This document shows, one piece after another, positions 1 through 53,948 of a stretch of DNA of 53,948 nucleotides (its first letter is position 1; every line of letters starts with the position of its first letter). The stretch lies in the NCBI GenBank assembly GCA_946538525.1, contig CAMNGU010000002.1, positions 1-53,948 on the forward strand, given 5' to 3'. The position numbers and the translations under genes were made by a program. Source of the DNA: an uncultured Lachnospiraceae bacterium. GTDB lineage: Bacteria; Bacillota; Clostridia; Lachnospirales; Lachnospiraceae. The notes beneath the pieces were generated by a model that was not told where the DNA came from, ran no database searches, and worked only from the letters and a program-made list of their open reading frames with translations.

Positions 1-55
1 TGGTACTATCCTGTCCACCACTGAATACAACTACTGCTTCTTTCTTGTTCTTCAT
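1..55 (-). CDS. queC: 7-cyano-7-deazaguanine synthase QueC, N-terminal fragment
   Basis: Only the first 18 codons lie in the window; the gene continues beyond the left edge. Translating the minus strand from the ATG at 55-53 gives MKNKKEAVVVFSGGQDST. The SGGQDS segment is the ATP-pyrophosphatase P-loop that opens QueC proteins. QueC converts 7-carboxy-7-deazaguanine to preQ0 using ATP and ammonia, the last preQ0 step in queuosine precursor synthesis. It is the last visible gene of a minus-strand run queD-queE-folE-queC, which supports the call strongly despite the short fragment. About 100 bases separate it from folE. Confidence 0.85.
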   Translation of the reverse strand, partial: MKNKKEAVVVFSGGQDST

Positions 56-156
56 ATTATTACTCCTCTGGGAATAAACTATCGAATTTATATCTTAAAA
101 TTATTCTGAACTATTTATCTGAGATTTATATCTCAATCTTTTTATCTCAAACTCTT

Positions 157-753
157 CTATATATCATCACGGGATACTCTAAGATCAATAAGTCTCAGCA
201 CTCTGTCCTGCAGATTCTTATCATCAGCAAATGCACCTCTAAATGTGGTTGTAAGAGTCACTGCTGGTGTATTCTTGATTCCACGAGCTGTCATACAGCT
301 ATGCTTTCCCGAAATAATAACTGCCACATCCGGTGACTCAGTAGCCTTTTCCATAATCTCGGCAATATCAGTTCCTATCTTCTCCTGCAACTGAAGCCTC
401 TTTCCAACCATATCTGCGATGCGGGCGATCTTGCTGAGTCCCAGAACTCTCTTTCTAGGAATATATGCAACATTCACCTTCATATCGTACATAAGAGCCA
501 TGTGATGCTCACAGTAGCTGAAGATTTCTATATCCTTTACCAGCACCATATCATTATTCGTTGGTGCATCGAAAGTTTTATTGAACATATTGGCAATTTC
601 GTCATTAGTATAACCTATTCCTTCAAAAATCTCGCTATACATTCTTGCCACTCTGTCTGGTGTTTCCTTAAGTCCTTCTCTGTCCGGATCTTCACCGATT
701 GCTTCAAGAATTCCTCTGATATGTTCCCTTACCTTTTCCTGATTTACTGCCAT
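157..753 (-). CDS. folE: GTP cyclohydrolase I FolE
   Basis: A 198-residue protein of normal length for type I GTP cyclohydrolase, which makes 7,8-dihydroneopterin triphosphate from GTP. The zinc site is visible: CEHH near residues 81-84 and a second cysteine in HSCMTARG near residues 151-158. That second motif is usually H-x-CMTMRG, so this copy is slightly divergent but keeps the cysteine and arginine. It sits between queE and queC, so it most likely supplies dihydroneopterin triphosphate to QueD for queuosine rather than, or as well as, for folate. The N-terminal motif [13 protein letters not shown] is typical of the family. Confidence 0.95.
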
Positions 754-808
754 TTCGTATACTCTCCACTATCTTAAAATTTTATATTATATATTCATCG
801 TTTTTTCA

Positions 809-1489
809 TCAAACTCCACGCTTATCCGGGTCCCAGATAAACTTGTGTTGCTGCAGCTGATGGGTTACACCATTCATCCTATGACTGATCATATATTCCA
901 CTATCTCGCTGGGTTCTATATCTCCAAAAACCGGACTGAGATAAGCTGCCACCCTTCTATCAATAAGTCCATATTTTTCTATTATTTCCCGGGCCTTATC
1001 CAGATCATTTCCATCAGATACCACAAACTTCACAGTGTCATACTCACGAAGCTCATCGTAGTTCTCCATCAGCATGAATTTCTCCATGCCACTGCCCGGA
1101 CATTTATAATCAAGAGTGATTGAAAGCTCGTCCCTAAGATTCAGTTTATCTGCCAGTTCCTTCATAGACTTGATGCTGACAGCACCATTTGTCTCAATCT
1201 CCACTCTCTTATTCAGGGAAATGATATCTACCACCAGATTTTCTATCTCTGGCTGAAGCAGCGGCTCCCCGCCAGTAAGTGTAACATTATCAATCCCTGT
1301 TTCTTTAATATAATCAAGCAACGCCTGTTCACTCATTTCCTCGTGAGGCGCCTCTAAAGGAATTGCCCATGCAGTATCACAATAGGTACAGTTAAGATTG
1401 CATCCTGTAAATCTTATAAATACTGCCAGCTCACCAGCCCGACGACTCTCGCCATTAATACTGATAAATTTTTCAGCCACCTTAAACAT
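809..1489 (-). CDS. queE: 7-carboxy-7-deazaguanine synthase QueE (radical SAM)
   Basis: A 226-residue radical SAM enzyme that rearranges 6-carboxytetrahydropterin to 7-carboxy-7-deazaguanine. The cluster-binding motif appears as CNLNCTYC near residues 30-37 (CX3CX2C), followed by DTAWA. TLTGGEPLLQ near residues 70-79 is the GGE SAM-binding motif. Length and motif order match the QueE family. Its start lies 5 bases after the queD stop, so the two genes are translationally close and surely co-transcribed. The product feeds QueC at the left edge. Confidence 0.95.
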   Translation of the reverse strand: MFKVAEKFISINGESRRAGELAVFIRFTGCNLNCTYCDTAWAIPLEAPHEEMSEQALLDYIKETGIDNVTLTGGEPLLQPEIENLVVDIISLNKRVEIETNGAVSIKSMKELADKLNLRDELSITLDYKCPGSGMEKFMLMENYDELREYDTVKFVVSDGNDLDKAREIIEKYGLIDRRVAAYLSPVFGDIEPSEIVEYMISHRMNGVTHQLQQHKFIWDPDKRGV

Positions 1490-1494
1490 ATCAT

Positions 1495-1914
1495 TTACTC
1501 CGTATATTCTGCACAGTTCTCTGGAGTTTCAAATACTCGGGAGCGGATTACATGATAGCCCTTGGTTGACATAATGTCATAGAAGTATTTTGCCAGATTC
1601 TCTGCTGTTGGCCTGAAATCCAATTCAACCATGCTAAATCCTTCATCTTCCAGGGCAGCCTTAGTTGTATCCTTCAGACTGTTTTTTTCCACAATAAGTG
1701 TATGATCCAGCTTATAAGTTTCAGCCTTTAGATCATCCTTCAGTTTTCCAAAGTCCACTACCATTCCGCGGTCAGGTCCTTCAGTTTTCACATCTTCAGA
1801 ACCCACTTCTATTGCAACTATCCATCTATGTCCATGGATATTTGAACATCTCCCCTCATATCCCTTCAGGAAATGAGCACTATCAAATTCTGATTTGGTT
1901 CTAAGTATATACAT
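1495..1914 (-). CDS. queD: 6-carboxytetrahydropterin synthase QueD
   Basis: A 139-residue member of the 6-pyruvoyltetrahydropterin synthase fold. The zinc histidines are visible in SAHFLKGYEGRCSNIHGHRW (residues 12-31): His14 and the HGH pair, with the catalytic cysteine just before NIHGH. QueD converts dihydroneopterin triphosphate to 6-carboxytetrahydropterin. It is the first gene of the que operon; the ATG at 1914 is preceded by a GAAGGAG ribosome binding site. About 175 bases separate it from thrC, enough for a promoter or leader. Confidence 0.95.
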   Translation of the reverse strand: MYILRTKSEFDSAHFLKGYEGRCSNIHGHRWIVAIEVGSEDVKTEGPDRGMVVDFGKLKDDLKAETYKLDHTLIVEKNSLKDTTKAALEDEGFSMVELDFRPTAENLAKYFYDIMSTKGYHVIRSRVFETPENCAEYTE

Positions 1915-1957
1915 ATTTACTCCTTCTATGTAACCGGTTAGTCTTTATACGCAAAAT

Positions 1958-1986
1958 GGATTCCGAGCATAGTACACCCGGAATCC
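1958..1986 (-). terminator. Hairpin between thrC and queD (weak terminator or leader hairpin)
   Basis: A perfect 8-bp inverted repeat, GGATTCCG (1958-1965) with CGGAATCC (1979-1986), loop 13 nt. On the minus strand it is followed by ATTTTGC, only a short T tract. It could be the thrC terminator or a structure in the queD leader. A run of seven T precedes the hairpin on the minus strand rather than following it. Confidence 0.4.
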
Positions 1987-2090
1987 ACCAAAAAAATCGT
2001 ATGAATTTCGGCCCTAGTTTTGATAAGCTGGATGGTACCAACGAACAGCTATTATGTAGGTATTAAAAATACATTTTGAAATTTATATCA

Positions 2091-3578
2091 CTATATTCCA
2101 AGAAACCTCTTTACTACTGCTTCCATCTCATCCTTGTCACAAACAGTGTCATGAACGATTGGAGCAGTTCTAATCTCCTCAACTGCCTGAGGAACCTTAA
2201 CCTTTGAAATATCCTCTAATGCATCAACAAGATCAAAGTCACCTTCTGAATCAAGCTTTGGATCGATTGCAGTTACAACGCTTCTTGCAAACTTATATGG
2301 GCTTGCTGTTGAAGCAATGATAGTAGGTGTTGTATCTTCTGTATCTGCCTTATATTTATCATAAACATTTACAGCTACTGCTGTATGTGTATCGAGAACA
2401 TATCCGTCCTCTTCATATACTGTACGGATTGTTGATGATACTTCATCTGAAGTTGCGAAGTTACCATAGAACTGATACAGGTTCTTCTTCATCTCATCCG
2501 TAATCTCATACTTACCTGTCTCATTCAGGCTCTTCATCAGCTCTGAATTCTTCTCAGCATCATTTCCAGCTATTCTATAAATAAGCCTCTCAAGGTTACT
2601 TGAGATAAGAATATCCATTGAAGGTGATGATGTAAGAATAAATTCACGGTTTCTGTCATACTCACCTGTTGTGAAGAAATCATACAGAACCTTATTATCA
2701 TTTGATGCACAGATAAACTTATTAACTGGAAGCCCCATCTGTGATGCATAGTATGCAGCTAAAATGTTACCGAAGTTTCCTGTAGGAACAACCACATTTA
2801 TCTTATCCCCTGCAGCAATAGTTCCTGCAGCAATAAGTCTTGTATAAGCATATACATAGTAAACCATCTGAGGTACAAGACGACCAATGTTGATAGAATT
2901 TGCTGACGAGAACTGGAATCCCTTCTCATCAAGATACTCAGCAAGAGCCTTGTCTGAGAACATCTTCTTAACACCTGTCTGAGCATCATCGAAGTTACCT
3001 GTAATACCTGCTACAAATGTATTCTTTCCCTTCTCAGTTACCATCTGTTTTTCCTGAATAGGACTTACACCATTCTTTGGATAGAATACTGCAATCTTTG
3101 TTCCTGGAACATCAGCAAAACCTGCCAATGCAGCCTTTCCTGTATCACCTGATGTAGCAGTAAGAATTACTATCTCTTTATCTATATTATTTTTCTTTGC
3201 AGCTGTTGTTAAAAGGTAAGGCAGAATCGAAAGTGCCATATCCTTAAATGCAATTGTCTTACCATGGAACAGCTCAAGGATATAAGCTCCATGATGATAC
3301 TTAACTGGAGCAATAAGCTCAGTGTCAAACTTCTCATCATATGCTCCATTAATACAAGCCCTCAGCTCTTCTTCTGTGAAGTCTGTAAGCATACGGCTCA
3401 TAACCTCAAAAGCAATCTCCTTATAATCCATTTCAGCAAGTTCTTCAAATGGAACATCTAATTCAGGTATCTCATCCGGTACGAAAAGACCACCTTCCTC
3501 AGCTAATCCCTTAAGAATAGCCTCACTTGCTGTTGCTGTTTCATTTTCATTTCTTGTGCTTCTGTAAAGAAAACTCAT
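2091..3578 (-). CDS. thrC: Threonine synthase
   Basis: A 495-residue PLP enzyme converting O-phosphohomoserine to threonine. The N-terminal MSFLYRSTRN, the lysine segment HGKTIAFKDMALS (near residue 108) and the phosphate-loop motif TATSGDTGKAAL (near residues 139-150) are characteristic of the longer threonine synthase class. Length is normal. It stands alone between two hairpins, upstream of the que operon and downstream of the 3D-domain gene. No homoserine kinase or dehydrogenase is in the window, and I see no T-box or other attenuator in its 180-base leader. Confidence 0.95.
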   Translation of the reverse strand: MSFLYRSTRNENETATASEAILKGLAEEGGLFVPDEIPELDVPFEELAEMDYKEIAFEVMSRMLTDFTEEELRACINGAYDEKFDTELIAPVKYHHGAYILELFHGKTIAFKDMALSILPYLLTTAAKKNNIDKEIVILTATSGDTGKAALAGFADVPGTKIAVFYPKNGVSPIQEKQMVTEKGKNTFVAGITGNFDDAQTGVKKMFSDKALAEYLDEKGFQFSSANSINIGRLVPQMVYYVYAYTRLIAAGTIAAGDKINVVVPTGNFGNILAAYYASQMGLPVNKFICASNDNKVLYDFFTTGEYDRNREFILTSSPSMDILISSNLERLIYRIAGNDAEKNSELMKSLNETGKYEITDEMKKNLYQFYGNFATSDEVSSTIRTVYEEDGYVLDTHTAVAVNVYDKYKADTEDTTPTIIASTASPYKFARSVVTAIDPKLDSEGDFDLVDALEDISKVKVPQAVEEIRTAPIVHDTVCDKDEMEAVVKRFLGI

Positions 3579-3623
3579 ATTAATTCCTCTTTCTTTAGTG
3601 AAATAAAAGTTGTGAAATATTTT

Positions 3624-3660
3624 TCATAAAAATAAATTTGGGGAGACATATATGTCTCCC
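3624..3660 (-). terminator. Intrinsic terminator after the 3D-domain gene
   Basis: A perfect 20-nt palindrome GGGAGACATATATGTCTCCC at 3641-3660. On the minus strand it is followed by CAAATTTATTTTTATG. It lies about 100 bases downstream of the 3D-domain gene and separates it from thrC. Confidence 0.7.
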
Positions 3661-3756
3661 ACAAAATTATACATAAATATTTTAAAATTTCAATTGAAAA
3701 TACTTACAAAAAAACCTCTTCAGTCCTTATATAAGTTATCACTTTAGATTATTACT

Positions 3757-4743
3757 TTATTCTGTCGTACTCTCTGTAGTACTTTCTGTTGTACTATCGC
3801 TACTGTCTTCACTTGAAGAACCTGATGAAGACTCTGATGAAGACTCCGATGAAGACTCTGTACTATCTGAAGAACTATCACTTGCCGAAGAACTATTACT
3901 TGAGCTTCCACTGGAAACCTCTGTACCATTTGTACCGTCATACAGATAAACATCAGCATACTTCTTACCAAACTGAAGGGCTTCAGCATGTGTATTGAAG
4001 AATACATCGATATGATTTCCCTGGATAGCACCACCACGGTCTTCTACAGTATAAACCTGACCATAGATAACCATCTGAGTTCCAAATTTAAATCTGCTAT
4101 CTGCTGCAATGGTATGATTGGATGTAGCAAGTTTTCCGCTGGCAGTAATACCATTTGTCTTTCCACAACAGATTACACATGGACAGTAACCTGTAAGAAG
4201 GAACTGGCCAAGATATGTTCCATTATTTCCATTAGCATACTGCGCTGTACCAACTGCAGAGTTTCCACCTGAGCTGCTGCCCGTCTTCATTGTTACAGTA
4301 ACATTTACATTATTGTTGACATCCTTAATATCATTCATCTGATATTTCTTTCGTCTGTCTCTAGCAATATCACCTGCTGACTGATCATCAGAAACAAATT
4401 CCTGATTGGATGCAAGAAGCGCCTCAAGCGCAGCCTTATCCTTCTTCTGCTGCTCTGTCAGTTTGCTTTCATCGCTGTAAGCACCAACCTCTTCTCTAAA
4501 TTCTGCATTATTAACATTTGATTCTTTAATATTAGCTGACTCATAAGATATCTTGTCATAAGCCGAAACAAGAATACTGTCCTGATAAAGAGGTGTAATC
4601 GAAACCATCTTTGCCATAACTTCGCTCTGACTGGAAGTCTTATTCACTATAGTTACTACGCAGAAAGCCACCAGAATCAGTACAACCAGCACCGATCCGA
4701 TAATCGTAATATTCTGTTTTAATGATTTAATTATTTTCTTCAT
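3757..4743 (-). CDS. Membrane-anchored 3D-domain cell-wall protein with Ser/Thr-rich tail
   Basis: A 328-residue protein. Residues 12-33 form one hydrophobic segment (signal anchor). Residues about 85-150 are charged and coiled. Residues about 175-265 form a 3D domain, the double-psi barrel of MltA/resuscitation factor type: LTGYCPCVICCGK, GITASGKLA, IAADSRFKFGTQM and VEDRGGAIQGNHIDVFF, where the three conserved aspartates fall in the last three motifs. Such domains are linked to peptidoglycan cleavage in Firmicutes. The last 55 residues are almost only Ser, Glu, Thr and Asp (DSSS, ESSS, TTES repeats), resembling an extracellular spacer. The next gene upstream, the C11 protease, carries a similar Thr/Glu tract, so both are likely surface proteins. 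Confidence 0.8.
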   Translation of the reverse strand: MKKIIKSLKQNITIIGSVLVVLILVAFCVVTIVNKTSSQSEVMAKMVSITPLYQDSILVSAYDKISYESANIKESNVNNAEFREEVGAYSDESKLTEQQKKDKAALEALLASNQEFVSDDQSAGDIARDRRKKYQMNDIKDVNNNVNVTVTMKTGSSSGGNSAVGTAQYANGNNGTYLGQFLLTGYCPCVICCGKTNGITASGKLATSNHTIAADSRFKFGTQMVIYGQVYTVEDRGGAIQGNHIDVFFNTHAEALQFGKKYADVYLYDGTNGTEVSSGSSSNSSSASDSSSDSTESSSESSSESSSGSSSEDSSDSTTESTTESTTE

Positions 4744-4789
4744 AGTATATTACAATAACACTAGAAACAATTTTGGTCAAATGAACTTA

Positions 4790-4819
4790 ATGTGAAACCC
4801 ACCTGCCGAAGCAGGTGGG
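4790..4819 (-). terminator. Intrinsic terminator after the C11 protease gene
   Basis: A perfect 9-bp stem CCCACCTGC (4798-4806) with GCAGGTGGG (4811-4819). On the minus strand the loop is TTCG, a stable tetraloop. It is followed by TTTCACATT, a short T tract, directly after the protease stop codon. Confidence 0.7.
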
Positions 4820-4825
4820 CCATAA

Positions 4826-7800
4826 TTACTTCTCTTCTTCAAATGGAATACCCTTGCTATTTGCGATTCTTTCAGCCTCAGAACCCTTCTTACCATAGAT
4901 AGTCAGCTTCCTGCTGTCTGAACCACTAAATGTTCTGGATGAGATATATGTTACACTCTCAGGAATGTGTACATCAGCATCTGTAAAAATGAAGTTATTG
5001 GACTTAATTGTTGTTAATCCATCAGGAAGCACCACAGAGTCTGCCTCATTAAGACTGGAAACCGCTCCATTTTCAATAACTTCCGCTCCCTGTCCAATTT
5101 CAATCTTTCCCTTCTTATTAGCTGGAATAGCCCATACTATAGAACCATCCCTGGAATAAAGAATTCCATCCTTAGATGCATAAAACTTATTCTTCTTACT
5201 TACAGATATTTTCTTAAGACAACATGCATTACTAAACGCATTTCCGCCACTAGCTCCAAGGCTTATGCTAATATCCCTCAAAGATTTAGGAATTGTAACT
5301 TCCTCCAAATGTTCATTCTGTTCAAATGCACTGTCATATACCCTGGTTACGCCTTCAGGAATATCAAACTTCTTGTCCGTCTTTCCATTTGGATAGATTA
5401 TCAAATCCTTCATATCTCCCGAATATAGAACACCATCTGACACTGTATAATTTGTATTTTTCTTGCTAATGGTAATTTTACTTATCTCATTTAGCATCTC
5501 CACATACATAATACTCTTCAGCTTCTTACCAATACTGAGTTCCTCAATAAAGTACATAGATTCCGCATTTAGCGTCTTTACTGAATCTGATAGTTTAAGC
5601 TTAGTAACACTCTTTCTGTTCAAGCTCATGAAGTCGGCAGTGTAAACACTAACGATGCCTTCAGGAATTTTCAGCTCATCACCAGAAACATAAGGGGCCA
5701 GGATAAGTCCATCCCTGGTTTTATTTGTAAGGAAGCCCTCTAAAGTGCTGTAGGTACTATTACCTTCAGCAACCTCAAAGCTTTTAATTGCGAAACCATT
5801 AAATGCATTCTTTCCAATCTTTGTAAGATTAGCTCCTATAGTAAGCTTATCGATACTCACTTTTTCATTTAATACAAATGTACCAAACGAAAGGTCTCCG
5901 ATCTCTTCAAGAGATTCAGGGAACTTAAGACTATCAGCTGAGAGCTCACAACAAAAGAATGCCGAATCATCAATCATTCGAAGCCCTTCAGGAAATGCTA
6001 CAGCCTTTATGTCCATATCTCTAAAGGCCTGGGTTCCAACCACCTCAGTTCCCGCAGGAATATCATAGCTATCTTCCTTAGTGAAGCACTCCACAAGTTC
6101 CTTTTTATCTGCAGTAAATAACGCATCATTCTCATATACATAATGATCATTTCCGTTTGCTTCATTTCCAAACAAAACATTTGCAGTATCAGGAAGTGCT
6201 TTAGGTCCAAAATATTCAAGTGCAGACGGAAGCGTTACATCAGCCAGTTTATCACAGTGGTAGAACGCAAATGCATCTATATATTTAAGCCCATCCGGTA
6301 AAGTTATACTTTCAAGTTCATCACAATAACTAAATGATTGAATTGCAATAGATTCAAGACTGGATGGAAGCGTCACACTCTTAAGGGACTCACAACCATA
6401 AAAAGCTTCTGATTCAATACATTTAACCCCTTCAGGTATTTCAATACTCTCCAGCGCACTATTTGAAAATGCATTATCTCCAATCACTGTAACTGGCACA
6501 TCTAAAACAGTTGATGGAATAATCAATTCCTTATCTTTTCCTTCGTATGACTCTATAACAGCATGGTCGCTATAAACTGTGCAGTTCATAGCTCCAGCAG
6601 GAGTATCTACAGTTGTAATAGATCTAGGATTTCTTGTAAAGTCAACCAGTTCAGTTGCATGTTCATTTCCCTTTACATCCTCGATGACAATCTGACATAC
6701 AAATCTATCTTCAAGTTCAGATAGTTTCTTAGTTTCAAATGAAAATCCATCTGCAAGGGAAGAATATGTCATATAGAATACACCATCTCTATCCCATTCA
6801 GAGGAAGGAAGAGTTTTCCCTTCTGGTGTTTTAACCGGAAGATATGTTGGAGCATAGTATGCAATACTATCCCATCCTTCAACACTTATATCATTCTTTC
6901 CGCTAATGCTGTCATCTCCAGCTGCATCAAAACTGAGAATCGAAGCAGTTCCATCTTTAATCGCCACATTACATGAAACAGGAAGATTAGAAGAATCAGG
7001 AAAATCGATCATCGAGCTTACAAGGAATAGTCCTGTAGACTGATAAATCTCAGTATCCCCTACTCTTACATCCACCTGCTTAAATGGCCATGCCATAGTA
7101 GCGCCATCATACATTTTAGCTACAATTATTTCCGGATCCTTTGGAACAGAAAGGTTTCCATTCTTATCCGGCTCCATTCTGACATTTGCGAAAATAGGAA
7201 TATATGCATCATCTGATTCCGCATTTTCATTTTTCTTAAAAATGGTATATGATGCGCTGGCCATATTTTCTTTCTGCTTATCAGTCAGTTTGATTGTTAA
7301 TGTATCTTGTGAAGAGATTACTTCTGTTGTTGAACCGCCTGAAGATTCTGTTGTATCTTCGGTAGTAGTCTCAGTTGTAGCTTCGGTTGTAGCTTCGGTC
7401 GTTGTCTCTGTTGTAGCTTCGGTCGCAGCCTCTGTTGTTGCCTCTGTTGTAGCTTCGGTTGTAGCTTCGGTCGTAGCTTCTGTCGTGGCCTCTGTTGTAG
7501 CTTCAGTTGTTGCCTCTTCTGTAGTCGGCTCTTCTGTAGCAGGTTCCTCTGAAGTTTCTTCCAAATCTGTATAGAACTCAGCTATATCTTCACCATCACT
7601 CTCCCATGCGGTTGCGAAGGCACCAACAAATGTGGTGTAATTCTCAGACACTGAGATTTCTTCGACCATATCATCGCCATAGTATTGATAAAAAAGTTGA
7701 TTACTATATGGGAAATAAATAGATATACCACTGGTACCATCAACATTCGAAGCCTGCTTTACGATAAAATCCTCCAGCGCCTTATCAACGCTTCCAGAAG

Positions 7801-8977
7801 CTCCAGAATATAACCCATTAAACTCTTCAGCCATAGAACCTACATCAATCTGATCGATAGCATCACCCTTGGAACCATATGCAGTCGCACCCAGGTTAAG
7901 AGCTCTATCACGAGCCTTGACTATCTCGCTATAATCACCATTTCCAAGTCCCTTGTACATATCCCCAAAAAGATCATCAACAGCAGAAGTAACTCCCTTA
8001 GTCTTTGAAAGATCCATACAGGAAAGTGTATACATTGGGTTACTCATCATACTTGCATGTGCATCATAGAAAGAAGAAAATCCATCCAGAATTCTATCAG
8101 CAATCTTCGTTGGTTTACTTGTAGAGTTATACTCATCAAGGAATGAATAATCCCAACCAAGTCCTGGCTCAACTTCCTGAGAAGCTACCATGTAATCGGC
8201 ATATGAACTAAAAAGATTTGCATACTCAATAGATGCCATAAGACAAGCATCAAAGCCCACAAGATCAAGCTTGTTCTTACTTGAAAATGGAGAAGCTGCC
8301 ATAGCACTACTCATTTCAGTGTATGTCATAATATCATTCTGATAAACTTCATCAAGACCGTAACCATATACAGGACCAGCACCATGATCCCAGAAAATCA
8401 GTGTATAGTTATCTGCCTTGTAGTTCTCACCACAAAAATCAAGGAATCCAAGAAGAGTTTCTGCCTCACCCATATTTTCCAGATCAGAAGTTGATCCGTC
8501 CGTATATAGTCCACCTTTTCCATCAAGACGAAAAACATAGTTCTTATCACTTGGAACATCAGACTTCCACTGACTGGCTCCACCAGTGAAGATAACCACA
8601 TTAGTCTTGTTAACATCAACACCACTCTTGATCATTTCGGAAATATCCATACTGGCTGCACCCATTTCACTTTCCAAATTGGAAGCAACCATGTATATCA
8701 TAACGGTGTTCTCATCAGCAACTCCTGAAAGAGAACCATTCTTCTCGATTTCCACGCCCTTTATGCTGTCAGAATCCTTTTTCTTATCAGTCTTGGAATC
8801 CGTCTTCTGATCAGTTTTCTGACTGACTGAAGTTGTATCATTTCCTCCAGCCCTGTCCATATTTCTCTTCTTTAGTAGAAAGATCCCCGCTGTAATTATA
8901 AGAAGCAGAAATACAACTATTAGAATCACGATAATAATTACCGATTTTCTCTTTTTTGAACCATTATCCTTTTTCAT
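4826..8977 (-). CDS. Surface C11 (clostripain-type) protease fused to BspA-like leucine-rich repeats
   Basis: A 1383-residue protein with several parts. Residues 12-35 are a hydrophobic anchor. Residues about 85-460 are a peptidase C11 domain: MIYMVASNLE, the catalytic His in IFWDHGAGP (near residue 196) and the catalytic Cys in VGFDACLMAS (near residue 244). Residues about 480-545 are a Thr/Glu/Ala repeat tract. A beta-rich middle region follows. From about residue 805 to the end are LRR_5 (BspA-like) repeats of the type VTVIGDNAFSNSALESIEIP. C11 enzymes are calcium-activated cysteine proteases that cleave after Arg or Lys. The repeats suggest binding to a host or substrate surface. I see no LPxTG motif; anchoring is probably through the N-terminal segment. 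Confidence 0.9.
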   Translation of the reverse strand: MKKDNGSKKRKSVIIIVILIVVFLLLIITAGIFLLKKRNMDRAGGNDTTSVSQKTDQKTDSKTDKKKDSDSIKGVEIEKNGSLSGVADENTVMIYMVASNLESEMGAASMDISEMIKSGVDVNKTNVVIFTGGASQWKSDVPSDKNYVFRLDGKGGLYTDGSTSDLENMGEAETLLGFLDFCGENYKADNYTLIFWDHGAGPVYGYGLDEVYQNDIMTYTEMSSAMAASPFSSKNKLDLVGFDACLMASIEYANLFSSYADYMVASQEVEPGLGWDYSFLDEYNSTSKPTKIADRILDGFSSFYDAHASMMSNPMYTLSCMDLSKTKGVTSAVDDLFGDMYKGLGNGDYSEIVKARDRALNLGATAYGSKGDAIDQIDVGSMAEEFNGLYSGASGSVDKALEDFIVKQASNVDGTSGISIYFPYSNQLFYQYYGDDMVEEISVSENYTTFVGAFATAWESDGEDIAEFYTDLEETSEEPATEEPTTEEATTEATTEATTEATTEATTEATTEATTEAATEATTETTTEATTEATTETTTEDTTESSGGSTTEVISSQDTLTIKLTDKQKENMASASYTIFKKNENAESDDAYIPIFANVRMEPDKNGNLSVPKDPEIIVAKMYDGATMAWPFKQVDVRVGDTEIYQSTGLFLVSSMIDFPDSSNLPVSCNVAIKDGTASILSFDAAGDDSISGKNDISVEGWDSIAYYAPTYLPVKTPEGKTLPSSEWDRDGVFYMTYSSLADGFSFETKKLSELEDRFVCQIVIEDVKGNEHATELVDFTRNPRSITTVDTPAGAMNCTVYSDHAVIESYEGKDKELIIPSTVLDVPVTVIGDNAFSNSALESIEIPEGVKCIESEAFYGCESLKSVTLPSSLESIAIQSFSYCDELESITLPDGLKYIDAFAFYHCDKLADVTLPSALEYFGPKALPDTANVLFGNEANGNDHYVYENDALFTADKKELVECFTKEDSYDIPAGTEVVGTQAFRDMDIKAVAFPEGLRMIDDSAFFCCELSADSLKFPESLEEIGDLSFGTFVLNEKVSIDKLTIGANLTKIGKNAFNGFAIKSFEVAEGNSTYSTLEGFLTNKTRDGLILAPYVSGDELKIPEGIVSVYTADFMSLNRKSVTKLKLSDSVKTLNAESMYFIEELSIGKKLKSIMYVEMLNEISKITISKKNTNYTVSDGVLYSGDMKDLIIYPNGKTDKKFDIPEGVTRVYDSAFEQNEHLEEVTIPKSLRDISISLGASGGNAFSNACCLKKISVSKKNKFYASKDGILYSRDGSIVWAIPANKKGKIEIGQGAEVIENGAVSSLNEADSVVLPDGLTTIKSNNFIFTDADVHIPESVTYISSRTFSGSDSRKLTIYGKKGSEAERIANSKGIPFEEEK
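7345..7535 (-). repeat. In-frame 12-bp tandem repeat coding TTEA units
   Basis: Within the C11 protease gene, repeats of a 12-base unit encode about fourteen TTEA/TTET blocks. The plus strand shows gtagcttcggtt and gttgcctctgtt variants. Such arrays can change copy number by slippage, and since the unit is a multiple of three this would alter spacer length without shifting frame. The array also creates a 110-codon open frame on the opposite strand that is only a shadow. Confidence 0.85.
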
Positions 8978-9069
8978 TTTTACCTCTTTACTTCTTCACT
9001 AATGAATACTTATAGTTCTATCTATATAAACTGTTACCTTTCAACAACCTCGTATATTCTAAATATATA

Positions 9070-10128
9070 TCATTCTCCCAGATGGGAAATGAGTTCTATC
9101 AGCTCGTCTGCGTACTCAATTTCGCACACTTTATGCCTCAACTTCGCACTATTATATAATCCTTCAGTATACCAGGCAACATGCTTACGCATCTCCCTTA
9201 CGCCAATATATTCGCCTTTTTCCTCCAGCATAAGCGCAATGTGTCTAAGCATCATTTCTCTTATCTCCTCCAGCTCCGGACGAGGAGGGATAGCATCAAG
9301 GCCCTTTTCAAGTCCTGCCTTGATTTCACGAAATATCCAAGGATTGCCTTTAGCCGCTCTGGCAATCATAAAGCTGTCACAACCAGTCTCTTCTTTCATT
9401 CGGAGTACATCTTCAGCATTCCTGATATCTCCATTTCCAATAACCGGAATGGAAACCGCTTCTTTAACTGCCCGAATTATAGACCAGTCCGCCTTCCCAC
9501 TATAGTACTGTTCCCGGGTTCTGGCATGTACTGCAACTGCAGCCGCTCCACCTCTTTCAGCAGCCTGTGCCACCTCTGGAGCATTTATCGTATCAGCTGT
9601 AAAGCCAGCACGAATTTTCACTGTTACAGGGATAATTCTGTCACTTCCTGATACATTTACCGCTTCAACAATAGAACGAACTATCTTCTCAACCAATTCA
9701 GGATTCTTCATAAGCGCTGAGCCCTCACCATTATTTACGATTTTAGGCACAGGGCACCCCATATTTATATCGATAAAATCAAAATCCCGCGGTTCCGAAT
9801 CAGCTCTCTTTTTTTTATTTTTATAGGTTGCATTTGACTGGATTTCTGTTGCATCCTCTGGTTCCTTCCAAACACCCAAAATCTTTGCAGCCTCCTCGGC
9901 CATAATATCTGGCTCACTACCAAAAAGCTGGATTCCCACAGGTTTCTCCCGCTGATCTGTTTTCAGCAGAATATCTGTCTTTGGACTACCGTAGTAAAGA
10001 CCCTTTGCGGACACCATTTCTGTCACCATGACATCCGCTCCCTGCTCCTTACATAAAATACGAAAAGGCAGGTCTGTCACGCCTGCCATTGGTCCAAGAA
10101 TTATTTTGTTTTGGAACATATTTCTCAT
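9070..10128 (-). CDS. dusB: tRNA-dihydrouridine synthase DusB
   Basis: A 352-residue FMN-dependent enzyme reducing uridines in tRNA D loops. Visible are the start GPMAGVTDLPFRILC, the catalytic-cysteine motif INMGCPVPKI (near residues 123-132), HARTREQYYSGKADW (near residues 201-215) and GNGDI (near residue 231). An extra charged stretch of about 25 residues (near residues 90-115, TYKNKKKRADSEPR) lies before the cysteine motif, so the protein is slightly longer than the usual 320. It begins 18 bases after the last gene of the LXG island. In related clostridia I expect it next to coaX, so the island probably separates two genes of one operon. Confidence 0.95.
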   Translation of the reverse strand: MRNMFQNKIILGPMAGVTDLPFRILCKEQGADVMVTEMVSAKGLYYGSPKTDILLKTDQREKPVGIQLFGSEPDIMAEEAAKILGVWKEPEDATEIQSNATYKNKKKRADSEPRDFDFIDINMGCPVPKIVNNGEGSALMKNPELVEKIVRSIVEAVNVSGSDRIIPVTVKIRAGFTADTINAPEVAQAAERGGAAAVAVHARTREQYYSGKADWSIIRAVKEAVSIPVIGNGDIRNAEDVLRMKEETGCDSFMIARAAKGNPWIFREIKAGLEKGLDAIPPRPELEEIREMMLRHIALMLEEKGEYIGVREMRKHVAWYTEGLYNSAKLRHKVCEIEYADELIELISHLGE

Positions 10129-10145
10129 AATTATATTTTTACCCT

Positions 10146-10658
10146 TTAATCATCAGATTGGTCAAATGTAATATTATGATAATCAACATTATTATTCGAA
10201 GAGTTATTAAGAAAATCATAATTATTATGGGACCCTGATAACGGATCATATTTGCCTGTTGAACTATTTCCATTGTTTCCAGAAAATCCACCCATCTGCG
10301 GCCCCGGAACATTTTGATACTTCTCATTAAATTCAAATTGTAGTAATTGTAATGATGTTTCAGAATCTATATCTAATAGCTGATTTTTCATTTTTTTCAG
10401 GTTTTCGATATCATTCTTAAGTAAGTCATTAAACTCTTTCGACATAAGATCATTTATTTTATCAAACATTGTGTAGAACTCAACAAACACCCCTAAATCC
10501 GTATTATTCTTTCCCCTGGATTCAATCTCACTTTTTCTCTCATCTTCTCTTACATATGATGTAATGCTTGAATTTTCCAAATTACTTATTATACTATCAA
10601 AACCTTTTGAATCTATATAAACACTATTAATATCATCCATAATATCTTTGTTTCCCAC
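10146..10658 (-). CDS. Small helical protein of the LXG island (possible Lap-like partner)
   Basis: A 170-residue acidic, helix-rich protein with no signal peptide or membrane segment. The first residues (DDINSVYIDSKGFDSIISNL) loosely resemble the DUF3130/TIGR04197-type small helical proteins that accompany LXG toxins. The last 60 residues are a low-complexity Asn/Ser/Gly tail (GGFSGNNGNSSTGK). The gene lies 30 bases after the LXG gene and before dusB. Its start is uncertain: the longest frame uses GTG at 10658 with a poor site, and ATG at 10640 is an alternative. An immunity role is equally possible; I see no decisive motif. Confidence 0.5.
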   Translation of the reverse strand: MGNKDIMDDINSVYIDSKGFDSIISNLENSSITSYVREDERKSEIESRGKNNTDLGVFVEFYTMFDKINDLMSKEFNDLLKNDIENLKKMKNQLLDIDSETSLQLLQFEFNEKYQNVPGPQMGGFSGNNGNSSTGKYDPLSGSHNNYDFLNNSSNNNVDYHNITFDQSDD

Positions 10659-10689
10659 CTTTTTTTTAATTTTTTATACTACTCCTTCA

Positions 10690-11973
10690 TCAATTCAACT
10701 CCATCGACCAATCCAATAGAGCAGACATGGCAGCTTGTTCCCCTTCAGAATATCCTTCCTCCGACAACACCAGATTAACAACCTTATCTTTTCCCACTTC
10801 AACCGTTACAGTTCCTACAGATGCAACAAACAAATACTCCCCTGTTTCAGTAATTCCATATTTAGCTGCATCGTCTATAGCACCAGGTGTTCCAGATGCA
10901 ACAGCTGTCGCAAGCTGAATAACATTAACTAATTCATCATATTTCGCCTGTCTCTCTTTTATATCGCTATATCCAGAAAACAAAGTATCTCTTACCGGAT
11001 TAAATGCTGTCGAATCAGCATCATTATTTATTACATTAATTAATTCATCAGTACCTTCATAATACTCTGCACCACCAAACAGAACACTTATACCACCAGC
11101 AACCGCCGCAACGATAACAATAGGAGTAGCCATTCCTTCTGTCACTATGACAGCTGAAATACCAGAATAAATATATGCCGTTCCATTAGCATAATGTTTC
11201 AAAACCGCATCTTCTTTAGCTTCAATACCTTTAACATGAGCTAATTCTTCATTAGCGCCATCTACCGTACCCTTTGCTTTTTCTATATCTTGAGCATTTA
11301 GCGCCTGAAAAGAAACACTATTTTCCCAATTATCTTCTAAGTTTATGTAACTATCAGATGCCAACATTTTACTTACATCATAAGTTTTTATATCCGACAC
11401 AGTTTTTCCAGAACATTCGAGTATAAAACCCGAAAGAGCATCATAAAACTCTTCTAATGATGTTATATAGGATTTACATAGATCTTCATTCTCTATAATA
11501 ACTTCTGAGATTTTAGATGCATCCTCTCCAGTATCCTCCATCAATTCCATAACACTGGCATAACTTGTGGATGGAGCAACATACAAATCAGAAATATTAG
11601 CTAATTCAGCTTGCAATTTTTCTTCTTCATCCGATACATACTGAGAAAACTCTCCCATAGCCTCATTACACAAATCCAATGTATCCGTATCTAATATAGC
11701 CAACACATCTGTATCAAGCTCAAGCAAAGAACTAATATACAATTTATATTTCGCTTTCAAGTCTTCTAGCAATGTAAGAAAAGATCCTATAATAACAGAA
11801 TAGGTATTTTTCATATAATTTTTCGATTCTTCTGCAGCTTCTCCTTTTATACTGTTTGAAGAATAATAGCTATCTATGTATGACAGAAATTCCGCAGAAT
11901 TTTTAGTCCAATCAGAAACCTTACTAACTATTTCATTTTCTGTATATAATAAATCTTCAAATGATACTCTCAT
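10690..11973 (-). CDS. LXG-domain protein, type VIIb secretion substrate
   Basis: A 427-residue protein whose first about 200 residues match the LXG domain: long helices with SIKGEAAEESKNYMKNTYSV (residues 40-59) and LLELDTDVLAILDTDTLD (residues 82-99). LXG proteins are antibacterial effectors exported by the type VIIb (Esx) machinery. Residues about 265-300 are hydrophobic and glycine-rich (IVIVAAVAGGISVLFGG). The remaining 130 residues show no nuclease, NADase or lipase motif that I recognise. It follows a duplicated-domain membrane protein, a DUF5082-like helical protein and a DUF4176 protein, the usual LXG helpers. No Esx secretion machinery genes are in the window. Confidence 0.8.
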   Translation of the reverse strand: MRVSFEDLLYTENEIVSKVSDWTKNSAEFLSYIDSYYSSNSIKGEAAEESKNYMKNTYSVIIGSFLTLLEDLKAKYKLYISSLLELDTDVLAILDTDTLDLCNEAMGEFSQYVSDEEEKLQAELANISDLYVAPSTSYASVMELMEDTGEDASKISEVIIENEDLCKSYITSLEEFYDALSGFILECSGKTVSDIKTYDVSKMLASDSYINLEDNWENSVSFQALNAQDIEKAKGTVDGANEELAHVKGIEAKEDAVLKHYANGTAYIYSGISAVIVTEGMATPIVIVAAVAGGISVLFGGAEYYEGTDELINVINNDADSTAFNPVRDTLFSGYSDIKERQAKYDELVNVIQLATAVASGTPGAIDDAAKYGITETGEYLFVASVGTVTVEVGKDKVVNLVLSEEGYSEGEQAAMSALLDWSMELN

Positions 11974-12000
11974 TTAGCCTTTATAAATCCCCCTGATAAT

Positions 12001-13128
12001 TTAATTATGAAATGTTGTGTACATTTTATTTACACTATTCTTTCCACCATATTCATATGTTATTTCAAACACTATAATACTTCCCTCTTTTTCGAAAAAG
12101 AAATAATCATTGCAAGTTAGATACTTTGATTTTTTATATGTGATAACTCGATTTGCAGTAAGCTTCTTACACGAATATCCCCCAAGTTTTTCATCTTGTA
12201 AGGTTACCTCATTAGAATAATCTGCATATATCCCGCTTCCAACTTCTTTATCTTTTTCCTGAGTCCCTTCTGCATTCACTCCCGAAAGCCACTCATCTTC
12301 TTTTTTCTTTCTTAGTTTCTCAGCCATTTCTTCAATAGATACATTTATATTATCATACTTTGACATAATAACCTGAAATTCATATGGCTGATCTTTTTTT
12401 ATATAACACACTTGCTCTGACGGCTCATAATCCAAACATGACTCAAATTCGTCCATCTCAACAATATCTGTATATTTCGTGTCAAAATAACCAAATATAT
12501 CTTTGCCGATTGTTACAGGTTTTTCTTCTTCAACTTGAGGTACATCTTTGCCCACCAATACAGGATTATCCGCTTTAAAGGAAAAACTAGGAAACACTAA
12601 CTTGTATACATCACCAAAGCTTCCGTCATCCTTAACAATAATCTGTTGTATATTTGAGTGTTCATCCTCAAACATAAACTCTCTAAAGGTAACCGTACTA
12701 GCATCCGCTGTAACTAAATATCCAGTATTCTTACCAAAGGTTGCCTTTTCTAATTTCACAGGAACAGATTCATTTTCAAACCTTTTGACCAAACTATTAG
12801 AAGCTGTCAATATATCCACAACTAAAGCTTTATCATAAACATTATGAGTTACACTATTGCCACGAAAATTGTCGCAATAATCATAATCCAACATTCCTGT
12901 AAAATCCTCTTCAGGATTACGATAGTTATCATATTTGGCTGGCACATCAATATAACCTAAAACATCATTTCCCCGAATAACTGTACTATAATCCGGAACA
13001 TGTTTTCTTAGACAAATGACACTACCAAACTTTATTCTAAATAAAATAAGAACCAAAACAAAAAAAATGACAATAACAAATGCTGTGATCAATAATTTTC
13101 GGTTGATTTTTATTTTTTCATCCATCAT
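12001..13128 (-). CDS. Membrane-anchored protein with an internal duplication (LXG island)
   Basis: About 375 residues. Residues 10-33 form one transmembrane helix (LLITAFVIVIFFVLVLILF); the rest is extracytoplasmic. Two halves look related: VIRGNDVLGYIDVPAKYDNY with a later MLDYDYCDNF (from about residue 48), and VTIGKDIFGYFDTKYTDIVE with a later CLDYEPSEQVCY (from about residue 208). The function is unknown. Position between the helical helper and the LXG gene suggests a role in effector delivery or self-protection. The longest frame begins at TTG 13131; the ATG at 13128, overlapping the previous stop region, is the more likely start. Confidence 0.6.
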   Translation of the reverse strand: MMDEKIKINRKLLITAFVIVIFFVLVLILFRIKFGSVICLRKHVPDYSTVIRGNDVLGYIDVPAKYDNYRNPEEDFTGMLDYDYCDNFRGNSVTHNVYDKALVVDILTASNSLVKRFENESVPVKLEKATFGKNTGYLVTADASTVTFREFMFEDEHSNIQQIIVKDDGSFGDVYKLVFPSFSFKADNPVLVGKDVPQVEEEKPVTIGKDIFGYFDTKYTDIVEMDEFESCLDYEPSEQVCYIKKDQPYEFQVIMSKYDNINVSIEEMAEKLRKKKEDEWLSGVNAEGTQEKDKEVGSGIYADYSNEVTLQDEKLGGYSCKKLTANRVITYKKSKYLTCNDYFFFEKEGSIIVFEITYEYGGKNSVNKMYTTFHN

Positions 13129-13131
13129 CAA

Positions 13132-13590
13132 CTAATTCCAATAATTCTTAATTTCATCATACAATGAATTAATAGAAGATCTTAATCCACTTAAAAATCC
13201 CGTTTCATTAATGATACTATTCTCATACTCTGTTCTTTTATTCCCGATTTCATCTAGTATTCCATCTATTTCATCTATATATGCCTGAAACTCCGGAGTA
13301 ATTTGAGTATCAACAGTAGCTTGCATTTCATTATATGTGCTCCCATACCATTCATATCCATTTATCGAATAAGCATAGTAGCACCTTTCAACATTAGTAC
13401 CTCTATATTCGCTCAAATCATCCTTTATCGCTTTTACATTTTCATAAGCTTCATCTAATCTTTTAAGCTCATTTTTTAAATCATCAATTCTAGCCAATTT
13501 ATCCGATAAGCTTTGTTTAAATGCCTGATATTTTTCAACTATTAAATTATAATCAGCTTTTGTACGCGTATTCTTTGAATCAGTTGCCAT
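13132..13590 (-). CDS. DUF5082-like helical protein, LXG accessory
   Basis: A 152-residue, almost entirely helical protein with heptad-like patterns (DKLARIDDLKNELKRLDEAY near residues 32-51; IDEIDGILDEIGNKRTEYEN near residues 105-124) and a terminal KNYWN. The size and pattern resemble the DUF5082/YwqH proteins that precede LXG genes and are thought to bind the LXG domain for export. It is 12 bases after the DUF4176 gene and directly abuts the membrane protein gene. The family assignment is by pattern and position only. Confidence 0.55.
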   Translation of the reverse strand: MATDSKNTRTKADYNLIVEKYQAFKQSLSDKLARIDDLKNELKRLDEAYENVKAIKDDLSEYRGTNVERCYYAYSINGYEWYGSTYNEMQATVDTQITPEFQAYIDEIDGILDEIGNKRTEYENSIINETGFLSGLRSSINSLYDEIKNYWN

Positions 13591-13602
13591 TTTCCCATCC
13601 CT

Positions 13603-13944
13603 TTATTTATTTTCACCGGAATTTTTTCTTTTATTTTTAATTTCTATAACATTCCCTCGTTCCATATCATTTTCCGAAATCCATTTATTAATCGCATCAA
13701 CTTGCTTATCATCCAATTCATCCTTATACCCCAAATGAACCACTTCATTAATGTCCTCTCTATTGAAGTATAATATTTGATTACCAAAGTATCCGATTGG
13801 ATATAAACATCCACCATAATCAAAGTACTTATATCCGCCTTCGAACTTAACCGCCATTCCTCTAGCAATAATTACCGCTTTCCTTTTAGCGTCACCTTTT
13901 ATTTCTACAACCGAACCAAGTGGTAGAAATGTTATCTTATCCAT
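13603..13944 (-). CDS. DUF4176 protein, LXG export chaperone-like
   Basis: About 113 residues. FLPLGSVVEIKGDAKRKAVI at the start and YFDYGGCLYPIGYFG near residues 39-53 are typical of DUF4176, a small beta-rich family coded with LXG toxins; related proteins act as chaperones or targeting factors. The longest frame begins with TTG, but the ATG at 13944 has GGGAGG five bases upstream and is the better start. It is the first gene of the island, 32 bases after the coaX stop, with no visible terminator between them, so it may be read from the coaX transcript. Confidence 0.75.
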   Translation of the reverse strand: MDKITFLPLGSVVEIKGDAKRKAVIIARGMAVKFEGGYKYFDYGGCLYPIGYFGNQILYFNREDINEVVHLGYKDELDDKQVDAINKWISENDMERGNVIEIKNKRKNSGENK

Positions 13945-13976
13945 ATTTCCTCCCAATTATTCTTCAATCAATCTCA

Positions 13977-14753
13977 CTACTGTTTATCATAAATTATTCT
14001 AAGTCCATGAAGAGTTAGTTCAGGATCATAAATGTCAATAGCATCTGTAGCCTCAGATATCATCTTTCCAAGGCCACCAGTTGCCACAACCTTTATGTTT
14101 GAAAGGCCTGCTTCCTTCTTCATTCTGTTGATAATATACTCTGTCTGACCGATGTATCCATAATAGATTCCGGCCTGCATACTTGAAACTGTGTCCTTAC
14201 CAAGGATTGTATCCACCTTCTGAATCTCGACTTCAGGAAGTTTTGCAGTTCCAGTCCACAGCGCATTTGCTGCAAGCCTGATTCCAGGAGAAGTAACTCC
14301 TGCAGTAAATGTACCATCACCCAACACAAGATCGTGAGTTGTTGCTGTACCGAAATCTACTACTATGACAGGACCGCCATACATTTCGTAAGCAGCCACC
14401 GCATCTACAAGTCTGTCAGCACCCAGCTCCTTTGGATTAGGAATGGCAAGACGGATGCCAGACTTGATTCCAGGAGCTACAATAAGTGGATTAACATCAA
14501 AATACTTGATAATACCACTTGTAAGCGAATGCATGATATTAGGTACAACCGAGGAGATTATAACACTATCTATCTTTGCATCTTTAATATTAGAATTATC
14601 TCCATTTACCTGGAGCCACTGTCTTAAGAACACACCATACTCATCCGATGTACGGGATGTTTTAGTTATCATTCTAAACTGCCTTACTAATTTGTCTCCA
14701 TCAAAAAGACCAATGGTAATATTTGTATTTCCTGCATCAATCGCAAATAACAT
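13977..14753 (-). CDS. coaX: Type III pantothenate kinase CoaX
   Basis: A 258-residue kinase of the ASKHA fold that starts coenzyme A synthesis by phosphorylating pantothenate. Visible motifs: [20 protein letters not shown] (phosphate 1, residues 1-20), [30 protein letters not shown] (near residues 107-124), [13 protein letters not shown] (near residues 128-140) and [14 protein letters not shown]. Length is normal. It is the last housekeeping gene before the LXG island; dusB resumes on the other side. Confidence 0.95.
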
Positions 14754-14783
14754 AGCTTTCCCCTCGTATTAGAGATTTTTTAT

Positions 14784-15101
14784 TTAACTTAAAAAGAAAT
14801 TTCTGTAGTACTCCTCCAGCTGTTCAAAGAGTTCCCTCTTCTCACGCTGCATCTGTGCAACCTTAAGACCACTTCCTATCTCATCATAATAATAATCAGC
14901 CTCATCGTAGTCTGTAGCGATATTTAGATTTCCTTCATCATCAAAGAAAAGGTAAATCTCACCACCAATATCCTCAGTGAAGATAACCATGGCAATCTGA
15001 ATCTCGTCCTGAACCTTCTTAGGAAGATTATTATATTTTGGATTGAAGTAGAACTTCTCAGTATAACTGGAAGCACTGCATAATATCTGTTCTGCTGTCA
15101 T
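14784..15101 (-). CDS. Small conserved protein, possibly DUF6145
   Basis: A 105-residue acidic cytoplasmic protein with no membrane segment. The centre is beta-rich and aspartate-rich (EDIGGEIYLFFDDEGN, DYDEADYYYDEIG) and the end is a helix (REKRELFEQLEEYYRNFFLS). I associate this size and position, between dapB and coaX, with an uncharacterised Lachnospiraceae family (DUF6145), but I am not certain of the number. It is 31 bases upstream of coaX and 70 after dapB, so it is probably in the same transcript. Confidence 0.6.
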   Translation of the reverse strand: MTAEQILCSASSYTEKFYFNPKYNNLPKKVQDEIQIAMVIFTEDIGGEIYLFFDDEGNLNIATDYDEADYYYDEIGSGLKVAQMQREKRELFEQLEEYYRNFFLS

Positions 15102-15171
15102 GAATTATTCCTTAATATATTATTGATACATATTTCTTATAAAGATTCTACTATATAGTAGTTATTAATAT

Positions 15172-15939
15172 TTATTTTATAGTAGCTTCAATTACATCCG
15201 CCATATCGTACATTCCAGCTGGTTTTCCTGAAAGGAACTTAGCTGCGCTAACAGCTCCATTTCCAAAAATGCTTCTGGAATAAGCAATATGCTTGATTTC
15301 TATAAGTTCGTCCTGTCCTGCGAAGATTACTTCGTGTGTTCCAGGAATTGAACCGGCTCTTACTGCTGAGATACCAAGCTCCTTAGCATCTCTCTTCTGA
15401 CGAACCTGACTTCTATCATATACATATTCATACTGACCGTCTGCAGCTTCATTTATGGCATCTGCCAAAGCAAGAGCTGTTCCTGATGGAGCATCCAGCT
15501 TGTTATGATGATGTTGCTCAACGATTTCGATATCAAAGCCATTTGGACTGAACACTGATGTTGCAGTCTTAAGAAGCTGAATTATGGTATTAATACCAAG
15601 ACTCATGTTTGCTGACTTAAGGATTGCAACCTTCTTGCTGTATTCGTTAATTGTCTCCAGCTGCTCAGGGCTGAAGCCTGTTGTACAAAGTACGATAGGT
15701 GTGTTATGACTCTCAGCATATGCAAGGAGTGAATCCAGCACCTTTGGAGATGAGAAATCAATTATTACATCTGCTTCAACATTTACATCCGAAAAATTAT
15801 TGAAAACAGGATAATCCATCTTGCCATCATCAAATACATCAACTCCGGCTACAATTTCTGAATCTGCATCTTCTTTTACTATATCAGTGATCACACGGCC
15901 CATACGGCCGCTGCAACCACTCATTATTATCTTTGTCAT
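15172..15939 (-). CDS. dapB: 4-hydroxy-tetrahydrodipicolinate reductase DapB
   Basis: A 255-residue NAD(P)H-dependent reductase of the diaminopimelate/lysine pathway. The nucleotide loop GCSGRMGRVI is at residues 8-17. EQHHHNKLDAPSGTALALAD (near residues 139-158) carries the catalytic histidine, lysine and substrate-binding motif. VRAGSIPGTHEVIF is also typical. It follows dapA by 36 bases, so both should be controlled by the lysine riboswitch upstream of dapA. Confidence 0.97.
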   Translation of the reverse strand: MTKIIMSGCSGRMGRVITDIVKEDADSEIVAGVDVFDDGKMDYPVFNNFSDVNVEADVIIDFSSPKVLDSLLAYAESHNTPIVLCTTGFSPEQLETINEYSKKVAILKSANMSLGINTIIQLLKTATSVFSPNGFDIEIVEQHHHNKLDAPSGTALALADAINEAADGQYEYVYDRSQVRQKRDAKELGISAVRAGSIPGTHEVIFAGQDELIEIKHIAYSRSIFGNGAVSAAKFLSGKPAGMYDMADVIEATIK

Positions 15940-15975
15940 ATTTATATCCTCTTAAATACAATGTTAAAAATCTTC

Positions 15976-16863
15976 TTAAAATTCGATTCCGTACTCTCTC
16001 ATTGCTTTCTTGAGAACTTCAGTATGCTCTGGCTCCATCTCTGTAAGTGGAAGCCTTACGATACCATTTGTCATTCCAAGAAGCTCTGTTGCCTTCTTTA
16101 CAGGAATAGGGTTAACCTCACAGAAGAGAGCCTTGCAAAGATCGATAGCCTTAAGCTGAAGATCAAGTGCACCCTTAATATCCCCATCAAAGAACTTCTG
16201 ACAAAGATCATGTGTATCATCAGGTATTATGTTTGCTGTAACTGAGATAACACCGATACCACCCAGCGAAAGAAGTGGAACGATCTGATCATCATTTCCT
16301 GAATAAATGTCGATGCATCCATTAGCAAGGTGTGCAAGCTCTGCCACCTGTGATATATTTCCAGAAGCTTCCTTGATAGCTACTACATTTTCGATTTCCT
16401 TAGCCATCTTTACAGCTGTTGCTGGAAGGATGTTGCATCCTGTTCTACTTGGAACATTGTAAATGATAATAGGTGTATTTACCTTTTCAGCAACCTTTGC
16501 ATAGTGCTGAACAAGTCCGTTCTGTGTACACTTGTTATAATATGGAGTAACCATGAGAAGTCCATCAACTCCACATTTCTCTGCCTCTACCGAAAGTTCA
16601 ACAGCTGTAGCTGTATCATTTGAACCAGTACCTGCTATAACAGGAATTCTTCCGTCTGCCTGTTCTGCAACTACTGCGATACACTCAAGATGCTCCTCAA
16701 CTGTCATAGTTGCTGATTCCCCTGATGTTCCACATACGATGATTGCATCAGTCTTGTGATTTACATGATAATCAGTAAGTGTTCTCAACTGCTCGTAATC
16801 AATCTGTCCATCTGCCTTAAATGGTGTAACTAAAGCTACTCCAGATCCCTTAAAAATTGCCAT
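15976..16863 (-). CDS. dapA: 4-hydroxy-tetrahydrodipicolinate synthase DapA
   Basis: A 295-residue aldolase condensing pyruvate and aspartate semialdehyde, the first committed step of lysine synthesis. VALVTPF near residue 9, GTSGESATMTVEEH near residues 45-58, YNVPSRTGCN near residues 135-144 and the Schiff-base lysine in VVAIKEASGNIS near residue 164 are all present. It is the first gene after a strong promoter and a complete lysine riboswitch, so its expression should fall when lysine is abundant. Confidence 0.97.
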   Translation of the reverse strand: MAIFKGSGVALVTPFKADGQIDYEQLRTLTDYHVNHKTDAIIVCGTSGESATMTVEEHLECIAVVAEQADGRIPVIAGTGSNDTATAVELSVEAEKCGVDGLLMVTPYYNKCTQNGLVQHYAKVAEKVNTPIIIYNVPSRTGCNILPATAVKMAKEIENVVAIKEASGNISQVAELAHLANGCIDIYSGNDDQIVPLLSLGGIGVISVTANIIPDDTHDLCQKFFDGDIKGALDLQLKAIDLCKALFCEVNPIPVKKATELLGMTNGIVRLPLTEMEPEHTEVLKKAMREYGIEF

Positions 16864-16906
16864 TTCCCTTGTCCTCCTTACGACAAATAATAGTTATAAT
16901 CAGTCC

Positions 16907-16940
16907 AAAAAAATGGACCGATGTAGGAGTTCGGTCCATT
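16907..16940 (-). terminator. Riboswitch-controlled terminator before dapA
   Basis: A perfect 10-bp stem: AATGGACCGA / TCGGTCCATT (16931-16940 with 16912-16921), loop 9 nt, followed on the minus strand by a run of T's (16907-16913). It lies between the riboswitch core and the dapA start and is the natural expression platform: lysine binding should favour this terminator. Confidence 0.9.
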
Positions 16941-16976
16941 AGATAATCCATTTTCAAAAAAGAATAATCGTATTAA

Positions 16977-17145
16977 CCGTAGCACTCCATCCTGCATGCA
17001 AGATGACAGTCCCTGAACTATTAATCCAAGTCCCAGATCATATAACCACTGGAATTATATGTCTTCGGCGATGTCCCCTTTCATATATCCTCATATGAGC
17101 CAGTCTCATCAGACATACTACTTTTGTCGATCGCATCCTCTACAT
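16977..17145 (-). promoter_or_regulatory. Lysine riboswitch (L box)
   Basis: The minus strand carries the lysine riboswitch signature in order: GTAGAGGATGCG, AGTAGTATGTC, GAAAGGGGACATCGCCGAAG, CTGGGACTTG, GGGACTGTCATC and GGAGTGCTAC. GTAG at the 5' end pairs with CTAC at the 3' end to form P1. The GCCGAAG and GGACTGTC segments are the most conserved parts of this class. It sits directly upstream of dapA with a terminator between, the expected arrangement for lysine-repressed synthesis genes. Confidence 0.95.
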
Positions 17146-17153
17146 TCTCATCA

Positions 17154-17182
17154 ACTATAACACCTTAGTATAGTAGTGTCAA
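17154..17182 (-). promoter_or_regulatory. Sigma-A promoter for the lysine riboswitch-dapA-dapB transcript
   Basis: On the minus strand, TTGACA (17182-17177) and TATAGT (17159-17154) are separated by exactly 17 bases. The predicted start falls just before the riboswitch P1 strand. This is one of the best housekeeping promoters in the window. Confidence 0.85.
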
Positions 17183-17205
17183 CCGTTTATTTTAGCCAAA
17201 TGTCA

Positions 17206-17880
17206 CTACTGTTCCAACTTTTCATAGGACACGGAAAGTACATCCATATCGAAGATCTCATTTGTCAGATTAACGAAATAATCCTCCGTCTGTCCCGTCC
17301 CTACTTTTATGTTTATCCTGTACTTGTCAGGAGTAATACTATTTACTGCAATTGAGCTCACTGCATTATTATCACTTATGATCTTATCGTAGATGCTATC
17401 TTTAACATCCCGCACCTGTTCCTTCATACATACGATATTCAGCAGATAGGAATTGCTGTCATTATCCACCAGGAAATTAATTGGCTTAATCTTCTTCGCT
17501 GTAATATTTAAAACCATATTTAACAGCACCAGAACAGCCGTTATGATGAAGGCATACCTCAGATGCCCATAAGCCACAAGAATACTTATGCCCGCTGTGC
17601 TCCAAAGAGTAGCACTGGTATTAAGACCATTTACAGTGAAACCATTTTTAAAGATTACACCACTGCAAAGGAAACCTATTCCGGTTACGATATTGGCGGA
17701 CATCCTTATGTCTGGATATCCACACAGTATTTCAATAGTAATAAATGCAAATGTACCAACTGCAATAAGAAAGGTAGTCTTTATCTCAATATGATGGCCA
17801 CCAACCTGTCTTTCCATTCCGATTATCAGACCAATCAGGGATACTACAAATAATCTGATAACAAACTCTTGTATAGTCAT
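17206..17880 (-). CDS. MgtC/SapB-family membrane protein
   Basis: A 224-residue protein. The first about 130 residues contain four or five membrane segments with family motifs LIGLIIGMERQ (residues 15-25), GIGFLCSGVIFKNG (near residues 68-81) and NTSATLWSTAGISILVAYGH (near residues 87-106). A cytoplasmic ACT-like tail follows (about residues 145-224). MgtC proteins modulate magnesium homeostasis and F-ATPase in some bacteria; the role here is not known. It lies 87 bases after the GH16 gene and before the dapA promoter, with no operon partner that explains it. Confidence 0.85.
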   Translation of the reverse strand: MTIQEFVIRLFVVSLIGLIIGMERQVGGHHIEIKTTFLIAVGTFAFITIEILCGYPDIRMSANIVTGIGFLCSGVIFKNGFTVNGLNTSATLWSTAGISILVAYGHLRYAFIITAVLVLLNMVLNITAKKIKPINFLVDNDSNSYLLNIVCMKEQVRDVKDSIYDKIISDNNAVSSIAVNSITPDKYRINIKVGTGQTEDYFVNLTNEIFDMDVLSVSYEKLEQ

Positions 17881-17967
17881 ATGACACCCCCTCTCAGAAG
17901 TCTTCCATCCTTTTGATAATTATACCATAAACGCCCTATTTTCAAAAGAAAGAACAGGTTTCATAAA

Positions 17968-20900
17968 CTAGTTAGTAATACCATTTGCATCGAACCAATA
18001 CTGTACCCCATCGATCCATAGGTATTGATTTGTTGGGAACCAACCGGAAGCATCCATATACCACCAGCCTGAAGCCCCATGCATCCACTGTCCGCCGTAG
18101 TAATCTTCTACCCACGCTCCATCAGAGCCGAGCCAGTATCCATCACGGTACTCACTGTAATCCATATATCCATCAGCTGTGAAATAGTACCACTTACCGT
18201 CTATCTTCTGCCACTGTGACTTTGGATACCATCCATTTTCATCTTCAAGCCACCAGCCATTCGCATCATTTTTCCAAACAGCCTTAGCCCCATAATCCTG
18301 TGTACCATCTTCGTTATACCACTTGCCGTCTACCCATTCATTCGAAGGATTCGTCTTCTTGTTATCAGCTGATTTGTCAGTATCAGACTTCTTGTCTTCT
18401 GACTTATTTTCTGAAGCACTTCCCTTTCCAGCATTCTTATCTAACGAAGTACCAGTAGGTGTTTTTGTGGAATCTTTCTGGTTATTATTTCCAGAATTTT
18501 CACCTAAATCATTTTCACCATTATTTTCAATGTTGTTTTGACCATTGCCGTTTTCGCTAGTATCACCAGTAACTTCCACAAGACTAATATTATCCATATA
18601 CACACTATGCTCTACGCCAGCTTCGATATCATCAAACTTGCCTAAAGCAACACTAAAGAGTGCACTTGCATCTGTTTCATGAGTCATTTCAAATTCTCTA
18701 GTAAAAGTCTGCCACTCACTTGTAAGACTGATTGTATTATCATCTCCTGAATATACCGCCCAGTCGCCACCATTCTTCTGCATACATACGCTGATGGTAC
18801 GATCGACAGTTGATCTGGCATCATACTTAAGTATATAAGTCTTTCCCTTCTCAAGCTTTACGCCGTCCTGCTTAACCTGAATACTATAATCCTTATCACC
18901 TACTGATTTAATATCTACTGCTAATGCAGTATCATTTCCTTCCATAATAGAATCAACTGCAAATGTTGCATCACCATTTTCATATGTCCCAGTAGTATAT
19001 CCTGAAAGACCTGATTCAAATAAACCATTCTTGATCATGGCATTTTCTCTTACTGCAACATTGTCTAAGTAATATGTTCCTGGCTTTGTAAATTCAAAAC
19101 TGACTCCTGCATCTTCGCTCTTAACAGCCTTAGCAAAATCAACTACGAATCCAAAGTTCTTCTTCTCGTCTCCCAGCTCAGGAGTATACTCCTTACCACA
19201 TACTGTAGCTCTAAGTCCATCTGCTGCGCCGTCTAATGTATATGCATCAAAGCTAAATAAATACTGTCCTGCTCCCATCTCAGCCAGGTCGCTCTGCGAA
19301 ACAACTACCGGATCAGCCTCTGAAGCGCCCTGAGGAACCTCAACCTTAACACTAAGTTCTCTTACATTATTTTCATTTGTAACAGAAACCTTTGCCTTAT
19401 CATCTTCATCAATGTCCCAATAACCAAGTCTCTTATCTCCCTGGTCAAATGAACCGTTATATACATAGTTTCCATCCGGTCTTACTTTCTTGCTGGTGTC
19501 TTCTGCTACTTCTTCTCCACCAACCTGCTTAATTGTTACATTCGAAATGGTAACTGGAGCTGTACTTCCTTGATCTCCAAGATTAAACTCAACTATACTA
19601 TTGGCATTTGTCTTTTCATCCATAGTAAATCTAAAGGAGTATGAATTTGCACCCTCATTCTTTGTTGTAAGTTCAACTGTCTGATCACCAAAATATCTCT
19701 TCCAGTTTGTTTTCTCTCCACCTTCAACATTTACAAGAATTTCTCTTGCTTCCTCAGCGTAAGCATCGAATGATAGTTCATATTCACAGCCTTTACGCAT
19801 AGGAATTCCAGTCTGCTTCAACTGGACGCTATGAGCTGCTGTTCCTACTGTTGAAGGATTAATGGTTATTCCATCATCAGATCTACTGTATGTTGTAGCG
19901 CTGTTTTCGCCCAGGAGATAAAGCTCCCAATTAGCTTCATCTGATCCAGACTCCTTGATATCATTTGAAAAATCACCATTTATTACATAGTTTCCGTTCG
20001 CATCAGGTTCTCTAAAATCAACAACTAGTTCAGGTCTCTCAGCCTTCTCTTCCATCTCCTTATATGCCTCGCCATCCAGCTGATAAACTCTCACATAGTC
20101 AATATCATAACTCTGATTATCCATATCCTCTACTGCCGCCTGATCCGGATCCTTTGGCCAATCTCCACCAATAGCAAGATTTAAGATTACATAGAAATCC
20201 TGGTCAAATGGAGCTGGATATGTCAACTGGTCATCATCATCATTTCCTGTGAACCAATAGGATTCTGAATATACCTTCTCTCCATCCACATACCATATAA
20301 GCTCGTCGGGAAGCCATTCAAATCCAAACACATGATATTCATTATGGAAATCCTTTTCCTTATCTTCAATCTTCTTCGTTCCCTGGCTCTGCTGCCCCGA
20401 AGAAGAATTATAGCCATAATGAAGTGTATGATATGAAACATCTGTGTCAGCACCAACCGTTTCCATGATATCCATCTCACCACACTTTGGCCACTGACCA
20501 TATCTGCTCTCATCTGAAGCCATAAGCCAGAACGCTGGAAGATATCCCTTTCCTGAAGGAACTTTAGCTCTACACTCAAAGTATCCATAAGTGAAGTCTT
20601 CCTTACCTTGTGTATTAATTCGGCCAGAAGTGAAATTGTAGTTATTTATATTAAATGTATCTTCCGCTCCAGGATTATCTTTCATCTGCTCAGCTTCTGT
20701 AAGATCTACAAGCTTTATGTCCGAAAACTCAACTGTAGCTGCTGCACTTCCTTCATCTGAATCATCAATCTTACCAAGATTTATCTGTGCTGCCACCTGG
20801 CCCTCTTTACAACTACCCATGGTAAATGTAAATCCGTATTCACCCTCCTCAGTTCCTATAACTTCTGTCGAATCTTTATAAGGCACAAACGAGGATGTAT

Positions 20901-21510
20901 CTGTTATACAGAACTGCATCTTTTTTGCCACATCTGATTTAGCTTTAAAAGAAAATTCATATTCATGCCCTTCTATGAGTGTAAGTCCAGCCTTCTGCAC
21001 CTGAACATGCCAGCTTAAGGAGCCCGGATCATTTATCTCTACTACAGCTTTCCCGTCCACAAAACTTACACCTGCATCCGCCGTTGCTCCTTCGCTACCC
21101 CAGTTAGCAATGGTAGTACTCCAGCTATTATCAAAACTGCTTCCTCCAAACACATCTCCAGCTACAACTCCGCCTGATTCCTTCTTCTCAGCCTTTGGAT
21201 AAATGCTTAGAATACCGTCATTCACTTGAATATTTTCAGGTATGATAGCTGCACCTGTTTCATCATCATAAGTCACTCCCGGATAAACTTGAAGCTCATT
21301 ATTAACCCAGCCCTTATGAAGAGCCTCCACATTCCAGTCTTCCAGGTTCAGTTCTTCACCATTAAACTCGTCACTCCACACCATGGTGTAGCCCTCTTCT
21401 CTACTTTCTTCAGGTCCAGCACTCTTGGCATACGCATTTATTGGCATACCTGAGAAAGTCAGGCCCAAGGAAAGCGCTGTGGCTACAACCCTTGTTCTCA
21501 TTCGTTTCAT
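17968..21510 (-). CDS. Secreted GH16 glucanase with inserted and tandem CBM4/9-like modules and cell-wall repeats
   Basis: A 1180-residue secreted enzyme. Residues 1-28 are a signal peptide ending in AYA. A GH16 (beta-1,3(4)-glucanase type) domain begins at YTMVWSDEFNGEELNLEDWN (residues 41-60) and its catalytic motif GEMDIMETVG is near residue 345 (ExDxxE intact). Between the first strands and the rest of GH16, about residues 120-280, there is an inserted jelly-roll module of the CBM4/9 type (LSWHVQVQKAGLTLIEGHEY). Three similar modules follow (starting near residues 507, 682 and 828, each with a NGDF/NGSF/NGLF opening). A Ser/Asn/Lys linker and aromatic repeats of the choline-binding/glucan-binding type (WYYFTADGYMD, GWWYMDASGW) end the protein. 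A divergent AraC regulator lies upstream. Confidence 0.9.
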   Translation of the reverse strand: MKRMRTRVVATALSLGLTFSGMPINAYAKSAGPEESREEGYTMVWSDEFNGEELNLEDWNVEALHKGWVNNELQVYPGVTYDDETGAAIIPENIQVNDGILSIYPKAEKKESGGVVAGDVFGGSSFDNSWSTTIANWGSEGATADAGVSFVDGKAVVEINDPGSLSWHVQVQKAGLTLIEGHEYEFSFKAKSDVAKKMQFCITDTSSFVPYKDSTEVIGTEEGEYGFTFTMGSCKEGQVAAQINLGKIDDSDEGSAAATVEFSDIKLVDLTEAEQMKDNPGAEDTFNINNYNFTSGRINTQGKEDFTYGYFECRAKVPSGKGYLPAFWLMASDESRYGQWPKCGEMDIMETVGADTDVSYHTLHYGYNSSSGQQSQGTKKIEDKEKDFHNEYHVFGFEWLPDELIWYVDGEKVYSESYWFTGNDDDDQLTYPAPFDQDFYVILNLAIGGDWPKDPDQAAVEDMDNQSYDIDYVRVYQLDGEAYKEMEEKAERPELVVDFREPDANGNYVINGDFSNDIKESGSDEANWELYLLGENSATTYSRSDDGITINPSTVGTAAHSVQLKQTGIPMRKGCEYELSFDAYAEEAREILVNVEGGEKTNWKRYFGDQTVELTTKNEGANSYSFRFTMDEKTNANSIVEFNLGDQGSTAPVTISNVTIKQVGGEEVAEDTSKKVRPDGNYVYNGSFDQGDKRLGYWDIDEDDKAKVSVTNENNVRELSVKVEVPQGASEADPVVVSQSDLAEMGAGQYLFSFDAYTLDGAADGLRATVCGKEYTPELGDEKKNFGFVVDFAKAVKSEDAGVSFEFTKPGTYYLDNVAVRENAMIKNGLFESGLSGYTTGTYENGDATFAVDSIMEGNDTALAVDIKSVGDKDYSIQVKQDGVKLEKGKTYILKYDARSTVDRTISVCMQKNGGDWAVYSGDDNTISLTSEWQTFTREFEMTHETDASALFSVALGKFDDIEAGVEHSVYMDNISLVEVTGDTSENGNGQNNIENNGENDLGENSGNNNQKDSTKTPTGTSLDKNAGKGSASENKSEDKKSDTDKSADNKKTNPSNEWVDGKWYNEDGTQDYGAKAVWKNDANGWWLEDENGWYPKSQWQKIDGKWYYFTADGYMDYSEYRDGYWLGSDGAWVEDYYGGQWMHGASGWWYMDASGWFPTNQYLWIDGVQYWFDANGITN

Positions 21511-21829
21511 TTCGTTCTCCTTTCAATTCCCTTTTGAAACTTTTTTGTTTTATTCTTTGTCGTTTTATTCTTCTTTTTTCGTCTTATTTTTTCTTAATTC
21601 TTTTCCGATCACTTTTGTATATTTAATATAGGGAAAATGAAATCGTTTTTATATATTATCCGATACCAAAAATACAAAATTGATGAACCAATTTTTATGG
21701 AAATTTTTTTTCCAATATGATACGATGACATTAATTTACAAATGTTTAGCTAGAATTTATACAGATTGGATAACCGCCATATTTTTTGTTGATTTTTTAT
21801 ATGTCAATCTATTATCGAGGTGATACATT
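21511..21829. promoter_or_regulatory. Divergent control region between the GH16 gene and the AraC gene
   Basis: This 319-base gene-free stretch is very AT-rich and must hold both promoters. Toward araC, a ribosome site GAGGTGAT lies just before the ATG at 21830 and a weak TTGTTG/TATTAT pair with 18-base spacing lies before it. Toward the GH16 gene, AATATATAAAAA near 21645-21660 could be part of a -10 region, and GGAGAACG precedes its ATG. I see no clear operator repeat. Confidence 0.45.
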
Positions 21830-22561
21830 ATGAAAAATACCGAAGAATATTTCTTGCAAGACAGTGAGATGCATAGAGCTCCCGATGAGGAAATAGACTT
21901 TTTCCATGCAGTATGCAATGGAGATATGGAGAAAATATATAAAAATTGTGAAGAGCATCGTTTTCTTGATTCAGAAGGTGTAGGAAAACTATCAAAGGAT
22001 CCAGTGCAGAATTTCAGATTCCATCTGGTGGTTACTGCTGCGCTTATAACTCGTAACTGTATTGAAAAAGGACTAGAGCAGGAAAAAGCATTTCGAATGA
22101 GTGATTTTTATATTAGAAAGCTGGATGACGCAAAAACAATCAAAGAAGTGGAGGCCATTCACGATGCCCTGGTTCTGGACTTCACAGGTAAGATGAGACT
22201 CCTCAGGAAAAACAAGGGAATCTCAAAACCCGTTAATAGATGCCTTGATTATATCTATACTCATATTTATGAAAGAATCACCATAGAAGAACTGGCAAAG
22301 AATTCAAATGTATCAAAGAGCTATCTCTCAAGACAGTTTGCAAAAGAAGTTGGAATTCCGATCAGTGATTATATTAGAGAGAATAAGATTGAGATTGCTC
22401 AAGAAAAACTCCGTACAACAGAAGAAAGCATACTGGATATCTCCTGCATGCTTTCATTTGCTTCTCAAAGTCATTTTATTAGTGTGTTTAAAGATATAAC
22501 GGGGGTAACCCCTAAGAAATACCGCGCCCTCAACAAAGGGAGCAGATGGTCAATTTCGTAA
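21830..22561 (+). CDS. AraC-family transcriptional regulator
   Basis: A 243-residue regulator. The last about 100 residues are a two-helix-turn-helix AraC domain: CLDYIYTHIYERITIEELAK, NSNVSKSYLSRQFAKEVGIP and DISCMLSFASQSHFISVFKD, ending in the signature GVTPKKYRAL. The N-terminal 130 residues are helical and lack an obvious cupin; they may be a sensory or dimerisation region. It diverges from the GH16 glucanase gene, so control of that gene is likely, though not shown. It converges with the rRNA methyltransferase gene through the tandem repeat at 22571-22668. Confidence 0.9.
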   Translation: MKNTEEYFLQDSEMHRAPDEEIDFFHAVCNGDMEKIYKNCEEHRFLDSEGVGKLSKDPVQNFRFHLVVTAALITRNCIEKGLEQEKAFRMSDFYIRKLDDAKTIKEVEAIHDALVLDFTGKMRLLRKNKGISKPVNRCLDYIYTHIYERITIEELAKNSNVSKSYLSRQFAKEVGIPISDYIRENKIEIAQEKLRTTEESILDISCMLSFASQSHFISVFKDITGVTPKKYRALNKGSRWSIS

Positions 22562-22570
22562 AAGTCAAAC

Positions 22571-22668
22571 TTATAAAAACATCATATCTTTTATCTGAAA
22601 AAGATATCTTTATAAGAACATCATATCTTTTATCTGAAAAAAGATATCTTTATAAGAACATCATATCT
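22571..22668. repeat. 39/40-bp tandem repeat forming a convergent terminator region
   Basis: Two and a half copies start at 22571, 22610 and 22650, each beginning TTATAARAACATCATATC. Each full copy contains the inverted repeat ATATCTTTT / AAAAGATAT, so each can form an AT-rich hairpin. The third, partial copy is the 3' end and stop codon of the methyltransferase gene (coding DMMFL-stop). The array lies between convergent genes and probably arose by duplication of the gene end plus its terminator. Confidence 0.85.
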
Positions 22669-23507
22669 ACATTTGCCAGTCTCTGTCTTAACGCTTCATA
22701 AGAGACTATTGTTGCTGATGAGGCTGCATTTAGGCTTTCCAGTTCACCTAACATAGGAATACGAAGGAGCTTATCAGCCTGATCTGTAACTTCCTGAGAG
22801 AGTCCATTCCCCTCATTTCCAACCATAAATGCTGATGGGCCTGTAAGATCCAGATCATATACAGATTTGCCCTCCAGGTGCATTCCGTATACAGTGATTC
22901 CTGCCTCTTTAAGTTTTGCAATATCTCCTATAAGGTCATAAGTAATGACAATCTTCTTTCTGAAAATTGCGCCCATTGTTGCTCTTACAACCTTTGGACT
23001 ATAAATATCCACAGAATCATAGCTTACAAGAATTCCAGATACTCCGGCACCCTCTGCGCTTCGGATAATACTTCCCATATTTCCAGGATCCTGCAGCCTT
23101 TCTACAATAAGTATCATAGGATTACTATCCTGCACCGTACTTCCCGGAACCGGTTCTTTTGCAATGATATCATCCAATTTATATTCGCGAATATTAACTA
23201 ATGCCACAACCCCCTGAGGTCTATCTGTCTGCGCCAGCTTTCTAAGTACATTATCAGATACAATGTAGCATTTCTTCTTAACAGTAGATTGATTTACAAG
23301 TCTAAGCAACTTGCTATCATCATCAATATGATTATTGAAGAAGTCCTGAGTAAAGAATATTTCGTCAAGATCATTGATTGGAATCTCCCTAACCATTCGA
23401 GGACCTTCCACCAGATATTTTCCGGAATATCGTCTTTCCTTAGCACTGCTCATTATCTTGGTTATACGCTTAACATGCTCATTTTTTACTGATGTTATTC
23501 TTTCCAT
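22650..23507 (-). CDS. TrmH/SpoU-family RNA 2'-O-methyltransferase
   Basis: A 285-residue SPOUT methyltransferase. The N-terminal part (KYLVEGPRMVREI, residues 29-41) is the L30e-like substrate-binding domain. The C-terminal part shows the three knot motifs: VERLQDPGNMGSIIRSAEGA (near residues 134-153), AFMVGNEGNGLSQEV and IPMLGELESLNAASSATIVS. This gives a 23S rRNA or tRNA 2'-O-ribose methyltransferase; the exact target nucleotide cannot be told from sequence. It is a single-gene unit whose 3' end is embedded in a tandem repeat. Confidence 0.9.
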   Translation of the reverse strand: MERITSVKNEHVKRITKIMSSAKERRYSGKYLVEGPRMVREIPINDLDEIFFTQDFFNNHIDDDSKLLRLVNQSTVKKKCYIVSDNVLRKLAQTDRPQGVVALVNIREYKLDDIIAKEPVPGSTVQDSNPMILIVERLQDPGNMGSIIRSAEGAGVSGILVSYDSVDIYSPKVVRATMGAIFRKKIVITYDLIGDIAKLKEAGITVYGMHLEGKSVYDLDLTGPSAFMVGNEGNGLSQEVTDQADKLLRIPMLGELESLNAASSATIVSYEALRQRLANVDMMFL

Positions 23508-23684
23508 AGTAATACCTTAAACCCTAATCACCTTAAAATTTATTGCCTGTAACCATCAGATAATTCTATAACTCTTCACTAATTATTTAGTTTTCTCCCA
23601 CCACTATATTATTATAATAAAAAATATGTATAAGATAAATCCATATTTTTATATTATTTTATATATTTATATAATTCTAAAAAA

Positions 23685-26600
23685 TCATTTAGATTTTCTC
23701 TCTCTTATAATGACCTTATCCTGGCCATATTCTAATTTTAGTGCTTCCTCTATTCCAGTTTCAAGATCAACTCCCAAACTGCAGGTTACACATTTGGCTT
23801 CTTCCCGAAGCTGAATATATACAGGTGTATGTCCCAAATGTTCCTTCAAAACAGTAAAGAAACCATTCCTCTCTTTCTTCAGTGTTTCCTCATTTTCAAA
23901 CAGAACCCAAAGTTCTTTCTTTCGAGCCATATTCTTAGCTCTTGTACTTTCAATCATAGAAGTAAGAGAATAGATATCTTGTGCGATAAATTTGCTTTCA
24001 TCATCTGACACCTGTGCTCTACCCTTAATAATAACTGCTTCATTTTCATTCAGCAGATATCTATACTTTTCATAAGCCTTCGGGAACACCAGCACCTCAA
24101 CTGTACCAAAAAGATCTTCAATATTGATGATAGCCATATTCTCACCATTACGGGTTATTCTGGTATTGATATTCTCAATCAGTCCACCAATGGTATACTG
24201 CTTATTATCAACTGCTTCAACCATTCCGGTTTCTTCATCCATTTCAAACTCAGCTGTGGTAATATCTGTCTTTTCATCCAGCACATCTCTCACATCATCC
24301 AGCGGATGACCACTGATATATAGCCCCAGCATCTGCTTCTCACCACTTAAAATGATATCCTTCGAAAACTCCGGAATATCCGGATAATTAACTTTGTACT
24401 GTTCCTGTTCCTCTTCTGTAGCAAAGTCAAGAAGGGACATCTGACCAGATGCATTCTTTTTCTTCTCAGCGTTGATAGCATTTGCTACATCTGCATAGGA
24501 AGTCATCATCTGCTTCCTGTTTGCACCAAGTGAGTCAAATGCACCAGCCATAATAAAGCTCTCAATAGTCCTCTTATTCGCTTCCTTACCTGAAAGCCTT
24601 CTAATAAAATCAGCTAGATCTTTATATTTCCCATTTAACTTTCGTTCTTCAATTATGGCATCAACTACAGCATCGCCCACTGACTTTATCGCAGACATAC
24701 CATATCTGATACCACAAGGTTCACCATCATCATTTACAGCAACAGAGAATTTTCCTTCTCCCTCATTGACATCAGGGGGCAACATCTTAATCCCCATACG
24801 CCTAACAGCCTCGATATAACTTCTAAGCTTTGGAGCCTTATCTCTAACCGATGTAAGAAGTGCCGCCATATAATCCAGTGGATAGTACTTCTTCAGGTAT
24901 GCTGTCTGATAAGTAACTACGCAGTAAGCTGCAGCATGAGACTTGTTAAATGCGTAGCTGGCAAAGTCTGTCATCTCATCAAATATCTTATTAGCAACTT
25001 CTTCGCTAATACCATTCTTGATACAACCAGGAACGCCTATTGACTCATTTCCATATACAAAGTACTCTCGTTCCTTCTCCATGACTCCAGCTTTTTTCTT
25101 TGCCATGGCACGACGAACCTCATCCGACTTACCCATGCTATAACCAGCCAGGGACATAACTATCTGCATAACTTGCTCCTGGTACACAATACAACCATAG
25201 GTTGTTTCCAGGATTGGTTTTAGCTCTGGTGTATCATAGGTAACTGCATCAGCATTATTCTTACCCTTTATATATTGAGGGATGAAATCCATAGGTCCTG
25301 GACGATATAGAGAAATTCCAGCCACCACATCTTCAAGAGAATGAGGCTTAAGCTCCTTCATGAACCGCTGCATTCCTCCACTCTCCAGCTGAAATATTCC
25401 TGCACATTCTCCAGAGGAAATGAGTTCAAAGACCGCCGGATCCGCCATATTTATCTTGTTTATATCTATTTCTTCGCCTGTACGCTCCTTGATGTTCTCA
25501 AGAGCATCCACAATAACCGTCAGGTTTCTAAGTCCCAGGAAGTCCATCTTCAACAGTCCCAACTGTTCCAGAGTATCCTTCTCGAACTGTGTTGAAACCG
25601 CATCATCACTACTATTCTTGCATAGCGGAACATATTCCACTATAGGATCACGGCCAATAACTACACCAGCCGCATGCTTGGACGGATGACTAGGCACGCC
25701 CTCCAACTGTCTCGCCATATCCACCAGATACTTCACCTCAGCACTTTCGTTATAATACTGAATGAAGTCCGGGCTTTCCTTTAGCGCCTGATCAAGCGTC
25801 ATGGTATTAGCACCATTTGGAATTGCCTTTGCAACCTTATCCACCAATGCACGATTCGTATCCAGAACACGGCCTACACTCCTTATGGCATTCCGTGCTG
25901 CAAGAGTACCAAATGAGATAATCTGCACCACCTTTTCAGGACCATATTTCTGAGATACATAACGAATCATTTCCTGTCTGCCTTCAGGGGCAAAGTCAAT
26001 ATCTATATCGGGCATACTTACTCTCTCAGGATTTAGGAATCTTTCGAAAATGAGTCCATACCTGATAGGGTCAATATCTGTAATCTTCAGCGCATAAGAA
26101 ACAATGCTTCCCGCAGCAGAACCTCTTCCTGGTCCAACTGCTATCCCATGACTCTTAGCATAATTTACATAGTCCCAAACTATGAGGAAATAATCTACGA
26201 AGCCCATACTTTTAATAACGCCAAGTTCATGGTCAAGCCTCTCTCTTAGATCAGGAGTTATCACTCCATACCTTTCAGCAAGCCCTGTCTCGCAGAGATA
26301 ACAAAGATATGTATATGCATCACCAAATTCCTCAGGCACATCGTACTTAGGAAGCTTTTGCTCTCCAAATACAATCTCCACATTACATCTCTCCGCTATT
26401 CTATGTGTATTCTCAACAGCCTCCAAAGCAAATGGAAACAGTTCCTTCATCTCTTCCTCAGAACGAAGATAATACTGCGCCTCTGCATATCTCATCTTTC
26501 TATCAGGATTATTCACAACCTGATTAGTCTGCATGCAGATAAGTATATCATGCGCTTCCCAATCCTCTGCTCTAACATAATGAGAGTCATTGGTACATAC

Positions 26601-27203
26601 AAGAGGGATGCCAGTTTCCTGCGACATTCTAAGAAGATCAGTATTTACTATGGTATCTTCTGGAAGGCCATGGTTCTGCATTTCCAAAAAATAATTTCCA
26701 GGTCCAAAAATATCCAGGTACTCAAGAGCTGCCTTCTTACCTTCCTCATAGAGACGGCGTCTAAGGTAAAATGCCACTTCTCCCTGAAGACATGCAGATA
26801 GGCAGATTATGCCCTCATGATATTTTCTAAGTATTTCCTTATCTACACGAGGTTTGTAGTAGAAGCCCTCTGTAAATCCATAGGACACTATCTTAGTCAA
26901 ATTCTTATATCCCGTTTCATTCTCGGCAAGAAGAATCAAGTGATAATATCTTTCATCGTTCGCCCCAACCTCCCTATCAAAACGGCTGTTAGGAGCCACA
27001 TAAACCTCGCACCCGAGAATAGGTTTAATCCCCTGCTTTACGCATTCTTTATAAAATTCAATCACTCCATACATAACACCATGATCTGTGATGGCCAGGC
27101 TATCAAACCCCAGCTCTTTTGCTCGACTTACCAGATCCGGTATCTTCGCAAAGCCATCCAGGAGGCTGTATACTGTATGAACATGTAGATGAGTGAATGC
27201 CAT
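23685..27203 (-). CDS. dnaE: DNA polymerase III alpha subunit DnaE
   Basis: A 1172-residue replicative polymerase of the DnaE (not PolC) type. The N-terminal PHP domain is clear (FTHLHVHTVYSLLDG, residues 3-17; ITDHGVMYG; CTNDSHYV). The polymerase catalytic aspartates lie in MPDIDIDFAPEGR near residues 399-411, and GPGRGSAAGSIVSY precedes them. Finger motifs YRPGPMDFIPQYIKGK and FNKSHAAAYCVV follow, then a helix-hairpin-helix region and an OB fold (residues about 1000-1080, YTIGGLIENINTRITRNGEN). Clostridia usually carry PolC as well, so this is probably the second, lagging-strand or accessory polymerase. Confidence 0.97.
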   Translation of the reverse strand: MAFTHLHVHTVYSLLDGFAKIPDLVSRAKELGFDSLAITDHGVMYGVIEFYKECVKQGIKPILGCEVYVAPNSRFDREVGANDERYYHLILLAENETGYKNLTKIVSYGFTEGFYYKPRVDKEILRKYHEGIICLSACLQGEVAFYLRRRLYEEGKKAALEYLDIFGPGNYFLEMQNHGLPEDTIVNTDLLRMSQETGIPLVCTNDSHYVRAEDWEAHDILICMQTNQVVNNPDRKMRYAEAQYYLRSEEEMKELFPFALEAVENTHRIAERCNVEIVFGEQKLPKYDVPEEFGDAYTYLCYLCETGLAERYGVITPDLRERLDHELGVIKSMGFVDYFLIVWDYVNYAKSHGIAVGPGRGSAAGSIVSYALKITDIDPIRYGLIFERFLNPERVSMPDIDIDFAPEGRQEMIRYVSQKYGPEKVVQIISFGTLAARNAIRSVGRVLDTNRALVDKVAKAIPNGANTMTLDQALKESPDFIQYYNESAEVKYLVDMARQLEGVPSHPSKHAAGVVIGRDPIVEYVPLCKNSSDDAVSTQFEKDTLEQLGLLKMDFLGLRNLTVIVDALENIKERTGEEIDINKINMADPAVFELISSGECAGIFQLESGGMQRFMKELKPHSLEDVVAGISLYRPGPMDFIPQYIKGKNNADAVTYDTPELKPILETTYGCIVYQEQVMQIVMSLAGYSMGKSDEVRRAMAKKKAGVMEKEREYFVYGNESIGVPGCIKNGISEEVANKIFDEMTDFASYAFNKSHAAAYCVVTYQTAYLKKYYPLDYMAALLTSVRDKAPKLRSYIEAVRRMGIKMLPPDVNEGEGKFSVAVNDDGEPCGIRYGMSAIKSVGDAVVDAIIEERKLNGKYKDLADFIRRLSGKEANKRTIESFIMAGAFDSLGANRKQMMTSYADVANAINAEKKKNASGQMSLLDFATEEEQEQYKVNYPDIPEFSKDIILSGEKQMLGLYISGHPLDDVRDVLDEKTDITTAEFEMDEETGMVEAVDNKQYTIGGLIENINTRITRNGENMAIINIEDLFGTVEVLVFPKAYEKYRYLLNENEAVIIKGRAQVSDDESKFIAQDIYSLTSMIESTRAKNMARKKELWVLFENEETLKKERNGFFTVLKEHLGHTPVYIQLREEAKCVTCSLGVDLETGIEEALKLEYGQDKVIIRERKSK

Positions 27204-27273
27204 ATATTTGTCCTTTTCTAATTTTTCGTCTTATATTTACGGTCTATCTTATTTACTTATAATAAAACTAATT

Positions 27274-28053
27274 TTAGATTTTTTTAGTTAAGCTCTTACT
27301 AATTTTCTTTACATCTCTTTTTAGTTTTCGAGAATACTTCTTCTCAAAACTCTTCTGCTTCTTTGCATCATATTTTTCTGCTAAACGTTTCTCTAACTTT
27401 TTCTTATACTTCTTTCTTTTCAGATACTTCCTATATGCCTTCACATATCTTCTAGCATAGTCAAATGCTTCATCTTCGCCTTTTTCAGCCAACATATAGA
27501 GCAGTTTCTCCAAGCGTTTCTTAGTATATGGATGAAGTATATTCTTGCTCTTTCCATTAAGATAATAATTCAGCGGCATGGAATTATTATAGTCATCCTT
27601 GTGGTAAATCTTGCTGGCAGCAACTCTATCACAGAACATTTCTACGATATAGTTGTCCGGCATCTTCATACCTGTCACACTACCATCGCGCTTATCAAGA
27701 TCATAATCCAACCAGTACTCCAAATGATGTTTATTGCGTCCTTTATGGTGAAGCCAGGAAGAAGTGTAACCAATATCCTCTCGCTCAGCCTCATTCGGAC
27801 TACGATTACCCTGGAAATACTTGGCACCAACTGAGAATTCTGTCCAGGAATACTTTGACAGATCATGCAAAATCCCCTGCTTATAAAGTCCACATCTAAA
27901 ACAATTCTTACCCACCTGAATCTTATGTTCATTTATGGTCGTAAGATGCTTGTACCACTTTTGTTCTTTTATATCGTCTATTTTGTTTTTCACAAAATTT
28001 TCTATAGAGTATTCTGCGTCTACTTTTATTTTCATAAGGTCATTTTTTTTCAT
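27274..28053 (-). CDS. DUF5662 family protein
   Basis: A 259-residue protein. Conserved features of DUF5662 are visible in the first 180 residues: KWYKHLTTINEHKIQVGKNC, HDLSKYSWTEF, SPNEAEREDIGYTSSWLHHK, NKHHLEYWLD and MFCDRVAASKIY. The several His and Asp residues recall an HD-type metal site, but a catalytic activity is not established for the family as far as I know. The last 60 residues are strongly basic (RKYLKRKKYKKKLEKRLAEK), which may bind nucleic acid. It is 70 bases upstream of dnaE on the same strand. Confidence 0.75.
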   Translation of the reverse strand: MKKNDLMKIKVDAEYSIENFVKNKIDDIKEQKWYKHLTTINEHKIQVGKNCFRCGLYKQGILHDLSKYSWTEFSVGAKYFQGNRSPNEAEREDIGYTSSWLHHKGRNKHHLEYWLDYDLDKRDGSVTGMKMPDNYIVEMFCDRVAASKIYHKDDYNNSMPLNYYLNGKSKNILHPYTKKRLEKLLYMLAEKGEDEAFDYARRYVKAYRKYLKRKKYKKKLEKRLAEKYDAKKQKSFEKKYSRKLKRDVKKISKSLTKKI

Positions 28054-28258
28054 AACTATCGCCCTGTTATTCTATTTTTATTATTTTTTCTGTTTACGTT
28101 TTATTTGCTTTTCTATTTATTGTTCCATGTACGCGATCCATTTTCAAGTGTATTCCACACAAAATACTCTTGGCGCATACAGAGTGATTATACCACCAAA
28201 AGCCTTATATTTCTATGGCAATCAGGTTCTTCCGCCACCTGATGATTTCGATTGGAAC

Positions 28259-28298
28259 AAAAAAAGCCACAAAGCCTTAACTTCAAGGCAATGTGGCT
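28259..28298 (-). terminator. Intrinsic terminator of tRNA-Thr
   Basis: On the minus strand AGCCACA pairs with TGTGGCT, with an inner GCCTT/AAGGC stem, followed by seven T's. It lies 13 bases after the tRNA 3' end. Confidence 0.85.
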
Positions 28299-28311
28299 AT
28301 TTTATCAGTTT

Positions 28312-28384
<73 letters not shown>

Positions 28385-28448
28385 ATTTTCACAATATATT
28401 AGCGCCTAGAAAGCATTTTCAATAAGTACTCTCCTCAGGCACTATGCC

Positions 28449-28478
28449 ATTATAGTATATTTAGGACTGAAAATGCAA
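28449..28478 (-). promoter_or_regulatory. Promoter of tRNA-Thr
   Basis: On the minus strand TTGCAT (28478-28473) and TATAAT (28454-28449) are separated by 18 bases, about 65 bases upstream of the tRNA. Confidence 0.65.
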
Positions 28479-28480
28479 AC

Positions 28481-28530
28481 AAAAATAGAGAGCAGCAGTC
28501 AAATAGGGAAGCGAAAAAACTGCCACTCTC
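28481..28530 (-). terminator. Intrinsic terminator after the 28553-29143 gene
   Basis: On the minus strand GAGAGTGGCAGT (28530-28519) pairs with ACTGCTGCTCTC (28499-28488) in 12 bp with two G-U pairs, followed by TATTTTTG. Confidence 0.75.
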
Positions 28531-28552
28531 GCAAAAAGGAAGTGTATATCAA

Positions 28553-29143
28553 TTAATTAAACTTATCATCTATGAACTTTCTAACAGAACTTCTTCCATC
28601 GATCCGTCTTAGCTTTCCGATGGAATCCATATAATCAACCATCTCTCTCCAGCCGTCATACTTTATATCCGCAAATGTGATTGACTTACTTTTATAAAAA
28701 ATCACCAGGTTATTATAGTCCTTATGAGGCCGCCTCCCACCTGTTCTCAGTCCCGTAACTAATTCTGCATATCTAATATCATTTACAGATATTTTCTCAT
28801 GCAAAATTTTCATTTTGGTTACTGTAGCTGTATTTCCATTCAGTTCAAACTTCTTACCAGTCATGCTCATATAAGACAGCACCACATATATAAGCGGAAT
28901 AAGCAAAAGCAAAGAATATTTCAATAAAACAAGTGGTGTATCAATAGTTGATTTAAAATTCCGCCAGAACATCCAAGCCATACAACATAAAACAAAAAAC
29001 ATAAAATATTTTAGACTTTTAACCCCTGCATTCGGCTTAACAACCAAATGTGTAGAATAATTTCCTGAATAAGCATCGTAGCTATAAAAACTATTTTTAT
29101 CAGAATCTTTATAATAATCATTGTAATAATCATTGTTGTTCAT
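28553..29143 (-). CDS. Uncharacterised membrane protein with two helices
   Basis: A 196-residue protein. Residues 1-30 are rich in Tyr, Asp and Asn (NNDYYNDYYKDSDKNSFYSY). Two hydrophobic segments follow near residues 45-60 and 70-90. The remaining 100 residues are beta-rich (KKFELNGNTATVTKMKI, DIRYAELVTG, NLVIFYKSKSITFAD), a pattern like a bacterial PH domain placed after a membrane hairpin. No family is assigned. It follows the 153-residue gene by about 40 bases and the two may be co-transcribed. Confidence 0.6.
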   Translation of the reverse strand: MNNNDYYNDYYKDSDKNSFYSYDAYSGNYSTHLVVKPNAGVKSLKYFMFFVLCCMAWMFWRNFKSTIDTPLVLLKYSLLLLIPLIYVVLSYMSMTGKKFELNGNTATVTKMKILHEKISVNDIRYAELVTGLRTGGRRPHKDYNNLVIFYKSKSITFADIKYDGWREMVDYMDSIGKLRRIDGRSSVRKFIDDKFN

Positions 29144-29185
29144 TTTTCTAGCACCTCATTATTACCTTTTTTCAACTCACTTAGA

Positions 29186-29629
29186 TTAATTAAGCTGAAG
29201 ACTTAGATTATGTTTAACCATTTCAACAGAACTAATTGTTTCATCAATTTTCTGTCTTGCTTCATTTATCTGTCCCTGCACAATCCAGTCCACAAGAAAA
29301 CTATCAAAGAAGTAATCCGCAAAATAGATAAAACCCTCAGTATCAAAATTTAGATCTGAGATGCTATCCACATCCTTCAGTTCCTTCTCAAGCTTTCTAA
29401 GAGCATACTTGGCAGAGTCCATATGTTTCTGTGACTCAGTCATCTTATCCCGCTTGATAAATGTACTGAACATGCCACCACCCAGCATATCGTACACGCC
29501 CCAGTTCCTCGCGCTATTCAAAGAACATTTTGCACTTTTCAAACATCTTAGTGCAATGTCGGCAGCATCGATAGCCTCAACCACTTCTCTTCTAAATTCA
29601 TCATCAAATGTGTTATTAATACTACTCAT
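29186..29629 (-). CDS. Hypothetical helical protein
   Basis: About 147 residues, mostly amphipathic helices: REVVEAIDAADIALRCLKSA, KMTESQKHMDSAKYALRKLE and a C-terminal ARQKIDETISSVEMVKHNLS. There is no signal peptide; an FIYFADYFFDSFLVDWI segment near residues 105-121 is aromatic but contains acids. The upstream extension would start with GTG inside the AAGGGG ribosome site, so the ATG at 29629 (SINNTF) is the better start. No known family is recognised. Its neighbour at 28553 is a membrane protein, so a membrane-associated complex is possible. Confidence 0.6.
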   Translation of the reverse strand: MSSINNTFDDEFRREVVEAIDAADIALRCLKSAKCSLNSARNWGVYDMLGGGMFSTFIKRDKMTESQKHMDSAKYALRKLEKELKDVDSISDLNFDTEGFIYFADYFFDSFLVDWIVQGQINEARQKIDETISSVEMVKHNLSLQLN

Positions 29630-29897
29630 ATTCATCATCCCCTTCACTATGGCGTATATAATACTAATAATTCCACCCCTTTTGTATACACAGTAATTCT
29701 AAATAAATCACTTTATTTTACTATAATAGAGAAATAAGTACAGTTAGTTTTCTCTTTGTGAAGTATTTATGAATATGGCTATCAATCCATTTCAAAAGCC
29801 TTTTTAAAATCCTATATTTTAAACCTCCAGTAGTTTGCGATTTAATTTCATTATGTGGTATACTTGTTTGGACGCTAATTTTGAAAAGGAAAACGAG

Positions 29898-30491
29898 ATG
29901 GAATATAACTTTTTTGCAACAATATCCAGAATGAAATACATCGATCGCTGGGCGCTAATGAGGAACTCTCGAAATGAGACTCTAAGCGAACACAGTCTCG
30001 AGGTGGCAATGATTGCACATGCTTTATGCGTAATAGGAAATGCAAGATATGATCGTAAGCTAAATGCAGATCACGCTGCACTTATCGGTCTATATCACGA
30101 CTCCTCGGAAATTATAACCGGCGATATGCCAACTCCGGTTAAGTACTATAACCCAGAAATCAAGGATGCCTACAAACAGGTTGAAAGAATTGCAGAGTTC
30201 AAGCTTCTTGAGAAACTGCCAAATGATCTTAGACCTGCCTTTGAGGAAATATATAAAACTGACGGTTCCATCGAAGACAAATATATGCGCAGACTCGTAA
30301 AGGCCGCCGACAAAATATCCGCATATATAAAATGTATCGAGGAAGAAAAAGCCGGCAATACTGAGTTTTCAACAGCTAAGAAATCCATTGGCGCAGCCCT
30401 GGATAAACTGGCAAATGAATTTCCTGAGGTTAAGGATTTTATCGAAGAATTCCTTCCACCATACGGAAAAACACTGGACGAATTATCATAG
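29898..30491 (+). CDS. HD-domain 5'-nucleotidase, YfbR-like
   Basis: A 197-residue HD phosphohydrolase. The metal motifs are RNSRNETLSEHSLEVAMIAH (histidine and preceding arginine, near residues 22-41), GLYHDSSEIITGDMPTPVKY (the HD pair, near residues 67-86) and a later KAADKISAYIKC aspartate. This arrangement matches YfbR-type deoxyribonucleoside 5'-monophosphatases. The start at 29898 (MEYNFF) has AAAAGGA eight bases upstream; the longer frame from 29835 lacks a site. It is transcribed with, or just before, the cyclophilin gene. Confidence 0.85.
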   Translation: MEYNFFATISRMKYIDRWALMRNSRNETLSEHSLEVAMIAHALCVIGNARYDRKLNADHAALIGLYHDSSEIITGDMPTPVKYYNPEIKDAYKQVERIAEFKLLEKLPNDLRPAFEEIYKTDGSIEDKYMRRLVKAADKISAYIKCIEEEKAGNTEFSTAKKSIGAALDKLANEFPEVKDFIEEFLPPYGKTLDELS

Positions 30492-30611
30492 AATAATCAC
30501 AAAATAATCATATCACTATCGCAGCATTATCGAATATTATTCTATTGGTGAAAACCTAAAGAATGATATCACCAATAATATATTAATCTCCAAGAAAGAG
30601 AGGAAAGAAAT

Positions 30612-31136
30612 ATGGCAAATCCAATTATCACAATCACAATGGAAGATGGCGGAGTTATCAAGGCAGAGCTCTATCCAGAGGTTGCACCTAACACAGTTAA
30701 CAACTTCATCTCACTCGCAAAGAAGGGATTCTATGATGGACTTATCTTCCACAGAGTTATTCCTGGTTTCATGATTCAGGGTGGAGATCCTGACGGAAGA
30801 GGTTCAGGCGGTCCTGGTTATTCAATCAAGGGTGAGTTTGCTTCAAATGGTTTCGCTAACGACCTTAAGCATACAGTAGGTGTATTATCAATGGCTCGTT
30901 CAATGAGACCTGACAGCGCTGGTTCACAGTTCTTTATCATGCATGCTGATTCACCACATCTCGACGGTGACTACGCTGCATTTGGAAAGGTTATCGAAGG
31001 ACAGGATGTAGTTGATAGAATCGCTACTACTAAGACCGGTTGGGCTGATAAGCCAATCGAACCACAGGTTATGAAAACTGTTACTGTTGATACTCAGGGA
31101 ACTGAATATCCAGAACCCGATAAGCTTCCAGAATAA
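30612..31136 (+). CDS. Peptidyl-prolyl cis-trans isomerase, cyclophilin type
   Basis: A 174-residue cytoplasmic cyclophilin catalysing proline isomerisation in protein folding. NFISLAKKGFYDGLIFHRVI (residues 32-51), PGFMIQGGDPDGRGSGGPGY, MARSMRPDSAGSQFFIMHAD and GDYAAFGKVIEGQDVVDRIA are the family motifs, with the catalytic arginine in FHRV and the QFFI strand. There is no signal peptide. GAGAGGAAAG precedes the ATG. It ends at a strong bidirectional terminator. Confidence 0.95.
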   Translation: MANPIITITMEDGGVIKAELYPEVAPNTVNNFISLAKKGFYDGLIFHRVIPGFMIQGGDPDGRGSGGPGYSIKGEFASNGFANDLKHTVGVLSMARSMRPDSAGSQFFIMHADSPHLDGDYAAFGKVIEGQDVVDRIATTKTGWADKPIEPQVMKTVTVDTQGTEYPEPDKLPE

Positions 31137-31158
31137 TTAGCCGGATTAAAAACAAAAA

Positions 31159-31222
31159 GGCAGGATTTCAAGTGATATATAGAGCAACCCTCATATACGC
31201 TTTGAATCCTGCCATTTTTTTT
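31159..31222. terminator. Bidirectional terminator between the cyclophilin and ABC fusion genes
   Basis: GGCAGGATTTCAA (31159-31171) pairs with TTGAATCCTGCC (31202-31213), followed by eight T's on plus. The opposite flank has a run of A's, so it should also stop the minus-strand transcript of the ABC fusion. Confidence 0.85.
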
Positions 31223-31302
31223 AGTTCTTCTTCTAGTTCTTCAAATCAATTAAGTCCTTAATCTTAATCAACTTCATCTATTTCATCAAGTCAATCAAGC
31301 CC

Positions 31303-32976
31303 TTAATCTTCACCTGGTCCATCTAGTTCATCAATGTCATCAAAATCTTCTGCTACCACATCTCTACCCTTTATAAAATGTCCCAGAATACCAGTAATAA
31401 TCTTAATAATGATCATATATACCAAAGTGGTGGCAATAAGCGGTATCATTGTCTCCAAGCTTTCCATTCTTATCTTATCAAATACCTTGACCATATCCTG
31501 AGCAGAAACATAACCGATAACCGAACTCATTTTAATTAGCAGAATAATATCATCACGATAATCCTCCAGCATTCGTTTTCCATTTGCATTAAAGATTTCC
31601 TTTACAAAATGCGAGTCATCAAAATACTCAAGTCTATAATCATCGGCCAGTTTTCCTTCATTTATGCATTTGGAATTCTTATCTATATTTCTACTGCACA
31701 TTTCAGCAAAAACAAATGTAAATCCAGTAACTGAAGCAAGCAAACTTCCCACAGCCATATTTCTGTAAAACGAATAAAACAGGAGCATTATTATCATGAT
31801 TGCAGGAACTCCCTGAACCAGCCAGAGAACAACCCTGGAAAAGATTTTTTCTACCAATCTGCCCCTCTTGGAACCTTTATATAGAATAAATCCAAAAAGA
31901 GAACCAAGAATAATAGAGGTTATACTGACTATAAGTGTAACCAATATTCCTTTTGTAAATAGAAGATATCTGTTTTCTTCAACAAATGTATATTTAAGAT
32001 GTCTTACGAAGCTGGCAAACCACCCTTCCCTGGCAGCCTCCAGGTCTTTCATCTTGCTTGAACCAGTTCTACCAGGAGCCACTCCGCCACTTTGTGAGTA
32101 TTCCGCCCTTAGTGCACATATGGCAACTCCGCCAGAATAATCAGGTTCGCAAAAAAGCAGTTTCTGTTTTCTCTCTTCAGTAACAGTTATTCCACCACAA
32201 CCAAGATCATATCTTCCTTCTTCCACACCCTTCTGCATATCTTCAAAGTCTGTCATTTTCACAGTCACAGAATAATTATATTCCTTGCAAAAGCCTATGA
32301 TAACATCGATATCATAACCTACAGGTTTTTCTGCAGAAAGATAGGAAAATGGGATACTTCCATCGTCGCTTAAGGCAAGTATGATATTTTGCTTATCCTC
32401 ATCTGCTGAGTATGAAGGAATGTCTTCACTCTTTTTATTATTTGTCTTGTTGCCAAACCATTTCTCATCAAGTTCAGCCATGGTCCCGTCGGACTTTAAT
32501 GATTTGATGTATTCGCTGAAACTTTCACTCAGTTTTTCACCCTTATCATTTTTCGAAAATATAAATGCATAATCCGAGTTCTCTAAATACCCTTCCACCA
32601 TGTATAAATTATCGGTGGAACGAAGAATAGATCTAATGATTGCATCATCATCTACAACCCCATCAACCTTTCCAAATGTAAGGTCTTTAAATGCAGCCTC
32701 TCTATCCGGATAGAAAACAATATGAGCATTAGGCAACTTCTGTGATGCCACATCTCCAAATATAAATCCCTCAACTACGCCAAGGGTCACATCACTTTTA
32801 TCAAAATCGCTGACACTAGTATATTTCTCATTACTATTTTCGGTACTATTTTCAGTTTTTTCTCCTTCTGCAAAACTTGGAAGGGCAAAAGCACTGGTTA
32901 GAAGGATGCATAAAACCATAATACATGACAGTATTATCAGAGCCCATTTCACCGCTCTATTACTTCTCTGTCTCAT
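31303..32976 (-). CDS. Amino-acid ABC transporter substrate-binding/permease fusion, permease divergent
   Basis: A 557-residue fusion. Residues 1-36 are a signal or anchor segment. About 55-170 and 190-300 are two polar-amino-acid binding lobes (SBP_3 type; VGYDIDVIIGFCKEYNYSVT, LGCGGITVTEERKQKLLFCE). From about 325 is a His/Glu/Gln-type permease (LFTKGILVTLIVSITSIILG, WLVQGVPAIMIIMLLFYSFY, IKMSSVIGYVSAQDM). The cytoplasmic loop that normally carries the EAA motif for coupling to the ATPase is replaced by NEGKLADDYRLEYFDDSHF, and no ATPase gene lies nearby. It may be a receptor-like derivative, or use an ATPase from elsewhere. It overlaps the stop codon of the lysozyme-like gene (TAATG). Confidence 0.75.
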   Translation of the reverse strand: MRQRSNRAVKWALIILSCIMVLCILLTSAFALPSFAEGEKTENSTENSNEKYTSVSDFDKSDVTLGVVEGFIFGDVASQKLPNAHIVFYPDREAAFKDLTFGKVDGVVDDDAIIRSILRSTDNLYMVEGYLENSDYAFIFSKNDKGEKLSESFSEYIKSLKSDGTMAELDEKWFGNKTNNKKSEDIPSYSADEDKQNIILALSDDGSIPFSYLSAEKPVGYDIDVIIGFCKEYNYSVTVKMTDFEDMQKGVEEGRYDLGCGGITVTEERKQKLLFCEPDYSGGVAICALRAEYSQSGGVAPGRTGSSKMKDLEAAREGWFASFVRHLKYTFVEENRYLLFTKGILVTLIVSITSIILGSLFGFILYKGSKRGRLVEKIFSRVVLWLVQGVPAIMIIMLLFYSFYRNMAVGSLLASVTGFTFVFAEMCSRNIDKNSKCINEGKLADDYRLEYFDDSHFVKEIFNANGKRMLEDYRDDIILLIKMSSVIGYVSAQDMVKVFDKIRMESLETMIPLIATTLVYMIIIKIITGILGHFIKGRDVVAEDFDDIDELDGPGED

Positions 32977-34271
32977 TAGTCTTCACCCTCCTTGCCAGAT
33001 GATTCATCCTGCTCCACATCACACTCAGCTTTTATTCTCCCCGCACATTCAGCTCGGTCAAAAGCCAGTGTATAGTAATTATCACAATACGGATCGTAAG
33101 GCACCTCATAAAATCTCAGCCAATAATAGCAAGCATCCACCACCGATTCTGCATTTCTTATACGACTATCCAGCGTTGCAAATTCGTCGCTCTCCAGCAG
33201 ACTGATCACATAGTGTGCCTGCATATCCGGATCACCGATATCGAATCTATAATTCTCGCCCTCACCTCCAGGACCGAACCACTGTTCAGCAAACTGATAC
33301 AGTTTTTCCTTCTTTGTATATGCTGTATACTGAGCATAGCCATAACCACCGTCAACATTTACCCATTCAGAATAGTCATTATAGTAACCATTTGTCATGT
33401 TATAAGTTCTTGCCTCAAGGAAATCCTTTCTACTTATGGCACCCTGATTAATATCCGTGGTATAAGTTACATCATCTACACTCCAGATCTGATTATTGTA
33501 GTCCTCCAGATTCACCGCCTCAAACTTCGACTCGCACCACAGATTACACATAACTCCCAGCACCGCAGTTTCATTTCCATCAAAATGTTCCAACAGCAGT
33601 GCCCATAGGCGTTGTTGTTCCGTTGGACCACTGGAATAATCCACCTCTGGCTTAAGAGTTTCTTCTATAACTTCCACCGTTTCTACTACTACTGCATCCG
33701 TTTCAGTTGCCGTTTCATCTTCAGTCGCTAAATACCTCCTGAATGCAGAAGTTGGAATAAGCAGCTGCATAAGAAGAAAAATCAGCACAAGACCAACTAA
33801 CCCAATGCCAAATGTGATCTTATTTCTTCTGCTAATCTTTTTCCCAAGTTCAGTTTTTGTACGCTTATAGCGGTTTTCTAAAATGATTCTTCGATCATTA
33901 AAATATTTAAATGACTTTGCTCTATATCCTTTCTGTCTCCTATCTACTCTCTGCCTATGTTTTTTTCTTCGAGCATCCTGACGCTGTCTGGACTTCGAGA
34001 CAACCTTATCCGTCCTACTTGTCATCTCATCGAACTTAGCTTTCTTAGACTCGTCGCCTTTAATTATTTTTTTTTCAATTCTTTCCCTTCGTTCCTTCAG
34101 CCTCTGATTCTGCTTATCTCTACTCTTTTGAAGTACAGCTTCATCTAATTCCCGAAGAGATTTTAGCCGCATGTCATTTCTTTCCAGAAATTGTTCATGT
34201 CTTTTAGTTCGTGCCTCCAGCCTGTCTAACTGTTTGTTACCCCCACCACTTTCATTTTTCATTTCTGACAT
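32976..34271 (-). CDS. Membrane-anchored phage-tail-lysozyme-like protein
   Basis: A 431-residue protein. Residues 1-150 are strongly basic and coiled (RDKQNQRLKERRERIEKKII, QRQDARRKKHRQRVDRRQKG) and should be cytoplasmic. Residues about 153-173 form one membrane helix (FGIGLVGLVLIFLLMQLLI). An acidic Thr/Glu linker leads to a domain at about 215-415 resembling phage tail lysozyme: EQQRLWALLLEHFDGNETAV, LGVMCNLWCESKFEAVN (with the likely catalytic Glu), YGYAQYTAYTKKEKLYQFAE. It would cleave peptidoglycan outside the membrane. Its stop overlaps the start of the ABC fusion gene, so the two are translationally coupled. Confidence 0.7.
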   Translation of the reverse strand: MSEMKNESGGGNKQLDRLEARTKRHEQFLERNDMRLKSLRELDEAVLQKSRDKQNQRLKERRERIEKKIIKGDESKKAKFDEMTSRTDKVVSKSRQRQDARRKKHRQRVDRRQKGYRAKSFKYFNDRRIILENRYKRTKTELGKKISRRNKITFGIGLVGLVLIFLLMQLLIPTSAFRRYLATEDETATETDAVVVETVEVIEETLKPEVDYSSGPTEQQRLWALLLEHFDGNETAVLGVMCNLWCESKFEAVNLEDYNNQIWSVDDVTYTTDINQGAISRKDFLEARTYNMTNGYYNDYSEWVNVDGGYGYAQYTAYTKKEKLYQFAEQWFGPGGEGENYRFDIGDPDMQAHYVISLLESDEFATLDSRIRNAESVVDACYYWLRFYEVPYDPYCDNYYTLAFDRAECAGRIKAECDVEQDESSGKEGED

Positions 34272-34362
34272 AATTTGTTATCCCTATCTCCATCAAATAA
34301 TGTATAATTAATCATACCACATATTTCATGTTATTTCTCTGCTTTATCCATAATAATCTGAA

Positions 34363-34401
34363 TAAAAAAAGGAGATAACAGAGCCTTAGCCCGTTATCCC
34401 C
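34363..34401 (-). terminator. Intrinsic terminator of the EAL gene
   Basis: On the minus strand GGGGATAAC (34401-34393) pairs with GTTATCTCC (34379-34371), with an inner short stem, followed by seven T's. Confidence 0.85.
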
Positions 34402-34428
34402 CTATTCTTCTTAATCATCGAGAATTAT

Positions 34429-36123
34429 TTAAATCATATTATATTCTCTGTCGCCTTTTAATAATACATCAAACTCATCCTTTGGCATAGGACGGTTATA
34501 TAGATAGCCCTGAGCCATGTCACATTTCACACTGCGAAGGAACCGGGCTGCTTCACCAGTCTCAACACCCTCAGCAATTATTTCCATATCCAGCTCATCA
34601 ACCATCTTTACGACATTCTTTATAACCACTCTGTCGTTACTCATTATATCATCATCTGTATCCTGAATTCCTTTGATAAATGACTGATCCAGCTTTATAA
34701 CATCCACCATCAGGTCCTTAAGCAGCGCCAGCGATGAATAACCTGTTCCAAAATCATCTATAGAAACTTGAATACCATTTTCCTTCATAGCTCTAAGGAA
34801 CTTTTTAAGTTTTTCCGAATCCTCATAACATGCAGACTCAGTAATTTCAACCTCAATATATTTTGGATCTATACCATATCTTTCTATGGTCATAATGATC
34901 TTTTTGGAGAAATCATCATCCCTAATATGAAGCTTTGAGAAATTGGTTGATACTTTAACCGGTTCAATCCCTTGATTAAGCCAGTTTCTAATGTCACTGC
35001 ACACGGTATCAAACACATACATATCCAACTCACAGATACTTCCATCATGCTCCAGCGCAGGGATAAATGACATAGGCGGAACCACATTTCCGTCCTGTCT
35101 CCATCTCACCAATGCCTCACTTCCACAGAGTTTTCCATCTTCAAGTCTAACCTTTGGCTGATAATAAACCTCAAACTCTCTATTTTGAAGAGCTTTAGCA
35201 AACATAAAGGTTGACTTCTTCGCATTCATGACCCTGTTCAGAATCTCCTGGCTGAACCAAACCACATCAGAATTACCTTCATTCCTTGTTTCACCTAAAG
35301 CAGTTCCAGCCCTGGATACTCCAACACCAATATCCTCTCCATCCTTCATCGGATAAAGACCAACTCTAAATGATATCTCTATCCTCTGTTCCGGATCACT
35401 ATTTTCAAATTTCATCGGATTTATGAAATTAAGAAATCCATCTATTCTATTGGTTCTCACCACTGCAACAAAGTTGTCGCCACCAAGTCGGGCAATAATC
35501 TCATCCGGAATAAGAAATCCGTAAATGTTATCAACCAGTCCGCGAAGAACCATGTTTCCCTTTTCGATTCCAAATTCGCCATTTAGAAACTTAAAGTTCT
35601 TGATATTAAAAAATGCAACTGTATACTGCGTAAGTTCCTTCTGCGCCTGAAGCTTAGCACCCTGGCGAATAATACCATTTATATTCAGTGCTCCTGTCAT
35701 GCTTTCAGTATATGCAGCATTTTCCAAAACACTTCTCATCCTTGCTCTTTCAAACAAAGAAAAAAAGCTGGCACATATAAAGTACAGATCATCCTTATCT
35801 TCAGCATCCCACTGATAGCCCTTTGATGGATATGCATTCATAACTATGTTAATCCCACCCACAGTGCTGAATTCCATAGTATACAGCGTTGGGTCATATC
35901 CGTTCTTTGACTGATAGAGAACATCCTGTCCATGATAACCAACTCTTTCAACCGCATTTGGTGTAGCTGTAATAAGTGACTCCAGCCTTCCCAAATGAAT
36001 ATCATCCGAAATAAGTTCCAGCGACTCCTGCGTATAATCTACAATATCTCTAATACTATATCCCGCTTTTCCTATTCCGCGGAAGAACTCCTTAAATTTT
36101 TTGCTACATAACGAATTTGCCAT
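34429..36123 (-). CDS. Cyclic di-GMP phosphodiesterase (degenerate GGDEF plus EAL)
   Basis: About 564 residues. Residues 1-140 look like a sensory region without membrane segments. A GGDEF domain at about 145-300 has RLGGDNFVAVV where GGDEF is expected, so cyclase activity is doubtful; it may act as a GTP sensor. The EAL domain at about 310-555 keeps its metal and catalytic motifs: SEALVRWR, VSTNFSKLHI, EVEITESACYE, SIDDFGTGYSSLALLKDLMV and IAEGVETGEAARFL. It should therefore hydrolyse c-di-GMP in the cytoplasm. The start at 36123 has GGAG upstream; an ATG 12 bases earlier overlaps that site. It is a monocistronic unit. Confidence 0.85.
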   Translation of the reverse strand: MANSLCSKKFKEFFRGIGKAGYSIRDIVDYTQESLELISDDIHLGRLESLITATPNAVERVGYHGQDVLYQSKNGYDPTLYTMEFSTVGGINIVMNAYPSKGYQWDAEDKDDLYFICASFFSLFERARMRSVLENAAYTESMTGALNINGIIRQGAKLQAQKELTQYTVAFFNIKNFKFLNGEFGIEKGNMVLRGLVDNIYGFLIPDEIIARLGGDNFVAVVRTNRIDGFLNFINPMKFENSDPEQRIEISFRVGLYPMKDGEDIGVGVSRAGTALGETRNEGNSDVVWFSQEILNRVMNAKKSTFMFAKALQNREFEVYYQPKVRLEDGKLCGSEALVRWRQDGNVVPPMSFIPALEHDGSICELDMYVFDTVCSDIRNWLNQGIEPVKVSTNFSKLHIRDDDFSKKIIMTIERYGIDPKYIEVEITESACYEDSEKLKKFLRAMKENGIQVSIDDFGTGYSSLALLKDLMVDVIKLDQSFIKGIQDTDDDIMSNDRVVIKNVVKMVDELDMEIIAEGVETGEAARFLRSVKCDMAQGYLYNRPMPKDEFDVLLKGDREYNMI

Positions 36124-36291
36124 TTTACACTCCATGTTCTATGATCATCGTTCCCGAAAATACTTAACCATTCGCTACAAAAAACCATGAAAATGTAACC
36201 TATCACAGTAATATGGTATTTTAGCATATACCCAGATATATGTCACTACTTATTTAAATATTTTATATAAAAAATTTTAAGTAAATTAATA

Positions 36292-36334
36292 AATCCCCAA
36301 CCTATTATCCTTAAAGAAAAACAGGTTAGGGATT
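36292..36334 (-). terminator. Intrinsic terminator of the antiporter gene
   Basis: AATCCCCAACCT (36292-36303) pairs with AGGTTAGGGATT (36323-36334) over 12 bp with one wobble. On the minus strand a T-rich tail follows. Confidence 0.7.
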
Positions 36335-36366
36335 ATATAAACTAAGTATTTAAACTATTATCTTAT

Positions 36367-37587
36367 CTATGCTTTTATCTTATCTGAGTTCTTATCAGAT
36401 GAACCTTGATTCGATGAGCTTTCATCTTTCGAATAAAGCAGTTTCAGAATAATCGGGGTAAGTATTGAACTGGAAATGATAAGCAGGATTACTGAAGTAA
36501 AATACTTACTATCCAGCATTCCAACCTCAAGTCCTTTCTTGGAAACGATAAGAGCAACCTCTCCTCTAGTCATCATTCCGACACCAATCTTAAGAGTTTC
36601 CAATCCCTTATATCCGCATAACCTGGACATCAGTCCGCAACCTATAATCTTTGTAATAAGTCCCACTAGAACAAATCCCAGAGAGAACAACAGTATAGTC
36701 ATATCAAGTGCTTTCATATCTGTCTGCAAACCAATACTTACGAAGAAAACAGGACCAAATATCATGTAGGAATTAACATCCATTTTACTATCTATATACT
36801 TAGAATCTTTAAGGGAGCTAAGAATTATACCCGCCACATATGCACCCGTGATATCTGCAATACCAAAATATTTTTCAGCAATATATGATAATGCAAGAGC
36901 AAGAGCCAGTCCGATAATAGGAATTCTCTGAGTATGAGGATACTTGTTATCCAGCCACTTCATTATCTTATATAAAATGATTCCAACAATAAAAGCTAAG
37001 ATAAAGAACCCAACAGTTCTCAATATAACATCGCCAATATTGCTGCTAGGTTCACGGAAACTTATAACAAGAGTAAGCACCAGGATACCAATAACATCAT
37101 CAATTATGGCTGCACTAAGTATTGTTGTTCCTACCTCATCAGTAAGCTTCCCTAATTCCTTAAGCGCCTGAACAGTTATACTAACTGAAGTTGCTGTAAG
37201 AATGGTTCCTATAAAAAGTGCATGGAAGAATTCATCTGTTCCAAAACTTGAAAAACCATAGAAACACATATAGAGAATCGTTCCACCAATAAGAGGAACA
37301 AAAACTCCGGCGCAGGCAATAAGTGTAGCCTTAACACCAGTCTTCTTCAACTGATTCAGGTCAGTTTCAAGTCCGGCACTGAACATTAAAAGAATGACAC
37401 CTATCTCAGCTATTCCAGAAAGAAAATCATTTGGCTTAATCCATCCTAAAAGACTAGGGCCAAGTATAAGTCCTGCAATAATCTCACCCACAACCTGGGG
37501 TGCCTTAAGTCTTCTCGATAAAAGAGCTAATGATTTTGCGCAAATGATTATGATTGCTAAATTTTTTAAGATCATCAATTTATCCAT
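36367..37587 (-). CDS. CPA2-type cation/proton antiporter
   Basis: A 406-residue membrane protein with about 11-12 hydrophobic segments, the size of a NapA/KefB-type transporter without the TrkA tail. Motifs include LKAPQVVGEIIAGLILGPSL (residues 28-47), VILLMFSAGLETDL (near 64-77), TATSVSITVQALKELGKLTD and the double-aspartate-region SAAIIDDVIGILVLTLVISF (near 157-176). GVGMMTRGEVALIVS near residue 337 is also typical. It should exchange Na+ or K+ for protons. It is a single-gene unit ending in Ser/Asn/Lys-rich residues. Confidence 0.9.
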   Translation of the reverse strand: MDKLMILKNLAIIIICAKSLALLSRRLKAPQVVGEIIAGLILGPSLLGWIKPNDFLSGIAEIGVILLMFSAGLETDLNQLKKTGVKATLIACAGVFVPLIGGTILYMCFYGFSSFGTDEFFHALFIGTILTATSVSITVQALKELGKLTDEVGTTILSAAIIDDVIGILVLTLVISFREPSSNIGDVILRTVGFFILAFIVGIILYKIMKWLDNKYPHTQRIPIIGLALALALSYIAEKYFGIADITGAYVAGIILSSLKDSKYIDSKMDVNSYMIFGPVFFVSIGLQTDMKALDMTILLFSLGFVLVGLITKIIGCGLMSRLCGYKGLETLKIGVGMMTRGEVALIVSKKGLEVGMLDSKYFTSVILLIISSSILTPIILKLLYSKDESSSNQGSSDKNSDKIKA

Positions 37588-37683
37588 TACTTATAACTTC
37601 CTTTATGACTTTATATCTATAAAAATACCGTTATACCTTTACCCTATAGCCACGAATTGTAACACAGCAAAACAAAATATAAA

Positions 37684-37721
37684 AGCGTAATAATCACGAA
37701 AAAACTTCGAATTATCACGCT
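37684..37721 (-). terminator. Intrinsic terminator of the LacI-family gene
   Basis: AGCGTAATAAT (37684-37694) pairs with ATTATCACGCT (37711-37721) with one wobble, and an inner CGAA/TTCG stem. TTTTATATTTTG follows on the minus strand. Confidence 0.7.
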
Positions 37722-37814
37722 ATTATTGTTAGACTTTTTTATTTACTATGTTGTGTATAAAACAACGCTCTTTAACCATGGATATAAAACGATTTTCAGG
37801 CCACTTCCTGTTAA

Positions 37815-38807
37815 TTATTTTAACTCAGTTGAACCTCTATCTATCAGCTCATAGCCCAACTTCACCATTCTAATTGGCTGATTTTCTTCACCCTTTAATT
37901 TTTCTATAAGCATTTCTGTTGCTTTACGACCACTTTCTTCATAGAAATAACGAACAGTGGTAAGCTCAGGTATAACAATTCTAGCCAGCTGAGAATCACC
38001 CTGACCAACTATCATCATATCCTCAGGAATACGGATTCCCTTTTCATGCAGGAACTTCATGGCACCGGACGCAATAGTATCTGTCGCCGCAACAACTCCA
38101 TCAATATCCTCAAACTGCTCATACGCATTTCGCATACTCTCATAGCCATCCATGGAATTGAACTCACCAATAACTCTTCTCTCAGCCAGCGCTTCCAATC
38201 CAGCATCTGTAACCGCTGTCTTATAGCCCTCATATCTATTTACTCCTACGGCCTTATCTTCTTCCGTAACTCCCAGATATACAAGACCTTTCCTTCCCTT
38301 ATCCAGAAGGAACTTCGTTATATCATATTCAGCATTATAGTCATCATGGTATACAGAATTATATCCCGGCACCTTTTGTCCGATGATGACCAACGGAACT
38401 TCCATATTTGCCAGAACTTCCTGATGCTTTTCAGTGAAAAGGGTACCAACCAGAATAACTCCATCAACCTGTTTATCATGGAAAATGGAAAGATACTCCA
38501 ACTCTTTCTGCATATCATTTGTGGTATTAGCCAGAAGCAACTGATAATCACTCGCATCTGCCACTTCCATGATACCCGCCACAACTCTCGCGATGGAACT
38601 GGAATCAATTCGCGGAATAACAACACCTATAAGATTGGTTCTGCGGGTACGGAGAGTTTGCGCCTGCATAGATGGATGATAGCCCGTTTCCTCCACAACC
38701 TTTCGGATTGCTTCACGCTTTTCATCGGAAATGTATCCTTTATTAAAATATCTTGAAACAGCAGCTGTTGATACACCTGCCATTTTAGCAATTTCTTTTA
38801 TTGTCAT
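37815..38807 (-). CDS. LacI-family transcriptional regulator
   Basis: A 330-residue regulator. The DNA-binding head is TIKEIAKMAGVSTAAVSRYF (residues 2-21) with the hinge helix near YHPSMQAQTLRTRR. The rest is a periplasmic-binding-protein-like sugar sensor (LIGVVIPRIDSSSIARVVAG, VDGVILVGTLF, GVVAATDTIASGAMKFL, TTVRYFYEESGRKATEML). The head and hinge resemble regulators of sucrose or fructan genes, but no sugar gene is adjacent, so the target is unknown. The neighbours are the LUD gene upstream and the antiporter downstream. Confidence 0.9.
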   Translation of the reverse strand: MTIKEIAKMAGVSTAAVSRYFNKGYISDEKREAIRKVVEETGYHPSMQAQTLRTRRTNLIGVVIPRIDSSSIARVVAGIMEVADASDYQLLLANTTNDMQKELEYLSIFHDKQVDGVILVGTLFTEKHQEVLANMEVPLVIIGQKVPGYNSVYHDDYNAEYDITKFLLDKGRKGLVYLGVTEEDKAVGVNRYEGYKTAVTDAGLEALAERRVIGEFNSMDGYESMRNAYEQFEDIDGVVAATDTIASGAMKFLHEKGIRIPEDMMIVGQGDSQLARIVIPELTTVRYFYEESGRKATEMLIEKLKGEENQPIRMVKLGYELIDRGSTELK

Positions 38808-38869
38808 ATATCTACCTCGTAATCGATGTTATTGGAAGATGGGGAGATCTACCATGTCCCCATCGTCAC

Positions 38870-39499
38870 CTAGAATCCTAGATCATCATTTACCAAAATA
38901 ACACTGATTCTGCCCTCATGCCTTGAGTACCTTGTGATTAAGAACTGACAGCAAATGGTATCGGGAGATTTACAGTTCATACATGATCCAGTTTTTGCAC
39001 AAGGTGTATGAAGTCCAAATCTCTGTGCATTAATAGGGGCAGCCACATTTCTAGCCCTCTTCATAGCGCCATCTACATCGTCACAGATTTTATTCATTCC
39101 AACGATGAAGAGTACATGCTTGGGTCCCTGTGCAATGGCAGAAACCCTGTTAGAATTACCATCAATATTTACAATAACACCGTCTTCAGTCATGGCATTT
39201 GCACTTGCGAGGAAGTAGTCAGCATCATAAGCCATAAGCATAGCAGCTCTCTTATCCTCATAGTTATCTCTATCTATAAAGTTGTAATCGCCTTCTTTAA
39301 GGGCATCCACGAGTCCAATCTCGCGAGCACTCATGGCTCCACCCATTGTTACTGAGCTTCCAGTTGGAATTATCTCTAACGCCTTTGCAAGAGCCTCTTC
39401 TTTATTTGCAGCATAGAAAGCTTTCATATTTCTGGACTCAAGTCCTTTGATTACCTTCTGTGCTAAAAGTTCATTTCTTTTTATTATATTCTGATCCAT
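38870..39499 (-). CDS. LUD-domain (LutC/YkgG-like, DUF162) protein
   Basis: About 209 residues matching the LUD domain: NEEALAKALEIIPTGSSVTM-type segment, GGAMSAREIGLVDAL (near residues 57-71), DYFLASANAMTEDGVIVNID (near residues 99-118), GPKHVLFIVGMNKI and four cysteines near the end (TPCAKTGSCMNCKSPDTICC). The cysteine cluster may bind metal. Canonical LutC works in lactate oxidation with LutA and LutB, but neither is present, so the role here is open. The ATG at 39499 has AAGGAG ten bases upstream; the longer frame from 39535 would start inside the preceding remnant. Confidence 0.8.
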   Translation of the reverse strand: MDQNIIKRNELLAQKVIKGLESRNMKAFYAANKEEALAKALEIIPTGSSVTMGGAMSAREIGLVDALKEGDYNFIDRDNYEDKRAAMLMAYDADYFLASANAMTEDGVIVNIDGNSNRVSAIAQGPKHVLFIVGMNKICDDVDGAMKRARNVAAPINAQRFGLHTPCAKTGSCMNCKSPDTICCQFLITRYSRHEGRISVILVNDDLGF

Positions 39500-39521
39500 G
39501 TTATCACACTCCTTTTTAAGA

Positions 39522-39659
39522 TTAATTCGCTTCACCCATTTTAAAGCATACCATGGTTATGTCATCAAACTGCTCTGCACCATTGGCATAGGTATCCACA
39601 TCTTTTTTTACAGCTGAAAGAATATCAGCTATAACAAAACCAATCCTATTTTCATCCAT
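39522..39659 (-). pseudogene. Internally deleted remnant of a SpoIIE/RsbU-type protein phosphatase
   Basis: An open frame of 45 codons on the minus strand. Its start, MDENRIGFVIAD, resembles the strand before the SGKG loop of PP2C/SpoIIE phosphatases (usually FVIADVSGKG). Its end, ILSAVKKDVDTYANGAEQF followed by DDITMVCFKM, resembles the last helix and the DDIT metal strand of the same domain. The roughly 150 residues that should lie between are missing, with the frame kept. It is most likely decayed DNA; expression as a micro-protein is possible because AGGAA lies about ten bases before the ATG. Confidence 0.65.
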
Positions 39660-39660
39660 C

Positions 39661-39693
39661 AAAATGCTTTTCCTGCAAGCAGGAACGCATTTT
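39661..39693 (-). terminator. Hairpin after the metallophosphoesterase gene
   Basis: On the minus strand AAAATGC...GCATTTT encloses an inner TTCCTGC/GCAGGAA stem and ends in four T's. It lies about 90 bases after the 39786 stop and immediately before the phosphatase remnant. Confidence 0.55.
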
Positions 39694-39785
39694 GACTTTT
39701 GACACTTATGTCATTTTATTATATCATAAATATAATCTGAAAGAGACAGAAAAAGTCGCATCATCAAGTATAAGCACTTCTAGTT

Positions 39786-40505
39786 TTATAACAGTTCAAA
39801 ACAAACTTCTTCTTCAGTATCAACCCATATAAACTTTTGATCACCTATAGGTTTTCCCATATATGTGGTGGAAAAATTATCAACTGATAGAAGCTTTGAT
39901 CCATACAATTCTTTCAATTCAGGAGTTATGACTGGTGTATGTCCCACAACCTGCATCATCCCTATTGGATATAATCTCATATCTCCACCCTGAGGCCGAG
40001 CCCATACCGGTGAATCATCGTCCCAGAGAGAATCCTGATCAAACCTGTTAATTTGATATATCATCTCATCAATCTCTAAATGTCCACATGCACCAAAATA
40101 TCGCCTTACAAAGGATTCAGTCAAACCAGCATGAGAAAAAAGGCAGTTATCGATACGGTGAATATATGCAGAATTACCCTCAGGAAGTTTCTTAACAATA
40201 TTATCAACCCCTTCAACAACTGTGTCCCTCGCATAAAATGAATACCCCGACTGAATCGCCTGAAACTTATAACTTACATCATGGTTTCCAAAGCAATATA
40301 GCAAATCCGGAAATCTCTCGATAAACTTATAAACCGCCTCAAAGGTATCTCTATAAAGATCTAGATTTTTCTCTTGATTCCAGTCATCTACTAAATCCCC
40401 CAGCATTACTATTCTATCGTAGCTCCCCTTCGATATTAGCTCTGTTGCCTTATCAAACATCCAGGGTTTTAAGTGAACATCTGGTATCACAAACACTCTA
40501 CTCAT
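39786..40505 (-). CDS. Calcineurin-like metallophosphoesterase
   Basis: A 239-residue phosphoesterase with all metal motifs: FVIPDVHLK (residues 5-13), VMLGDLVDDWN (near 33-43), YCFGNHDVSY (near 71-80), FSHAGLTESF (near 120-129) and VVGHTPV (near 182-188). The overall layout resembles the PPP-like Ap4A hydrolase/serine-threonine phosphatase branch. Its start overlaps the end of the 532-residue gene by eight bases, which indicates translational coupling. The substrate is unknown. Confidence 0.8.
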   Translation of the reverse strand: MSRVFVIPDVHLKPWMFDKATELISKGSYDRIVMLGDLVDDWNQEKNLDLYRDTFEAVYKFIERFPDLLYCFGNHDVSYKFQAIQSGYSFYARDTVVEGVDNIVKKLPEGNSAYIHRIDNCLFSHAGLTESFVRRYFGACGHLEIDEMIYQINRFDQDSLWDDDSPVWARPQGGDMRLYPIGMMQVVGHTPVITPELKELYGSKLLSVDNFSTTYMGKPIGDQKFIWVDTEEEVCFELL

Positions 40506-42096
40506 GTTCTATATCTCCGAACCATATTTTCTCAATATAATCTTCTAATTTGTTTTCCATTAATAAATCAAATATTTTCATAACATAATCCATATCTACA
40601 AATTGGTTATATTTATAATTAATCAGCTCATTCTCTTCCTCATCTATTCTATGAGCCAAAATATCTTTATCTATTATCTCCTCATCACTATCCGAATCAT
40701 AAAACAAACTTATAACACTGTCCCAATAATTCTTATGACTCTTTATGTAATCATTTCGAATAGCACAAAGAAGTTCTGAAAGATCTGTATCCGGATCAAC
40801 GACCTGAGAGAGTATTATAATAAGTTTGATGAATGGCCACATCGAATCAAGTATTCTAGGATCACACTCTCTAATATTTCTATAAAATTTTTCTATAGAG
40901 GCGCAGGTGATCACTCCACCTTCTAACCGAAGAGCTTCGTAAGGATCATCCCAAATCCGTCCCATATGTTTTCTATAATCATGACAAAAATCATCATAAG
41001 GCAGATCTTCCTTATTACATAAAATGGTTTCTAGAGAAATCACACTATACCAGATATAATCTGACAGCATGCAATCATCACCGATCACATTTCCGTCATA
41101 ATCAATTTCAAATGGAACAAACTGCCCTCTTATAGCTGGTGCAATTAAAATTCTCTTATCTCTAAATCTATACCCATCGAATTCTGAGTTCACATATTCC
41201 GGTATTTCTTTATCCAAGGTATAAATCTTGGCTATCTGATTTCCATCTACGCGATATAATTCATTTTTATATTGAAGAATCACTATTCCATCACAGTAAG
41301 AAACCACATTACCTTTATATTCTATCTTACGACCATGATTTACATTATAAGCAACTAATGCCCCTGGTTTTTTTAAGCTGACAAAACGATCAATAAAACG
41401 ATTTTCAGGATTATCTTTTTCATACATAACCCAGTTTCTATCTGTAGAATGCCCAAAACGGAATACTATATCCGAATCCAATCTCACAATATCATCCGGA
41501 TTACAATGATTTTTATATTTCTCTTCTCTTACAGCCACTTTAATTGTCTTCTCATCATATCCCACAGGCTCAAGTTCAAGATTAAGCTTATACAGATGAT
41601 CACGCCTATATGGTTCATCAGGCCACATCTCCTTTTTCACATTGCCAAAGTATATAAGTTGATGATTTACTATGTAACCACCTTCAGTTAATGCATCAAA
41701 CATAGCAACAGAATTAGCACGAATCATTGGATTAACCGCGTAACCATTAAGATAATCCACCAACTTTTCCAAGCTATCCACACCAAAACACTTAAATGTT
41801 GAAAGCCCTAATAACGCTTGAACAACCTCATCTTTTGTCACTTCTTCGCCAGGTGCTTTCCAAGTAACAGCATATTCAACAGCACGCCTTTCGCTTTCAT
41901 AGATCAGATCTTCATACCACAAGTTAAGATATACCATTCGAAGAGCATCTGATCCATCTGAACTATCAGTAAAATACTCACTATACTCTTCTTCATAGTA
42001 AAAATCATGTTCGAATGCCCATAAAAGTAAATTACCAAGTTTATCTATTTTTAAAAGTTCAATATATCCTTCCATATCAAACTCATCTGTCCACAT
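40498..42096 (-). CDS. Uncharacterised 532-residue acidic protein
   Basis: I recognise no family. The protein has no signal peptide or clear membrane helix; WPFIKLIIILSQVVDPDTDL near residue 425 is only moderately hydrophobic. The first 180 residues look helical (EYAVTWKAPGEEVTKDEVVQ). The middle (about 190-340) is beta-rich and repetitive (VAYNVNHGRKIEYKGNVVSY, ILQYKNELYRVDGNQIAKIY), suggesting a small beta-propeller or sandwich. The C-terminal 150 residues are helical and acidic. The overlap with the downstream metallophosphoesterase start points to a shared function, perhaps substrate selection for that enzyme. Confidence 0.6.
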   Translation of the reverse strand: MWTDEFDMEGYIELLKIDKLGNLLLWAFEHDFYYEEEYSEYFTDSSDGSDALRMVYLNLWYEDLIYESERRAVEYAVTWKAPGEEVTKDEVVQALLGLSTFKCFGVDSLEKLVDYLNGYAVNPMIRANSVAMFDALTEGGYIVNHQLIYFGNVKKEMWPDEPYRRDHLYKLNLELEPVGYDEKTIKVAVREEKYKNHCNPDDIVRLDSDIVFRFGHSTDRNWVMYEKDNPENRFIDRFVSLKKPGALVAYNVNHGRKIEYKGNVVSYCDGIVILQYKNELYRVDGNQIAKIYTLDKEIPEYVNSEFDGYRFRDKRILIAPAIRGQFVPFEIDYDGNVIGDDCMLSDYIWYSVISLETILCNKEDLPYDDFCHDYRKHMGRIWDDPYEALRLEGGVITCASIEKFYRNIRECDPRILDSMWPFIKLIIILSQVVDPDTDLSELLCAIRNDYIKSHKNYWDSVISLFYDSDSDEEIIDKDILAHRIDEEENELINYKYNQFVDMDYVMKIFDLLMENKLEDYIEKIWFGDIEHE

Positions 42097-42198
42097 ATGC
42101 TTTCACCAACTTTCGTATTATTCTGTGACTTTTATTTTCTATTTATCATCTTTTTATTTTCTTTTTATTATCTTGGCTTTGCTTTTAATTAACTTCTT

Positions 42199-43350
42199 TT
42201 ATATGTTAGATTCAGTACCAGATTCATCTGGGATTTCAACCTCTTCAAAACTAGTCACCTCAGTTATACCGTATTTATTTAGCAAAACTATAAGATCATA
42301 GAAGAAGTCACCATATTTGATTATTCCACTCTGGATATAAATAGCAACAAGATTTCGAGCTGAATTAAGACTAAACCTTCGATAGATTCCACTATTCTTA
42401 TATAATGCAATTAGGCAGTATGTCATAAGCATATCCGGCTGATTCAGTTCTGTTATAGCATCTATCATAACCGCTTCCACATCAGACATCATAAATGTTT
42501 TTTCTTTAAATACAGCATCCTTAATTCCATTTTTCGCCACTTTATAATCTTCAGCAAAATCATCTCGTAAATTATTTTCAATATAATCCAAGATTCCTCT
42601 ATTATCCTTCAGATTACTTACATCTTTATTCTCTGGATGAAGTGGATTATTCTCTGGATTATCCAGACTTAAGGAAGCCGTAACAAATTCGCTAAAGACT
42701 TCCTCTTCTTCTTCATCAAAATAATCGCCGATTTCATCATACGAATGATCATACTTCAGTAGTACCCCCACCTGTTCATACAGAACCTCATAGGGTTCAT
42801 AATCCCCTGTATAATATGTTCTAAGTGATAGCATATCTATATCATCATTCGTTGCATATCTGTCCTTTTCAAATACCTCCATATATTTATCAATAATCTT
42901 ATCTCCAATATTTCCTGGTTTTCCACAACAAAGGAAAAAGATTAAGGCCAGCACAAGCATAAACACACCAAAACCAAGCCCTTCTCCTTCAATAAATAAA
43001 ACATATGCAAACATATAATATAATGTATATCCCGAAACCAGAATGATTCCCGAAACTTTCCAATATCCCCAGTTTATAATATCGTATAAACCTAAAATAA
43101 TAAGATATATAACTACATTTGTTAGAATAAGTCTTGAAAGCTGGCCATGAAAATGACTACGCCACAGAATAGAATTATATGTAGCTGCACTAAACTCAAA
43201 ACAGATTATATTGATTAGAAATACTATTCCTGTAATGATCAAATGCCAAGTAAATACATTTAAAAAACTTTTTTTATTTTTCGATTTAAATTTTCTCTTT
43301 ATATTTTCATTTGTTTTAATTGACTTCTGCTCCATCTTATATTCGCCCAT
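42199..43350 (-). CDS. Uncharacterised membrane protein with cytoplasmic helical domain
   Basis: About 383 residues. The ATG at 43350 (MGEYKMEQKS) has AGGAG seven bases upstream, so the longer frame from 43413 is not used. A basic N-terminus (KRKFKSKNKKSFLN) precedes four hydrophobic segments between residues about 30 and 140 (WHLIITGIVFLINIICF, LTNVVIYLIILGLYDI, GIILVSGYTLYYMFAYVLF, FGVFMLVLALIFFLCC). The remaining 240 residues are cytoplasmic, acidic and helical (YDEIGDYFDEEEEEVFSEFV). It shares this layout with the gene just upstream, and the two may form a complex. No family is recognised. Confidence 0.6.
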   Translation of the reverse strand: MGEYKMEQKSIKTNENIKRKFKSKNKKSFLNVFTWHLIITGIVFLINIICFEFSAATYNSILWRSHFHGQLSRLILTNVVIYLIILGLYDIINWGYWKVSGIILVSGYTLYYMFAYVLFIEGEGLGFGVFMLVLALIFFLCCGKPGNIGDKIIDKYMEVFEKDRYATNDDIDMLSLRTYYTGDYEPYEVLYEQVGVLLKYDHSYDEIGDYFDEEEEEVFSEFVTASLSLDNPENNPLHPENKDVSNLKDNRGILDYIENNLRDDFAEDYKVAKNGIKDAVFKEKTFMMSDVEAVMIDAITELNQPDMLMTYCLIALYKNSGIYRRFSLNSARNLVAIYIQSGIIKYGDFFYDLIVLLNKYGITEVTSFEEVEIPDESGTESNI

Positions 43351-43390
43351 ATTTTTTTCTCCTGCGTGAAATTCTAGTAACAAACTATTA

Positions 43391-44353
43391 TTAATTCTTG
43401 CGGGTAAAATCAAATTCTATAACATTGTCCTCATACTTTTCTTTTATTTTATCTTCTGCTTTATCTTCTATTTCATCTTCTATATTTTCTTCTGTTTTAT
43501 CTTCTGCTTTATCTTCTTCTTTTTCTTCACGCTTTTTTTCAAGTTTTTCCACTATTCTTTTATACTTTGTTTCCTTTGCCCTTCTAACTCCCGCATCAAT
43601 CACAGGATGGAGTTCAGCAATGGTCTCTTCCAATAACATGAGATTTCTAAATCCTTCCATATTATTTGGAGGCAACATTTCAATAAAATCCACTACCATT
43701 TTATAATTTATTCTCTCATTTAGATATAATTCTATTATTCTAAGAGAACTTAAATCTACTTCATCATAATCCACTATCAGTCTTCTTAATACACCTTCAG
43801 CTTGTTCTTTTTTATCAATTTTTTCTCCATCAAAAAAACCACCACGAGTTCTAAATGCGTTAATAAACACAAAAATCATAAGCAACGCACACATAAATCC
43901 AAAGTTGATAAAAACGATAGCAAAACTATACTTTGAAATGTATCTACTCCAAACATCGGAACACATAAACTCAGAAAATGAAAGCCAAGCCATGCTAAAA
44001 TATCTATGATTATATGCACTATAGTTTAGTAATAAATCATCAATATAAATATGTAGTGAAAAAAGGATTCCAAAAAGAACCACTATAGGTTTCATTTTTT
44101 TATAAAACTTTACTATCTTATGGATAAGACAGAAAAGAACCACATACATAGATCCAATAAGAATATACTGAAATATTCTATAATATAAAAATCTATATAT
44201 ACGATCTCTAGTTACAAAATTAACTATACCGCTTAGTGCAGGTCTATCAATAAAATAATAATTATATTGCAGATAATGATATCCTACCACAGTCGCAATA
44301 AGTAATACTGAAATTATTATATGCGAAATAATACTTCTTCTTTTTTTTGTCAT
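43391..44353 (-). CDS. Uncharacterised membrane protein with charged repeat tail
   Basis: About 320 residues starting at the ATG 44353, which has GGAGG six bases upstream and directly abuts the stop of the leucine-rich repeat gene. Four hydrophobic segments lie between residues about 10 and 170 (IISHIIISVLLIATVVGY, IFQYILIGSMYVVLFCLI, PIVVLFGILFSLHIYI, FAIVFINFGFMCALLMIFVF). A cytoplasmic helical domain follows, and the last 60 residues are a Lys/Glu/Asp repeat (EDKAEDKTEENIEDEIEDKA). The layout parallels the next gene downstream. Function is unknown. Confidence 0.6.
   Translation of the reverse strand: MTKKRRSIISHIIISVLLIATVVGYHYLQYNYYFIDRPALSGIVNFVTRDRIYRFLYYRIFQYILIGSMYVVLFCLIHKIVKFYKKMKPIVVLFGILFSLHIYIDDLLLNYSAYNHRYFSMAWLSFSEFMCSDVWSRYISKYSFAIVFINFGFMCALLMIFVFINAFRTRGGFFDGEKIDKKEQAEGVLRRLIVDYDEVDLSSLRIIELYLNERINYKMVVDFIEMLPPNNMEGFRNLMLLEETIAELHPVIDAGVRRAKETKYKRIVEKLEKKREEKEEDKAEDKTEENIEDEIEDKAEDKIKEKYEDNVIEFDFTRKN
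43432..43535 (-). repeat. Imperfect 15-bp coding repeats (Glu/Asp/Lys tail)
   Basis: The plus strand shows repeated ttatcttctgcttta/tttcatcttctatatt units, encoding successive 5-residue blocks such as EDKAE, DKTEE, NIEDE, IEDKA and EDKIK. The tract can lengthen or shorten in frame. Confidence 0.6.
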
Positions 44354-44354
44354 A

Positions 44355-45539
44355 TTAATCCTCCACATAAACAACTTCATAAGGAAGTTCATCGAAAGAT
44401 ACAGTATTCTCCACATCTACCTTCTCCCAATCCGCCTCTGTACCATGGAAATATATGGTTCTGGTATAAAATGGGATAGCTATATGTCTTAATGTATTGG
44501 ATACATGTATATCAAAACTACCGATTGCCCATAGCTCTATATTTTTGACAGAATCAGGAAAGACTACAGTCTCATCACTGAAACAATTCGCCATTGAATA
44601 ACAACCTATGGTTTCCACATCCTTCCCAAATTCAAACTTACTAATATCCATACCTTCCGGTACTTTACAGAGTGTTTTTCCGTATCTTTCATCTATGGTA
44701 TATAAACAATCATTCTCTGAAAAATAAACTTCATTTTCCTCATCCACATTTATTCTTTCCAACTCGATACCATCTAAAGCCGTATCATCAATAGACTTTA
44801 TATAAGCAGGAATAGTAATCTCATCAAGATATAGATCATGATCATAAGTTAAAAGCCTACTCTCCTCTTTACTAACCAACAATCCATCCTTCCATTCAAG
44901 ATACTTATTATCTTTACTAAGCACTATATTTTTAATCTTTGTATCATCAAATGCATTTTCTCCAATCTCCTTAACATTTGGTCCTATATATATTTCTTCA
45001 AGCTTAAACCCTCCACTAAAAGCCTTTTCATAAATTACTTCAACAGAGTCCGGTAGATGAATAGAAGTTATAGAAGAAGAACCTAAACCATTACATACTT
45101 TTAAACATGAACCCTCTTCAAACTCCACTTCTTCTATGTCGGTAAATTGAATACCTCCCTCTTTTATCTCTTCAACAGTCTTAGGAATGATTAGCTTTTT
45201 AAGTTCATACGAAAATTTGAAAACCTGACCTTGAAGAATTTTAACAGGAAGTCCCTCTATACGCTCTGGAATAGCAATGGTATCATGCTCATTTCCACTA
45301 TAAGTATGAATAACTATATATTCTTCTCCAGTTTTTGTATCTTGTAGTTTTGTATAATTCCACCCATCTTTGGTGGTACTATACATAGGACGGGTAATTC
45401 TCTCACGGGTATTTATACAGATTAGGATTAGAACCAGGAAAATAACCATTATCCCAGAAGAGATAACAATCCCTCGGAAATATTTATTTTTCAGGTAAAA
45501 CTTCATATTTTTAAAGAAACTATTGTCGCTACTATTCAT
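44355..45539 (-). CDS. Membrane-anchored BspA-like leucine-rich repeat protein
   Basis: A 394-residue protein. Residues about 23-43 are a hydrophobic anchor (GIVISSGIMVIFLVLILICI). The rest is a series of LRR_5 repeats: IAIPERIEGLPVKILQGQVF, LKKLIIPKTVEEIKEGGIQF, SIHLPDSVEVIYEKAFSGGF, EIYIGPNVKEIGENAFDDTK, EITIPAYIKSIDDTALDGIE and others. Such proteins usually face the cell exterior and bind proteins or surfaces. It resembles the repeat half of the C11 protease at 4826 but lacks any catalytic domain. It opens the membrane-protein operon that follows. Confidence 0.8.
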   Translation of the reverse strand: MNSSDNSFFKNMKFYLKNKYFRGIVISSGIMVIFLVLILICINTRERITRPMYSTTKDGWNYTKLQDTKTGEEYIVIHTYSGNEHDTIAIPERIEGLPVKILQGQVFKFSYELKKLIIPKTVEEIKEGGIQFTDIEEVEFEEGSCLKVCNGLGSSSITSIHLPDSVEVIYEKAFSGGFKLEEIYIGPNVKEIGENAFDDTKIKNIVLSKDNKYLEWKDGLLVSKEESRLLTYDHDLYLDEITIPAYIKSIDDTALDGIELERINVDEENEVYFSENDCLYTIDERYGKTLCKVPEGMDISKFEFGKDVETIGCYSMANCFSDETVVFPDSVKNIELWAIGSFDIHVSNTLRHIAIPFYTRTIYFHGTEADWEKVDVENTVSFDELPYEVVYVED

Positions 45540-45626
45540 TGATCATCCTTCTTTCTTTAATTTTATAGTTAGAATATAAGTTAGTTTTTCTTTAATCCAT
45601 TTTGAATTTTTTTATAAGTCTTAGGA

Positions 45627-46622
45627 TTATGTTTTAAGCCCAGGAAAAACCCGTAGTGCATTTTCTGTAGTGACTTTCGCCACTTCTTCTATAGATACTC
45701 CTTTAAGCTTTGCCAGCTCATTTGCAATATAAGGTATATTGAGGGGCGTATTTTGCTTATAACCTGAATTTATAAATTTCGGTTTCAAAAATGGTGTATC
45801 TGTTTCCAAGACTAAGTTATCTAAAGGTATTTTTCTAAAAACCTCCCTTAGTTCTTCATTTCTTTCATCTAAAAACGCAGCACCAACGCCTAAAACAAAT
45901 GACATCTCGTGACAGAATATCGCTGCTTCTTCATAATTCCCAAAAAAGCAATGAATAACCCCAGGATTATCTTTTAGCAGTCCTTTATTCTCACGAAGTA
46001 ATTTAATACCTTCTTGATTTGCATTTTCCCTTCCCAGAGAAATATCATGATGACTCCTATGGTGGATTATGAGAGGGAGTTCCAGCTTATGAGCCAGTTC
46101 AATATGGCGTCTATAAAACTCTGTCTGTAAGTCCTTATATTTATAAGGGGCAGAATAGAAAAATTCATATCCTGTTTCACCTATTGCAACACACCTACTG
46201 TCTGACATAGAACATATCGTATACAGATCCTGAAATATTGCATCTATGTTCTCATTAAGTGAATCAATATTTTTAACTTCGTCAATACTGTCACTCATCT
46301 CATACGCTTCCCCAAATACAGTCTGTGGAACCTCCTTGGGATGTATACCATGAGCAAAATAGTTTACCTTATCGTAGATAACTCCATTAGAATCACGAAG
46401 TTTATCTTTAAAGACAGACCTTTCACCGCCTCCTTCAACGGACTCCATAGCATCAATATTTTCCTCATAAGAAATAGCGATATTTATTATCTTTTTAATG
46501 CTTTGTCCTCTCTCACCATAAAGGTCTCGAAAGAATCTCTCCCGGGGTTCATCCTTTATTCGATGGACATGAGCATGTGTATCTATAAATTCCAGATTAT
46601 CTAATAATGTTTTATCAACCAA
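45627..46622 (-). CDS. TatD-family metal-dependent hydrolase
   Basis: About 331 residues, longer than the usual 255-265. Metal ligands are visible: FIDTHAHVHR near residue 15, AIGETGYEFF (glutamate), LPLIIHHRSHHDI (histidine), VIHCFFGN (histidine) and LVLETDTPFLKP (aspartate). TatD enzymes are 3'-5' DNA/RNA exonucleases with a TIM-barrel fold. The extra length is in the first half (EGGGERSVFKDKLRDSNGVI and a following 40-residue segment). The start is probably TTG at 46622 with AAGGAG eight bases upstream; GTG at 46631 overlaps that site. The genomic place next to the RtcB region fits nucleic-acid metabolism but is not proof. Confidence 0.8.
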   Translation of the reverse strand: MVDKTLLDNLEFIDTHAHVHRIKDEPRERFFRDLYGERGQSIKKIINIAISYEENIDAMESVEGGGERSVFKDKLRDSNGVIYDKVNYFAHGIHPKEVPQTVFGEAYEMSDSIDEVKNIDSLNENIDAIFQDLYTICSMSDSRCVAIGETGYEFFYSAPYKYKDLQTEFYRRHIELAHKLELPLIIHHRSHHDISLGRENANQEGIKLLRENKGLLKDNPGVIHCFFGNYEEAAIFCHEMSFVLGVGAAFLDERNEELREVFRKIPLDNLVLETDTPFLKPKFINSGYKQNTPLNIPYIANELAKLKGVSIEEVAKVTTENALRVFPGLKT

Positions 46623-46669
46623 TAAAACCACTCCTTATCTTGTTATTATTCCATGCAAATAACCCTCTC

Positions 46670-46723
46670 TAAAAAACAAACTAGGGACTACCAAATATGA
46701 TTTATATCATTTTGATAGTCCCC
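46670..46723 (-). terminator. Intrinsic terminator after the small transcript upstream of tatD
   Basis: GGGACTACCAAATATGAT (46684-46701) pairs with ATCATTTTGATAGTCCC (46706-46722) with one mismatch and one bulge. On the minus strand it is followed by TAGTTTGTTTTTT. Confidence 0.85.
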
Positions 46724-46728
46724 AATAA

Positions 46729-46839
46729 TCAAGCCACTCTATTCGATGTAATACTACTTGAGCCCTCTATATCCTCAACATATTTTAGCCATCCTCTATG
46801 TCTTCAGCGACACAAAAAAATGTATGCTTTGTAATTCAT
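46729..46839 (-). other. Short reading frame with an internal TGA in a separate small transcript
   Basis: On the minus strand an ATG at 46839 follows a good AAAGGA site and codes MNYKAYIFLCR before a TGA at 46806-46804. The same frame continues for 24 codons (RHRGWLKYVEDIEGSSSITS then NRVA) to a TGA at 46731. An extended -10 promoter lies about 35 bases upstream and a strong terminator just downstream. It could be a small RNA, a micro-protein, or a short gene broken by one stop codon. Confidence 0.4.
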
Positions 46840-46872
46840 ATGCTTTTTCCTTTCACATTTATGGATGCTATG

Positions 46873-46881
46873 ATTATAGCA
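46873..46881 (-). promoter_or_regulatory. Extended -10 promoter of the small transcript
   Basis: On the minus strand TGCTATAAT is a consensus extended -10 element (TATAAT at 46878-46873). A possible TTGAAA -35 lies about 20 bases upstream, rather far, as is tolerated with extended -10 sites. Confidence 0.5.
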
Positions 46882-46919
46882 TAATCCAAGCTTATATTTT
46901 TCAACCGGTGGTTTAAATT

Positions 46920-47014
46920 CTAAAGTTCATAATACTCTTCAATCTCATCATCAATAATAGAACCTTTCTTCTCTTCTTATATTTATATTTTTCATCTATC
47001 ATCTTCTCACCCAT
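46920..47014 (-). pseudogene. Remnant of a small gene with a frameshift
   Basis: On the minus strand, MGEKMIDEKYKYKKRR begins at ATG 47014. In that frame the codons then become Leu/Met-rich and end at a TAA. After a shift in the purine run near 46965 the frame reads GSIIDDEIEEYYEL and ends at TAG 46922-46920, which looks more like a natural acidic protein end. This suggests a single-base change in a short gene or gene tail. No family is recognised. Confidence 0.35.
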
Positions 47015-47083
47015 CTCTGTTATTAAATTTTTAATCTATACCATATATCGGTAAATAAATGAAAATTATTGCATTTTAATTGC

Positions 47084-47111
47084 AAAAAGGAAGCAACTTT
47101 CGCCACTTCCT
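47084..47111 (-). terminator. Intrinsic terminator of the helical/TerD-like gene
   Basis: On the minus strand AGGAAGTGGC (47111-47102) pairs with GTTGCTTCCT (47097-47088) around a GAAA tetraloop, followed by TTTTTG. Confidence 0.85.
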
Positions 47112-47166
47112 AATATTACTGTTTTTTTACTACTACTTTTTCTACTACTTTTACTACTATCTAATT

Positions 47167-49233
47167 CTATTTATTCATTAATGTGATCATCTTCTCAATA
47201 TCATATTCTCTGATAACCTGAACGCCTTCTGGACACTCAACCGACTTATCAGTAACGACAACTTCAGCTTCTGATATATCAGATACTACTTCCGTAGCCA
47301 TCATCTCAAAGAATGAATACACATTAATGACATCAGTCAAGTGGAAATAGTCTGTAATAAAATCCATATTGGTTGTTCCTGCAACCCTTGCCGCACTTTC
47401 TCTAGCGATATTAAGCCAGATAAAATCATTTGTCTCGAGATCAACTCCAAAAAGATAAGCAAATGTACTTTCTGAATCAACCAAAAATGATGACTTAACT
47501 GTCTTTGGCTCATAAACTTCCCCACTGTCCTCCAAGTCTCTGGTCATATAACCAGCCTTGCAGTAGCATTTATTAAAGTCAATTCCAGTAAAAACATTAT
47601 CACAGAAAATTAAGTAATGAATATTTGGATATCTCTTTCTAAACTTCTCCATATCTATGTCAAAGTATTCTGAACCACCATAATAACCACTGGTCTCATC
47701 ACCAGAATATACAAGTGCATCCGACTGATTATGTGCCATGGTTCTCCAGGAAAATTCTTTTCTATTACCATTATCATCAATTCCAAATACTGAAAGATCG
47801 ATATCATCAACCTTCTCCCAGTAGGTAAAAGCACGAAGTTTCTTAGTTTCTGGAATTCTAATTCTGGAACCTTTCGTAAGAACTCCAAATCCGCCCTGAG
47901 AAGTATTTTCCTGAATTGGAAGAGCATAGCTTTTCATAGCTGGATCAATATAAACCTTCCCCAGTCTATTCTTCAAAACTCTTTCGAGATTCTTAGTTAT
48001 CTCATCCGCCAGCATATTTGCCTGACCCTCTGATATGATAGACTTTCTCTTCTTCTTTTCATCTTCAGTTTCCATATGAGTTATAAGTCTATTGTACTTT
48101 GTGAACTTAAATGTTCTTGCCTGATTTCCTGACTTATACTGAGAATACTGAATAAGCAGCTGAATCAATACGATAACATTATCTGTATCTATACAATCAA
48201 TGATATACTTCAGATCATCAACACTCTCGCATCTACTGATTATATAGTTAAGATTTCTAAGAACTGCTGCAGATCCTTTACCTGTCTTTAATGCATCCAC
48301 TGCTGTCTTAACATTCTTCTCAGTCATAGCCTTTTCAAATGCAGAATAAACAGAAAGATTCTCGTTACCTCTCATGGCATCCACGAAAGCCTTAGCCTCT
48401 TCAGACTTTGGAACATAATGAATATGATGCAATAATCCACACCATATCTTCTTCTTTTCATAGCAGTTCTTTATATCAACTCTGCCAGAACTAAATAATA
48501 TATCTATTATCGATGTAATAAACTTTCTGTCCTGATTCTTCAGATTCAGCTTCTTAATATTTGTATTTTCATACTTCTGGAAGTTCAGTTCATCCACAAG
48601 CTTAATCACATCGGACATAGAAATATAATTAGCATAAGCATTATCTCGGAGATCAAGAATAAGCTTGATAGCTGTATTCTTTGAGCCTATACCATCAGGA
48701 ATGAAATTATTATTATCTTTTATATATTCCACAACCAAAGCATACTGCTCATCACTAAGTGGTCTTGTACCAAGAAGCAGGTCATTTATCATGTTTCCAA
48801 GTGCAGCATCAGCATCCATCTCGTTCAGGATAACAAAATCCTTAATATCCGCACCTTCTTTAAATGCAGTTCTTTCAAAGTCCTTCTCAAAAATGGAATG
48901 TCCTGCCTCAGAAAAGTCACCAAAACCATAGGTTATAGCATAATGAACCAGCTGATCAAAGAGTAGCTGATCAGCAGACAGTTCTTTTACACTCTGTGGA
49001 AAGCCCCTATAAAATGGTTCTGGAACATTTTCTCCAAGACGCTGGGATGCATACTTTATCATCTCTCTTGATACAAGTTTCTCACCCTCAGTAATTCTGA
49101 TATTGAAGAGATTTGCCAACGCAAAAATAGTATCAAACTGAATTTCAGTTGACTCGATATTACCCTCATTAACAAGGATATGTTTGTTAAATAAATATTT
49201 TTTATATATGTTTTTCATTTTGTTTTTTGCCAT
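47167..49233 (-). CDS. Helical-repeat protein with C-terminal TerD-like domain (Ro60-like position)
   Basis: A 688-residue protein without signal or membrane segment. Residues about 1-430 are helical and look like alpha-alpha repeats (LVHYAITYGFGDFSEAGHSI; AFEKAMTEKNVKTAVDALKT; AAVLRNLNYIISRCESVDDL). Residues about 460-590 match the TerD fold: LRAFTYWEKVDDIDLSVFGI, ALVYSGDETSGYYGGSEYFD, and HYLIFCDNVFTG. TerD domains bind calcium and belong to stress-response systems. The last 100 residues are a helical extension. Ro60 proteins combine helical repeats with a vWA domain; I see no DxSxS metal site here, so this is not a standard Ro60. It lies directly after three Y-RNA-like elements and in line with rtcB, which suggests RNA binding. 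The ribosome site is weak and covered by a hairpin. Confidence 0.65.
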   Translation of the reverse strand: MAKNKMKNIYKKYLFNKHILVNEGNIESTEIQFDTIFALANLFNIRITEGEKLVSREMIKYASQRLGENVPEPFYRGFPQSVKELSADQLLFDQLVHYAITYGFGDFSEAGHSIFEKDFERTAFKEGADIKDFVILNEMDADAALGNMINDLLLGTRPLSDEQYALVVEYIKDNNNFIPDGIGSKNTAIKLILDLRDNAYANYISMSDVIKLVDELNFQKYENTNIKKLNLKNQDRKFITSIIDILFSSGRVDIKNCYEKKKIWCGLLHHIHYVPKSEEAKAFVDAMRGNENLSVYSAFEKAMTEKNVKTAVDALKTGKGSAAVLRNLNYIISRCESVDDLKYIIDCIDTDNVIVLIQLLIQYSQYKSGNQARTFKFTKYNRLITHMETEDEKKKRKSIISEGQANMLADEITKNLERVLKNRLGKVYIDPAMKSYALPIQENTSQGGFGVLTKGSRIRIPETKKLRAFTYWEKVDDIDLSVFGIDDNGNRKEFSWRTMAHNQSDALVYSGDETSGYYGGSEYFDIDMEKFRKRYPNIHYLIFCDNVFTGIDFNKCYCKAGYMTRDLEDSGEVYEPKTVKSSFLVDSESTFAYLFGVDLETNDFIWLNIARESAARVAGTTNMDFITDYFHLTDVINVYSFFEMMATEVVSDISEAEVVVTDKSVECPEGVQVIREYDIEKMITLMNK

Positions 49234-49263
49234 TTAAGCTATTTCTTATAGCTATACCTTTCT

Positions 49264-49338
49264 AAACTGATATTGCCGAATTATTCCCTATATGGGTAAA
49301 CCCTTGTATCCTCCTGAAGTAAATCCGACTAGCTGTTT
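49264..49338 (-). ncRNA. Y-RNA-like element C (shortest copy)
   Basis: Minus-strand order: AAAC (49338-49335), AGCTA (49334-49330), GTCGGATT (49329-49322), TACTTC (49321-49316), apex AGGAGGATACAAGGG with a GGG-TTTA-CCC hairpin, AATTCGGC (49282-49275), AATATCA, GTTT (49267-49264). GTCGGATT pairs with AATTCGGC over 8 bp with two wobbles; AAAC pairs with GTTT. It shares the AGCTA loop, 8-bp helix and TACTTC with elements A and B. It may be part of the leader of the downstream gene. Confidence 0.55.
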
Positions 49339-49339
49339 A

Positions 49340-49418
49340 AACACTGAATCATGTCACTATTTTCCGGATTCGAACCGGCTTATCCACCTGAATTGAAGTA
49401 AGTAACATTAGCTGTGTT
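49340..49418 (-). ncRNA. Y-RNA-like element B with T-arm hairpin
   Basis: Minus-strand order: AACAC (49418-49414), AGCTA (49413-49409), ATGTTACT (49408-49401), TACTTC (49400-49395), AATTCAGGTGGATAAG, a T-arm CCGG-TTCGAAT-CCGG (49378-49364), AGTGACAT (49358-49351), GATTCA, GTGTT (49344-49340). ATGTTACT pairs with AGTGACAT over 8 bp with one wobble; AACAC pairs with GTGTT. It has a tRNA-type T loop but no D arm or acceptor strands. Confidence 0.6.
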
Positions 49419-49425
49419 AGGTATC

Positions 49426-49570
49426 AAAAGAATTGGCGATATTGATATATTAGAACTGGGCTGGCGCTCTAACCTGTTGAGCTACAATCGCAAGCGACTG
49501 ACGGGACTCGAACCCGCAATCTCCAGCATGGAATCGGTCGCGAAGTAAATATATCTAGCTGCCAATCTGT
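49426..49570 (-). ncRNA. Y-RNA-like element A with circularly permuted tRNA mimic
   Basis: Outer helix ATTGGC (49566-49561) with GCCAAT (49437-49432); loop AGCTA; helix GATATATT (49555-49548) with AATATATC (49451-49444); then TACTTC. Inside is a tRNA body in permuted order: anticodon-stem 3' strand GCTGG (49527-49523), variable AGATT, T arm GCGGG-TTCGAGT-CCCGT (49517-49501), 3' acceptor CAGTCGC (49500-49494), TT, 5' acceptor GCGATTG (49491-49485), TA, D arm GCTC-AACAGGTTA-GAGC (49482-49466), G, anticodon-stem 5' strand CCAGC (49464-49460). All stems pair. TTCTTTT follows the outer helix, so it may terminate there. This resembles the tRNA-like module of bacterial Y RNAs. The promoter is not clear; TTGACT at 49613-49608 is a candidate -35. 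Confidence 0.75.
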
Positions 49571-49626
49571 GGTATTTTTAATCTGCCGTATAAATTTTTA
49601 TATTTCAAGTCAAAATGAAAGAAAAT

Positions 49627-50181
49627 CTAGATAATTCCTAATCTTCCCATTCTCTTTTTCTTATTCTCGTCTAATTCTTCAAGGGTGCATGGTTCATAGT
49701 TATTCAACATACAACCGCAATTAAACGCATTTTCCTGCTTCATCATATAGACAGTATCATCATTTATTTTTGCATGTACATGACCATATACATGATAACT
49801 ATCAAAATGCTTTTTATCCCAGCAAACGATTGGAAAATGACATAGAACCACAAGTCTATCTTCATCCTTGATTCTCATAATCCATTCAGCACTTTCGAAG
49901 CGTCTCATAGCTCGTTCATCCTTCATCACAAATTGGGGATCATGATTTCCAAAAACGAGATGTATATGTCCCTTTAGTTCTTCCAAAACGGTATGCACCT
50001 CTTTAGAATCTCGATATGCTACATCTCCGACAATATATACATGATCTTCATCTCGAACCTTCGAATTCCATCTAAGTACAATCTCCTGCTCCATCTCCTT
50101 AACATCAGCAAATGGTCGGCCGTCGAACTTGATGCAGTTAGCATGTCCCAGATGAAGATCTGAAATATAATAATTCTTCAT
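49627..50181 (-). CDS. Calcineurin-like phosphoesterase (COG4186-like)
   Basis: A 184-residue phosphoesterase with intact metal motifs: YYISDLHLGHANCIKFDGRP (residues 3-22), VYIVGDVAYRD (near 48-58), HLVFGNHDPQF (near 74-84), LVLCHFPIVCWD (near 109-120) and YHVYGHVHAKI (near 128-138). This short form resembles COG4186 phosphoesterases of unknown substrate. It is in line with rtcB and the TerD-like gene, 15 bases after the XRE gene. A role in trimming phosphate ends for RtcB, which needs 2',3'-cyclic or 3'-phosphate ends, is an attractive guess only. Confidence 0.8.
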   Translation of the reverse strand: MKNYYISDLHLGHANCIKFDGRPFADVKEMEQEIVLRWNSKVRDEDHVYIVGDVAYRDSKEVHTVLEELKGHIHLVFGNHDPQFVMKDERAMRRFESAEWIMRIKDEDRLVVLCHFPIVCWDKKHFDSYHVYGHVHAKINDDTVYMMKQENAFNCGCMLNNYEPCTLEELDENKKKRMGRLGII

Positions 50182-50196
50182 AGCATTATTCTCCTT

Positions 50197-50451
50197 CTAT
50201 GCACTTTTGCAGATTTCATTTTCACGAGCTACAACAATGATGTCATCCATTCTAACTCCAAAAACCTTTGCTAATACAACAAGGTTATCAATTGTTGGAA
50301 GCGTAGTTCCACGCTGCCACTTATAAATTGCCTGTGGCGTTGTGAAGCCAAATATATCCTGCAGATCTGCAACACTGAGACCAGCTCTCTTTCGAAGTAC
50401 GGTAATGTTTCTACCAGTACCTATAGTATCAATCATTGGTATCATGTCCAT
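50197..50451 (-). CDS. XRE-family helix-turn-helix regulator
   Basis: An 84-residue protein almost wholly made of a Cro/C1-type domain: NITVLRKRAGLSVADLQDIF (residues 15-34), GFTTPQAIYKWQRGTTLPTI (residues 35-54) and a closing VLAKVFGVRMDDIIVV. AGGAGG lies five bases before the ATG at 50451. It sits between rtcB (with the structured element) and the phosphoesterase, so it probably controls this cluster. Confidence 0.85.
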   Translation of the reverse strand: MDMIPMIDTIGTGRNITVLRKRAGLSVADLQDIFGFTTPQAIYKWQRGTTLPTIDNLVVLAKVFGVRMDDIIVVARENEICKSA

Positions 50452-50490
50452 CTTGTCCTCCTATTCTAGCTTCAATCGAGAGGAGTTCTA

Positions 50491-50630
50491 TTCTGAGTAG
50501 TGCCTTATTCTCGTCTTCGCTTTGCTTCGACTCGATTATCGTACTTCGTACTATAAACACCTGTCAGAATAAAACTGCTCGTGTGCAAACACTCTGCAGT
50601 TTATCTGACAGGTGTTTGCACTACTCAGAA
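50491..50630 (-). repeat. Nested inverted repeats downstream of rtcB (structured RNA candidate)
   Basis: Two perfect inverted repeats nest. The outer is TTCTGAGTAGTGC (50491-50503) with GCACTACTCAGAA (50618-50630). The inner is AAACACCTGTCAGA (50555-50568) with TCTGACAGGTGTTT (50604-50617), continued by AAACTGC/GCAGTTT and GTGT-GCAA-ACAC at the tip. A 51-base side region holds GTAC-TTC-GTAC. The outer arm overlaps the last codons and stop of rtcB. There is no T tract, so it is not a simple terminator. Confidence 0.8.
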
Positions 50631-51823
50631 GCCTTAAAATTATAAATTGGTTTTAGCACTTCTATAACATCTACTGAATCTCTGATTACATCTATAATAT
50701 CCTCAAGAGACTTATATGCCATTGGTGCCTCATCTAATGTGTTTTCATTTATGGAAGTTGTATAAACCCCCTTCATCATCTCCTGATACTCTTCCATTGA
50801 AAGGGTATCCTTCGCCACTTTTCGTGACATCAATCTTCCCGCTCCATGTGGTGCGGAATAGTTCCAGTCTGGATTACCTCTGCCTACAGCAAGAACGCTT
50901 CCGTCTCTCATATTTATAGGAATCAGAACTTTCTCACCTTTATGAGCTGCTATGGAGCCCTTTCGCAGAATCATTTCCTCTGTATCAATGTAATTATGTA
51001 TTGTGTGGAATGCTTCTCCTGGAACTATACCAGTCATCTCAAAGATAACCTCAGCTATCTTCTCTCTGTTTCGTCTGGCAAAGTTCTGACATATCTCTAC
51101 ATCGTGAAGATAATCCTCAAAATACGTTCCATACAGGTAGCAGAGATCATCCGGTATTAAGCAATCTCTCTTATTCCATTTAAGCTCCTTAAGAGCCGCC
51201 TCAATCTCACTTCTACGACCAGCAGCTTTATACTCTGCAATCAGAGCATCACGAGCTGCATAATACTCATCCTTTCCAGAGTGGATCTCCACGGCAAGTT
51301 TCTGGTAGTACTCAGCCACCTGCTTGCCCAGATTCCTACTTCCGGAATGAATTACCAGATATTTTGTTCCATCAGCAGCCTCATCTATTTCTATGAAATG
51401 ATTTCCACCGCCAAGCGTTCCTAAACTTCTCTCTACATATCTGGAATCCTTAAGTATTCTGTAGCATTTTAGTTCAGTGAGATTAAACCTCTCTTTACGA
51501 CCATCCCATACATTCATTCCGGATGGTACTGTATGACAAGCTGCATCAAACTTCTCGAAGTTAATATCCGCCTTCCCTATATTCACTGTGTACATTCCAC
51601 ATCCAATATCTACTCCAACAATGTTTGGAACAGCTTTATCTATGACAGTCATCGTTGTGCCGATAGTACATCCCTTTCCAGCATGTACATCCGGCATAAT
51701 TCTGATTCTGCTACCCTCCGTAAACTCATAGTCGCACATACGGCGTATCTGCTCTATAGCTGCATCCTCAATTATTGTTGCGTAGCATATCGCTGTATTT
51801 ATTTTTCCATTTATTACTAACAT
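50621..51823 (-). CDS. rtcB: RNA-splicing ligase RtcB
   Basis: About 400 residues. RtcB joins 2',3'-cyclic-phosphate or 3'-phosphate RNA ends to 5'-OH ends using GTP and manganese. Motifs seen: MPDVHAGKGCTIGTTMTV (near residues 44-61), GVDIGCGMYTVN (metal cysteine, near residue 73), LGGGNHFIEI, IHSGSRNLGKQVAEYY, FARRNREKI and the guanylated histidine in YSAPHGAGRLMSR (near residue 324). The ATG at 51823 has GAGGTG seven bases upstream; the longer frame from 51895 is not supported. It heads the run rtcB-XRE-phosphoesterase-Y-like RNAs-TerD-like protein, in the way rtcB often accompanies Ro60/Y RNA genes. A strong terminator isolates it from the gene before. Confidence 0.95.
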   Translation of the reverse strand: MLVINGKINTAICYATIIEDAAIEQIRRMCDYEFTEGSRIRIMPDVHAGKGCTIGTTMTVIDKAVPNIVGVDIGCGMYTVNIGKADINFEKFDAACHTVPSGMNVWDGRKERFNLTELKCYRILKDSRYVERSLGTLGGGNHFIEIDEAADGTKYLVIHSGSRNLGKQVAEYYQKLAVEIHSGKDEYYAARDALIAEYKAAGRRSEIEAALKELKWNKRDCLIPDDLCYLYGTYFEDYLHDVEICQNFARRNREKIAEVIFEMTGIVPGEAFHTIHNYIDTEEMILRKGSIAAHKGEKVLIPINMRDGSVLAVGRGNPDWNYSAPHGAGRLMSRKVAKDTLSMEEYQEMMKGVYTTSINENTLDEAPMAYKSLEDIIDVIRDSVDVIEVLKPIYNFKASE

Positions 51824-51870
51824 GGTAATCACCTCAAATTCGGATAATTTGGTTTTATTCTCTTTCGCAC

Positions 51871-51908
51871 AAAAAAAATCGCTTATCTCATTCATTTAAG
51901 ATAAGCGA
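51871..51908 (-). terminator. Intrinsic terminator upstream of rtcB
   Basis: TCGCTTATCT (51879-51888) pairs with AGATAAGCGA (51899-51908), a perfect 10-bp stem, followed on the minus strand by eight T's (51878-51871). It ends transcription from the small gene at 52003 and marks the start of the rtcB unit. Confidence 0.9.
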
Positions 51909-52002
51909 TTCATAATCTAATTTATTAATGTATTGTGTAAATGATACGAAAGATATTGTGAATTAATAATTTAAATAATAATTTAACATTTCACACTCTA
52001 TA

Positions 52003-52230
52003 TCATAGTCGTCCCAACGACCTTTTCACTCTTAAAACTCCAAAGTCGTCATGCTTCAACCCATTAACACTAAATCTATTAGGTATAAGTCTATCGATTA
52101 TCTCAAATGTGCACATTAACCCTAAGCCCTGCTTACTGGATTTTGGTTCAGGCAGTGCGGTACAATTATCCAAATATGAAGTTGTAATTACTATATTTCT
52201 TAGCCTTGTTACAAATTGTGATGCGAACAT
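52003..52230 (-). CDS. Hypothetical small protein, possibly a kinase-domain fragment
   Basis: About 75 residues, starting at the ATG 52230 with AAAGGA ten bases upstream (a frame from 52305 is longer but lacks a site). The segment LPEPKSSKQGLGLMCTFEII loosely resembles the G box (GxGLGL) of histidine-kinase ATPase domains, so this may be the surviving end of such a gene. The rest (NRFSVNGLKHDDFGVLRVKR) is not informative. It has its own terminator, so it may still be expressed. About 200 bases on its upstream side hold nothing recognisable. Confidence 0.4.
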   Translation of the reverse strand: MFASQFVTRLRNIVITTSYLDNCTALPEPKSSKQGLGLMCTFEIIDRLIPNRFSVNGLKHDDFGVLRVKRSLGRL

Positions 52231-52433
52231 TTTTCGATTTTCCTTTCTATAGATTTCGTTTTGGGAATTCGCTCGTATCCCTGACGCTACAGCATAGAAT
52301 ATCACATTAATTCCAGTTTGTCATTAAACCTGTAGTATAATTTTTAAATTTTTTACATATTTTTGAATCCTCTTGATGTAAATATCATTTTACCATTAAA
52401 GTTATTCATTTAGTAATCCTCTTAATTCTGTAA

Positions 52434-52862
52434 TCATCTCTCTAAAAACCAATCAACCACTTCTCTATCTGGAACAAATCTCATAAGATTCTCAAGAAAC
52501 AAAATATATGGTTCTTCTTCGGGAACATCTCCCTTCCCACGAATATGACGCATAGTCTTCTTTTCTTCCTCCTTATAATCCAGCGACCAAGAGTCTATGT
52601 CACATCCCAAAATATGTTCTCCTGGATTATAATCTGATGGTATTACTCTCGGCCAAGTGTACGGCTTGGTTGGTTGAATCAGCTCAGAGATAAGATTCTC
52701 TGAAACACCACCACAACGATATTTGACAATATTATCTGATATATACATTCCACGCATCCCAGCAGCTATCTCCATATGTAAAGAGCCATCTTCCTTATGT
52801 ATTTTAATATACCGAGAATCTCCATCCGGCTTACATAATTGAAAAGCTAAATATTCAACCAT
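52434..52862 (-). CDS. Hypothetical protein, 142 residues
   Basis: No family is recognised. The protein is cytoplasmic and mixed alpha/beta: an N-terminal beta-rich part (MVEYLAFQLCKPDGDSRYIK, LHMEIAAGMRGMYISDNIVK) and a helical end (YILFLENLMRFVPDREVVDW). WPRVIPSDYNPGEHILGCDI near the middle may be a loop-rich site. AGGAGGAGG lies just before its ATG. It follows the 313-residue gene by 35 bases, so the two are probably an operon. Confidence 0.6.
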   Translation of the reverse strand: MVEYLAFQLCKPDGDSRYIKIHKEDGSLHMEIAAGMRGMYISDNIVKYRCGGVSENLISELIQPTKPYTWPRVIPSDYNPGEHILGCDIDSWSLDYKEEEKKTMRHIRGKGDVPEEEPYILFLENLMRFVPDREVVDWFLER

Positions 52863-52897
52863 GCGCGTCCTCCTCCTTATATTCCCTAATTTTTTAA

Positions 52898-53839
52898 TTA
52901 CTTTTCGGCTTTATTCAATGCAACATCCTTAACATGGTCAAACAGATCCATATAATCTTCGAACATTTCATCTATCAAACCTTTAGGTGCTTTAATATCA
53001 CCATCCACAGAATTTCTAATAAACCATATCATTGAATCCAGTCTCTTCATACCCAAAGAAAGAAATTCTTTATTTTTTATCTCACCACGTCTATATCGAG
53101 TTATAAGCTTTCTAGAATTTTCAACATCCTTATCCTCTCGATAATCCGTATAATCCTTTAACCAATCAATGTCATAAATAATATCATGTCCTAATAACAG
53201 ACCAAAGCATTTACTCTCAGGATTATAAATAATGTCAAATACTATACTATTAGCCTGATCAGAACCTATATAACCTTTATTCATCTGCATTATAAGATAA
53301 TCCTCTGATGCACTAACTACTTCACGATTCTCATCTCGAAAGCTCATCTCATACACAAGACCAGTTTCATAAAGCTTTTTCTCCTTTATGTCGTAATAAC
53401 AATATTCTCCTGATTCATATCTAAAATAAGATAAATATCTTATTTCTTCCTCCTCATATATTGGACATATCATCTCTGCATTTTCATCTATGGACTTTTC
53501 AAAATCTGTCCAATCTTTGTTGTCAGGACTAATATTATTCTCTTCGAAATATCTATTTACTTCTTCAAAATCGATATATCTAAGTGGCCTAGTAAAATGT
53601 TCATATGGACTATTTATTCCTTCTGGACCACTATTGAAGAATAACACATCATTTACTATACAACCTTGTAAGAGATAGTATTTAATATGCTCACCATATA
53701 ATTTTACATATTTTGTTTCTTCATCTGATAGATTACTAATTCTTTCATCAATAGTTCTTTCCATTGCTCCCATAAGTTCCTGAAACATTTCGTCATTTTT
53801 ATCTTCTATTTTTTCTAATTTTTTATCTTTTTCTTGCAT
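52898..53839 (-). CDS. Hypothetical protein, 313 residues
   Basis: No family is recognised. A charged N-terminal coil (MQEKDKKLEKIEDKNDEMFQ) precedes a mixed fold with aromatic beta segments (EEEIRYLSYFRYESGEYCYY, CFGLLLGHDIIYDIDWLKDY) and an acidic helical end (LIDEMFEDYMDLFDHVKDVA). No signal or membrane segment is seen. The ATG at 53839 has GAGGGG upstream. It heads a two-gene unit with the 142-residue gene. Confidence 0.6.
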   Translation of the reverse strand: MQEKDKKLEKIEDKNDEMFQELMGAMERTIDERISNLSDEETKYVKLYGEHIKYYLLQGCIVNDVLFFNSGPEGINSPYEHFTRPLRYIDFEEVNRYFEENNISPDNKDWTDFEKSIDENAEMICPIYEEEEIRYLSYFRYESGEYCYYDIKEKKLYETGLVYEMSFRDENREVVSASEDYLIMQMNKGYIGSDQANSIVFDIIYNPESKCFGLLLGHDIIYDIDWLKDYTDYREDKDVENSRKLITRYRRGEIKNKEFLSLGMKRLDSMIWFIRNSVDGDIKAPKGLIDEMFEDYMDLFDHVKDVALNKAEK

Positions 53840-53861
53840 TGATTTTGCCCCTCATAATTAT

Positions 53862-53948
53862 CGCTCACGAATCCATCATTCAATAAGTGAACCACTCGGC
53901 AATTGAATTGCCAGAGCATCTGATTTGCGGAGCTACACTCCGTAGATT
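53862..53948. other. Structured non-coding stretch at the right window edge
   Basis: Upstream of the 313-residue gene the sequence has several short inverted repeats: TTCAAT/ATTGAA enclosing AGTG-x-CACT, GGCAA-TTGAA-TTGCC (near 53898-53912), and an 11-bp hairpin GATTTGCGGAG/CTCCGTAGATT around CTACA that pairs better as plus-strand RNA. It is cut by the edge, so its nature cannot be decided; a structured RNA or part of a leader is possible. Confidence 0.3.

What the first reader, a model, noticed from the sequence alone, without database searches (positions are those of the whole stretch)
49264..49570. Three tandem Y-RNA-like elements directly upstream of a TerD-like protein gene
Three consecutive elements (A, B, C) on the minus strand share the same plan: a short outer helix, a 5' loop AGCTA, an 8-bp helix whose sequence differs in each copy but pairs in each (GATATATT/AATATATC, ATGTTACT/AGTGACAT, GTCGGATT/AATTCGGC), then TACTTC, and a 3' loop close to AATATCA. 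Different sequence with conserved pairing is covariation within one locus, which is strong evidence that the RNA structure is selected. The fixed AGCTA, TACTTC and AATATCA parts look like a protein-recognition site. Known bacterial Y RNAs pair a Ro-binding stem with a tRNA-like module, but a tandem array with graded loss of the tRNA module next to a TerD-like protein is not something I know described.
Basis: partly seen in the sequence, partly recalled or inferred. Interest (0 to 1): 0.95.

Follow-up and report, generated by a model that had tools for sequence, protein, structure and literature searches.

The report
Tandem Y RNAs beside Ro60-like gene
A gut bacterium carries three tandem small RNAs of the Y RNA kind in front of a gene for a protein that resembles the RNA-quality-control protein Ro60 in predicted shape but not in sequence, and the same pairing recurs in related bacteria and in some phages.

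Summary
In detail: elements A, B and C lie at 49263-49564 (-). Homologues show strong compensatory change (A type: 97.2% of 1115 cells paired, slid controls 35-47%).

These are bacterial Y RNAs: A carries the permuted tRNA-like module of YrlA (E 5e-7, below Rfam's cut-off). A model built only from RNAs beside this protein also finds RNAs upstream of TROVE (Ro60) genes, in 4 of 6 loci.

RNA and protein co-occur in 9 of 9 versus 0 of 290 family genomes after checking (8 of 9 versus 2 of 290 as found). All eight viral contigs found carry both; so do two of three cultured phages checked.

Best explanation: an unrecognised branch of Ro60-Y RNA particles, probably serving tRNA or damaged RNA. Binding and function are untested.

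The parts
49434..49564 (-). Element A: full Y RNA with Ro-binding-type stem and circularly permuted tRNA-like module
   Evidence: R1 106.7 bits at 49428-49568 (a training sequence of R1); Rfam YrlA 38.4 bits, E 5e-7 at 49462-49525, below gathering score 69; covariation
49462..49525 (-). tRNA-like module of A (T arm, acceptor-like hairpin, D arm; permuted order)
   Evidence: Rfam YrlA positions 23-85 of 114
49341..49417 (-). Element B: same stem, insert holds a T-arm-like piece (GCCGGTTCGAATCCGG)
   Evidence: R2 50.9 bits (a training sequence of R2), R1 32.9 bits
49263..49339 (-). Element C: same stem, no tRNA-like piece seen, nearest the protein gene; possible 5' leader element
   Evidence: R2 46.6 bits (a training sequence of R2); R1 20.8 bits
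47167..49233 (-). 688-aa protein: TROVE-like helical domain (about 124-420) and TerD domain (about 459-626) flanked by two pieces that look by eye like a degenerate vWA. Conservation begins at Met6
   Evidence: NCBIfam NF041916 E 2.3e-26; phrog_33734 E 2.5e-24; no Pfam hit at E 0.1
49627..50181 (-). Metallophosphoesterase gene upstream of the array (association variable)
   Evidence: PF00149 E 1.7e-5; a homologue on the locus in 3 of 52
50197..50451 (-). HTH regulator gene
   Evidence: PF01381 E 9.2e-10; a homologue on the locus in 7 of 52, one of them downstream at 44% identity
50621..51895 (-). RtcB RNA ligase gene
   Evidence: PF01139 E 3.5e-56; RtcB on the locus in 6 of 52 with at least 4 kb upstream

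Best explanation
The locus encodes a Ro60-type ribonucleoprotein of an unrecognised branch. The 688-aa protein is a remote TROVE-fold ring in which a TerD domain lies within (or replaces the middle of) a degenerate vWA domain. Its partners are the three Y RNAs encoded just ahead of it. The protein would bind the shared stem (outer helix, AGCUA loop, 8-bp helix, UACUUC, GAUAUC-like loop). In A, the permuted tRNA-like module would be the effector end that recruits a tRNA-handling enzyme or mimics tRNA. The short forms B and C would occupy the protein without that effector. C, which in many relatives abuts the ribosome-binding site or is followed by a U-run, probably also tunes the gene's own expression. 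The whole most likely serves quality control or repair of tRNA or other structured RNA, as RtcB, tRNA gene clusters or a tRNA nucleotidyltransferase lie nearby in several genomes. Supported by computation: the RNA structure, its homology to Y RNAs, co-occurrence with the protein, the TerD fold, and a TROVE-like predicted fold. Inferred: binding, effector role, repair and autoregulation.
For: RNA structure: A type 97.2% of 1115 cells paired, 28 of 33 pairs changed on both sides, 0/500 shuffles reach this, slid controls 35.0-47.0%; short type 89.2% of 713 cells (inner helix 99.3%), slid 31.3-44.0%. Y RNA identity: Rfam YrlA hit in A; R1, built only from RNAs beside this protein, hits RNAs upstream of TROVE in 4 of 6 loci at 59.5-74.9 bits, sharing UACUUC; 3 of the 4 loci with a full-length TROVE frame are among them. 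Co-occurrence: family sample of 299 genomes, R1 in 10, protein in 9, both in 8. On checking, the ninth has a short element in front of the gene, one R1-only genome is tandem tRNA-Gly and the other an RtcB-SPFH-like locus. Leaving out the four protein genomes that gave sequences to a model: 5 of 5 (4 of 5 as found by R1). TROVE is found in 0 of 299. Genus: RNA in 23 of 24 with the protein, 1 of 13 without it after checking, 4 of 13 as found. Viral contigs: 8 of 8. Cultured phages with a 22-24% identical homologue: RNA beside the gene in 2 of 3 fetched. Fold.
Confidence: 0.8

Rival explanations
1. The elements are mainly cis-regulatory leader structures of the protein gene (a protein-binding autoregulatory array or attenuator), not trans-acting Y RNAs.
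For: They sit upstream in most loci; the last element is often 11-25 nt before the matched start or is followed by a U-run; element C has a nearly constant helix in close relatives.
Against: A-type RNAs carry a conserved, covarying tRNA-like module that a leader would not need. In L091, L132, L133 and phage Weasels2 the RNA is downstream of the gene. In G032 and G009 the only element that R2 detected is on another contig than the gene. L100 has eight elements in tandem, some with promoter-like boxes and U-runs.
Confidence: 0.12
2. They are decayed tRNA genes or tRNA-derived repeats with no function.
For: T-arm and D-arm sequences; tRNA genes adjoin the array and gene in some relatives (L049, L053 on both sides); tandem tRNAs can mimic the permuted module.
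Against: Covariation throughout the stem, which is not tRNA; permuted order; ARAGORN calls no tRNA at the window's array; link with one protein family.
Confidence: 0.02
3. The protein is a TerD-type stress protein with unrelated helical repeats that took over Y RNAs; the Ro60 resemblance is a generic helical arrangement and not homology.
For: No sequence link to TROVE; no Foldseek match; modest Z and high rmsd.
Against: The five distinct Ro60/TROVE sequences that a true TROVE protein finds in the PDB are all among the 13 best rows for the whole protein, and of the 50 rows shown only they run from residues 128-179 to residue 688. Ranks 1-5 for the domain alone align 242-275 of 334 residues while the other 45 rows shown align 56-120. 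The RNA partner is itself homologous to TROVE-linked Y RNAs.
Confidence: 0.2

Closest known systems
Bacterial Y RNA YrlA with Rsr/Ro60 (Salmonella rsr-yrlBA-rtcBA; Deinococcus RYPER)
   Same: Stem formed by the two ends, circularly permuted tRNA-like module, encoded next to the partner protein, more than one RNA per locus, RtcB nearby (PMC7790460, PMC8394870, PMC11472068: passages read)
   Different: Partner protein is not detected by the TROVE profile and carries TerD; fixed loop sequences differ from the Rfam consensus; short forms with no module; unpermuted tRNA-like inserts in one relative
NCBIfam NF041916 MXAN_6230/SCO0854 RING family; phrog_33734 (unknown function)
   Same: Homologous to the window protein (E 2.3e-26; 2.5e-24); full-length alignment at 21-23% identity with six members
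   Different: Window protein scores 92 against the 600-bit cut-off and matches only positions 387-710 of 842; the model and PHROG descriptions name neither RNA nor Ro60
RtcB - tRNA-like RNA - SPFH/Band-7 loci (recalled from Burroughs and Aravind 2016, not held)
   Same: RtcB beside a permuted tRNA-like RNA (L140, L157, L158)
   Different: Scaffold looks like an SPFH protein (L140: HflK model E 6.1e-11, below cut-off; L157 and L158 by eye); no AGCUA stem seen
TerD proteins of the Ter stress system
   Different: Part of a larger RNA-associated protein; none of the seven neighbouring proteins scanned hit a Ter family at E 0.1

Membership tests
Bacterial Y RNA (YrlA, RF02553) | Basal stem: outer helix, internal loop, inner helix, then module | tested here: met
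   Covariation in both helices; same plan in the Rfam consensus
Bacterial Y RNA (YrlA, RF02553) | Permuted tRNA-like module in at least one RNA | tested here: met
   Element A aligns to YrlA 23-85
Bacterial Y RNA (YrlA, RF02553) | Score above Rfam gathering threshold | tested here: not met
   38.4 against 69 bits; RNAs beside TROVE genes also fall short: 39.9, 39.8 and 33.8 bits in L143, L145, L146, and L142 not listed at E 0.01
Bacterial Y RNA (YrlA, RF02553) | Homology to RNAs encoded beside TROVE/Ro60 | tested here: met
   R1 hits upstream of TROVE in 4 of 6 loci; in L146 the TROVE match is partial with a stop inside
Bacterial Y RNA (YrlA, RF02553) | Binds Ro60/Rsr | not testable with these tools
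   Needs a binding assay
Ro60/TROVE protein (PF05731) | TROVE profile match | tested here: not met
   No hit in window protein, none among 33 members, hhalign 1.5-8.6%
Ro60/TROVE protein (PF05731) | TROVE ring fold of helical repeats | tested here: inconclusive
Ro60/TROVE protein (PF05731) | vWA domain with MIDAS DxSxS motif | tested here: not met
   VYIDPAMKSY in place of DxSxS, TerD follows (by eye)
TerD (PF02342) | Profile match above cut-off | tested here: not met
   No hit in window protein; 1 of 33 members at E 0.0027
TerD (PF02342) | TerD fold | tested here: met
NF041916 | Score above curated cut-off (600) | tested here: not met
   92.2 bits; eight relatives scanned score 100-495 bits
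Rtc RNA repair operon | RtcB adjacent | tested here: met
   RtcB at 50621-51895; only 6 of 52 relatives
Rtc RNA repair operon | RtcA and RtcR present | not tested
   Not searched for

The most novel reading that the evidence does not exclude
A large protein family of unknown function (NF041916/phrog_33734 and the window's subfamily) is a hidden branch of the Ro60 superfamily: TROVE-fold rings whose vWA has been broken up by a TerD domain, served by Y RNAs. It spans gut Clostridia and phages of several host phyla, where it can sit among tRNA genes with RtcB or a tRNA nucleotidyltransferase. Its RNAs have diversified into permuted, unpermuted and module-free forms, some placed elsewhere in the genome to act in trans.
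Probability: 0.65. Interest if true: 0.88.

Novelty: new variant of a known kind. Interest (0 to 1): 0.78.

Why it matters
If true, Ro60-Y RNA particles are wider than sequence searches show, a family annotated only as RING or unknown gains a ligand and a likely role, and TerD, a domain tied to stress and phage resistance (Ter system, PMC7824862, passage read), is placed on an RNA-handling particle. The unpermuted tRNA-like inserts (L100) and the module-free forms let one ask directly what the tRNA mimic of Y RNAs is for. Carriage by phages with their own tRNAs and RtcB suggests a role in keeping tRNAs usable during infection.

Tried and rejected
Rejected: decayed tRNAs (permuted, covarying non-tRNA stem). 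Rejected: the R1 hits of G729 and L144, where tandem real tRNAs mimic the permuted module. Set apart: the R1 hits of G567, G028:C13 and G007:C2, which lie beside RtcB and an SPFH-like gene. G001:C7 is tandem tRNA-like sequence by eye. Not examined: weak R1 hits in G008 and G033 and most other extra hits under 45 bits.

Negative results: Foldseek gave no match at E <= 0.001 for either model. Sequence profiles do not link the protein to TROVE. RtcB presence does not track the protein in the genus (16 of 24 versus 6 of 13, p 0.19). No PADLOC hit in the four proteins scanned, the window protein and its RtcB among them. No consensus promoter or terminator at the window's array. In one search two of five measures did not beat the shuffles (84/500 and 76/500 reached them). 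8 of 57 loci given to ARAGORN have ordinary tRNA genes (a ninth, L065, is a call on top of its element); I did not test this against expectation (57 of the 80 loci were given). In five of the nine family genomes with the protein it is near full length and close to the window's; in G529 it is full length but less similar, in G695 and G648 divergent, in G548 only fragments.

Independence: R1 and R2 were built from window and relatives' sequences. The viral contigs, phages, TROVE loci, G529, G548, G630, G648, G695, and the unlinked copies in G032 and G009 did not. In the genus, nine genomes were searched with R2 and thirty with R1, so groups were not treated alike.

Papers: passages read of PMC7790460, PMC7824862, PMC8394870 and PMC11472068. 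Chen 2014, Burroughs and Aravind 2016 and Sim 2020 were not held and are recalled or seen only as citations. Searches for a TerD-Ro60-Y RNA link. Most listings were cut (for example 25 of 46, 8 of 138). No listed title, abstract start or passage I saw describes such a link; PMC7824862 names the terms in separate contexts.

Full report
What is there. On the minus strand at 49263-49564 three elements follow one another and lead into a 688-aa gene at 47167-49233. Each is a stem made of an outer helix, a fixed AGCTA, an 8-bp helix of free sequence, a fixed TACTTC, an insert of 90, 36 or 33 nt, the 8-bp partner and then AATATC or GATTCA. In A the insert contains a T arm, an acceptor-like hairpin and a D arm in circularly permuted order, matching Rfam YrlA positions 23-85 at 38.4 bits, E 5e-7, below the gathering score of 69. 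B keeps a T-arm-like piece and C none that I can see. The permuted order is the known tRNA mimicry of bacterial Y RNA (PMC11472068, passages).

Is the structure selected? I collected elements from same-genus genomes and from 80 named loci, the best 80 of 183 that encode a relative of the protein. On 35 A-type RNAs a structure drawn from the window sequence pairs in 97.2% of 1115 cells; 28 of 33 pairs show a change on both sides; 0 of 500 shuffles reach this, and sliding the partners gives 35.0-47.0%. On 55 short elements the figures are 89.2% of 713 cells, inner helix 99.3%, outer helix 72.9%, slid 31.3-44.0%; two of the five measures did not exceed the shuffles. The inner helix took part in choosing the elements; the outer and tRNA-like helices did not. 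Energy folding of single copies is unimpressive.

Whose RNA is it? Model R1, built only from RNAs next to this protein, was run on six loci with a TROVE match, found by Pfam PF05731 in 6 of 249 genomes of the phylum. It hit full length upstream of TROVE in four (L142, L143, L145, L146; 59.5-74.9 bits), gave nothing in L141, and a weak hit in L144 that is tandem tRNAs. Four of the six loci have a long open TROVE frame of 503-536 aa (L142-L145) and three of these have the RNA; the TROVE match of L146 is partial with a stop inside. The four RNAs share the UACUUC that ends the 5' side of the stem. So the elements are homologous to canonical Y RNAs.

Link to the protein. In a family-wide draw of 299 genomes R1 finds 10 at E 1e-6 and the protein profile 9, with 8 in common. 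The ninth protein genome, G529, has a short element in front of the gene. Of the two R1-only genomes, G729 is three tandem tRNA-Gly genes and G567 is an RtcB-RNA-SPFH-like locus. TROVE itself is found in 0 of 299. Four of the nine gave training sequences to a model; of the other five, R1 found four and R2 the fifth. In the genus, 24 of 37 genomes have the protein and 23 of these have the RNA; the exception, G018, has its gene at a contig edge. Most of these gave training sequences, so this count shows co-location, not independent detection. Of 13 genomes without the protein, 4 have some R1 hit at E 0.001: one is beside RtcB and an SPFH-like gene (G028), one is an orphan short element beside an HTH gene that looks like the window's (G034), and two weak ones were not examined. 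Fisher p is 9e-8 with the checked table and 5e-5 with all four counted. In G032 and G009 the only element that R2 detected lies on another contig than the gene, which favours action in trans.

Placement. Of 72 loci with at least 400 nt upstream, 59 have a strict element within 700 nt; models add L068, L096 and L102, making 62. L069 and L091 have one elsewhere on the locus, and 8 have none at E 0.1. Over 62 loci with strict elements the last one lies a median 33 nt from the matched start; in many it abuts a likely ribosome-binding site, and in others its outer stem is followed by a U-run. This is why I propose a leader role for C.

Beyond the genus. Eight viral contigs with 40-51% identical proteins, of which two pairs give identical RNA hits, all carry such RNAs in front of the gene. 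Nine cultured phage records, two of them duplicates of another, have distant homologues. Of three fetched, Rhodococcus phage Weasels2 has the gene beside tRNA genes with RtcB about 3 kb downstream and an R1 hit of 69.7 bits just downstream of the gene; Ruegeria phage RpAliso has it between tRNA genes, next to a tRNA nucleotidyltransferase, with two YrlA-like RNAs upstream; Lactobacillus phage LpeD shows none. In bacteria, tRNA genes flank the array and gene on both sides in L053 and L049 and on the downstream side in L048. G695 has an RtcB gene, the divergent protein and a Y RNA in a row. Against this, four large-genome relatives (L134-L137) and a Niallia plasmid show no RNA, and RtcB is neither near in most loci (6 of 52) nor correlated in the genus.

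An oddity. L100 has eight tandem elements (the one at 3678 only at E 0.08). Four have permuted modules; between them lie three with inserts in ordinary, unpermuted tRNA order that pass Rfam's tRNA cut-off (two called by ARAGORN without a proper anticodon) and the weak one, which does not score as tRNA. Promoter-like boxes (6 found, 2.5 expected) and terminator-like sites (4 found, 2.0 expected) lie in the array. I know of no described Y RNA with an unpermuted tRNA, but the key papers were not held.

Verdict. The RNAs are Y RNAs of a Ro60-like particle whose protein is new to this role as far as I could search. I rate Y RNA identity at about 0.95, partnership with the protein 0.9, TROVE-type fold 0.75, a role in tRNA or structured-RNA care 0.6, and leader regulation by C 0.4.

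Noticed in passing
L100:3493-4930: Eight tandem Y-type elements: permuted tRNA-like modules alternate with unpermuted tRNA-like inserts, three of which score as tRNA (45.6, 45.4, 37.8 bits); the fourth (3678) is weak.
   Followed up: partly
L140:1816-1881, L157 and L158: RtcB gene, then a permuted tRNA-like RNA, then an SPFH/Band-7-like gene: a related but different RNA-scaffold locus.
   Followed up: partly
L053:2067-7952, L049, L048: tRNA genes flank the array and protein gene on both sides (L053, L049) or downstream (L048).
   Followed up: partly
L155 (G032:C10:33624-33688), L156 (G009:C46), L160 (G035:C30): Short elements away from the protein gene: one in front of a gene that looks like a histidine phosphatase, two near genes that look like argininosuccinate lyase (by eye).
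   Followed up: partly
L159:297-362: Orphan element beside an HTH gene resembling the window's (by eye) and a terminator-like hairpin, in a genome where the protein was not found.
   Followed up: no
L176:2753-2974: Ruegeria phage RpAliso carries a permuted tmRNA (129.5 bits) next to two YrlA-like RNAs.
   Followed up: no
L132:6097-8449 and L157:266-2090: Paired genes near RtcB that look by eye like WYL-type regulators.
   Followed up: no
window 16972-17150 (-): Lysine riboswitch (115.7 bits).
   Followed up: no
L133:7797-7962: Clostridiales-1 RNA (102 bits) on the locus of the divergent protein gene.
   Followed up: no
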